DNA of 34,930 bases from Bacteroidales bacterium Bact_11. Lineage in GTDB: Bacteria > Bacteroidota > Bacteroidia > Bacteroidales > UBA932. Every line of letters begins with the position of its first letter. Positions within the stretch are counted from its first letter, which is position 1. The position numbers and the translations under genes are program-made. The stretch covers positions 1 through 34,930 of the forward strand of contig LUZC01000052.1 of NCBI GenBank assembly GCA_001603505.1. The letters run 5' to 3'. The notes beneath the pieces were generated by a model. The model saw only the letters and a list, made by a program, of their open reading frames with translations, was not told the DNA's origin and ran no database searches. Shown here piece by piece: positions 1 to 34,930 of this stretch.

Positions 1-126
1 CATCACGCAGGCGCCCTTGAGCTGGACCGTGACGGCCAGCGAAGAGCAGATACCCAGCACGAGGACCGTGATCGGGTTGCCCTTGAAAATCGGGTTCAAC
101 AATGTTTTCTTGAGTTCTTCGTTCAT
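1..126 (-). CDS. nqrD: Na+-translocating NADH:quinone reductase subunit D (partial)
   Basis: Only the first 42 codons are present; the gene runs off the left edge. The visible start reads MNEELKKTLLNPIFKGNP and continues into a hydrophobic stretch containing LGICSSLAVT, which is the conserved N-terminus of NqrD, an integral membrane subunit of the sodium-pumping NADH:quinone oxidoreductase. NqrD and NqrE together bind an iron centre within the membrane (family knowledge). The ATG at 124-126 follows nqrC by three bases. A strong GGAGGG ribosome binding site (134-139) lies inside the end of nqrC at a spacing of seven bases, so the start is secure and translation is probably coupled. It is fourth in the order nqrA-B-C-D. 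Confidence 0.93.
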   Translation of the reverse strand, partial: MNEELKKTLLNPIFKGNPITVLVLGICSSLAVTVQLKGACVM

Positions 127-129
127 GGC

Positions 130-990
130 TTAACCCTCCTGATGATTATGTTCGTGGTTGCATCCGCCTTTTTCGGAGCAGCAGCCTTCGCCGCCGCACT
201 GGCCGCCCTCACATCCGCCACAGCAGCAATCGCCTTCATCGGCGGCTGCGCCGGCCTTCTTCTGCAGGAACGGCATATAGGCCTTAAACCAGGTGTTGAG
301 CGCGGCGTCCAGGCCGTTGCAGGTCATCGTGGCGCCGGTGATGGCATCGACCTTGGAAGGATCGTCTTTCGGCGCTCCGCCCTTGACGATGCCGAACGCC
401 TTGTCGGAATTCTTGTAATCCACGCTCTTGCCCTTGAACTGTTCGCGGAACCAGGCCTCGTCCTTGATCTTGGCACCCAGACCCGGGGTTTCGCTCTCGT
501 GGTCAAAGTAGGCGCCCACGATTTCGGTGCAGTCGGCGTTGAAGGCGATGTAGCCCCAGATCGGGCCCCAGAGGCCTGCGCCATAGCACGGGATCACGTT
601 AATGTCTGCACCGTCTTTCTCGAAGACATAGACGGGCAGCGAAGGATTGCCGGCGGCGATGTTCTTGTTCTCGACCTTCAGGTTGTCCTGGAGTTCGATG
701 TCGTCCAGCGCGGTTTCCAGTTCGCCGGTCTTGTTGCCCTCGGCGTCGATCAGGAAGGCCGACTTGATGTTGTCGGCATACATGGCCAAGATCTGGTCGT
801 TGCTGAGCTTGGAGAGGGCGTCCTTGTCGGAGAAGCCGGCGGCCGTCAGCATCTGGCTGATGGTCTCGGCCTTGATGTTGGCCTGCTGCCGGGGCTTGAG
901 CGCCATCGCGGCGACAGCCAGGATGGCGGCCGCGATCACGACGACAATCGTCGTGTAAACAATGGTATATACGTTATTGTTGGTATTCAT
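130..990 (-). CDS. nqrC: Na+-translocating NADH:quinone reductase subunit C with Cys/His-rich tail
   Basis: NqrC carries a covalently bound FMN and passes electrons within the Na+-NQR complex. The 286-residue protein has one N-terminal membrane helix (about residues 9-31) and an FMN-binding domain. The flavinylation motif TGATMT is at 218-223; by family knowledge the threonine of TGAT (Thr221) takes the FMN, placed there by ApbE, whose gene is not in the window. The FMN domain ends near residue 245. An extension follows (about 250-286) with eight cysteines (255, 256, 257, 260, 265, 270, 271, 277) and three histidines in a glycine-rich setting. I do not know this tail as part of the NqrC family; it looks metal- or cluster-binding but its role is unknown. 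The start lies two bases after nqrB. Confidence 0.95.
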   Translation of the reverse strand: MNTNNNVYTIVYTTIVVVIAAAILAVAAMALKPRQQANIKAETISQMLTAAGFSDKDALSKLSNDQILAMYADNIKSAFLIDAEGNKTGELETALDDIELQDNLKVENKNIAAGNPSLPVYVFEKDGADINVIPCYGAGLWGPIWGYIAFNADCTEIVGAYFDHESETPGLGAKIKDEAWFREQFKGKSVDYKNSDKAFGIVKGGAPKDDPSKVDAITGATMTCNGLDAALNTWFKAYMPFLQKKAGAAADEGDCCCGGCEGGQCGGEGCCSEKGGCNHEHNHQEG

Positions 991-992
991 GG

Positions 993-2168
993 CTACACGG
1001 TTTTAGCCCGCTTCAGGCGGCGGTTGACATTGGCATTGACAACATAGTGGTCGATCAGCGGAGCGAAGGTGTTCATCAGCAGGATGGCGAGCATCATACC
1101 TTCCGGATAGCCCGGGTTGAACAGTCGCACCGTGACGCAGAGCGCACCGATCAGGAAACCGTAGATCCACTTGCCGGTCTCGGTCTGCGCCGAGGTCACC
1201 GGGTCGGTGGCCATGAACACGGTACCGAACGCGAAGCCGCCAAGCAGCAGCTGTTCCCAGCACGGGATATCGGTCACGCCCCCCACCGTACCGAGCCAGC
1301 CCACAAACAGGGCGCCCAGCACCGAAGAGCACATGATCTTCCAGCTGGCCACGCCGGTGCAGATGAGAATCAGCGCACCGATGAGGATCGCGATGACGGA
1401 GGTTTCACCCACCGCACCGGGGACGGTACCCACGAACAGGTCCATCACGCTGGTGCCGGCCTGCGACAGGCCGTCGAGCGAAGCGTGCGACAGCGGCGTG
1501 GCGCCCGAGAGGGCATCCACCACCTCACCGCCCTTCCACGGCGTTCCGCCGGCGAGGGCCTTGCTCAGGCCGCCCACCCAGACGGCGTCGCCCGACATCT
1601 TGCTCGGGTAGGAGAAGAACAGGAAGGCACGCGCCAGCAGCGCGGGGTTCCAGATATTCATGCCGCTTCCGCCGAACACTTCCTTGCCGATGATCACGGC
1701 GAAGGCCACGGCGATCGCGAGCATCCACCAGGGAACGTCGACCGGCACGATGAGCGGAATGATGAAACCGCTCACCAGGTAGCCCTCGCTCACCTCGTGA
1801 CCCTTCATCTGGGCCGAGGCGAACTCGATGCCGAGACCGACGACATACGAAACCAGATACAGCGGGATGATCTTCACGAAACCGTACCAGACCATCTGCC
1901 AGAAACCCCAGTCAAGGCCGAACACCTTGCTGTGCTGGAAGCCGAGGTTCCAGATGCCGAAGAGCAGCGCCGGAACCATCGCCATCACGACGATGATCAG
2001 CAGACGCTTCAGGTCGACGCAGTCCTTAACATGCACGCCGCCCTTACGGGTGGTGCGGTCGGGCACGAAGAAGAACGTCTCGAAAGCGTCGAAAGAAGAA
2101 TGAAGCCAGCCCAGCTTGCCTCCCTTGGAGAACGTGGGGCGGATTTTGTCAAAAAAGTTCTTTGCCAT
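993..2168 (-). CDS. nqrB: Na+-translocating NADH:quinone reductase subunit B
   Basis: NqrB is the large membrane subunit of Na+-NQR, with many hydrophobic helices, a covalent FMN and, by family knowledge, bound riboflavin and part of the sodium path. The flavinylation motif SGAT is visible in DALSGATPLSH; the threonine is residue 224 counted from the start used here. Two in-frame ATGs exist, at 2174 and 2168. The GGAGG at 2176-2180 is only one base from the first but seven from the second, so I take the second (protein starts MAKNFFDKIRP, 391 residues). The gene sits 12 bases after nqrA and 2 before nqrC, in one operon. The length is usual for the family. Confidence 0.96.
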   Translation of the reverse strand: MAKNFFDKIRPTFSKGGKLGWLHSSFDAFETFFFVPDRTTRKGGVHVKDCVDLKRLLIIVVMAMVPALLFGIWNLGFQHSKVFGLDWGFWQMVWYGFVKIIPLYLVSYVVGLGIEFASAQMKGHEVSEGYLVSGFIIPLIVPVDVPWWMLAIAVAFAVIIGKEVFGGSGMNIWNPALLARAFLFFSYPSKMSGDAVWVGGLSKALAGGTPWKGGEVVDALSGATPLSHASLDGLSQAGTSVMDLFVGTVPGAVGETSVIAILIGALILICTGVASWKIMCSSVLGALFVGWLGTVGGVTDIPCWEQLLLGGFAFGTVFMATDPVTSAQTETGKWIYGFLIGALCVTVRLFNPGYPEGMMLAILLMNTFAPLIDHYVVNANVNRRLKRAKTV

Positions 2169-2175
2169 AGTCATT

Positions 2176-2180
2176 CCTCC
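2176..2180 (-). promoter_or_regulatory. Ribosome binding site deciding the nqrB start
   Basis: GGAGG on the minus strand lies in the 12-base gap after nqrA. It is seven bases from the ATG at 2168 but one base from the ATG at 2174, which favours the downstream start. Confidence 0.75.
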
Positions 2181-3530
2181 TTACAGCTCTTTCATCATCA
2201 ATTCAATGCCTTCGCGGACAATCTTCTGGATCTCCACCTTCGAAGGGCATACATATTCGCAGAGCGCGACATCCTCTTCGAGGACCTCGTACATGCCGAG
2301 GTTCTCCATTTTCTCGAGGTCGCCTGCCAGGCAGGCTTTGAACAGCTGGAGCGGATAGATATCCATGGGGAACACCTTCCCATAGACGTCGTTCATCAAG
2401 AACGCACGCTCGCCGCCGTTCTCGTTGGTATCCATGTCATATTTCTTCTTACAGCGAAGGAAGGCCGGATAAGCGCGGGAGACGGAGAATTTTTTCGCAC
2501 GGAAGGGATTCGCCCAGCCGAACATCTCAAAGTACTTGCCTTCCTTGATCACGCTAACCTGGTCGTGGTAGAATCCCAGGAAGCCTTCACGGCCAACCGC
2601 TTCTCCAGTGAGGACATCGCCGCTGATGATACGGAGATCGCCTTCGCCGAAATACTCGGCCAGGTCGGTCATGCTGACGCCGGCCGGTACCTCGACATAG
2701 GAGGGATTCACGGCCGCGGGGCCTGCCACCGCAATGGTGCGATGCGCGTCGTAGACGCCCTTGAGGAAGAGACGTCCGATGACTGCCACCCAGGGAAGGG
2801 AGACCGTCCAGACCACCTCGCCCTTGTTGATCGGGCTGATGTGGTTGATCTGAACGCCCACGTTGCCGGCCGGGTGCGGGCCTTCGAACTGATGGAAGAT
2901 CACGCCGGTGAGCTTGTGGAGTTCGTTGCCGGCAAAGTTGCGTGCGGGAAGGGAGAGATGGACGCCGCCCTTGCTGAGTCGGCCGAGGGCTTCGACGCCC
3001 GCCTGAATGGCGTTGAAATCGTCTTTCAATGCGAATTCAGGATCAGCACCCAGCGGGGCTGTGTTCATACCCGAGATGAAGATGGACTTGGGCTCCGCCT
3101 GCGGATCCGCCACGGTGCCGTAGGGACGCTGCTTGATGCAAGGCCACAGGCCGCACTTCAGCAGGAGCGAAGTCATCCCCTGTTTGTCGAGCGAAGCGAT
3201 TTTCGGAATGTCGAAGTGGATGGCTTCGTTCTTTCCGTCCGCCTTGACACGGACTTCCAGCAGCTTGCGCTTGTCACCGCGCACGATCGCCTCGACCGTG
3301 CCGCTGACCGGCGAACAGAATACCATCTCTGCGACTTTCTTGTCGGCGAAAAGCGGCGTTCCGGCCTGGACGCTGTCCCCCTCCTTTACCAGAAGGCGGG
3401 GCACCATTCCGCGAAAATCGGTCGGTTTCACAGCCACCAGACCCGGAGCAACGCGCTTCGTCACTTCGCAAAGGGCCGCCCCCGCAATAGGAAGGTCCAG
3501 ACCCTTTTTCAATCTGATTTGATCTGACAT
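2181..3530 (-). CDS. nqrA: Na+-translocating NADH:quinone reductase subunit A
   Basis: NqrA is the peripheral cytoplasmic subunit of Na+-NQR and is the subunit linked to quinone binding in other species. The 449-residue protein begins MSDQIRLKKGLDLPIAGAAL, the typical NqrA start, followed by the lipoyl-like/RnfC-type N-terminal barrel (LLVKEGDSVQAGTPLFADKK, about residues 47-66). It ends with the family's helical C-terminal region containing CEYVCPSKVEIQKIVREGIELMMKEL. Length matches the family. It is first in the operon. A -7 promoter box (3583-3590) lies about 50 bases upstream, shared back to back with the uvrD gene. Confidence 0.96.
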   Translation of the reverse strand: MSDQIRLKKGLDLPIAGAALCEVTKRVAPGLVAVKPTDFRGMVPRLLVKEGDSVQAGTPLFADKKVAEMVFCSPVSGTVEAIVRGDKRKLLEVRVKADGKNEAIHFDIPKIASLDKQGMTSLLLKCGLWPCIKQRPYGTVADPQAEPKSIFISGMNTAPLGADPEFALKDDFNAIQAGVEALGRLSKGGVHLSLPARNFAGNELHKLTGVIFHQFEGPHPAGNVGVQINHISPINKGEVVWTVSLPWVAVIGRLFLKGVYDAHRTIAVAGPAAVNPSYVEVPAGVSMTDLAEYFGEGDLRIISGDVLTGEAVGREGFLGFYHDQVSVIKEGKYFEMFGWANPFRAKKFSVSRAYPAFLRCKKKYDMDTNENGGERAFLMNDVYGKVFPMDIYPLQLFKACLAGDLEKMENLGMYEVLEEDVALCEYVCPSKVEIQKIVREGIELMMKEL

Positions 3531-3582
3531 GAAAATATTAGGTTAATAATAAAGAGTTTACAATATCGCGCAAAATATCGTG

Positions 3583-3590
3583 CAAATTTA
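3583..3590 (-). promoter_or_regulatory. Probable promoter -7 box for the nqr operon
   Basis: The minus strand reads TAAATTTG, a match to the Bacteroidota sigma-ABfr -7 consensus TAnnTTTG, placed about 52 bases before the nqrA ATG. I see no good TTTG -33 element. It is back to back with an identical box for uvrD. Confidence 0.6.
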
Positions 3591-3616
3591 CCTATAAAAT
3601 GTGATTAAAAAAAGCC

Positions 3617-3624
3617 TAAATTTG
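3617..3624 (+). promoter_or_regulatory. Probable promoter -7 box for uvrD, very close to the start codon
   Basis: TAAATTTG matches TAnnTTTG. It ends only four bases before the first ATG of the helicase gene, so transcription would begin at or within the first codons. Either the mRNA is leaderless, the second ATG (3632) is used, or another promoter further upstream is the main one. Confidence 0.5.
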
Positions 3625-3628
3625 CGAT

Positions 3629-6025
3629 ATGATGAACAATTCGCAAACAGACCTGTTCGAAGGGTTGAACAGTGCGCAGAGAGCCGCTGTGGAGTGTACG
3701 GAAGGGCCTTCGCTGATCATCGCGGGCGCCGGTTCCGGCAAGACGCGGGTATTGACCTGCCGCGTCGCGCACATACTGGAAGGAGATTGCAGGCCTGGCG
3801 AGATACTGGCCCTGACCTTTACCAAGAAAGCAGCCGGAGAGATGAAGGAACGTGTGGCGTCGCTGGTGGGTGAGCGCAAGGCCCGCTGGATCCAGATGGG
3901 CACGTTCCACTCGATCTTTATCCGTTTCCTTCGGGAGTACGCATCCCTGATCGGTTATCCCGAACATTTTACCATCTACGACCAGACCGATTCCCGCAGC
4001 ATCGTCAAGCAGTGCGTGAAAGAGTTGCAGCTGGACGACAAGATCTACAAGCCCACGATGGTACAAAACGTCATCTCGATGGCGAAGAACAGCCTGGTCA
4101 CCGTGGCCAGCTACCGCGCCGACGTCGAGATCACGGAGCGCGACCGCGCCGCCCGGCGGCCCAGGATGGCCGACATCTACGAGCTCTACCAGAAGAAGTG
4201 CCTGGCGGCCGGAGCGATGGATTTCGACGACATCCTGCTCAATATGAACATCCTGCTGAAGCGTTTTCCCGAAGCCTGTACGGCCATCGCGGCACGCTTC
4301 CGCTACATCCTCGTCGACGAGTACCAGGACACGAACCACGCCCAATACATCATCCTGCGCCGGCTTGCCGAGCCGCACCACAACATCTGCGTAGTGGGCG
4401 ACGACTCGCAGAGCATCTACGGGTTCCGCGGTGCGCGCATCGAGAACATCCTCCGCTTCAAGAAAGACTATCCGGAAGCGAAAGAGTTTCGCCTGGAGCA
4501 GAACTATCGTTCCACACAAAACATCGTGGGGGCCGCCAACAGCCTGATCGCCCACAACGAGCGCCGCCTCAGGAAGGAGTGCTATTCCAAGGCCGGAGCC
4601 GGCGAGAAAATCGGCGTCATCAAGGCCTTCACGGAGAGCGAGGAAGCCCACCTCATCGCCTCGTCCATCATCGAACGTATCTACGCCACCAAAGCTTCCT
4701 ACGATTCGTTCGCCGTGCTCTACCGTACCAACGCACAGTCCCGCGCAATCGAAGAGGCCCTGCGCAAGCGCAATCTGCCCTACCGCATCTATGGCAGCCG
4801 CTCATTCTATGAACGCGCCGAGATCAAGGATATGCTGGCCTATTTCAAACTGGCCGTCAATCCGCAGGACAACGAGTCGTTCCGCCGCGTGATCAACGTC
4901 CCGGCCCGCGGCATCGGCGACACCACCATCGACCACCTTGCCGCAGCCGCAGCCCAGGCCGGATGCCCGCTCTACAATGCGCCGCTGCTCGAAAACGAAA
5001 AACTCTACGAAGCCGGTCTCAAGGACGCCGCCATCCGGAAACTGCGCGAGTTCGTGGCGATGATGGAACCGCTCGCAGAACGCACGGAGACCGCTGACTG
5101 CTATGAACTGGCATTGGAAATCGGCAATCGCACCGGTTATCTGGCAGCATTGAAAGCCGACACCTCTCCCGAAGGGCTCAGCCGCTTCGAGAACGTGGAG
5201 GAACTCTTCAGCAGCATCAAGGAATACAGTGAGGAGGAAATGGAGATGCGCCGGGTCCTTTCGGACGACGGCGAGGAACCGGTCGATATGACGGTCTCTC
5301 TGGGTGATTATCTGGAGAACATCTACCTGCTGAGCGAAGCCGAAAAAGACGACATCCAGGATCCCGACCGCGACCAGACCAACAAGATCGTGCTGATGAC
5401 CGTCCACGCTTCCAAGGGTCTGGAATTCCCGTACGTGTACATTGCAGGCATGGAGGAGAACCTGTTCCCTTCGGAGAACATGAAAGATTCGCCCGAGGAG
5501 ATTGAGGAGGAACGCCGGCTGTTCTATGTGGCCATCACCCGGGCGCAGAAGGCCGTTTCAGTGTCGTATGCACAGAACCGCCGCAAATGGGGCAGCGAAA
5601 CGTCGAACCGACCTTCCCGTTTCCTGCACGAGATCGACCGGCAATACTATGCCGTCGAGCCCGACTCCGACCAGAACCGGTACGACGCCTTCCCTCGGAC
5701 CCGTTTCCGCCAGTCAGACTTCGAGACGTACCGCAGGCCGACGGAACCGTCTCGTTCCTGGCAGCGGCCGTCACCCACGCCGACCGTTCAGCCCCGGCCC
5801 GTCCGGCCGATGCCCTCGCCCGCCACGCACACGCCCTCCGCAGGCTTTGCCCCTTCCCCTGTCGCCGACCTGGAAGTGGGACAACGCGTGGAGCACGACC
5901 GCTTCGGCTACGGTCGCATCCTTTCCATGGAGGGCGAAGGCCCTAACAAAAAGGCAGTTGTGGATTTCGACAACGGCGGCCCGAAAACGTTGCTACTGAA
6001 ATTCGCCAAGCTTCGCATCGTCTGA
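3629..6025 (+). CDS. ATP-dependent DNA helicase, UvrD/PcrA family
   Basis: This is a superfamily 1A 3'-5' helicase for DNA repair and replication restart. Visible motifs are Walker A GAGSGKT (33-39), motif Ia in ALTFTKKAAGEMKER, motif II VDEYQDTN (229-236), motif III GDDSQSIYGFRGA, motif IV LEQNYRS, motif V VHASKGLEFPYVYIAG and motif VI in the YVAITRAQK segment. The C-terminus has a proline-rich linker followed by a small beta domain (VGQRVEHDRFGYGRILSMEG...) like the PcrA/UvrD Tudor-type domain that contacts RNA polymerase. The 798-residue length fits the family. Two ATGs lie in tandem at 3629 and 3632. It is divergent from nqrA and faces the methyltransferase gene end to end. Confidence 0.96.
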   Translation: MMNNSQTDLFEGLNSAQRAAVECTEGPSLIIAGAGSGKTRVLTCRVAHILEGDCRPGEILALTFTKKAAGEMKERVASLVGERKARWIQMGTFHSIFIRFLREYASLIGYPEHFTIYDQTDSRSIVKQCVKELQLDDKIYKPTMVQNVISMAKNSLVTVASYRADVEITERDRAARRPRMADIYELYQKKCLAAGAMDFDDILLNMNILLKRFPEACTAIAARFRYILVDEYQDTNHAQYIILRRLAEPHHNICVVGDDSQSIYGFRGARIENILRFKKDYPEAKEFRLEQNYRSTQNIVGAANSLIAHNERRLRKECYSKAGAGEKIGVIKAFTESEEAHLIASSIIERIYATKASYDSFAVLYRTNAQSRAIEEALRKRNLPYRIYGSRSFYERAEIKDMLAYFKLAVNPQDNESFRRVINVPARGIGDTTIDHLAAAAAQAGCPLYNAPLLENEKLYEAGLKDAAIRKLREFVAMMEPLAERTETADCYELALEIGNRTGYLAALKADTSPEGLSRFENVEELFSSIKEYSEEEMEMRRVLSDDGEEPVDMTVSLGDYLENIYLLSEAEKDDIQDPDRDQTNKIVLMTVHASKGLEFPYVYIAGMEENLFPSENMKDSPEEIEEERRLFYVAITRAQKAVSVSYAQNRRKWGSETSNRPSRFLHEIDRQYYAVEPDSDQNRYDAFPRTRFRQSDFETYRRPTEPSRSWQRPSPTPTVQPRPVRPMPSPATHTPSAGFAPSPVADLEVGQRVEHDRFGYGRILSMEGEGPNKKAVVDFDNGGPKTLLLKFAKLRIV

Positions 6026-6114
6026 TTGCCGGAGAGTATCGACCGCGTGGCACAGGTTTTGCAACTCAAACGGCCGAAGTTTTTCATAGTTTAAGTTTAA
6101 GTTTAGGTTAGTAG

Positions 6115-6147
6115 CAAGGGTCAACTTCCGGCAGAAGTTGGCCCTTG
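6115..6147. terminator. Hairpin between convergent uvrD and RNA methyltransferase genes
   Basis: A 14-bp stem (arms 6115-6128 and 6134-6147, one G-U pair) closes a five-base loop CGGCA. It lies between the two gene ends and could stop transcription from either side. No clear T-run follows on either strand, so termination is inferred from position and stability. Confidence 0.6.
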
Positions 6148-6151
6148 TGAA

Positions 6152-7465
6152 TTATATTACGTCCTGGATGGCGATCTGTTGCCGGATCCGGCGGCCGGGG
6201 GGAAGGAGCGAGTTGGTGCGGTTTCCCAGATTCTTGACAAAACCCAAACCCTGTCCCTGATAGGTCAGCAGGAAAAAGCCGCGGGGAGCGTCGGGGAAGA
6301 ACAGCGGGTCGCGGGAGAGGAATTTCAGGGCTTCTTCACGGGAGATTTCAACGGATTCAAAGGCGAAACCGGGAAGCAGGCCGGCCAGGGCGTCGTGGAC
6401 GCTGCCCAGAGCCATGGCGAGATCAGGCTCTGGAACGAGATCTCGACCTTTGCGGGTGGCGACGGCGGTGCCGGAAGCGATGACCTTGAGCGATTTCTCG
6501 AGACGGGCCAGGTCGCGTACGAAGGCGGCGGGGAAGGCTTTCACCAGACTGCCCTTTTCGAGGATTGTCAGACCTGCGGGAGCGACCGGAGTGCCGGCGG
6601 CATACGCTCCGTCTTTGCGGATCAGCGCGGCGTAGAACCCCTCTCCCCTGTCCTCTCCCGGCCAGAAATGGCGTTGTTCCAGCAACTCGCCGCCCAGTTC
6701 CGCGCAGATCCACGCTGCATTTTCCTCGTCTTCCTGCCGGTTGAACGTACAGGTGGAATAAATCAAATAACTGCCGGGCGCGAGCGCCAGCCACACGTCG
6801 CCAAGGATGCGACGCTGACGCGCCGCACATAGCCGCACGGTATCGGGCGACCATTCGGCCACGGCCCGCTCGTCTTTGCGGAACATCCCCTCGCCCGAGC
6901 AGGGGGCATCGACCACAGCCACGTCGAAGAAGCCGCGCAGCGGCGTGAACGCCGACGGATCGGACGAAGTCACCACCGCGTTCGGGCATCCCCATCGGGC
7001 CACGTTTTCCGCCAAAACCGTGGCGCGCTGCGGCACCACTTCGTTGGCCACCAGCAGCGACGATGCATCGAGATGCGACAGCAACTGCGTGGTCTTGCCG
7101 CCGGGTGCCGCGCACAGGTCGAGCACCCGAAGGCCGGACATACGCTCCAGGGCAGCCACAGCCCGGTCGAACAGCCTACCGACATACATCGAGGAGGCCT
7201 CCTGCACATAGTAGGCGCCGGCGTGCAGCAGCGGATCGAGCGTGAAGGAAGGTCTCCCTTTCAGGTAGAATCCTTCTTCCGGAGCCCAGGCCACCGATTC
7301 GCCCGACAAAGAGCCGAAGTGCTCCTGTAATGCTTCTGCCGATAATTTGAACGGATTCACGCGCACCGACACCTCCGGCTCGCCGGAAAGCGCCGCCAGC
7401 ACCCGCTCCGCCCGTTCCGAGCCGAGAGTTTCGTGCAAACCGTTGATAAAGTCGACAGGAAACAT
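6152..7465 (-). CDS. RsmF/RsmB-type 16S rRNA (cytosine-C5) methyltransferase
   Basis: An S-adenosylmethionine-dependent RNA m5C methyltransferase of the NOL1/NOP2/Sun family. Residues from the chosen start: the SAM-binding motif LDLCAAPGGKT (115-125), the catalytic block DAPCSGEGMF (186-195, Cys189) and STCTF (237-241, Cys239); these are the two cysteines of the mechanism. After the domain comes about 170 residues ending in a basic segment with LGFVKNLGNRTNSLLPPGRRIR, as in RsmF-like proteins with an extra C-terminal PUA-like/RNA-binding domain. An in-frame ATG at 7498 would sit inside the promoter box at 7487-7494, so the start is placed at 7465 (MFPVDFINGL, 437 residues). The precise rRNA position modified cannot be told. 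Confidence 0.9.
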   Translation of the reverse strand: MFPVDFINGLHETLGSERAERVLAALSGEPEVSVRVNPFKLSAEALQEHFGSLSGESVAWAPEEGFYLKGRPSFTLDPLLHAGAYYVQEASSMYVGRLFDRAVAALERMSGLRVLDLCAAPGGKTTQLLSHLDASSLLVANEVVPQRATVLAENVARWGCPNAVVTSSDPSAFTPLRGFFDVAVVDAPCSGEGMFRKDERAVAEWSPDTVRLCAARQRRILGDVWLALAPGSYLIYSTCTFNRQEDEENAAWICAELGGELLEQRHFWPGEDRGEGFYAALIRKDGAYAAGTPVAPAGLTILEKGSLVKAFPAAFVRDLARLEKSLKVIASGTAVATRKGRDLVPEPDLAMALGSVHDALAGLLPGFAFESVEISREEALKFLSRDPLFFPDAPRGFFLLTYQGQGLGFVKNLGNRTNSLLPPGRRIRQQIAIQDVI

Positions 7466-7473
7466 TATTTTTG
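7466..7473 (+). promoter_or_regulatory. Probable promoter -7 box for the NUDIX gene
   Basis: TATTTTTG fits TAnnTTTG and lies 29 bases before the NUDIX ATG at 7503. It directly adjoins the start codon of the divergent methyltransferase gene. Confidence 0.6.
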
Positions 7474-7486
7474 TACCGCTTAATGA

Positions 7487-7494
7487 CAAAGATA
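7487..7494 (-). promoter_or_regulatory. Probable promoter -7 box for the RNA methyltransferase gene
   Basis: The minus strand reads TATCTTTG (TAnnTTTG). It lies 21 bases before the ATG at 7465, and it rules against the in-frame ATG at 7498. The two divergent promoters overlap in a 37-base gap. Confidence 0.65.
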
Positions 7495-7502
7495 GCAAAA
7501 TA

Positions 7503-7979
7503 ATGCAGAATGTCTACTTCGAACGCGACCGCATCGCGGTCGACGATGCTGATTTCCCTGAATTCTGTTCCCATTTCGTAGAGATTCCCGCCGGCGGCGG
7601 CCTGGTGTGTAACAAGGACGGCAAATTCCTGCTTATCTGCCGCCACAACATTTGGGACTTGCCCAAAGGAAAACAGGAACCCGACGAGAACATCGAGGAA
7701 TGCGCCATCCGGGAAGTGGAGGAGGAGACCGGGCTCACGCACCTGAGGCTGGGCGAACGTATCTGCATCACCCATCACACCTATCAGGTGTTCGGCGAAA
7801 AATGTCTGAAACATACCCACTGGTACCGGATGTACGACGAAGCGGAAGAAAGCCTCCTGCCCCAGGAAGAGGAAGACATCACCCTTGCCAAATGGGTAGA
7901 AAAAGAGTGCCTCCCGGAATATCTGGCAGGCACTTATCCCTCCATCGTCGAGGTATTCGTCAACGCAGGTCTGTTATAA
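7503..7979 (+). CDS. NUDIX hydrolase
   Basis: A 158-residue NUDIX-fold pyrophosphohydrolase of unknown substrate; the family cleaves X-linked nucleoside diphosphates. The NUDIX box is intact at residues 56-78: G56, E62, then REVEEETGL (70-78), matching GX5EX7REUXEEXGU, which supplies the metal-binding glutamates. The flanking WDLPKGK is typical. The start at 7503 (MQNVYFERDR) is chosen because upstream in-frame ATGs lie within the oppositely transcribed methyltransferase gene, and a promoter box sits at 7466-7473. The 3' end overlaps that of the LolA-like gene by 20 bases, tail to tail. Confidence 0.9.
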   Translation: MQNVYFERDRIAVDDADFPEFCSHFVEIPAGGGLVCNKDGKFLLICRHNIWDLPKGKQEPDENIEECAIREVEEETGLTHLRLGERICITHHTYQVFGEKCLKHTHWYRMYDEAEESLLPQEEEDITLAKWVEKECLPEYLAGTYPSIVEVFVNAGLL

Positions 7980-8385
7980 TCGTATCGTCGCCGAAAAGCT
8001 CCGGATCGATGATGAAGAAAGTTGCCGACCAGGGTTCGGCCACTTCCTTGATGCCCGTGAGCGTAATCGTGTAGGCGTCGTACACCACCACGGCCGTACC
8101 GTCGGCAGCCTTGCTCACGGAAATCTCTTTTAAAAACGACACGTCATTGGATTCGATGACGAGTTCATCGCTGCCCGGGGAATAGATCCAGCGGTCCTTG
8201 CCGTTGCACCACACCTGCATCCAATCGGTTTCCAACCGGTAACATTCTCCCTGGACATACCCTTTGCCGGCGGCAATCTCGCGGCCGGAGGCGGTTTCCA
8301 CCATCTTGAAGCTGCACGAGAAGCGCTGCTGCGCACCGGCTGCGGTGCAGAGCAGGACAGTCAGGAGAAGGATGACGCATTTCAT
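7960..8385 (-). CDS. LolA-like outer-membrane lipoprotein carrier protein
   Basis: A 141-residue exported protein with a clear signal peptide (MKCVILLLTVLLCTAAGAQQ) and a small beta-rich domain. The run of strands (FSCSFKMVET, GKGYVQGECYRLETDWMQVWCNGKDRWIYSPGSDELVIE) matches the LolA-like putative chaperones of Bacteroidota, thought to carry lipoproteins across the periplasm. Pairing with ftsK 14 bases upstream supports this, because a lolA gene beside ftsK is a widespread arrangement. It is the last gene of the DUF4290-ftsK-lolA row. The identification rests on fold-like pattern and neighbourhood, not on a strict motif. Confidence 0.78.
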   Translation of the reverse strand: MKCVILLLTVLLCTAAGAQQRFSCSFKMVETASGREIAAGKGYVQGECYRLETDWMQVWCNGKDRWIYSPGSDELVIESNDVSFLKEISVSKAADGTAVVVYDAYTITLTGIKEVAEPWSATFFIIDPELFGDDTIITDLR

Positions 8386-8399
8386 GGCTCATTCAAAAA

Positions 8400-10856
8400 T
8401 CAGATATGATTGAGTGATTCCAAAATTCGGTCCAAAGTGTCGAGATCGGTCACCAAAACAGCGCGGGCCTTGCTGCCTTCCTGCGGCCCGACGATGCCCG
8501 CGGCCTCCAACTGGTCCATGATGCGGCCCGCACGGGCATAGCCCACGCCCAGCTTGCGCTGCAGCATCGAGGTGGAACCCTGCTGGTACTGGACCACCAT
8601 CTTGGCACATTCGTCGAAAAGCTGGTCGCGGCGGTGGAGATCCACGTCGCCAAGGCCCGCATCTTCTTCGTTCGGGTCGACGTACTCGGGCAAGGCGAAC
8701 GGCCCCTCGTAGCCCCGCTGCTGGCTGATGAAGCGCACGATGCCGATGATTTCGTCGGTATCGACCAGCGCACATTGCACGCGGGTAAGGTCGTGTCCCG
8801 GATAGACCACCAGCATGTCGCCGCGTCCCACGAGGCGGTTGGCGCCCGGGGCGTCGATGATGACCTTGGAATCGGTGCCGGTGTTGACCTTGAAGGCCAC
8901 ACGCGAGTTGAAGTTGGCCTTGATGGAGCCGGTGATGATGTTGACCGTCGGGCGCTGTGTAGCGATGACCAGATGGATGCCCACGGCACGGGCTTTCTGG
9001 GCCAAGCGCGCAATCGGGTTTTCGATTTCCCGGCCAGCCGTCATCAGCAAGTCGCCGAACTCGTCGATGATTACCACAATGTAAGGCAGGAACTTGTGAC
9101 CGTTGACGGGATTGAGCTGGCGGTTCAGGAATTTCTCATTATACTCCTTGAGCTGGCGGACGTCAGCTTTCTTGAGCAGATCGTAGCGGGCGTCCATCTC
9201 CACACAGAGGGAGTTGAGCGTGTTGGCCACCTTCTTGGTATCGGTGATGATGGCTTCGTCGCCGTCGGGCAGCATGGCCAGGTAATGCTTGTCGAGCTTC
9301 TCGTAGAGCGAGAATTCCACTTTCTTGGGATCGACCAGCACAAGCTTCATCTCGGCGGGATGCTTCGCATAGAGCAGCGACGTGATCATGGCGTTGAGCC
9401 CGACGGATTTGCCCTGGCCCGTGGCGCCGGCCACGAGCAGGTGCGGCATCTTGGCCAGGTCGAGGAAGAACGGCTCGTTGGTCACGGTAATGCCGAGCGC
9501 CATCGGCAGTTCCATCTTCTGCGAAGCTTCCTGATATTGCTGACAGCCCATCACCGCCTTGAGCGCCACCACGCTCGGCTTGACATTGGCCACCTCGATA
9601 CCCACGGAATCGAGCAGCGTCACCACACGGACACCCTTGGCGCCCAGCGAGATGGCAATATCCTCCTCAAGGTTGCGCACCTGCGCCACCTTGATGCCGT
9701 CGTCGAGCTGGATCTTGTAGAGCGTGACGGTCGGGCCCATCTTGGCCGTGATGCCCTTCACGCGGATCTTGTAGCTGTTGAGCGCGTTGACGATGCGCTG
9801 CTTGTTGTTCTCCAGCTCCTGCCGGGAAACCTCGTACCATTTGTCGCGATAGTCGTTGAGCAGCGACATCGGCGGGAACTTGTATTTCGGCAGGTCGAGG
9901 CGCGGGTCGTAGCGCAGCCGCCACTCGTCGTCGGAAAGCCCGGCGATGATCTCGTTTGCACTCTTCTCGATCGTCAACTCCACCTCGTCGGGCGAAGTGA
10001 CGCCCTCCTCGGCGGGAGGATTCTCTCCCTCGACGGGCTCGGTGTCCGTGCCCGCATATTCCAGCCAGTCGTCGGTCGGATCGGTATCCGCCTCTTCCGC
10101 GCCCTCAACGATCAGGCCGGGATCCTCTTCGTCATCCAAATCCTCGATGTCCGAAAGGTCGGTATCGTCGGCTTCTTCTCCATCATCCTTGTGGGAAATC
10201 CCCTGCACCAGGTCGTCGAGCCAGAAGGCCACCTTGGGCGTCAGCAGGCACGCATACAGGAACAGCACCACGATCAGCACACCCGCCATGCCCGCCTTGC
10301 CGAGCTTGTCGCACATCCACTGGTTGGCGTAGTGGCCGTAGGAACCGCCCGCCCCGCTGCCCAGCATGGAATCATACGGCGTGAAGCTGAACACATAGGC
10401 CAGCAGTACCGAGAAAATCACGGCGCCCAGCGCACACAGAAGGAACACCCTCAGCAGGTTGACTTTCTTGATGCGGAAGCAGTAGACCGTCAGGGCGCCC
10501 AGGAACACGGGCAGCACGAAAGCGCCGAGGCCGAACCAACGCGAAATGAGCAGGTCGGCCCACAGGAAACCGATCTTGCCGCCGGCGTTCTCAGCCGTCT
10601 CTTCCAACGAGAACATTTGCGGGGAGAACGACAGGCTCTGGTCGGACGTCCAGGTAAAGACATACGAAAGCAGGGCCACCAGCGTGTAGAGGGTGAGGAT
10701 GCCGCACAGGACACCCAGCACGATCCGTACCGTACGCCGTGCCTCGTCGGAGAGCAATGGACGCCGTTCCTCCCGACGCTTTTTCGGAGCGGACGGAGCC
10801 TTCTTCTTCGGTTTGGCGGCCGTCTTGCCCTTGCCTTTGCGGGTCTTTTCTGCCAT
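8400..10856 (-). CDS. ftsK: DNA translocase FtsK
   Basis: FtsK pumps chromosome DNA at the division septum and helps dimer resolution. The 818-residue protein has a basic N-terminus, four membrane helices (about 43-67, 97-127, 134-157, 188-206), an acidic linker rich in Asp and Glu (about 224-290), the alpha/beta motor with Walker A GATGQGKS (477-484) and Walker B VVIIDE (594-599), and a C-terminal winged-helix gamma domain (about 745-805; QGSTSMLQRKLGVGYARAGRIMDQLE) that reads KOPS-like sequences. The linker is short compared with E. coli FtsK, as usual in SpoIIIE-sized members. The start MAEKTRKGKG at 10856 lies two bases after the upstream gene; the longer in-frame extension overlaps that gene and is rejected. 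Confidence 0.96.
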   Translation of the reverse strand: MAEKTRKGKGKTAAKPKKKAPSAPKKRREERRPLLSDEARRTVRIVLGVLCGILTLYTLVALLSYVFTWTSDQSLSFSPQMFSLEETAENAGGKIGFLWADLLISRWFGLGAFVLPVFLGALTVYCFRIKKVNLLRVFLLCALGAVIFSVLLAYVFSFTPYDSMLGSGAGGSYGHYANQWMCDKLGKAGMAGVLIVVLFLYACLLTPKVAFWLDDLVQGISHKDDGEEADDTDLSDIEDLDDEEDPGLIVEGAEEADTDPTDDWLEYAGTDTEPVEGENPPAEEGVTSPDEVELTIEKSANEIIAGLSDDEWRLRYDPRLDLPKYKFPPMSLLNDYRDKWYEVSRQELENNKQRIVNALNSYKIRVKGITAKMGPTVTLYKIQLDDGIKVAQVRNLEEDIAISLGAKGVRVVTLLDSVGIEVANVKPSVVALKAVMGCQQYQEASQKMELPMALGITVTNEPFFLDLAKMPHLLVAGATGQGKSVGLNAMITSLLYAKHPAEMKLVLVDPKKVEFSLYEKLDKHYLAMLPDGDEAIITDTKKVANTLNSLCVEMDARYDLLKKADVRQLKEYNEKFLNRQLNPVNGHKFLPYIVVIIDEFGDLLMTAGREIENPIARLAQKARAVGIHLVIATQRPTVNIITGSIKANFNSRVAFKVNTGTDSKVIIDAPGANRLVGRGDMLVVYPGHDLTRVQCALVDTDEIIGIVRFISQQRGYEGPFALPEYVDPNEEDAGLGDVDLHRRDQLFDECAKMVVQYQQGSTSMLQRKLGVGYARAGRIMDQLEAAGIVGPQEGSKARAVLVTDLDTLDRILESLNHI

Positions 10857-10858
10857 GG

Positions 10859-11485
10859 TTATTTCTTGCGTTTCCAGTTTCTGTTCTTCTTGTTGTTGCC
10901 GCCCTGGCCGACGCCAATGCCCGGACGGGAGAAACTGGCGTTTTGAGCGATGGCGCCCAGATGCACGTCTTCCGGCACTTTCAGCTTGCCGTCGGACAAG
11001 CGTTCGATGTCGGCGAAAATGGTCTCTTCCGCCACATTGTCCTTGTTCCAAATGAGATACTGCTGGCGCATGTAGAGGGCCAGCACGCGGATCATCTCCT
11101 TCTTTACCTCGTCGTCCTCACGGTCGGCGATCAAAGCGATCATATTCTCGATATTCCGGCCATAGCAAGCCGCCTTGATGGGCTTTTCGGGCAGGCGGAT
11201 CACGTCGGGTTTCTCTTCGAACTGCTGCTGCGTGGGGGCGGGATACGGCGCATCGATATCCAGGTCGAAGCCGCCGATGACCTGGGCATGGTCCCAGAGT
11301 TTATGCTTGTAGTCGTTGAATTCGCGGATCTGCGGATTGAGCAGGCCCATCACCTGGACCACGGCGCGCATCTGTTCACTGCGCTTTTCCTTGTCCTCGA
11401 TGGCCTTCACCTGTTCGATCATTTTCTGCACATGCCGGCCGTATTCGGGCAGCACCAGTTTCTCTCTCTGCGTATTGTAATCCAT
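10859..11485 (-). CDS. DUF4290 domain protein
   Basis: A 208-residue soluble protein starting MDYNTQREKLVLPEYGRHVQKMIEQ, which matches the Bacteroidota-specific DUF4290 family as I recall it. It is mostly helical (residues 1-60 and 100-160), with a proline-rich break near 80-90 and a low-complexity basic tail (GGNNKKNRNWKRKK) that could bind nucleic acid. No enzyme motif is seen. It is the first gene of a tight row with ftsK (two-base gap) and lolA, so a role linked to the chromosome or cell envelope at division is plausible but unproven. A TATATTTG promoter box lies upstream at 11514-11521. Confidence 0.82.
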   Translation of the reverse strand: MDYNTQREKLVLPEYGRHVQKMIEQVKAIEDKEKRSEQMRAVVQVMGLLNPQIREFNDYKHKLWDHAQVIGGFDLDIDAPYPAPTQQQFEEKPDVIRLPEKPIKAACYGRNIENMIALIADREDDEVKKEMIRVLALYMRQQYLIWNKDNVAEETIFADIERLSDGKLKVPEDVHLGAIAQNASFSRPGIGVGQGGNNKKNRNWKRKK

Positions 11486-11513
11486 ATTCGCGGTTTTGTG
11501 TCAAATTAACTTA

Positions 11514-11521
11514 CAAATATA
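11514..11521 (-). promoter_or_regulatory. Probable promoter -7 box for the DUF4290-ftsK-lolA row
   Basis: The minus strand reads TATATTTG (TAnnTTTG), 28 bases before the ATG at 11485. It is divergent from the rmlD promoter. Confidence 0.6.
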
Positions 11522-11534
11522 CTTCATTAATTCG

Positions 11535-11542
11535 TATCTTTG
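11535..11542 (+). promoter_or_regulatory. Probable promoter -7 box for rmlD
   Basis: TATCTTTG (TAnnTTTG) lies 18 bases before the ATG at 11561. Confidence 0.6.
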
Positions 11543-11560
11543 TACAAATAATTGATTGCG

Positions 11561-12439
11561 ATGGAAAAAGTCTTGGTCACGGGCGCATTCGGCCAGCTGG
11601 GCACGGAGTTGCGGCTGCTCACCGCAGGGAATCCCGGTTTCATGTTCACCGACGTCAGGGAGGAAGGCCCGGTGCGGCTCCTCGACATCTGCGATGCGGC
11701 GGCCGTGGAACGGTTCGTGACTGACAATCACATCGGCGCCATTGTAAACTGTGCGGCCTACACCGCCGTGGATCAGGCGGAAAGCGACGAGGCCCGCTGC
11801 ATGGCCATCAATGTCGGCGGTCCCGTTAACCTGGCCCGGAGCGCCCGCCGTCACGGCGCCGCCCTGGTGCAGATTTCCACCGACTATGTGTTTGACGGAC
11901 GGCGCAAGAGCGGCATTCCCTATACGGAAGCGTCCCGGCGGCACCCCGTCTCCGTCTATGGCGAGAGCAAGCGCCGCTGTGAAGACGCCATCCGCCGTAT
12001 CGGCTGCCGCGGTGTCATCATCCGCACAGCCTGGCTTTATTCTCCCTTCGGCAAGAATTTCGTGAAAACGATGCTCCGGCTCGGCGCGGAGCGGCCCGAA
12101 ATCGGCGTGGTAGCCGACCAGATGGGCACGCCCACCTACGCCCGCGACCTCGCACAGGCCATCTTGAAGCTGCTGCCACAGATCGGGGAACGCCGCGGCG
12201 AAATCTATCACTATTCCAACGAAGGACGCTGCTCCTGGGCACAGTTCGCTTCCCGTATCATGGAAGAAGGAGGCCTGGTCTGCCGTGTCAACCCCCTGAC
12301 CACCGACCAATACCCCACCCCGGCCACGCGTCCCGCATGGTCGGTTCTCTCAAAGGAAAAGATCCGCAAGGATTTCGGTGTCGAGACGCCGCAGTGGGAG
12401 ACTTCGCTCCATCACTGCATGGTCAGAATGCAAAAATAG
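11561..12439 (+). CDS. rfbD: dTDP-4-dehydrorhamnose reductase
   Basis: RmlD/RfbD reduces dTDP-4-keto-L-rhamnose to dTDP-L-rhamnose, the last step in making this surface-polysaccharide sugar donor. The 292-residue protein is an extended SDR: the nucleotide-binding loop GAFGQLG is at 8-14, STDYVFDG at 106-113, and the YxxxK active-site pair YGESK at 133-137. Further RmlD hallmarks are DQMGTPTYARDLA and the C-terminal TRPAWSVLSKEKI. The start MEKVLVTGAFG at 11561 is preferred over an ATG nine bases upstream because it sets the P-loop at the usual distance. The 3' end overlaps that of rmlC by 17 bases, tail to tail. rmlA and rmlB are not in the window. Confidence 0.95.
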   Translation: MEKVLVTGAFGQLGTELRLLTAGNPGFMFTDVREEGPVRLLDICDAAAVERFVTDNHIGAIVNCAAYTAVDQAESDEARCMAINVGGPVNLARSARRHGAALVQISTDYVFDGRRKSGIPYTEASRRHPVSVYGESKRRCEDAIRRIGCRGVIIRTAWLYSPFGKNFVKTMLRLGAERPEIGVVADQMGTPTYARDLAQAILKLLPQIGERRGEIYHYSNEGRCSWAQFASRIMEEGGLVCRVNPLTTDQYPTPATRPAWSVLSKEKIRKDFGVETPQWETSLHHCMVRMQK

Positions 12440-12959
12440 GCGCTTTCCCGTCTTTTTCCGACAAAATCACCTCATCGGGCGAAACGCCCCAGTCTATGGC
12501 CAGCGCGGGGGAATTCCACAAATACGATCCTTCCGTTTCGGGTGCATAATAATTGTCGCACTTGTACTGGAACAGCGTGTCGTCTTCCAGCACCAAGAAG
12601 CCGTGCGCAAAGCCGCGCGGAATGAAAAACTGACGCTTGTTCTCCCCGCTCAGCTCCACTTTCACATGCCGCCCGTACGTGGGCGAGCCCGGACGGATGT
12701 CCACTGCCACGTCAAGCACGCGCCCCTGCACGACGCGAAGCAACTTGGCCTGCGCCGCATCGCCCTTCTGGAAATGCAGGCCGCGAAGCACCCCGCGCCG
12801 TGCGGAATACGATTCATTGTCCTGCACGAAATCGACCGGACCCACATGCTCCACAAAGTCGCGAAGCGAGAACGACTCGAAGAAATACCCGCGGTGGTCG
12901 CCGAAAACCCTCGGTTCTACGATCACCGGACCCTCGATGTCAGTTTTGATGTAATTCAT
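12423..12959 (-). CDS. rfbC: dTDP-4-dehydrorhamnose 3,5-epimerase
   Basis: RmlC/RfbC epimerises dTDP-4-keto-6-deoxyglucose at C3 and C5, the step before RmlD. The 178-residue cupin has the family hallmarks: DHRGYFFESF (21-30), DNESYSARRGVLRGLHFQ (48-64 region, with the catalytic base His62), and KRQFFIPRGFAHGFLVL further on. Length is normal for the family. The start MNYIKTDIEG at 12959 follows a promoter box at 12982-12989; a longer in-frame version would overlap the divergent oxidoreductase gene. It faces rmlD, so the pair is transcribed from separate promoters rather than as one operon. Confidence 0.95.
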   Translation of the reverse strand: MNYIKTDIEGPVIVEPRVFGDHRGYFFESFSLRDFVEHVGPVDFVQDNESYSARRGVLRGLHFQKGDAAQAKLLRVVQGRVLDVAVDIRPGSPTYGRHVKVELSGENKRQFFIPRGFAHGFLVLEDDTLFQYKCDNYYAPETEGSYLWNSPALAIDWGVSPDEVILSEKDGKAPIFAF

Positions 12960-12981
12960 CGAAAAATGCTTTAAAACCTTA

Positions 12982-12989
12982 CAAAGGTA
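12982..12989 (-). promoter_or_regulatory. Probable promoter -7 box for rfbC
   Basis: The minus strand reads TACCTTTG (TAnnTTTG), 22 bases before the rfbC ATG. It is divergent from the box at 13003-13010. Confidence 0.6.
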
Positions 12990-13002
12990 GCGTATTTTTT
13001 CA

Positions 13003-13010
13003 TAACTTTG
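13003..13010 (+). promoter_or_regulatory. Probable promoter -7 box for the fused oxidoreductase
   Basis: TAACTTTG (TAnnTTTG) lies 22 bases before the ATG at 13033. Confidence 0.6.
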
Positions 13011-13032
13011 TTGAGATAGATGCAAAACAACC

Positions 13033-16000
13033 ATGCATAAGATTACTTCCCATCCCATTCTGGATATCCCGCAGGAAGACCTGCACGAATTTCTCTACGA
13101 AGGACAGCCCGTCAAGGGCCAGAAAGGCCAGACCATCGCCGCCGCCCTGCACCAGGCCGGCTTCCCGGTGCACCACCACAGCCTCAAGGACCGCAAGCGC
13201 ACCATGGAGTGCGGCATCGGCAAATGCGGCGCCTGCGAGATGCTCGTCGACGGACACATCCGCCGCATCTGCATCACGAAAGTCGACGGCGTGCGCGAAG
13301 TGCGCCGCGTAGGCAAGGAGAGCTTCTCCGCCGTGGACAGCACCACCACCCGGCAGTCCGACCACAAGAAAGTGTACCGTACGGCCGTGGCCATCATCGG
13401 TGCGGGACCTGCAGGCCTTGCCGTCCGCGAGGAACTGAACAAGGCCGGCATCGACAACCTCGTGCTCGACAACAACGACTCCATCGGCGGGCAGTTCCAG
13501 ATGCAGACCCACCAGTTCTTCTTTTTTGAGAAAGAGCAGAAGTTCGGCGGGATGCGCGGTTTCGACATCGCCAGGACGCTGGCCGGCGATTCGCTCGAGG
13601 GCATCCTGCTCAACTGTGTGGTATGGGATATTCTCGAAGGCAAGCGGCTGGCAGTCAAGAATGTGGTGTCGCAGGAAATCTTCTACGTGGATGCCGAGCA
13701 GCTCGTCGTGGCGGCGGGCGCCCTGCCGTTCATGCCGGCTTTCAAGAACGACGACCTCCCGGGCGTCTTCACGGCTGCCGTGGTGCAGCGGATGATGAAC
13801 AAGGAGTTCACCCTTCTGGGCAAGAACATCTTGACGGTGGGCGCCGGCAACATCGGCTACCTCACCTCCTACCAAGCCATGCAGGCCGGGGCCAAGGTCA
13901 AGGCCATCATCGAGGCCATGCCCTTCGAGGGCGGCTTCCCCGTGCAGGCCAACCGCCTCCGCCGGCTCGGCGTGCCGATCATGACCTCCTACACGCTGGT
14001 CGAAGCCATCCCCAACGAAGACTGGAGCGGCGTCACCGGCGCCATCATCGCCAAATGCGAGAACTTCAAGCCGATTCCCGGCACCGAAGTGCGCATCGAA
14101 GGCATCGACTGCATCAACATCTGCACGGGCCTGCTGCCCGACAACCAGCTGCTGCGCAAGGGGGCCGAAGTGTTCGGTCGCGCCTGCCACGGCGTGGGTG
14201 ACGCCGTGCGCATCGGCGAGGGCACTTCTGCCGTGCTGCGCGGCCGCCAGTGCGCCTACGAGATCCAGCAGGAGCTCGGCCGCCGCATCGACTACAACGC
14301 CTATCTGGCCATCTCCAAGGAATACATCGACTCGCAGCAACGGCCGCACCGCGTGCTCGACGAGCCGCGCAAACCCTCGCCCGAGCGGATGCGCAAGGGC
14401 GGGTTCGTGATTGCCGACTGCCTCTACGGCTTCGCCTGCAACCCGTGTTCGTTCGCCTGCAAGCAGGGCGCCATCACCAAGAGTTCCACTTCCGTCACGC
14501 CGACCATCGTCTACGACAAGTGCATCGGCTGCATGGAATGCGTAGCCCACTGCCCGGGCCTGGCCATCTTCGGCTATCGGCCCGAGAAAGACGAACTTTT
14601 CCTCCCCATCGAATTCTCCGTGGAGAAAGGCGCGGAAGTGTTCCTGGTCGACGACAACGGCCAAAAGGTGGGCGAAGGCACCATCACGCGCATCATCAAG
14701 AAGCCCAACAAGACCAACATCGCCGTGGTCAAGGCCGAGAAGCTGTACGACGCCTCCGGCGACGAGGCGCTGCTGCAGGCCCGCGGCTTCATCGTAAAGG
14801 AGAACTACCCCGAGCCGCTCGAACTGATTCCCGACGAGCTCAACGACGACTTCACCTACGTCTGCCACTGCGAAGACGTACGGCTCCGCGACCTGCTCGC
14901 CCTGCTGAAGGGCCGCACGAGCATCACCGCGCAGGAACTCAAGCACATCTCCCGCCTCGGCATGGGTCCGTGTCGCGGTTCCCGCTGTCTCCCCCGCGCC
15001 AAGCAGGCCCTGCGCAACTACGGCATCGAGATCACGGGCGACTTCACGCCGCGCGGACCGATGGCCAACCTGGTGGAAATCGGCAACGTCATCAGCCCCG
15101 ACCGGAAGGTGGAACTGATTACCAATCCCAAGTGCACCGATGTAGAAATCAAACGCGTCGGCGCCTTCGTGGCCGGCGGCGGCATGGCGGGCACGGCCGT
15201 GTTCCGCTATCTGGCGGAAGCCGGGTTCAAGCCGGTGCTGATCAACAACGAGCACGGCAGTTCCTGGCGTTGCATCGCCGGCGGGCGTCCCGCTTTCTCG
15301 CTGCCCGCCCTGGCCGACATCGCCACGCACAACCTTGAGATTTTCCGCGAAGTCCAGGCCCTGCGCAACATCGACCTCAAGATGACGCGCTACGTCAATT
15401 TCGTGCACGATGACGCCACCTATCGTTCGCTCGACGCTTCCCGCGCCTGGTCGAACGCGTATATGGTGGACAAGAAGGATTTCGCCCGGGAAATCTCCCC
15501 GTATATCAATCCGAACCTCGACCTCTACAGTCACGCGCTCATCTCGCTCGACTGCTGGCAGGCCACCCCGGGCAAGACCATCGACACGGTGCGGCAGCTC
15601 GGCATCAAAGCCGGCGGCCAGGTATTCGAAGACACGGAGCTGATCCATGTAGAGAAGAACGGCGGGCTTTACCGGATGACGGTGCGCCAGCGCGACGGGC
15701 GCTATGTCCGCTACGAAAGCGAGATTTTCGTGAACGCGATGGGTGCCGGCGCCGAGAAGTTCGCCCGGCAGCTCGGCCTCGAGACGGGTCTCTATCCGGT
15801 GCGCCACCAGGCGTTCATCACGAAGCGCCTGCCGCTGATCGGCAAGGACGGCGATTCGCTCGACATGCTGATTGACCGCCGGCACTACAAGGGCTTCTCC
15901 GCGGTGTACGGACAGCAGCTGGCCGAAACGGGGCAGATCATCGGCTGCGCTTCCCCGGCGCAGGATGCGACAGATGTGGGCAAGAACCTGAAAATCAATA

Positions 16001-16281
16001 CGCAGGAGTTCCTGGAAATCAGTTCGGAGGTGTTCACGGAGTGGATTCCGCAGCTCAAGGGCATGAGTTTCCAGGCCACTTGGTGCGGCTACTACACCGA
16101 GCCGCGTTACATTGTCGATCCGGCCGCAGGCCTGTTCGTGGGCATGCGCGGCCACGGCTTCATGCTGTCGCAGTACATCGCGAAGATGTATGTGGATGCA
16201 CTGATGGGGCGTCCCGTCCCCGACTATTTCAAGGACATGGCCCTCGGCGGCCCCGGCCTCTCTGAGCAGGCTTTTAAATAA
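13033..16281 (+). CDS. Five-domain FAD/iron-sulfur amino-acid dehydrogenase-like fusion protein
   Basis: A 1082-residue cytoplasmic flavoprotein (no signal, no membrane helix). Domains in order: a [2Fe-2S] ferredoxin-like domain of the HcnA/SoxA N-terminal type with Cys60, 65, 68, 80; a pyridine-nucleotide-disulfide-type FAD domain with GAGPAG (123-128) and a second dinucleotide motif VGAGNIG (269-275); a two-cluster ferredoxin region with Cys463, 469, 472, 476 and CIGCMECVAHCP (Cys497, 500, 503, 507); a BFD-like [2Fe-2S] domain with Cys611, 613, 647, 652; and a DAO-type FAD domain starting at GGGMAG (715-720). Split versions of these domains form heteromeric dye-linked L-proline dehydrogenases, D-hydroxyproline dehydrogenase and HcnABC. 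The gene lies next to the pruA operon, so proline or hydroxyproline is my preferred substrate; sarcosine-, glycine- or opine-type substrates remain possible. Confidence 0.85.
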   Translation: MHKITSHPILDIPQEDLHEFLYEGQPVKGQKGQTIAAALHQAGFPVHHHSLKDRKRTMECGIGKCGACEMLVDGHIRRICITKVDGVREVRRVGKESFSAVDSTTTRQSDHKKVYRTAVAIIGAGPAGLAVREELNKAGIDNLVLDNNDSIGGQFQMQTHQFFFFEKEQKFGGMRGFDIARTLAGDSLEGILLNCVVWDILEGKRLAVKNVVSQEIFYVDAEQLVVAAGALPFMPAFKNDDLPGVFTAAVVQRMMNKEFTLLGKNILTVGAGNIGYLTSYQAMQAGAKVKAIIEAMPFEGGFPVQANRLRRLGVPIMTSYTLVEAIPNEDWSGVTGAIIAKCENFKPIPGTEVRIEGIDCINICTGLLPDNQLLRKGAEVFGRACHGVGDAVRIGEGTSAVLRGRQCAYEIQQELGRRIDYNAYLAISKEYIDSQQRPHRVLDEPRKPSPERMRKGGFVIADCLYGFACNPCSFACKQGAITKSSTSVTPTIVYDKCIGCMECVAHCPGLAIFGYRPEKDELFLPIEFSVEKGAEVFLVDDNGQKVGEGTITRIIKKPNKTNIAVVKAEKLYDASGDEALLQARGFIVKENYPEPLELIPDELNDDFTYVCHCEDVRLRDLLALLKGRTSITAQELKHISRLGMGPCRGSRCLPRAKQALRNYGIEITGDFTPRGPMANLVEIGNVISPDRKVELITNPKCTDVEIKRVGAFVAGGGMAGTAVFRYLAEAGFKPVLINNEHGSSWRCIAGGRPAFSLPALADIATHNLEIFREVQALRNIDLKMTRYVNFVHDDATYRSLDASRAWSNAYMVDKKDFAREISPYINPNLDLYSHALISLDCWQATPGKTIDTVRQLGIKAGGQVFEDTELIHVEKNGGLYRMTVRQRDGRYVRYESEIFVNAMGAGAEKFARQLGLETGLYPVRHQAFITKRLPLIGKDGDSLDMLIDRRHYKGFSAVYGQQLAETGQIIGCASPAQDATDVGKNLKINTQEFLEISSEVFTEWIPQLKGMSFQATWCGYYTEPRYIVDPAAGLFVGMRGHGFMLSQYIAKMYVDALMGRPVPDYFKDMALGGPGLSEQAFK

Positions 16282-16310
16282 GCTTGTGCTCTTGAGGCGC
16301 TCTGGGGCCG

Positions 16311-16417
16311 CTGCAACGGACGCAGCTGTGAAACAGCGACTTATGCAAACATGTCCCCCTCTATACGAGGGGGACATGTTTATGCAAGTGTCTGACAGTC
16401 AATTGCGTCCGTTGCAG
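16311..16417. repeat. Nested inverted repeat between convergent genes
   Basis: A perfect 14-base inverted repeat (16311-16324 and 16404-16417) encloses a central hairpin (16347-16381) and a small hairpin GCTGT-GAA-ACAGC (16325-16337). The 149-base gap between the oxidoreductase and transporter genes is filled largely by this element. It may serve both gene ends as a terminator, or be a miniature palindromic repeat; no target-site duplication is obvious. Confidence 0.75.
16347..16381. terminator. Bidirectional terminator-like hairpin
   Basis: A perfect 14-bp stem (arms 16347-16360 and 16368-16381), with AAA at one foot and TTT at the other and the loop CTATACG, lies between convergent genes. 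The T tail is short, so intrinsic termination is likely but not certain. Confidence 0.65.
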
Positions 16418-16430
16418 GGCGAGAAGAAGG

Positions 16431-17342
16431 TCAGCCGCGCTTGGCGGGTGCCAGTTGGGCGATGAGGACGGCAATGAAGACGAGCGCGGCTCCGAGGAGT
16501 TCGCGGGGCGTGAGCCGTTGGTGAAGGATGATCCAGCCGGCAAGGACGGCGAAGACGGATTCGAGGCTCATCAGGAGCGAGGCGAGCGTGGGATTGATTC
16601 CCTTCTGGCCGACAATCTGTAGCGTATAGCCAACGGCGCTCGAAAGAATGGCGGCGTAGAGCAGTGGAATCCACGCGTTCCATGATGTGAACGTCGCGGC
16701 CCAGGCCGGCAAGCCGACCGGAACGATATCCCGGAAAACCATCAGGACGGAGGCAAGCACGCCGCAGGTCAGGAACTGGATGGCGGCCAGTTTCAGCGCA
16801 TCGTATTGCGGTGAAAACCGGTCAACCGAAAGAATCTGAAAGGAGAAGGCAATGGCGCACAGCAATACCAGCAGATCGCTGAGCTGGATGGAAAGCGATT
16901 CGTCGATGCAGAGCAGATAGAGGCCAGCCAGCGCCACGGCAACGCCCAGCCACAGCAGCATGCTCGTCCTTTTGCGAAACACCAGCAGGTTGAGAATCGG
17001 CACAAGCACGATGTAGGTGGCCGTAATGAATCCGGCCTTACCGGCACTGGTGCCCAATTCGATGCCCTCCTGCTGCAGCAGACTGGCCAGGCAGAGGAGC
17101 GCGCCGCAGATGATGCCGGCACACCAAAGACCCTTCGGTCGCTCCGATGCAGGCCGCTTCCTTTCCGCCAGGGCGATAACCGGCCACAGGGCTGCGGCCG
17201 CCATCAGGAACCGCAACCCTGTGAAAGTGCAGGAGCCCATATACTGGCTCCCCTCGCTCTGCGCCACGAACGCAACACCCCAGATCAGGGCGGTCAGCGT
17301 CAGCAGCAGCGAGTTTCTCAACTGCCGGCGATCGGTAGCCAC
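16431..17342 (-). CDS. EamA/DMT-superfamily transporter
   Basis: A 303-residue inner-membrane protein with about ten hydrophobic helices in two similar halves, typical of EamA (drug/metabolite transporter) exporters. The start reads LLLTLTALIWGVAFVAQSEG, the usual first helix of the family, and the second-half repeat includes ILSSAVGYTLQIVGQKGINPTLASLLMSLESVFAVLAGWIILHQRLTPRELLGAALVFIAVLIAQ. Substrates in this family range from amino acids to drugs and cannot be read from sequence. It begins six bases after pruA, so the two are one operon and an amino-acid-related cargo is a reasonable guess. Confidence 0.88.
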   Translation of the reverse strand: MATDRRQLRNSLLLTLTALIWGVAFVAQSEGSQYMGSCTFTGLRFLMAAAALWPVIALAERKRPASERPKGLWCAGIICGALLCLASLLQQEGIELGTSAGKAGFITATYIVLVPILNLLVFRKRTSMLLWLGVAVALAGLYLLCIDESLSIQLSDLLVLLCAIAFSFQILSVDRFSPQYDALKLAAIQFLTCGVLASVLMVFRDIVPVGLPAWAATFTSWNAWIPLLYAAILSSAVGYTLQIVGQKGINPTLASLLMSLESVFAVLAGWIILHQRLTPRELLGAALVFIAVLIAQLAPAKRG

Positions 17343-17348
17343 TGCCGG

Positions 17349-18974
17349 CTACTTCATGTACGGATACTTGTAGCCGCGGGCCGGGACGAGCGTCTCCTTG
17401 ATGGCACGCGGAATGGCCCAGCGGATGAGGTTGAACTCGCCGCCGGCCTTGTCGTTGGTACCCGACTTGCGGGCTCCGCCGAACGGCTGCAGACCGACCA
17501 CGGCGCCCGTGGGCTTGTCGTTGATATAGAAATTGCCGGCCGCATAGCGCAGCTTGTCGGCCACGGCCTGCACCATCAGGCGGTCCTGCCCGAACACGGC
17601 GCCGGTCAGGCCGTACGGCGAGGTGGTGTCGCAAAGTTCGACGGCCTTGTCCATATCGGCATCTTCATACACAAAGACCGTAAGAACGGGACCGAAGATC
17701 TCCTCTTCCATGGTCTTGAAGTGCGGGTCGGTGGTCACGATAACCGTGGGCTCCACAAAGTAGCCCTTGCTCTTGTCGCAGCCGCCACCGATTGCGATCT
17801 CGGCATCGGGGCTGTTCTTCGCGTAGGCAATGTTGGCGGCGATGTTGTCGAACGAAGCTTCGTCGATCACGGCGTTGATGAAGTTGTCGGGGTCGCACAC
17901 GTCGCCCATCTTCACTTCAGCCGCGAAGGCTTTCATGCCTTCCAGCACCCTCAGCCACAGCGACTTCGGGACATACATGCGGGATGCAGCGGAGCACTTC
18001 TGGCCCTGGAACTCGAACGCACCGCAGAATGCAGCTGTCGCGACGTCCTCGGCCACGGCGCTCGGCGTGACGAAGATGAAGTCCTTGCCGCCCGTCTCGC
18101 CCACGAGACGCGGGTAGTTCAGATAGTTGTCGATGTTCTCGCCCACCTGGCGCCAGAGCGTGTTGAAGGTAGCGGAGGAACCGGTGAAATGGACGCCGGC
18201 CAGGTACTTCGAGGCGAAGATCTCCTTGCCGATGACGGAGCCCTGTCCGGGGATGAAGTTCACCACGCCGTCGGGCAGGCCGGCTTCCTTGTAGATCTTC
18301 ATCAGGTAGTAGTTCGAAAGAATGGCCGTGGTGGAAGGTTTCCACACCGTGACGTTGCCCATCAGCACCGGCGACATGTTGAGGTTCGAGGCGATGGAGG
18401 TGAAATTGAACGGCGTCAGCGCGAAGACGAAGCCTTCGAGGGCGCGGTATTCCACCGTGTTGATCTGACCCTTCGCGCTCTTGGGCTGGAAGCCGTAAAT
18501 CTCGGAGGCGAAATGGGCGTTGTAGCGCAGGAAGTCGATGAGCTCGCAGGTGGAGTCGATCTCGGCCTGGTAGAAGTTCTTGCTCTGGCCGAGCATCGTA
18601 GCGGCATTCATCAGGGCGCGGTACTTCGTGGAGATGAGTTCCGCGGCCTTCATCAGGATGGCGGCGCGCACCGTCCAGTCGGTTTCAGACCACTGCTTGT
18701 GGGCGGCCATGGCCGCGTCGATGGCCATACGGACCTCTGCGGGGCCTGCCTTGTGGTAGGTGGCCAGCACATGATGGTGGTCGTGCGGCATCACCACCTT
18801 GCCGGTGTTGCCGGTACGGACCTCTTTGCCGCCGATGATCAGCGGAATCTCGATTTCAATGGAACTCTGGCGTTTGAGCTCCTTTTCGAGGGCTTCGCGC
18901 TCGGGGGATCCTTTCAGATAGGTTTTCACCGGCTCATTGGCCGGATCGGGGAATGCGTAGATGGCGTCTCTCAT
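17349..18974 (-). CDS. pruA: L-glutamate gamma-semialdehyde (P5C) dehydrogenase
   Basis: PruA oxidises glutamate semialdehyde, formed from pyrroline-5-carboxylate, to glutamate with NAD+, the second step of proline breakdown. The 541-residue aldehyde dehydrogenase is of the long, mitochondrial ALDH4A1-like type. Visible features are TPFNFT (187-192), the NAD-site FTGSSATFNTLW (263-274), the general-base glutamate in LVGETGGKDF (Glu293) and the nucleophile in EFQGQKCSAASR (Cys327). The C-terminal YINDKPTGAVVGLQPFGGARKSGTNDKAGG is also diagnostic. It is the first gene of a two-gene operon with the DMT transporter. The upstream gap carries a promoter box at 19009-19016. The gene faces the large FAD oxidoreductase tail to tail. 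Confidence 0.97.
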   Translation of the reverse strand: MRDAIYAFPDPANEPVKTYLKGSPEREALEKELKRQSSIEIEIPLIIGGKEVRTGNTGKVVMPHDHHHVLATYHKAGPAEVRMAIDAAMAAHKQWSETDWTVRAAILMKAAELISTKYRALMNAATMLGQSKNFYQAEIDSTCELIDFLRYNAHFASEIYGFQPKSAKGQINTVEYRALEGFVFALTPFNFTSIASNLNMSPVLMGNVTVWKPSTTAILSNYYLMKIYKEAGLPDGVVNFIPGQGSVIGKEIFASKYLAGVHFTGSSATFNTLWRQVGENIDNYLNYPRLVGETGGKDFIFVTPSAVAEDVATAAFCGAFEFQGQKCSAASRMYVPKSLWLRVLEGMKAFAAEVKMGDVCDPDNFINAVIDEASFDNIAANIAYAKNSPDAEIAIGGGCDKSKGYFVEPTVIVTTDPHFKTMEEEIFGPVLTVFVYEDADMDKAVELCDTTSPYGLTGAVFGQDRLMVQAVADKLRYAAGNFYINDKPTGAVVGLQPFGGARKSGTNDKAGGEFNLIRWAIPRAIKETLVPARGYKYPYMK

Positions 18975-19008
18975 TTCAGTATGCGGGGTTTGATTGTTTC
19001 ACAATCTT

Positions 19009-19016
19009 CAAAATTA
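19009..19016 (-). promoter_or_regulatory. Probable promoter -7 box for pruA
   Basis: The minus strand reads TAATTTTG (TAnnTTTG), 34 bases before the pruA ATG. Confidence 0.55.
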
Positions 19017-19029
19017 CGAAAAAATTGCG

Positions 19030-19037
19030 TAACTTCG
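19030..19037 (+). promoter_or_regulatory. Possible promoter -7 box for the deoxynucleoside kinase
   Basis: TAACTTCG departs from TAnnTTTG at one base. It lies 26 bases before the ATG at 19064 and is divergent from the pruA box. Confidence 0.4.
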
Positions 19038-19063
19038 CATCTGTTCATCCAAAACTGACAGAC

Positions 19064-19678
19064 ATGCACATCGGTATCGCAGGCAACATCGGCAGCGGCA
19101 AGACCACGCTCACCCGTATGCTGGCGCAGCACTACGGCTGGACGCCGAAATTCGAGGCCGTCACCCACAATCCGTTCCTGGAAGATTACTACAAGGACAT
19201 CCCCCGCTGGTCGTTCAACCTCGAGGTGTATTTCCTGACGCAGCGCTTCAAGGACGTGATGGAGATTGCCCGCAGCACCGAGACCATCATCCAGGACCGC
19301 ACCATCTTCGAGGGCGTGTACGTGTTCGTGGCCAACAACGTGGCGATGGGCAACCTGTCGCAGCGCGACTACGAGGCCTATATGGACCTGTTCCAGGTGA
19401 TGATGCAGATGGTTAAGCTGCCCGACCTGCTGATCTACCTGAAGTGCTCGATCCCGCACCTGGTGGCGCAGATCCAGAAACGCGGACGCGAGTACGAGCA
19501 GACCATGAGTCTCGAATACCTCGGCGGCCTGAACCAGCGCTACGAGAAATTCATCAACGAAGAATACAACGGCGAGGTGCTGACCATCGACGCCGACAAT
19601 CTCGACTTCCAGAACAACCCCGAGGACTTCGCCTCCATTACCGACAAGATCGACGCCCGGCTGTTCGGCCTCTTCTAA
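19064..19678 (+). CDS. Deoxynucleoside kinase (dCK/dGK family)
   Basis: This 204-residue cytoplasmic enzyme phosphorylates deoxynucleosides for nucleotide salvage. It has the P-loop GNIGSGKT at 7-14, the catalytic region with Glu31 (KFEAVTHNPFLEDYY), the DRT-type motif QDRTIFEGVYVF (77-88) and a lid region RGREYEQTMSLEYL, all characteristic of the dCK/dGK/dAK family. Whether it prefers dA, dG or another base is unknown. The ATG at 19064 is used because the P-loop must lie close to the N-terminus; longer in-frame options cross the promoter region. It converges with the prolyl peptidase gene across a short hairpin. Confidence 0.92.
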   Translation: MHIGIAGNIGSGKTTLTRMLAQHYGWTPKFEAVTHNPFLEDYYKDIPRWSFNLEVYFLTQRFKDVMEIARSTETIIQDRTIFEGVYVFVANNVAMGNLSQRDYEAYMDLFQVMMQMVKLPDLLIYLKCSIPHLVAQIQKRGREYEQTMSLEYLGGLNQRYEKFINEEYNGEVLTIDADNLDFQNNPEDFASITDKIDARLFGLF

Positions 19679-19685
19679 TAAAGAG

Positions 19686-19707
19686 ATGCCCGGTTGGAGC
19701 CGGGCAT
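19686..19707. terminator. Hairpin between convergent kinase and peptidase genes
   Basis: A perfect 8-bp GC-rich stem (ATGCCCGG / CCGGGCAT) with a six-base loop fills most of the 39-base gap. It could act on both strands; no T-run follows. Confidence 0.6.
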
Positions 19708-19717
19708 GACGTGTAAG

Positions 19718-21646
19718 CTATAAATAATCGTTGAAATACATCGTGACCTTGTCCATCAGATGGACGCGGTCGACGCCGCGGACATTGTGCGGATGCGTCG
19801 GATACGGGAAATAGTCGACCTGCACCTTGTTCTTGATGCAAGCCTCCACGAAACTCAGACTGTGCTCCCACACCACCGTATCGTCGATGGCGCCCTGGCA
19901 GATCAGCAGCTTTGACCTGAGATCCTTTGCACGCGGTATCAGCGATGTCTTCGCGAATCCTTCCGGATTCGTGGTTTCCGTCTCCATGTAGCGCTCACCG
20001 TACATCACCTCATACCATTTCCAGTCGATCACCGGACCACCGGCCACCGCCACCTTGAAGACTTCCGGATAATTGACCGTCAGCGAGATCGTCATGAATC
20101 CGCCGTAACTCCAGCCATGTACGCCGATGCGGTCGCGATCCACCCAGTCGTGCGACATCAGCCATTCCATGCCGGCCATCTGGTCGGCCATCTCAGCCTG
20201 GCCGCACTGCCTGTGGATGGCCTTCTCGTATTCCGCGCCGCGGTTGGGCGTGCCGCGGCCGTCCATCGTGAACACCACGTAGCCATGCTGCGCCATATAA
20301 ATGTCCCAGCGGGACATGCCGCCCTGGAACACGTCGCGGATCAGCTGGGTGTGCGGACCGCCATAAACATAGAGGATTACCGGATATTTCTTGGAAGGAT
20401 CGAAATCGATGGGATACACCAGGCCGTAATGGTTATCGTACTTGCCGTCGGCGCTCTTGACCGTACCCATCTCGATCTTGCAGCTGGTGAGCAGCGGGCT
20501 CGGCTCGGGAGCGCGCCAGAGTTCCGTGAACTTTTTGCCGTCGGTTGTGCCCCAGCCCATCACGCGCGGTACGTCGAGCGACGACCACGTGTCGGCGAAA
20601 TACTTGCCGTCTTCCGAAATCTGGCAGTTGTGCCAGCCTTCTTCCCTGGTCAGGCGCAGTTTCTTGCCGGTCTTCACGTCCACCCTGAACAGATGGTTCT
20701 CCACAGGCGACACTTCGGCCGAATAATAAAAGACATAGCGACCGCGCTGGGCGACATACGAGCAATCCGCATCTACATCGGTCAGGCGCCTGGGCACAAA
20801 CTTCCCGCTCGCGGAGCACAAGTAGTAATTCTTGTATCCGTCTCGGTTGTCGGTGTAATAGAGGAACTGGTCAGGATCAGACTCGAGGAACACCAGCGGC
20901 TCCTGCGGCTCCACCCAGCGGCTGTTTTCCTCGGTCAGCAGCGTACCGAGACAACGGCCGTCCGCCGCGTCGTACACGTTCAGATGCATGTGCTTCTGCG
21001 GGCGATCGAGCACCTGGATGTAGATCCGGTCGCTGCCCGGTCCCCAGGCGATGTTGGTCAGGTAGCGCTCGTCGTTGAAATCGGTGACATCCATCCAGAC
21101 CGTAGTGCCGGAAGCGATGTCATAGACGCCCAGGGCGATGTGCTCGGAAGCCATGCCGTTCATCGGATAGCGGATTTCGCGAAGCGTGCCGGTGCGGGTG
21201 GTGATGTCGAGCAGCGGAAAAAGCGTCACAGCACGTTCATCCTTGCGGTAGAACGCGATCTTGGTGCTGTCGGGCGAGATAAAAATGCCGCCATTGATAC
21301 CGAATTCGTTGCGGCTCACGCTCGTACCACATACGATGCCGGGATCGGCATACGCCGTTATGGCGTGTTCCACGCCCGCCTTGTCTTTATAGTACAGGTT
21401 GTTTCCCTTGGTATAGGCCATCTGGTCCGGGCGCGGAAACCCCGGCCGTACGCCCTGCCCGGGCATCGCCCCGGGCTCGTCGAGGGCAATCACCGACTTG
21501 TCGCCGGTCCAGTGCCACATGGGCTGTTGCACCATCAGACCGCGTCCCAGCACGGCTTCTTCCATCGTCATAACCCTCCGCTCCTGGGCAAGGGCAAGCG
21601 GGCCGGTCAGCGCCAGCACCGTCAAAAGTACCAATATCCTTTTCAT
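19718..21646 (-). CDS. Exported S9B prolyl peptidase (DPP IV / prolyl tripeptidyl peptidase type)
   Basis: A 642-residue serine peptidase with a signal peptide (MKRILVLLTVLALTGPLALA), an N-terminal beta-propeller domain and a C-terminal alpha/beta-hydrolase. The catalytic serine lies in GWSYGG (Ser513), the aspartate in GAIDDTV (Asp588) and the histidine near DRVHL (His629). The segments NEFGINGGIFISPDSTKIAFYRKDE (about 113-137) and YVYGGPHTQLIRD (426-438) are typical of bacterial DPP IV-like enzymes, which remove X-Pro dipeptides or longer prolyl fragments. It probably acts in the periplasm. It is somewhat shorter than the roughly 720 residues common for DPP IV. No convincing promoter box was found before it. 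Proximity to pruA suggests proline-peptide use. Confidence 0.92.
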   Translation of the reverse strand: MKRILVLLTVLALTGPLALAQERRVMTMEEAVLGRGLMVQQPMWHWTGDKSVIALDEPGAMPGQGVRPGFPRPDQMAYTKGNNLYYKDKAGVEHAITAYADPGIVCGTSVSRNEFGINGGIFISPDSTKIAFYRKDERAVTLFPLLDITTRTGTLREIRYPMNGMASEHIALGVYDIASGTTVWMDVTDFNDERYLTNIAWGPGSDRIYIQVLDRPQKHMHLNVYDAADGRCLGTLLTEENSRWVEPQEPLVFLESDPDQFLYYTDNRDGYKNYYLCSASGKFVPRRLTDVDADCSYVAQRGRYVFYYSAEVSPVENHLFRVDVKTGKKLRLTREEGWHNCQISEDGKYFADTWSSLDVPRVMGWGTTDGKKFTELWRAPEPSPLLTSCKIEMGTVKSADGKYDNHYGLVYPIDFDPSKKYPVILYVYGGPHTQLIRDVFQGGMSRWDIYMAQHGYVVFTMDGRGTPNRGAEYEKAIHRQCGQAEMADQMAGMEWLMSHDWVDRDRIGVHGWSYGGFMTISLTVNYPEVFKVAVAGGPVIDWKWYEVMYGERYMETETTNPEGFAKTSLIPRAKDLRSKLLICQGAIDDTVVWEHSLSFVEACIKNKVQVDYFPYPTHPHNVRGVDRVHLMDKVTMYFNDYL

Positions 21647-21695
21647 AAGGTAAAGATAATCATTTTTTTCAAAATGGTTTTTGGTAATTATTCGC

Positions 21696-21703
21696 TACTT
21701 TTG
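21696..21703 (+). promoter_or_regulatory. Probable promoter -7 box for the lipid-enzyme row
   Basis: TACTTTTG (TAnnTTTG) lies 20 bases before the ATG at 21724. No properly spaced -33 TTTG was found. Confidence 0.55.
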
Positions 21704-21723
21704 TTTATTGAATTGTTTATTCT

Positions 21724-22428
21724 ATGGACAAAAAAGCTAAAAGAATCCAGACATCCCTTCTCAATGGCATTGAGCGGAAAGTACTGATTTGGCTCGCCAA
21801 CCGGCAGCCGAAATGGATAACCTCCGATATGCTGACACGGGTAGGCATCGTAGGAGCCGTGTTGATCGCGCTGGGATACATCCTATCAAATATCCATGTC
21901 AATTATCTTTGGATCAGCACACTGGGCCTGATCATCAACTGGTACGGCGATTCCCTCGACGGAACACTTGCCCGTGTCCGCAAAACGCAGCGCCCCATCT
22001 ACGGATACTACATCGACCACACGGTGGACGGCATCAATGAAATCCTCATGTTCGTGGGCATCGGCCTCTCCCCCTTCCTGAATCTCTACACCGCCTTGGC
22101 GATGCTGATCGTATATCTGCTGCTGACCCTCAATGTCAGCATGAACGCCCATCTCAGGTCCGAATTCAAACTCACCTACGTCGGACTCGGGCCTACCGAA
22201 TTCCGCCTTTTGGCCATCCTGCTCAACACGCTGCTCATATTCATCAAGCCCTGGCAACAGTTTGAACAAGTGATGACCATCCTGGGCAAGACGATATACA
22301 TCCATGCCCTCGACTACCCGGGCCTTGTCACTCTCGCCATTCTGATCTTGATCTACATAGTGACCATCTGGAATGATGCTGGCTACTATTCCAAGATCGA
22401 CCCGCTGCCAAAAAAAGACGACGAATAA
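21724..22428 (+). CDS. CDP-alcohol phosphatidyltransferase
   Basis: A 234-residue inner-membrane enzyme that joins a CDP-linked lipid or alcohol to a hydroxyl acceptor. The full family motif is present: D76-S-L-D79-G80-T-L-A83-R84, then G94, D98 and D102 (DGx2ARx8Gx3Dx3D), which binds metal and the CDP moiety. Membrane helices surround it (about 40-58, 62-74, 105-118, 122-140, 160-175, 195-220). It is the first gene of a row with an acyltransferase (11-base gap), M14 peptidase and SDR, which points to polar-lipid synthesis. The alcohol substrate (glycerol phosphate, inositol phosphate or other) cannot be decided. Confidence 0.92.
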   Translation: MDKKAKRIQTSLLNGIERKVLIWLANRQPKWITSDMLTRVGIVGAVLIALGYILSNIHVNYLWISTLGLIINWYGDSLDGTLARVRKTQRPIYGYYIDHTVDGINEILMFVGIGLSPFLNLYTALAMLIVYLLLTLNVSMNAHLRSEFKLTYVGLGPTEFRLLAILLNTLLIFIKPWQQFEQVMTILGKTIYIHALDYPGLVTLAILILIYIVTIWNDAGYYSKIDPLPKKDDE

Positions 22429-22439
22429 GCGAAATTGTC

Positions 22440-23294
22440 ATGCCGGTCGTTACAGCACAGGAAATTCAGGAAATGGTCCCCCGGCTAAACGGCCGATGCG
22501 GCCAGTGTCTCATCCGGATGGGCATGCACCTGCTCGAGGCCGACAAGATCAACGACCTGTATGACCGCAATTCCCATCTGAGCGGTGCCGATTGCGCGGG
22601 CGCCATGCTTCGCGATATCGGTATCGACTACTGGGTCGGACATCCGGAGCGGCTGGAAAACCTGCCTGAAGGCGCTTTCATCACAGTCAGCAACCATCCA
22701 TACGGGCATATCGACGGAATGGCGCTCATCGACATGTTCGGACATGTTCGCCATGACTACAAACTGATGGTCAATGAATTCCTCGCCAGGATCCGAACGC
22801 TGGACGAGAGTTTCATCAACGTGGTTCCCAAGGGAGAATCCGACACGGGTCCCAAGGCCACCAGCCTGGGCGGCATCAGGGAAACGATCTCCCGGCTCCG
22901 GCAAGGACATCCGGTGGGATGCTTTCCTTCCGGTGCCGTTTCCGACCTCGACCGAAAAACACATTCCGTGAGGGACCGCGAATGGCAGTTGCCCGTCCTG
23001 CGCGTCATCCAAAAAGCGAAAGTACCCGTCATCCCCGTCCGTTTCTTCGACGGGAATTCGAAGTTATTTTACCGGCTTGGCCTGATCAACTGGAAAGTGA
23101 GGCTTCTGCGGATTCTCAAGGAAGTCTTCAACAAGCGCGACGTTTCCGTTCGAATCGGCATCGGAGAAATCATTTCTCCCGAGGAGCAGGCATCTTGTGC
23201 TTCCCCCGAAGCACTCGGACTCCTTTTGCGCAGCCGGGTATACGATATGACCCTGCCTGATTCGTTTGTCAGGCGCAGCGAACTCACATTATGA
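22440..23294 (+). CDS. PlsC-like lysophospholipid/ornithine-lipid-type acyltransferase
   Basis: A 284-residue acyltransferase. The catalytic block SNHPYGHIDGM (84-94; His86, Asp92) has the NHPxGxxDG form seen in hemolysin-like and lyso-ornithine-lipid acyltransferases rather than the strict HX4D of PlsC. Further blocks are NVVPKGESD, a GCFPSGAVSD segment equivalent to the FPEG motif, and VPVIPVRFF. There is no signal peptide and no strong membrane helix, so a peripheral membrane location is likely. It is second in the four-gene row; its stop codon overlaps the next start in ATGA, so translation is coupled. The acyl acceptor is unknown. Confidence 0.85.
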   Translation: MPVVTAQEIQEMVPRLNGRCGQCLIRMGMHLLEADKINDLYDRNSHLSGADCAGAMLRDIGIDYWVGHPERLENLPEGAFITVSNHPYGHIDGMALIDMFGHVRHDYKLMVNEFLARIRTLDESFINVVPKGESDTGPKATSLGGIRETISRLRQGHPVGCFPSGAVSDLDRKTHSVRDREWQLPVLRVIQKAKVPVIPVRFFDGNSKLFYRLGLINWKVRLLRILKEVFNKRDVSVRIGIGEIISPEEQASCASPEALGLLLRSRVYDMTLPDSFVRRSELTL

Positions 23295-24913
23295 CCCCCA
23301 TGAAAAGCCGCTTCCCCATCGTCATGCTTGCGGCAGCCATGCTGCTGACTTGGAACACCCGGGCACAGGTTCGGTTTGACGCGGATTTCGAAGGTGGAAG
23401 CCTCGGAACCGTGGAACTGCTCGACTCGACCCGCTTCGTCATCACCCCCGGCGATACCGTCACCCACCTTTCCTACCTGATAACCGGCAAACACGACCCC
23501 GATAATCCCATCGACACATCGCTGGCCGCCAGTGCCAACTGGTACTACTTCCGGATGACGGGCGTCAAGGACAAACAGATCTTCCTGACGCAGCGCGACA
23601 ACGGCGTGGCGCGAACCTCTTACTCTTACGACGGCCGCACCTGGGACCATCTCCCGCTCGCGGAATCCACGGGACGCCACATCCGGAAGCGGTTTGAACA
23701 CGACACAGTCTATATTGCACTCTACACGCCCTACACCTGGAGCTACCATCTTCGGCGCATGAACACCTGGTCCGCACGGCCCGACGTGACGCTCGATACG
23801 ATCGGATACAGCCACGAAGGACGTCCGATGCAACTGATGCACATCACCGACCCCTCCGTTCCCGAAAACCAAAAAATACGCATCTGGATCCACGGCCGGC
23901 AGCATCCGTCCGAGACTCCCGGATCCTATCTGCTCGACGGGCTCATCGACTATCTGACTGCCGATACCCCGGAAGGCCGGTCGTTGCGACAGCAGATCGA
24001 CGCCTACATCCTTCCCATCGCCAATCCCGACGGCGTGGCAAACGGCCTTTCGCGCTCCAACGCCCTCGGCGTCAACCAGGAGATCAACTTCGGCCGCAGC
24101 GACGACAGCACCGTGGTCGAAGTACGCGTCATGAAACGAGCATTCGAGCGACTGACGAAAGACCGTCCGTTTGACCTGGTGCTCAACAGCCACTCGCAAC
24201 TCGCCGAATCAGCCACGTTCTGGATGCACCGCCGGACTTCCACTTCCCCGGTCTACTTCCGGAAACTATGGACCTACACGGGCCTGGTATGCAGCCAGAA
24301 TCCCTGCATCCGGCCGGAAGACATGAATTTCTCCGATGTGGCGCCCCGCTATGCGGAAGGCTGGTTCTGGGACCACGCGGGCGACAATACCGTGGCCCTG
24401 ACTATCGAGACCACCTACAACTGCTACTCGTTCGACCGCGACGGACTCTGGGCCGACAACGAAAACATCCGCCAGTTCGGTGAAAGGACGATGCAGGCCA
24501 TCGCAGAGTATTTCGGGCTGTCCCTGCCCGGACGCTACGTGATCGAGACGCCCGAACAGATGAAAAACGGCTGGCAGATCATCAACGACGACGCGCACTC
24601 CTACCTCGGCACGGAAGCTTGGCGCGCCACCAAAAAGGGCGCCCGCATCAACTATCGGATGGACAATCTGCCGGCCGGCCGCTATGAAGTGTACCAGTTC
24701 GTGCCCGGCCACTGCATCGAACCGGAGCATTCCTACAACCTGAAAGACCCCGAAACAGGAAAATGGACCGATCCCGGCGTTCACGGCTGGGTTTATTTAG
24801 AAACCGTAGAACAACCCTCGGACGGACGTTTCCGCTACTCCTACAAAGCGAAGGTGGCTGGCGACACGGCCGACGCCCTGCTGCTGATCCTTTGCCCACC
24901 CAGTAAACAATAG
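23291..24913 (+). CDS. Exported M14-family metallocarboxypeptidase
   Basis: A 540-residue zinc peptidase with a signal peptide (hydrophobic SRFPIVMLAAAMLLTW, ending near RAQ). An N-terminal beta domain (about 30-160) precedes the M14 catalytic domain. The zinc ligands are HPSE (His205, Glu208) and His301 in VLNSHSQ. Substrate-binding residues are seen in NPDGVANGLSRSN (245-257), and the catalytic glutamate is Glu373 in ALTIETTYN. The layout resembles cytosolic-carboxypeptidase-like (AGBL/M14_6) members. A C-terminal beta domain (about 415-540) follows. The ATG at 23291 overlaps the previous stop; a second ATG at 23300 gives a cleaner signal peptide and may be the true start. It may trim peptides or peptidoglycan stems in the periplasm. 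Confidence 0.87.
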   Translation: MTPMKSRFPIVMLAAAMLLTWNTRAQVRFDADFEGGSLGTVELLDSTRFVITPGDTVTHLSYLITGKHDPDNPIDTSLAASANWYYFRMTGVKDKQIFLTQRDNGVARTSYSYDGRTWDHLPLAESTGRHIRKRFEHDTVYIALYTPYTWSYHLRRMNTWSARPDVTLDTIGYSHEGRPMQLMHITDPSVPENQKIRIWIHGRQHPSETPGSYLLDGLIDYLTADTPEGRSLRQQIDAYILPIANPDGVANGLSRSNALGVNQEINFGRSDDSTVVEVRVMKRAFERLTKDRPFDLVLNSHSQLAESATFWMHRRTSTSPVYFRKLWTYTGLVCSQNPCIRPEDMNFSDVAPRYAEGWFWDHAGDNTVALTIETTYNCYSFDRDGLWADNENIRQFGERTMQAIAEYFGLSLPGRYVIETPEQMKNGWQIINDDAHSYLGTEAWRATKKGARINYRMDNLPAGRYEVYQFVPGHCIEPEHSYNLKDPETGKWTDPGVHGWVYLETVEQPSDGRFRYSYKAKVAGDTADALLLILCPPSKQ

Positions 24914-24927
24914 ATTCTTCGATCATC

Positions 24928-25710
24928 ATGAAAAAGCTCGTTGGGAAACTTGTTTTGATTACCGGAGCCAGCTCCGGCATCGGCGCCGCCATCGCCCATG
25001 AATTCTCCCGCAAGGGGGCCAACCTGATCCTGCTGGCCCGAAACCGGCAGCGGCTGGAGACGGTCAAGACCGAATGCGTGAAACTCGGCGCATCCTCTGT
25101 CCAGCTTGTAGAAGCCGACACGACCGACTATCCCGCCATCGACGCCTTCGCGGCCAACATGAAGGGACACATCGATTTCATGGTGCTCAATGCCGGCATC
25201 ACACAGCGCTCGCTCGCCGTGGAGACGGCCGAAGAAGTTGACCGGAAAGTCATGGAAGTCGATTTTTTCGCCCCTATCCATTTGACCAAGGTGCTTTTCC
25301 AGGCCGGACGATGGGACCGGACTACGCGCATCGCCGTCACTTCGTCCATCGCCGGGCTGTTCGGATTCCCGCAACGGTCGGCCTATTGCGCCGCCAAACA
25401 CGCGCTGAAGGGTTTCTTCGAGGCGCTGCTGCTCGAAAACGACATGAAAGTCACCCTGATCTTTCCCGGCCGGATCAATACGCCCATCAGCCTCAACGCC
25501 CTGTCGGCCGACGGCAGCGTCCACGGCAAGATGGATCCCGGACAGGCGGGCGGCATGAACGTCGAAACCTGCGCCCGCAAGTGCGTCAAAGGCATCATCA
25601 GGGGCCGCCGCCACATCCGGGTCGGAGGAAAAGAAATGATTTCCTGCTTCCTTTACAAGTGGTTCCCGGGACTCTTCTTCCGCCTGGCCGGCAAGGTCTC
25701 GGCAGTTTAA
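24928..25710 (+). CDS. Short-chain dehydrogenase/reductase
   Basis: A 260-residue classical SDR. It shows TGASSGIG (12-19) for NAD(P) binding, NAG (88-90), the active-site serine in VTSSIAG (Ser140) and YCAAK (Tyr153, Lys157). The C-terminus has a hydrophobic, possibly membrane-associated segment (ISCFLYKWFPGLFFRLAG), as in DHRS7- and 3-ketosphinganine-reductase-like SDRs that act on lipids. As the last gene of a row with a CDP-alcohol transferase and an acyltransferase, a lipid substrate is plausible. It begins 14 bases after the M14 gene. Confidence 0.9.
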   Translation: MKKLVGKLVLITGASSGIGAAIAHEFSRKGANLILLARNRQRLETVKTECVKLGASSVQLVEADTTDYPAIDAFAANMKGHIDFMVLNAGITQRSLAVETAEEVDRKVMEVDFFAPIHLTKVLFQAGRWDRTTRIAVTSSIAGLFGFPQRSAYCAAKHALKGFFEALLLENDMKVTLIFPGRINTPISLNALSADGSVHGKMDPGQAGGMNVETCARKCVKGIIRGRRHIRVGGKEMISCFLYKWFPGLFFRLAGKVSAV

Positions 25711-25731
25711 ACTGCAAACTCGCGATATTTT

Positions 25732-25763
25732 TTTGGTCGCAACCGGAAAATTATCTACATTTG
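25732..25763 (+). promoter_or_regulatory. Promoter for the tRNA pair
   Basis: TTTG (25732-25735), a 20-base spacer and TACATTTG (25756-25763) match the Bacteroidota TTTG / TAnnTTTG promoter. It lies ten bases before tRNA-Pro and is one of the best matches in the window. Confidence 0.8.
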
Positions 25764-25773
25764 CGGTCCACTT

Positions 25774-25846
25774 CTGGATGTGGCGCAGTTGGTAGCGCAC
25801 CTGGTTAGGGACCAGGAGGTCGCTGGTTCAAGTCCAGTCATCCAGA
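25774..25846 (+). tRNA. tRNA-Pro, anticodon AGG
   Basis: A full 73-base cloverleaf: acceptor stem CTGGATG/CATCCAG, D stem GCGC/GCGC, anticodon stem CCTGG/CCAGG, loop TTAGGGA (anticodon AGG at the middle three), T stem GCTGG/CCAGT and discriminator A73. C1-G72, A73, G35, G36 and G37 all fit tRNA-Pro. The CCA end is not encoded. An A at wobble position 34 is rare in bacterial tRNAs other than tRNA-Arg(ACG). Confidence 0.93.
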
Positions 25847-25854
25847 CTCATTGA

Positions 25855-25941
25855 GGTGAGTTGTCCGAGTGGTTGAAGGAGCCTGCCTCGAAAACAGGTG
25901 TGCGGGTGACCGTACCGGGGGTTCGAATCCCTCACTCACCG
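25855..25941 (+). tRNA. tRNA-Ser, anticodon CGA
   Basis: An 87-base class II tRNA: acceptor GGTGAGT/ACTCACC, discriminator G73, D stem TCC/GGA, anticodon loop CTCGAAA (anticodon CGA), a long variable arm (TGCGG/CCGTA) and T arm GGGGG-TTCGAAT-CCCTC. The long variable arm and G73 identify serine. The top anticodon-stem pair is C31-A39, a mismatch. CCA is not encoded. It is 8 bases after tRNA-Pro and shares its promoter. Confidence 0.94.
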
Positions 25942-25955
25942 CAAAGTATTGATAC

Positions 25956-25986
25956 ACAGCCAGTTGCTTAGCAACTGGCTGTTTTT
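25956..25986 (+). terminator. Rho-independent terminator after the tRNA genes
   Basis: A perfect 12-bp stem (25956-25967 and 25971-25982) with loop TTA is followed at once by a five-T run (25982-25986). It lies 14 bases after tRNA-Ser and is the clearest intrinsic terminator in the window. Confidence 0.9.
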
Positions 25987-26031
25987 GGTTACGGCCCCGT
26001 CGAGAGCTCGTTCTCGTAAGGGGACGGAACC

Positions 26032-26059
26032 AAAAACAGGAAGGCGGCCTTCGGCCGCC
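26032..26059 (-). terminator. Minus-strand terminator in the palindromic element
   Basis: On the minus strand GGCGGCC-GAA-GGCCGCC (26059-26043) is followed six bases later by TTTTT (26036-26032). No minus-strand gene ends just upstream of it, so its use is unclear. Confidence 0.55.
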
Positions 26060-26154
26060 GGCTGTGTATCAATGCTTTGCAAGGGCCCCTCCGGCGAGGA
26101 GCCAGGGAATGCGCAGGCGCCATGGCGCCGAGCACAATCCCGCAACACATTCCA

Positions 26155-26187
26155 TTTGTAGCGAACGGATTATTTTCTATATATTTG
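26155..26187 (+). promoter_or_regulatory. Promoter for the TolB/isomerase fusion gene
   Basis: TTTG (26155-26158), a 21-base spacer and TATATTTG (26180-26187) fit the Bacteroidota promoter consensus. The start codon is 23 bases further on. Confidence 0.72.
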
Positions 26188-26209
26188 TGACCTGCAATGA
26201 ATTCTTGAC

Positions 26210-27967
26210 ATGAAGAAGCCACTTCTCTCCGTCGTTCTCGCCCTTACGAGTACCCTGCCTGCTTTCGGGCAGCATCCCCAACCTTCGTACAGCTATTTGG
26301 AAATCTTCGACGTTGAGACCGGCACGCATCGGGTGGTGAAAGAGTTTCCTTATGTGATTGAGGCGCCCAACTGGACGCCGGACGGAAAGTGGCTGGTGGT
26401 AAACAAGGACGGACGGTTGTTCAAGCTCGCTGCCGACGGTTCTTCGGATTTGCTGGAAATCCAGACCGGCGCCATCACCCAGTGCAACAACGACCATGTG
26501 GTTACGGCTGACGGCCGTTGGATCGGCCTCAGCAGCAATGACCCCGCCAACAAGCGGTCCTACAATTCCTATGTATATGTGGTTCCTTTCGAGGGCGGCG
26601 AACCTCGCCGGATTACTCCGCTGGGGCCCAGCTACCTGCACGGAATCAGCCCCGACGGCAAACTGGCCGCCTACTGCGCTTTCCGCGGGCCGAAAATGGA
26701 GCAGGATGTCTACGTGATGCCGCTCAAGGGCGGCGAGGAAAAACGTCTCACCGATGCTCCCGGCCTGGATGACGGCCCTGAATTCAGCCCGGACGGCAAA
26801 ACCATCTGGTTCAACAGTGTCCGTACCGGCCGCATGCAGGTGTGGAAAATGAAAGCCAATGGCAAGGACCAGACCCAGATGACCTTCGACACGGACATGA
26901 ATTCCTGGTTCCCCCACATTTCACCCGACGGGAAAAAGGTGGTCTATATCGCTTATCACGACTATGAGATCGATCCGGGTTCCCACATCGCCGACCTCAA
27001 CGTGCAGCTCCGGATGATTCCCGCGACGGGGGGTGATCCGCGTGTGCTGCTGGAGTTTTTCGGCGGACAGGGAAGCCTGAACGTCAATTCCTGGAGCCCG
27101 GACAGCAGGCAGTTCGCCTTCGTGCGCTACCGCCTCGCCGAAGAAATCACGGCACCCCGCAAGGAAATGGCGGTACAGCTGTATTCCGTACGCTCACTGC
27201 TTGGCACGCCGGAACTGTTTGCCCGCAACCATCCCTATATGTTATCCCGCCTTTCGGAGATGGGTTACACGGCTTCAGAAGCAGCCAGCTACGAGAACGG
27301 CCGGTTCTCCGGACTGGCGCCGGAGGCGTTTGCGCGCATCCTGAAAGAGGCGGGGCTGCCGCTCATCTCTTCCCATACGACCCGTCCCCTTACCCGCGAA
27401 GAACTGACCTCCGGAGACTACTCCCAGGCGCTGGCCTGGTGGGATGCCTGTATCACCGCCCATAAGGCAGCCGGCATCCCCCGTCTGGTGATGTCCTGGT
27501 CCCAGCCGCTGCAAATGAAAGCCGAGCTGGAGACGATGGCCGCTTACCTGAACGCCATCGGCGCGAAGTGCCGGGAAGCGGGCCTCCGCTTCGGCTATCA
27601 CAGTCACAGCCATGAGTTCCAGAAAGTGGAAGACACCACGATGATGGACTGGTTCATCGCCCATACCGACCCGGAGAATGTCTTCTTCGAAATGGATGTC
27701 TATTGGGCCGTCGTGGGCGGGGCCAGCCCCGTGGAATACATGAACAACTATGCCGGCCGCTTCGAACTCCTTCACATCAAGGACAAACACGAGATCGGCC
27801 AGAGCGGTATGGTGGGCTTCGACGCCATCTTCCGCAATATGCCGAAGGCCGGCACCCGCGCTTTCGTGGTGGAGTTGGAAGAAGCCAGCACGCCCAATAT
27901 CCTCAAAGGGCTCCGCGAAAGCGCCCTCTACCTGCGGAATTTGCCGCAGGTTCCCGGCGCACATTAA
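26210..27967 (+). CDS. TolB-like beta-propeller fused to sugar-phosphate isomerase/epimerase domain
   Basis: A 585-residue exported protein. The signal peptide is MKKPLLSVVLALTSTLPAFG. Residues about 25-312 form a TolB/PD40-type propeller with repeated SPDGK-like blades (WTPDGKWLVV 55-64, ISPDGKLAAY 146-155, FSPDGKTIWF 192-201, ISPDGKKVVY 237-246, WSPDSRQFAF 295-304). Residues about 317-585 form a xylose-isomerase-like TIM barrel starting MAVQLYSVRSLLGTP, with likely metal ligands in GYHSHSHEF (462-470), FFEMDVYW (492-499) and LLHIKDKHE (520-528). Related barrels of Bacteroidota usually stand alone. The linker is only a few residues, and no stop or shift is seen. The substrate is unknown. It converges with ccsA seven bases away. 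Confidence 0.88.
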   Translation: MKKPLLSVVLALTSTLPAFGQHPQPSYSYLEIFDVETGTHRVVKEFPYVIEAPNWTPDGKWLVVNKDGRLFKLAADGSSDLLEIQTGAITQCNNDHVVTADGRWIGLSSNDPANKRSYNSYVYVVPFEGGEPRRITPLGPSYLHGISPDGKLAAYCAFRGPKMEQDVYVMPLKGGEEKRLTDAPGLDDGPEFSPDGKTIWFNSVRTGRMQVWKMKANGKDQTQMTFDTDMNSWFPHISPDGKKVVYIAYHDYEIDPGSHIADLNVQLRMIPATGGDPRVLLEFFGGQGSLNVNSWSPDSRQFAFVRYRLAEEITAPRKEMAVQLYSVRSLLGTPELFARNHPYMLSRLSEMGYTASEAASYENGRFSGLAPEAFARILKEAGLPLISSHTTRPLTREELTSGDYSQALAWWDACITAHKAAGIPRLVMSWSQPLQMKAELETMAAYLNAIGAKCREAGLRFGYHSHSHEFQKVEDTTMMDWFIAHTDPENVFFEMDVYWAVVGGASPVEYMNNYAGRFELLHIKDKHEIGQSGMVGFDAIFRNMPKAGTRAFVVELEEASTPNILKGLRESALYLRNLPQVPGAH

Positions 27968-27974
27968 AGCACCG

Positions 27975-28760
27975 TCATTTCACGTTGTAGGTGTGGATGG
28001 ACAACCCCCGCGCGGAAGGCAGGTAGTTGATGCCCCACCAGCAGATCTGCAGGCACACGAAACACAGAAGCAGGAGGATGCAGGCCGTCTTCCATTTGCC
28101 CGGACGCGCCTTGCGCAGATGCAGGTACACCAGGTAGCAGAGCCAGGTGGCGGCGGCCCAGGTTTCCTTCGGGTCCCAGGACCAGTAATTGCCCCAGGCC
28201 TCTTTGGCCCACATCGCGCCGAACAGCATCCCGAAGGTCAGGAAGGCCAGGCCCACATAAACCAGATTATCAGTAAGATTGATTTCTTTCTCCGTTGTCT
28301 TGTCCTTCCGGATGAGCATATAAAGCGCCATCACCGTTGCCGCGCCCAGCAGCGCATAGGAGAACATATACACAATCACGTGCGGCGCGAACCACGGACT
28401 CTGCAGCGCCGGCATCAGGCCCTTGGAGTGGATCTCCGGCTTGAACAGATTCACGCAGATGAACACAAGGGCGAGCAGTGTGCTGAAACTCAGAATCCAC
28501 TTGTAGCGCCACCGGCCGTAAACGATGATACCTGCCACGGGCAGGAAGAACGAGTACCAGAGACGCGTTTCCCCCATCGTCCGAAGCGGCGGGCGCTCCA
28601 GCGAAATCCACATGCCCAGGATAAAAGTGAAAAAGACGGCGATGCCGGCCAGTGTGCAGGCATACACCAGCGTACGGCGTTCCTTCCAGGCGAAGAAAGC
28701 GCCTGCCACCCAAAGGAGCACAGCTCCCAAAGCAAACCAGACAAAGGAATCCCAACTCAT
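27975..28760 (-). CDS. ccsA: Cytochrome c assembly protein CcsA/ResC
   Basis: This inner-membrane protein works with ResB/CcsB to carry haem out and attach it to apocytochromes c (system II). The 261-residue protein has about eight membrane helices and the tryptophan-rich WWD motif WAKEAWGNYWSWDPKETW (184-201), which holds haem. Likely haem-ligand histidines are in SPWFAPHVIVY (His127) and VYLHL (His214). Its ATG overlaps the resB stop by four bases. It is last in nrfH-nrfA-resB-ccsA, so its main client is probably NrfHA. Confidence 0.94.
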   Translation of the reverse strand: MSWDSFVWFALGAVLLWVAGAFFAWKERRTLVYACTLAGIAVFFTFILGMWISLERPPLRTMGETRLWYSFFLPVAGIIVYGRWRYKWILSFSTLLALVFICVNLFKPEIHSKGLMPALQSPWFAPHVIVYMFSYALLGAATVMALYMLIRKDKTTEKEINLTDNLVYVGLAFLTFGMLFGAMWAKEAWGNYWSWDPKETWAAATWLCYLVYLHLRKARPGKWKTACILLLLCFVCLQICWWGINYLPSARGLSIHTYNVK

Positions 28761-29644
28761 GATTTCATCGGTTTAGGAGCCATAAAAAACATCAGGCACA
28801 AGGCACCCGCAATCATCAGGAAAATACCCAGATAGACCCAGAAAATCCACGGATCGCGCACCAGTTGGAACACGCTGTAAGGGCTTTCGGCACCCCGGAA
28901 ACTGTCGTAACCATACTGATAGATCTTCCAACCGTTCTCTTTCAGCGGCTTGTTCACTTCCACCGTGCCCCGGACGGTTTTTCCGTCTTCGGTATAGACG
29001 GTGATATCGGAAGTAAAGCGCTTGGGTGTATGGTCGGGATACTCCTCCATCGTAAACCGATGCAGTTCGATAGCCAGGCCGGGCTCGTGTACCATTCCGG
29101 CATCGTCGATCGCCCGCCATTCGGTCTCGCCGGTGAAGGCGGTCAGCTGAAGTTTCCGGATATCCGCATTGCCCAGCGTGGCCGACACGATGGCAATGAC
29201 CACACCGAGGTGATTCAGGAGAAAGGGCATTTCCTTCACCTTCCAGCGGAGCAGATGGTTGAGCGATGCAAGAGACGAAATCAATATCATCCAAGTCCAG
29301 ATGAGGACAAAGGGCCAGAAGCGGAGCATCTGGCTGAGCCAAGGAAGGCCCTCTCCCCTGACTTGCGGAAGCAGACCCATCAAAATTGTGAGCGCGGCGG
29401 CATACGACAGGCAAGGTACGGCGGCACTGCTGTGCATCATCCATTCAAAGACATATACCTTCCGGCGCAACACATACAGTACACCGATGACAACCAGCAG
29501 TAAGACCAGCAGGATCAGGTTCACCGGCCATGCTAGCAGGCCCCATACGACAGGTCCCAGGACCCACTGCAACAGCAGGCCGGTAACAAGAAGGCCTCCT
29601 CCGATGAGGAAGCCCTCTTTCATTGTCCAGGGTTTGACCCACAT
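28757..29644 (-). CDS. resB: Cytochrome c biogenesis protein ResB/CcsB
   Basis: This is the partner of CcsA in system II haem attachment. The protein has helices near the N-terminus (about 10-60), a pair near 85-130 and one helix close to the C-terminus (IFWVYLGIFLMIAGALCLMFF). Between them lies a periplasmic domain with features such as LNHLGVVIAIVSATLGNADIRKLQLTA and KPLKENGWKIYQYGYDS, both typical of ResB. The start at 29644 (MWVKPWTMKEGFL) is two bases after nrfA and gives 295 residues; an ATG seven codons later is also possible. It is shorter than the fused or Gram-positive ResB proteins, as usual for Bacteroidota nrf clusters. Confidence 0.88.
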   Translation of the reverse strand: MWVKPWTMKEGFLIGGGLLVTGLLLQWVLGPVVWGLLAWPVNLILLVLLLVVIGVLYVLRRKVYVFEWMMHSSAAVPCLSYAAALTILMGLLPQVRGEGLPWLSQMLRFWPFVLIWTWMILISSLASLNHLLRWKVKEMPFLLNHLGVVIAIVSATLGNADIRKLQLTAFTGETEWRAIDDAGMVHEPGLAIELHRFTMEEYPDHTPKRFTSDITVYTEDGKTVRGTVEVNKPLKENGWKIYQYGYDSFRGAESPYSVFQLVRDPWIFWVYLGIFLMIAGALCLMFFMAPKPMKS

Positions 29645-29646
29645 AC

Positions 29647-31152
29647 TCAATATGCAAGCAGTTTTTCGTTCTCCTGGGCCGAGGCAAGCCACTGGGGAAC
29701 AATCTCATCCATAAACCGGGCCTTCTTCTCGCGCATCCCCTTCATATCCAGGCCGATAAATGCCTGAGCCTTGGCCTTGGTGGAAATGTCGGGCATCGGC
29801 ACGTCACCGGTATAGCCGTGCTTGGCCAGAACCTTTGAAATCTGAAGGCGGGCTTCCTGTGCATAGTTGATGCCATTGCCCATCAGGCGGAGCACTTCCT
29901 GCGGCGCATGGAAGGAGGCACCGTGTGATGCGACGGCATAGTCCCAGCGCCACTGGCTCTTGCGGATGTTCTGGAGAGCATCCTTCATCTCGGAGTCGGT
30001 TGCGCCCTTATCCCATGCGAACTTGGCCTCGATATGGGCCTTGGCCAGGATATCCTCCAACTGGTCGCGCACCTCGAGGCATTTTTCCTGACGCTCATAT
30101 ACGTTCTGGCGCAGGGTCTCTTCGCTTTCGCGGTGGCAATTAAGGCATGTGCGGTCCATTTTCGCCAGCGGGCTCTGGATGTGGTGGTCGGAGTATTTCA
30201 CGCCACCGTCGGCCACGTAAGGCATATGGCAGTCAGCGCAGGTGACGCCCCGCTGACCGTGGATGCCCTGCAGGGAGGTTTCATAGCCGGGATGCTGGGC
30301 TTTGAGGATGGGCGCCTTGGAAAGCGCGTGCGTGTAATCGGCATAGCCCATTTCATCGTAGTACTTTTCAGCGTCTTCCAGCGTAAGGCCGTATTTCCAG
30401 GGGAAAGTGAGGTACTGATCCTTTTCGGGCGTTTCAGGGTAATCGTGGAAATAATACTCCACGTGGCACTGGGCACAGACCAGCGAACGCATTTCGTTGT
30501 GCGTAGCCTTGTCCACATCCTTGCCCATGCTGGCAAAAGCTTCGCGCAGGGCAGGACGGGAAATATGCAGATCCATCGTCGCACTGTCGTGGCAGTCCGA
30601 GCAGCCGATGGGATTCACCACCTCGGCACCCCACTTGGCCCAATTGGCCTTGTAGAACTCGGCCGGACCTACTTCTTCCATCAGGCGCGGCACATCCGGT
30701 CCCTTGCAGGTCCAGCAGGTACCCGGCTGATTGGATCCGGTCGTGGGTGTATCGGGCCAGCCGGTACGGAGGATTTCGCGATGGTCTTCCAGGGCGTGGA
30801 AATGGCCGCGGGGCGAATTGTAGTCCCAGGAGAAGGCGTAGCCGGCCCAGAGGACGACCATATTCGGACGCTCTTCCAGGACGTCCTGAATGTCGGACGA
30901 CATATACTTGGAACGGAAATCCGTCTCCTCGGTAGCCTTCCAGGTTTCATATTCGCGCGGAAAATCGCTCTTGAACTTCTGGTTCTGCGCCACGATACCC
31001 TGCATCGGGTTCTTGCGGTTGTTGAAGACGCTCGCCACCTCGGCGCGGCGTTCCATCAAGGCGGAAACCACGAGGCCGAGGAGGAAGACGACGACCATGG
31101 CGCCGCCGAAAATCAGCCAGCTGTGCAAGGGTTTGAGTTTGTTTTCGCTCAT
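29647..31152 (-). CDS. nrfA: Ammonia-forming cytochrome c nitrite reductase
   Basis: NrfA reduces nitrite to ammonium with six electrons in the periplasm. The 501-residue protein has an N-terminal signal-anchor-like helix (about 12-33) and five haem motifs: the active-site CWTCK (146-150), in which lysine replaces histidine as ligand, and CSDCH (184-188), CAQCH (226-230), CADCH (305-309) and CLNCH (336-340). Conserved active-site surroundings are visible: NSPRGHFHALED (112-123), VEYYF (231-235) and AQHPGYE (285-291). It lies 13 bases after nrfH, which supplies quinol electrons. The length fits the family. Confidence 0.97.
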   Translation of the reverse strand: MSENKLKPLHSWLIFGGAMVVVFLLGLVVSALMERRAEVASVFNNRKNPMQGIVAQNQKFKSDFPREYETWKATEETDFRSKYMSSDIQDVLEERPNMVVLWAGYAFSWDYNSPRGHFHALEDHREILRTGWPDTPTTGSNQPGTCWTCKGPDVPRLMEEVGPAEFYKANWAKWGAEVVNPIGCSDCHDSATMDLHISRPALREAFASMGKDVDKATHNEMRSLVCAQCHVEYYFHDYPETPEKDQYLTFPWKYGLTLEDAEKYYDEMGYADYTHALSKAPILKAQHPGYETSLQGIHGQRGVTCADCHMPYVADGGVKYSDHHIQSPLAKMDRTCLNCHRESEETLRQNVYERQEKCLEVRDQLEDILAKAHIEAKFAWDKGATDSEMKDALQNIRKSQWRWDYAVASHGASFHAPQEVLRLMGNGINYAQEARLQISKVLAKHGYTGDVPMPDISTKAKAQAFIGLDMKGMREKKARFMDEIVPQWLASAQENEKLLAY

Positions 31153-31165
31153 ATTTCAATCATTT

Positions 31166-31780
31166 TTATTTTCCGTGTAGATGGCCGTGCGGCGAACGGT
31201 GCCCGATGGCTTTCTGCAACCATTCGGGAACCGGAGAATCCGGGAAAGGAACCTTGGCGTCGACCGTGGCCGACAGGCTGTTCTTCCCGCCGTGCGGGAC
31301 ATCCCGATGGCAATCCCAGCAGGCCTTGCCTTCATCCGCCGCGGTCATCTTAAAGTCGATTTTCCCAGCCTTGACCATTTCCGTGGTAAGCTCTGTATGG
31401 CAGCGGATGCAGTTGTTCATGATCACCTGCGCGCTGGGATCCTTGGCGGCCGGTACCTGCGGCTCACTGAACGTAAGGAAGGCTGCGGTATGTTTCATGC
31501 CGTCCAGGCCTTTGAAAGCATACTTTCGCGCCACGTTCTCGTGCGGGACGTGGCAGTCATTGCAGGTGACCGTTCCTCCCCTTCCGTGGGAAGAATGGTT
31601 CCAGGTCGCGTAATAGGGCTGCATGATATGGCAGTTGACACAGGCCGACGGGTCGTCTCCCACCAGATACGTATGGAAACGCATCATATACAGGAAAAGG
31701 CATACGCCACCCACAAATGCGCCCGCCAGGCACAAAAGAAGCACCTTTTGCCAGGGTTTCAACTGTTTAAGGAAAGACAT
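31166..31780 (-). CDS. nrfH: Cytochrome c nitrite reductase small subunit (quinol dehydrogenase)
   Basis: NrfH is the NapC/NirT-family membrane cytochrome that oxidises quinol and passes electrons to NrfA. The 204-residue protein has one N-terminal helix (about 12-33) and four haem motifs CVNCH (47-51), CNDCH (73-77), CIRCH (124-128) and CWDCH (154-158). It ends in a histidine-rich tail (HRSPHGHLHGK). It is the first gene of the nrfH-nrfA-resB-ccsA operon, with a strong TTTG-N20-TAACTTTG promoter upstream. Confidence 0.96.
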   Translation of the reverse strand: MSFLKQLKPWQKVLLLCLAGAFVGGVCLFLYMMRFHTYLVGDDPSACVNCHIMQPYYATWNHSSHGRGGTVTCNDCHVPHENVARKYAFKGLDGMKHTAAFLTFSEPQVPAAKDPSAQVIMNNCIRCHTELTTEMVKAGKIDFKMTAADEGKACWDCHRDVPHGGKNSLSATVDAKVPFPDSPVPEWLQKAIGHRSPHGHLHGK

Positions 31781-31806
31781 CCGGGGCAGAGATCAACGTT
31801 TCCTTA

Positions 31807-31838
31807 CAAAGTTACGCATTCTTCTCCGGATTCCCAAA
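31807..31838 (-). promoter_or_regulatory. Promoter of the nrf operon
   Basis: On the minus strand TTTG (31838-31835), a 20-base spacer and TAACTTTG (31814-31807) match the Bacteroidota consensus very well. The expected transcript has a leader of about 20-25 bases before the nrfH ATG. No obvious operator palindrome was seen beside it. Confidence 0.8.
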
Positions 31839-31847
31839 TGTGCGGTG

Positions 31848-34169
31848 TCATTCGAATACCAGCGATTCCAGCGCACAGAGGGATCGATTCTCCACAGGTG
31901 AGGAGAAACACAGGAAGAGTGCATGTTTGCCGTCGAGTGTGCCGAGTTCTGGCAGCGGAACGGCCATTTCGGTGGAGACTGCGGGCATGTCCGCCGTCAA
32001 GTTCAAGGTGCCCAGGACCTTGCCGCCCTGCGACTGCCACGGACGGTCCGCCCAGACCGTGATGGTTCCATCAACCCCTTCAGGAACGAGTTGTAAGACA
32101 AGTTGCACGTCATCCCGCCCCTGGGTCTTGCTGAAGTTGAAGTATTTGTAGCCGACGATGGAACCGGCGGTATTGTTGACGATCCGGTTCATATTGTTGC
32201 GGAGATCGTAGGGCGCATCGAACCGGTCGTCCGTGCCGTAACCCGGTTCCAGATACGAGCCGGAATAGAAATCGTCGCCAGGCTTGCGCCACGGTTTCGG
32301 GCCCGTATACCAACAGGCAATACCGGCTGAATGGCGTTCCAGGGGATTCAGGCCCGCAAGCGCGAAGCCTTCGGAATTGTATTCTCCCTCGCTGATGGAA
32401 ACCTTGCCGCCCGGCCCTTCCTCGACGTCGACGGTAATGGGAGCGACCATTGCCTGACGGGCATACTCATTGCGCCCTGTCTGGCGGTGAAAGAACACAT
32501 ACCACTGGCCGTTGATTTCGCAGATGCTTCCGTGGGTGTTGCCCGACGGCGTGGCCGACACGATGACTTCGCCCTGCTCGCCGGTTTCACGCCCGCGGCC
32601 GTCGATAATCGTGCCGCCATAAGTCCAGGGGCCCAGGGGCGCATCACTGTAGGCATAGGCCAGCGTATAATTGGTGCCCGGAAGGCCGAATTCGCCGTCG
32701 GCGGTCCATCGGCTGTAGATGAACACGTATTTATCCTTGATCTTGCGGATGCTGGAGGCTTCGAAGAAACGGAAGATCCCCTCCTGATTGAGATTCGACA
32801 CCATATCTTCCACCACCCGGGTACCCGGCTTCAGCGTAGCCATCGTGGCGGGATCGAGTTCTCCGCCGAACGACTGCGAGAAACCCCAGTAGCCATAAAC
32901 ACGGCCGTCGTCATCGACCAGGACACCGGGATCGAATCCCATCACCCCGTCGGTCACAGTGGGATCGTTCGGGCTCCAGTTGCACGGCTCGAAGGGGCCG
33001 TCCGGCCTGGAACTCTTGGCGACAAGGGAGTTCCGCCGCCAGCCCATATCGTTGGGATAGAGATACCAGGTCTTGGTACCGTCGGCGTTCGTCACGCAGC
33101 AGATGTCCGGGGCATACAGCACGTCGCCCTGCCCGTTTTCGTTCAGTTCGCGCCCGTCACGGTCGTGCGTGACGGAAAGGATCACCCCGTCATAGCGCCA
33201 GTTCCACAGGCTATCCAACGGAGCGGACCAGACCACCTGGTCGCGGCCGCAATACATCGTCCGTTCGATATCGTGCGAGCCGTAGATATACACACGCTTT
33301 CTACCCGGATTGTCAGGATCGTCGAACACATAAGGCTCGCCATCGGGAATATGCTCCCACAGAGGCAGATAGGGATTGCCATAGGTCACAGGTCCGCCTT
33401 GTGCGGAATAGTCGTACTCGGATCCGTTCCGGCTATGAGGGATGCTGAAAATGATCACCATCAGCAGCACGGCGAGGCAGACGAGCCACTTGTTGTACTT
33501 CCACTTCAACGTGGCGACGGCGGCAAGGAAGAACAAAAAAGAGATGAGGGTTTTGTTGTCGGTAAGGTCTGTCCCGAACGGGAATCCGGTCCACCAGGGC
33601 CCAAACGCCGCATGCTGCACGAGCGGCCCTAAGATGAATCCGCCTACGAACAGCGTAGCAGTAGTGACGATCAGCCAAGTGCTGTATTTCTTGCGGGCAA
33701 TGACCCGCAGGAGCGTATAAACGGCAAACAGCATCGCCGCAAACATGAACAAGATGTGTGGGATCAGGATGCCGGCCGGCACATCGTTGCGGAAACGGAT
33801 CACGGGCGGATCGTCGGCACAATAGTCCTTTCCGCCCACAGTGATATAATACTGCAGTTTCCCGGCCACGGGCTGTACCGGAAGTGCGGCCTGCCATACA
33901 TCGTCTTTCCAGTTGAAATCCACGGTGGTGTATCCGTCGGACGTAGGATAGCGGCGATAGTGCAACTGGGCATCCGTCGTTGACGGCACACCCTCCAGTT
34001 TCACGATCTTGTCGGTCCGCATACCGGTTCTCGGCAGTTTCAACTGATAACTGTCCCCGTTCAACTCAACGGTTACCTGCTTGGGATTCGTAGGACCGGT
34101 CTTGCGCTGGTAGATGCTCAGCGTCAAGGTAATGATTATTGCCAAAAGCCAGCAGAGCCAGTTTTTCAT
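31848..34169 (-). CDS. Membrane-anchored GH43-family glycosidase (membrane module fusion)
   Basis: A 773-residue protein with three parts. Residues 1-20 are a signal-anchor and about 30-128 a small beta-rich domain. Four more helices follow (about 133-155, 163-183, 205-222, 227-243), with positively charged loops RVIARKK and KWKYNK placed to be cytoplasmic. From about 255 a GH43 five-bladed propeller begins: DGEPYVFDD (276-284), YAPD (352-355), GFDPGVLVDDDG (411-422) and FFEASS (468-473, Glu470 the likely acid). A C-terminal beta-sandwich resembling a CBM6 module ends the protein. The predicted topology puts the GH43 domain in the periplasm. GH43 enzymes act on arabinose or xylose links; the exact substrate is unknown. 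The start overlaps the peptidase stop in ATGA. Confidence 0.88.
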   Translation of the reverse strand: MKNWLCWLLAIIITLTLSIYQRKTGPTNPKQVTVELNGDSYQLKLPRTGMRTDKIVKLEGVPSTTDAQLHYRRYPTSDGYTTVDFNWKDDVWQAALPVQPVAGKLQYYITVGGKDYCADDPPVIRFRNDVPAGILIPHILFMFAAMLFAVYTLLRVIARKKYSTWLIVTTATLFVGGFILGPLVQHAAFGPWWTGFPFGTDLTDNKTLISFLFFLAAVATLKWKYNKWLVCLAVLLMVIIFSIPHSRNGSEYDYSAQGGPVTYGNPYLPLWEHIPDGEPYVFDDPDNPGRKRVYIYGSHDIERTMYCGRDQVVWSAPLDSLWNWRYDGVILSVTHDRDGRELNENGQGDVLYAPDICCVTNADGTKTWYLYPNDMGWRRNSLVAKSSRPDGPFEPCNWSPNDPTVTDGVMGFDPGVLVDDDGRVYGYWGFSQSFGGELDPATMATLKPGTRVVEDMVSNLNQEGIFRFFEASSIRKIKDKYVFIYSRWTADGEFGLPGTNYTLAYAYSDAPLGPWTYGGTIIDGRGRETGEQGEVIVSATPSGNTHGSICEINGQWYVFFHRQTGRNEYARQAMVAPITVDVEEGPGGKVSISEGEYNSEGFALAGLNPLERHSAGIACWYTGPKPWRKPGDDFYSGSYLEPGYGTDDRFDAPYDLRNNMNRIVNNTAGSIVGYKYFNFSKTQGRDDVQLVLQLVPEGVDGTITVWADRPWQSQGGKVLGTLNLTADMPAVSTEMAVPLPELGTLDGKHALFLCFSSPVENRSLCALESLVFE

Positions 34170-34930
34170 TTCTCGGAAGGAGTTAATTCAACTTGCAAAA
34201 GGATGGTTTCGTCGCCGCGAAGCACTTTCACGGGGATGGTGGTGCCGGCTTGGAGTTCCGACAGGCGCTCCATGTATTCATTGATGTCACGGACAGGCTT
34301 GCCGTCGATTTCCTGGATGATGTCACCGCTCTTCATGCCGGCCGCATGGGCGGGTTTCCCCGGCATCACGATGTCGGCACGAAGACCGGGAACGGTGCTT
34401 GCCCCCGTAACGTCGGGCATAAGGCCCAGCGTCACCTTGAACTTGGCATGGCTCATGGTATTGCTGCTCGGCACATTGATGAAATCAGGCGCTGCCGGCA
34501 GACTTGCCAGTCGGGCAATCAGCCCTGTCGTAAAGTCCAGGGCCCGCTGCATCCCGTCATAATTCATAGTTGAAGGGATGTCATCGGGCGTGTGATACTC
34601 CATGTGGCCACCTGTCGTGAGGTTGAAGACAGGGATATCCGCCGCCACGAACGACGCCTGGTCGCTCGGCCCATAGCCATCAGGCGTACAGGTGATGTGC
34701 AGGCCGGTCTGTTCGGCCACCGCCTCGGCCATTGCCTTGAACTCCGAGCTTGTTCCCGTTCCGGAAACACTCAGGGAGCTGTCGCGCATACGGCCCACCA
34801 TATCCAGGTTCACCATGGCGACAATCCCTTTGATATCGTCGGGCAGGTTGATGCGCCGGGGGTCCTCCTGCTTCATCCATTCCACGAAACGCTTGGAACC
34901 GACGATACCTTGCTCTTCCGCGCCGAAGAA
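34166..34930 (-). CDS. M28-family aminopeptidase with C-terminal PDZ domain (partial)
   Basis: The 5' part lies beyond the right edge; 254 codons are visible. The frame is open to the edge and reads FFGAEEQGIVGSKRF, the M28 catalytic GAEEQG block, so the in-frame GTG at 34883-34885 is not the start. Further M28 signs are NLDMVGR (a metal-ligand aspartate) and GGHMEYHTPDDIPST (a metal-ligand histidine). The last 90 residues form a PDZ domain (AGMKSGDIIQEIDGKPVRDINEYMERL), often found at the end of such zinc aminopeptidases in Bacteroidota. The protein is probably exported, though its signal peptide is outside the window. Its stop overlaps the GH43 start. Confidence 0.93.
   Translation of the reverse strand, partial: FFGAEEQGIVGSKRFVEWMKQEDPRRINLPDDIKGIVAMVNLDMVGRMRDSSLSVSGTGTSSEFKAMAEAVAEQTGLHITCTPDGYGPSDQASFVAADIPVFNLTTGGHMEYHTPDDIPSTMNYDGMQRALDFTTGLIARLASLPAAPDFINVPSSNTMSHAKFKVTLGLMPDVTGASTVPGLRADIVMPGKPAHAAGMKSGDIIQEIDGKPVRDINEYMERLSELQAGTTIPVKVLRGDETILLQVELTPSEK

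Follow-up and report, generated by a model that had tools for sequence, protein, structure and literature searches.

The closest described relatives of the enzyme considered here are assembled from several subunits. The archaeal dye-linked L-proline dehydrogenases occur as an alpha4beta4 type, represented by the Pyrococcus enzyme (1y56), and as an alpha-beta-gamma-delta type encoded by pdhA/F/X/B (PMC4364671). Opine dehydrogenase, D-hydroxyproline dehydrogenase and hydrogen cyanide (HCN) synthase complexes contain flavin and have an alpha4 beta4 gamma4 composition (PMC4575208).

We analyzed a 34,930-nucleotide stretch of DNA (the window) from Bacteroidales bacterium Bact_11, in which a single open frame on the plus strand (13033..16281) encodes a fused five-part dehydrogenase of 1082 amino acids. 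The preliminary description had proposed an all-in-one architecture with a full complement of cysteine ligands, and this was borne out: Pfam places all five parts in one chain, and 16 of the 16 named cysteines are present. An antisense open reading frame of 1125 amino acids (13000-16377) overlaps the gene. We take it to be a by-product because the Pfam domains and the full-length relatives (53-94% identity) belong to the plus-strand frame, and the fused gene is confirmed as genuine. All 97 fusion loci compared across the order have one open frame of more than 1000 amino acids and no separate subunits; this count excludes three genomes in which the fusion is split over two contigs.

The five parts can be followed along the chain, where a Pfam search recovered 14 families at E <= 0.001. 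An N-terminal [2Fe-2S] domain (13090..13290, plus strand; Fer2_4, residues 20-86) contains Cys60/65/68/80. It is followed by a Pyr_redox_2 domain (13384..14160, plus strand; residues 118-376) with two GxGxxG motifs, the second of which has an acidic residue, Glu294, that is invariant in the alignment. The eight-cysteine 2x[4Fe-4S] region (14419..14553, plus strand; residues 463-507) has cysteines at 463/469/472/476/497/500/503/507, and Fer4-type Pfam matches fall between residues 468 and 512. As read from the translation, the first set is spaced C-x5-C-x2-C-x3-C and the second C-x2-C-x2-C-x3-C-P. The BFD-like [2Fe-2S] region (14857..15012, plus strand; residues 609-660) contains Cys611/613/647/652. 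Its Fer2_BFD match (E 2.7e-4, 21.7 bits) lies under the Pfam cut-off of 26, and a relative scores 33.7 bits, over that cut-off. Lastly, the catalytic FAD domain of the DAO family (15169..16197, plus strand; residues 713-1055) matches PF01266 with 111 bits, and its G715-x-G717-x2-G720 motif is invariant. In an alignment of 101 proteins, 15 of the 16 named cysteines show no variation, and Cys80 is missing from one sequence.

The DAO domain is related to the catalytic subunit of L-proline dehydrogenase. Its best sequence match in the PDB is 1y56_B, the beta chain of the Pyrococcus enzyme (E 3e-16), with glycine oxidase second (E 4e-4). For structural comparison we used the second and deeper of two models (pLDDT 87.3, pTM 0.85), which supersedes a shallow one built from 18 sequences (pLDDT 74.8). 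A Foldseek search with this model ranked 1y56_B first (E 1.5e-23) and also found 1y56_A (the alpha chain) and SoxA. VIA-align likewise placed 1y56_B first (Z 40.1, rmsd 2.3, 352 residues aligned, 22% identity). The beta subunit of heterotetrameric sarcosine oxidase came second (Z 38.9, rmsd 2.4, 358 residues aligned, 15% identity), and since the two Z scores differ by only 1.2, the fold does not fix the substrate. These alignments cover model residues 704-1082 in most rows, so for the N-terminal part the evidence of kinship comes from Foldseek and HMMER. When the DAO domain is set beside L-proline dehydrogenase beta and other candidates, as the preliminary description had suggested, 1y56_B is the closest solved structure by both sequence and fold.

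Individual residues agree in part with this kinship. His925-Gln926, within an R/K-H-Q sequence, aligns with H225-Q of 1y56_B, and Tyr959 aligns with Y251; His925 and Tyr959 are invariant in all 101 aligned proteins. The DAO part of the beta subunits is described as having an Arg-x-Trp motif at a putative FMN site (PMC4575208). At this position, located in the fusion through the alignment to 1y56_B, the 101 aligned proteins have A (97) or S (4)-x-W and none has Arg-x-Trp.

Among the best 25 of 49 NCBIfam models that match the fusion, none came near its cut-off. For example, the protein scores 64.9 bits against a cut-off of 1164 for TIGR01372 (sarcosine oxidase alpha) and 31.5 bits against 250.8 for TIGR02352 (glycine oxidase ThiO). 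PF01619, the family of classical proline dehydrogenase (PRODH), is absent from its 14 Pfam families. The sole annotated copy that we saw, from Parabacteroides distasonis, is labelled 'FAD-dependent oxidoreductase', and a literature search of titles and abstract openings turned up no recognizable description of a one-chain enzyme. Apart from the Parabacteroides fusion, plasmid relatives of the DAO part are weak (three records, 24-27% identity). Of 247 genomes sampled from the order Bacteroidales, a group prominent in the gut and rumen, 100 contain the family. Among 296 genomes sampled across the phylum it was found (E <= 1e-60) in one, its own; the 21 listed of the 296 include three from the order, two of them without the gene.

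The fusion gene lies close to pruA, which encodes L-glutamate gamma-semialdehyde dehydrogenase, a likely pathway partner. The pruA gene of the window (17349..18974, minus strand) scores 757.6 bits with TIGR01236, above the cut-off of 613.6. The gene had been described as directly beside pruA; pruA is indeed nearby, but a gene for an EamA/DMT-type transporter (16431..17342, minus strand) stands between the two. A DPP-IV-like peptidase (19718..21646, minus strand; DPPIV_N and Peptidase_S9), a possible source of proline peptides, is encoded near pruA in the window and in four other genomes.

Within the genus, the association of the two genes is close. pruA is present in 27 of 28 fusion-positive genomes and in none of nine fusion-negative genomes, and in the 28th fusion-positive genome a contig ends in a 56-amino-acid piece of pruA that is 68 bp away from the fusion. 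All 17 pairs on the same contig are separated by 79-3497 bp (10 more pairs are on different contigs), and the pruA neighborhood is mostly shared synteny with local inversions. Because hutH (14/16 genomes with the fusion vs 2/7 without) and ornithine aminotransferase (25/28 vs 2/9) also track the fusion, we count mainly genome proximity as specific. The frequency of ornithine aminotransferase in fusion-bearing genomes also means that pruA could have an alternative supply of substrate. No PF01619 PRODH was found in the 37 genus genomes, 25 of which are less than 90% complete, and our search of the Bact_11 genome itself, as had been proposed, likewise gave no match, in an assembly that is 80.8% complete.

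Two genomes from a second family, outside the genus, have pruA at distances of 4.5 and 5.9 kb from the fusion. Over the 97 fusion loci, the examined flanks contain pruA in only three. We looked for a conserved functional partner in these loci, which represent 59 families, and only housekeeping synteny topped the list, with housekeeping genes as the most frequent neighbors (in 23 loci from 16 families).

It had been suggested that the fusion may replace classical PRODH. As a general statement for the order this was not upheld, since 67 of the 100 fusion genomes contain PF01619 (vs 81 of 147 others), and at five of the 97 loci, from genomes of four families, it lies less than 1 kb from the fusion. 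pruA is more frequent in fusion genomes (85/100 vs 65/147, p 4e-11, odds ratio 7.1), although it was not found at E <= 1e-120 in 15 of the 100. The control gene hutH is also more frequent (95/100 vs 95/147, p 4e-9, odds ratio 10.4); it was counted at E <= 1e-60, which gives 190 of 247 genomes and includes hutH-like genes, and 128 of the 190 reach the curated cut-off. The fusion is thus not clearly more strongly associated with pruA than with hutH. Among hutH-positive genomes, the fusion and pruA remain associated (odds ratio 3.4, p 8e-4), and likewise in those with PRODH (odds ratio 7.0, p 2e-4). The co-occurrence with pruA that was to be tested in Bacteroidales lacking PRODH is unspecific relative to hutH, and it is not significant among hutH-positive genomes without PRODH (19/29 vs 11/24, p 0.17). 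PRODH-less genomes are the subset on which the replacement idea depends. In a joint logistic fit of all 247 genomes, uncorrected for phylogeny, the fusion predicts pruA alongside PRODH and hutH (coefficient 1.7, bootstrap 1.0-2.6).

We suspect that the fusion is a single-chain dehydrogenase of secondary-amine amino acids, most likely of L-proline, a reading to which we incline without quite giving it the balance of probability. Of the original proposal, the all-in-one architecture, the kinship of the DAO domain, the lack of PF01619 matches in the genus, the link to pruA there and the DPP-IV-type gene near pruA are in its favor; the general replacement of PRODH is the part that is not supported. 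The substrate is probably proline or a similar amino acid, and the enzyme is no simple stand-in for the usual proline enzyme. We infer the substrate, the route and order of electron transfer, and the acceptor as follows. One polypeptide would cover the role of the multi-subunit amino acid dehydrogenases that contain flavin and iron-sulfur clusters. Its DAO domain, at the C-terminus, would bind FAD and oxidize a secondary-amine amino acid at its C-N bond, with L-proline as the likeliest substrate. The imine product would then be delta1-pyrroline-5-carboxylate, in equilibrium with glutamate semialdehyde, which PruA would convert to glutamate. Electrons might pass through the BFD-type [2Fe-2S] cluster, the two [4Fe-4S] clusters, the Pyr_redox flavoprotein domain and the N-terminal [2Fe-2S] cluster to a carrier.

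The main alternative, which we consider somewhat unlikely, is that the enzyme acts on another amine or amino acid (sarcosine, dimethylglycine, glycine, a D-amino acid, an opine-like conjugate or another secondary amine) and that its proximity to proline genes in some lineages is incidental. DAO folds with such substrates score nearly as high, housekeeping genes form the commonest neighborhood in the order, and the association of hutH with the fusion is about as strong as that of pruA. The subunit relatives include HCN synthase and opine and D-hydroxyproline dehydrogenases, and a beta subtype near archaeal L-proline dehydrogenase is reported to be inactive on L-proline (PMC4575208). The HQ pair also occurs in dimethylglycine dehydrogenase, which is the best match (E 0.013) of a 102-amino-acid piece around the pair taken alone; 1y56_B was not found with this piece at E <= 10. 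However, with the whole DAO domain L-proline dehydrogenase beta is about 12 orders of magnitude ahead of the next PDB family, and the HQ pair is unlike the pattern at this position in glycine oxidase (K-G-E) and D-arginine dehydrogenase (R-R-S). In addition, the fusion has pruA nearby in two families and PRODH next to it in four, which exceeds, by a rough estimate based on genome size, what random placement would produce.

Less probable still is oxidation of trans-4-hydroxy-L-proline, from collagen or proteins of the plant cell wall, to 3-hydroxy-pyrroline-5-carboxylate; PruA would then convert this product to 4-hydroxyglutamate, and any PRODH would take proline. This would account for the coexistence and adjacency of PRODH together with the pruA linkage, and hydroxyproline dehydrogenases are known in the same fold class (PMC4575208). 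However, the bacterial enzyme of this class that is reported for hydroxyproline uses the D-epimer (PMC4575208), which would call for an epimerase. Strong matches to the epimerase family PF05544 (E < 1e-60) occur in only 6 of the 100 genomes with the fusion, as against 12 of the 147 without it. The Bact_11 genome has none, and we recognized no hydroxyproline-specific gene among the identified neighbor clusters. With PF05544 not enriched in fusion genomes, we set aside the D-hydroxyproline route. The low PF05544 count leaves room for direct oxidation of L-hydroxyproline.

Very improbable is a redox balancer, partly reducing P5C or imines or bifurcating, that moves electrons between an amine/imine couple, NAD(H) and a low-potential carrier: the second GxGxxG with acidic Glu294, presumably an NAD-binding pattern, the eight-cysteine ferredoxin region and a Foldseek match to chain 9bov_A of the Nfn-ABC bifurcating enzyme (rank 44) would fit, but that match (query TM-score 0.23, rmsd 40) reflects single domains at best, no partner gene is prominent in the 97 loci, and sarcosine oxidase alpha binds NAD but is not known to use it in catalysis.

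Returning to L-proline as the substrate, it is possible, if on the doubtful side, that the family as a whole represents widespread single-chain, two-flavin, four-cluster L-proline dehydrogenases that are unrelated to PRODH, serve as the sole proline oxidizer throughout entire clades of gut and rumen Bacteroidales, and pass electrons to an anaerobic carrier. If the fusion is a proline dehydrogenase, then genome models based on PF01619 overlook proline oxidation in these bacteria, and the one-chain form would offer a tractable system in which to study how electrons move through heteromeric amino acid dehydrogenases.

Compared to known systems, the fusion would have only the proposed reaction in common with classical PRODH (PF01619) and PutA. 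It resembles heterotetrameric sarcosine oxidase in its SoxA-like N-terminal part and SoxB-like DAO fold, but no aminomethyltransferase-type domain is among its 14 Pfam matches. With the opine dehydrogenase, D-hydroxyproline dehydrogenase and HCN synthase complexes it shares the DAO part, the ADP-binding motifs and the gamma-type [2Fe-2S] motif, and its BFD-like region may be the counterpart of their BFD-type cluster (PMC4575208). Those complexes have separate subunits, and the sections compared describe no 2x[4Fe-4S] part in them (PMC4575208). Cys60/65/68/80 of the fusion fit the gamma-type motif C-x4-C-x2-C-x11~12-C; the cysteines that may correspond to the alpha-type motif, C-x-C-x15~20-C-x4-C, are invariant in 101 of 101 proteins with a middle spacing of x33 (PMC4575208). 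Unlike the archaeal dye-linked L-proline dehydrogenases, the fusion is one chain with an internal 2x[4Fe-4S] part, is without Arg-x-Trp, and keeps the N-terminal cysteines that are lost in 1y56_A (our alignment; PMC1949818). Like those enzymes, it has a Pyr_redox part with an N-terminal beta-grasp domain, as in alpha, and a catalytic DAO part, as in beta, in which the H-Q pair and the tyrosine of the 1y56 beta chain are kept.

The open reading frame at 13033-16281 (+) encodes a single chain of 1082 amino acids (P0001, here called the fusion). Its Pfam domains run in the order Fer2_4, Pyr_redox_2, Fer4-type, Fer2_BFD (weak) and DAO, which bears out the five-domain frame claimed in the preliminary description. 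All 16 cluster cysteines named or counted there were confirmed as well: across 101 aligned proteins, 15 never vary and Cys80 is conserved in 100. Because full-length relatives are 53-94% identical to the fusion, we regard its domain order as a stable trait of a protein family and not as an accident of assembly. An antisense ORF of 1125 amino acids (13000-16377, -) spans the entire gene; overlapping long ORFs on both strands are frequent across the window, and this one is treated as a by-product.

The fusion is a real, so far uncharacterised protein family, seen here in one order only. With P0001 as query it was found in 100 of 247 genomes across the order, and in a phylum-wide sample of 296 genomes it was found in its own genome only (E <= 1e-60). 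There are at least 537 confirmed relatives on named genome contigs; the best 80 of these have titles from Bacteroidales or other Bacteroidota (one reads just 'uncultured bacterium'), with Odoribacter laneus, Candidatus Coprenecus and Candidatus Limimorpha among them. The Parabacteroides distasonis copy, 62% identical to the fusion, has 'FAD-dependent oxidoreductase' as its sole annotation, and among the matches listed (25 of 49) no NCBIfam model reached its cut-off for the fusion.

Judged by sequence, the DAO part leans towards L-proline dehydrogenase. Searched against the PDB, it matched the beta chain of the Pyrococcus enzyme best (1y56_B, E 3e-16), with glycine oxidase second (4e-4). A profile from 18 relatives gave only 1y56_B, the alpha chain 1y56_A and sarcosine oxidase alpha (SoxA) below 1e-10. 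When only the 102 residues surrounding the HQ pair were searched, dimethylglycine dehydrogenase (E 0.013) and D-arginine dehydrogenase (E 1.2) were retrieved and 1y56_B was not. The HQ pair is common to the fusion and dimethylglycine dehydrogenase, whereas the corresponding residues are K-G-E in glycine oxidase and R-R-S in D-arginine dehydrogenase. The fold comparison proposed in the preliminary description used a structure model from 101 sequences (mean pLDDT 87.3, pTM 0.85). 1y56_B was the top Foldseek match and also ranked first in VIA-align (Z 40.1, rmsd 2.3, 352 aligned, 22% identity), with the beta subunit of heterotetrameric sarcosine oxidase close behind (Z 38.9, rmsd 2.4, 358 aligned, 15%). 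Thus, the fold is that of an amine-oxidising DAO enzyme, most like the heteromeric kind. Two invariant residues, His925 and Tyr959, have H225 and Y251 of 1y56_B as their aligned counterparts. One study describes an Arg-x-Trp motif of beta subunits as a possible place of FMN binding (PMC4575208). This motif is absent from the fusion, which has A/S-x-W in 101 of 101 proteins, and the FMN reported for PDH1 therefore need not occur here.

The substrate would most likely be oxidised at the DAO FAD, and electrons would most likely exit via the cluster chain and the Pyr_redox flavin domain. A second GxGxxG, together with the invariant Glu294, would be compatible with NAD(H) as a bound cofactor or an acceptor. 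Given the redox potentials, proline oxidation alone is hardly able to reduce NAD or ferredoxin, which makes a carrier of higher potential, menaquinone or another, the better guess for the acceptor. Genes in the window for an ammonia-forming cytochrome c nitrite reductase (nrfA, 29647-31152, -) and a cytochrome c assembly protein (27975-28760, -) suggest quinone-linked respiration. In the frame at 26210-27967 (+), beta-propeller repeats (PD40) are combined with a TIM barrel that resembles xylose isomerase (AP_endonuc_2), an unusual-looking pairing.

Could the fusion replace classical proline dehydrogenase (PRODH, PF01619), as first proposed? Within the window's genus, PF01619 was found in none of the 37 genomes sampled, 25 of which are less than 90% complete. 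The fusion is present in 28 of the 37 (26 full length, one split across two contigs and one a 122-aa piece at a contig end), and pruA (17349-18974, -), encoding L-glutamate gamma-semialdehyde dehydrogenase, in 27 of these 28 versus 0 of the 9 fusion-negative genomes. The 28th (G018, locus L087) has a 56-aa pruA fragment at a contig end, 68 bp from the fusion. Same-contig pairs (17 genomes) are separated by 79-3497 bp. Ten of them have pruA downstream and on the other strand, 4 have it downstream on the fusion's own strand, and 3 have it upstream, again on the other strand; in 10 further genomes the genes are on separate contigs, hence without a distance.

The closest relatives largely have one common neighbourhood (ftsK, rmlD, rmlC, fusion, pruA, tmk-like and in some DPP4), with local inversions. 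At 81-82% identity (loci L046 and L092), pruA is still near the fusion without the rest of the neighbourhood, and relatives below 80% identity in this comparison have no pruA within the fetched stretch. Near pruA is a gene for a DPP-IV-like peptidase (DPPIV_N + Peptidase_S9; 19718-21646, -), consistent with a role in supplying proline peptides. Four other genomes of the genus retain it (loci L045, L086, L098 and L047, the last of which shares its genome with L091), and it did not appear in the sequence fetched for L046, L088, L089, L090 and L092. Two further genes track the fusion in the genus: hutH (14/16 fusion-positive versus 2/7 fusion-negative; 23 of 37 genomes examined) and ornithine aminotransferase (25/28 versus 2/9). 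The presence of pruA alone therefore demands no proline dehydrogenase.

Across the order, the genomic evidence speaks against replacement. PF01619 occurs in 67 of 100 fusion genomes versus 81 of 147 others, and we reject the fusion as a general stand-in for PRODH. pruA (E <= 1e-120) is found in 85/100 versus 65/147, and hutH (E <= 1e-60), picked as an amino acid catabolism control, in 95/100 versus 95/147. Without correction for phylogeny, the fusion is associated with pruA among hutH-positive genomes (odds ratio 3.4, p 8e-4) and among those also positive for PRODH (odds ratio 7.0; 62/66 versus 49/71, p 2e-4). A joint logistic fit, likewise uncorrected, gave a fusion coefficient of 1.7 (bootstrap 1.0-2.6), with 1.5 for PRODH and 1.7 for hutH. 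The co-occurrence of fusion and pruA in PRODH-less genomes, which the preliminary description had proposed as a check, was not significant among hutH-positive ones (odds ratio 2.25; 19/29 versus 11/24, p 0.17).

Outside the genus, pruA lies within the fetched flanks of the fusion in two genomes of one second family (G057 and G269). Five genomes from four families have a PF01619 gene no more than 1 kb away from the fusion (L061:10140-11051, L062:10623-11534 and those at the G166, G239 and G267 loci), and four of the five are divergent. Four of the encoded proteins are short and lower-scoring (123-131 bits), and that of G267 is of the long, higher-scoring type (250 bits). Among 97 fusion loci from 59 families, with neighbour clusters identified from their lengths and a single member apiece, the commonest downstream are yceD (23 loci, 16 families), plsX and fabH, and the commonest upstream are GT5, DUF4270 and a SIS/glutamine amidotransferase gene. 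These neighbours carry no information on the substrate; the stable genomic place suggests vertical inheritance.

We conclude that the fusion is a single-chain version of the heteromeric DAO-type amino acid dehydrogenases, new in this form, from which it differs by its one chain and its internal 2x[4Fe-4S] part. It probably acts on proline or a close analogue, and the best reading is that it is a putative enzyme working like archaeal L-proline dehydrogenase. We do not file it under the archaeal L-proline dehydrogenases because these have Arg-x-Trp and separate subunits, whereas the fusion has neither.
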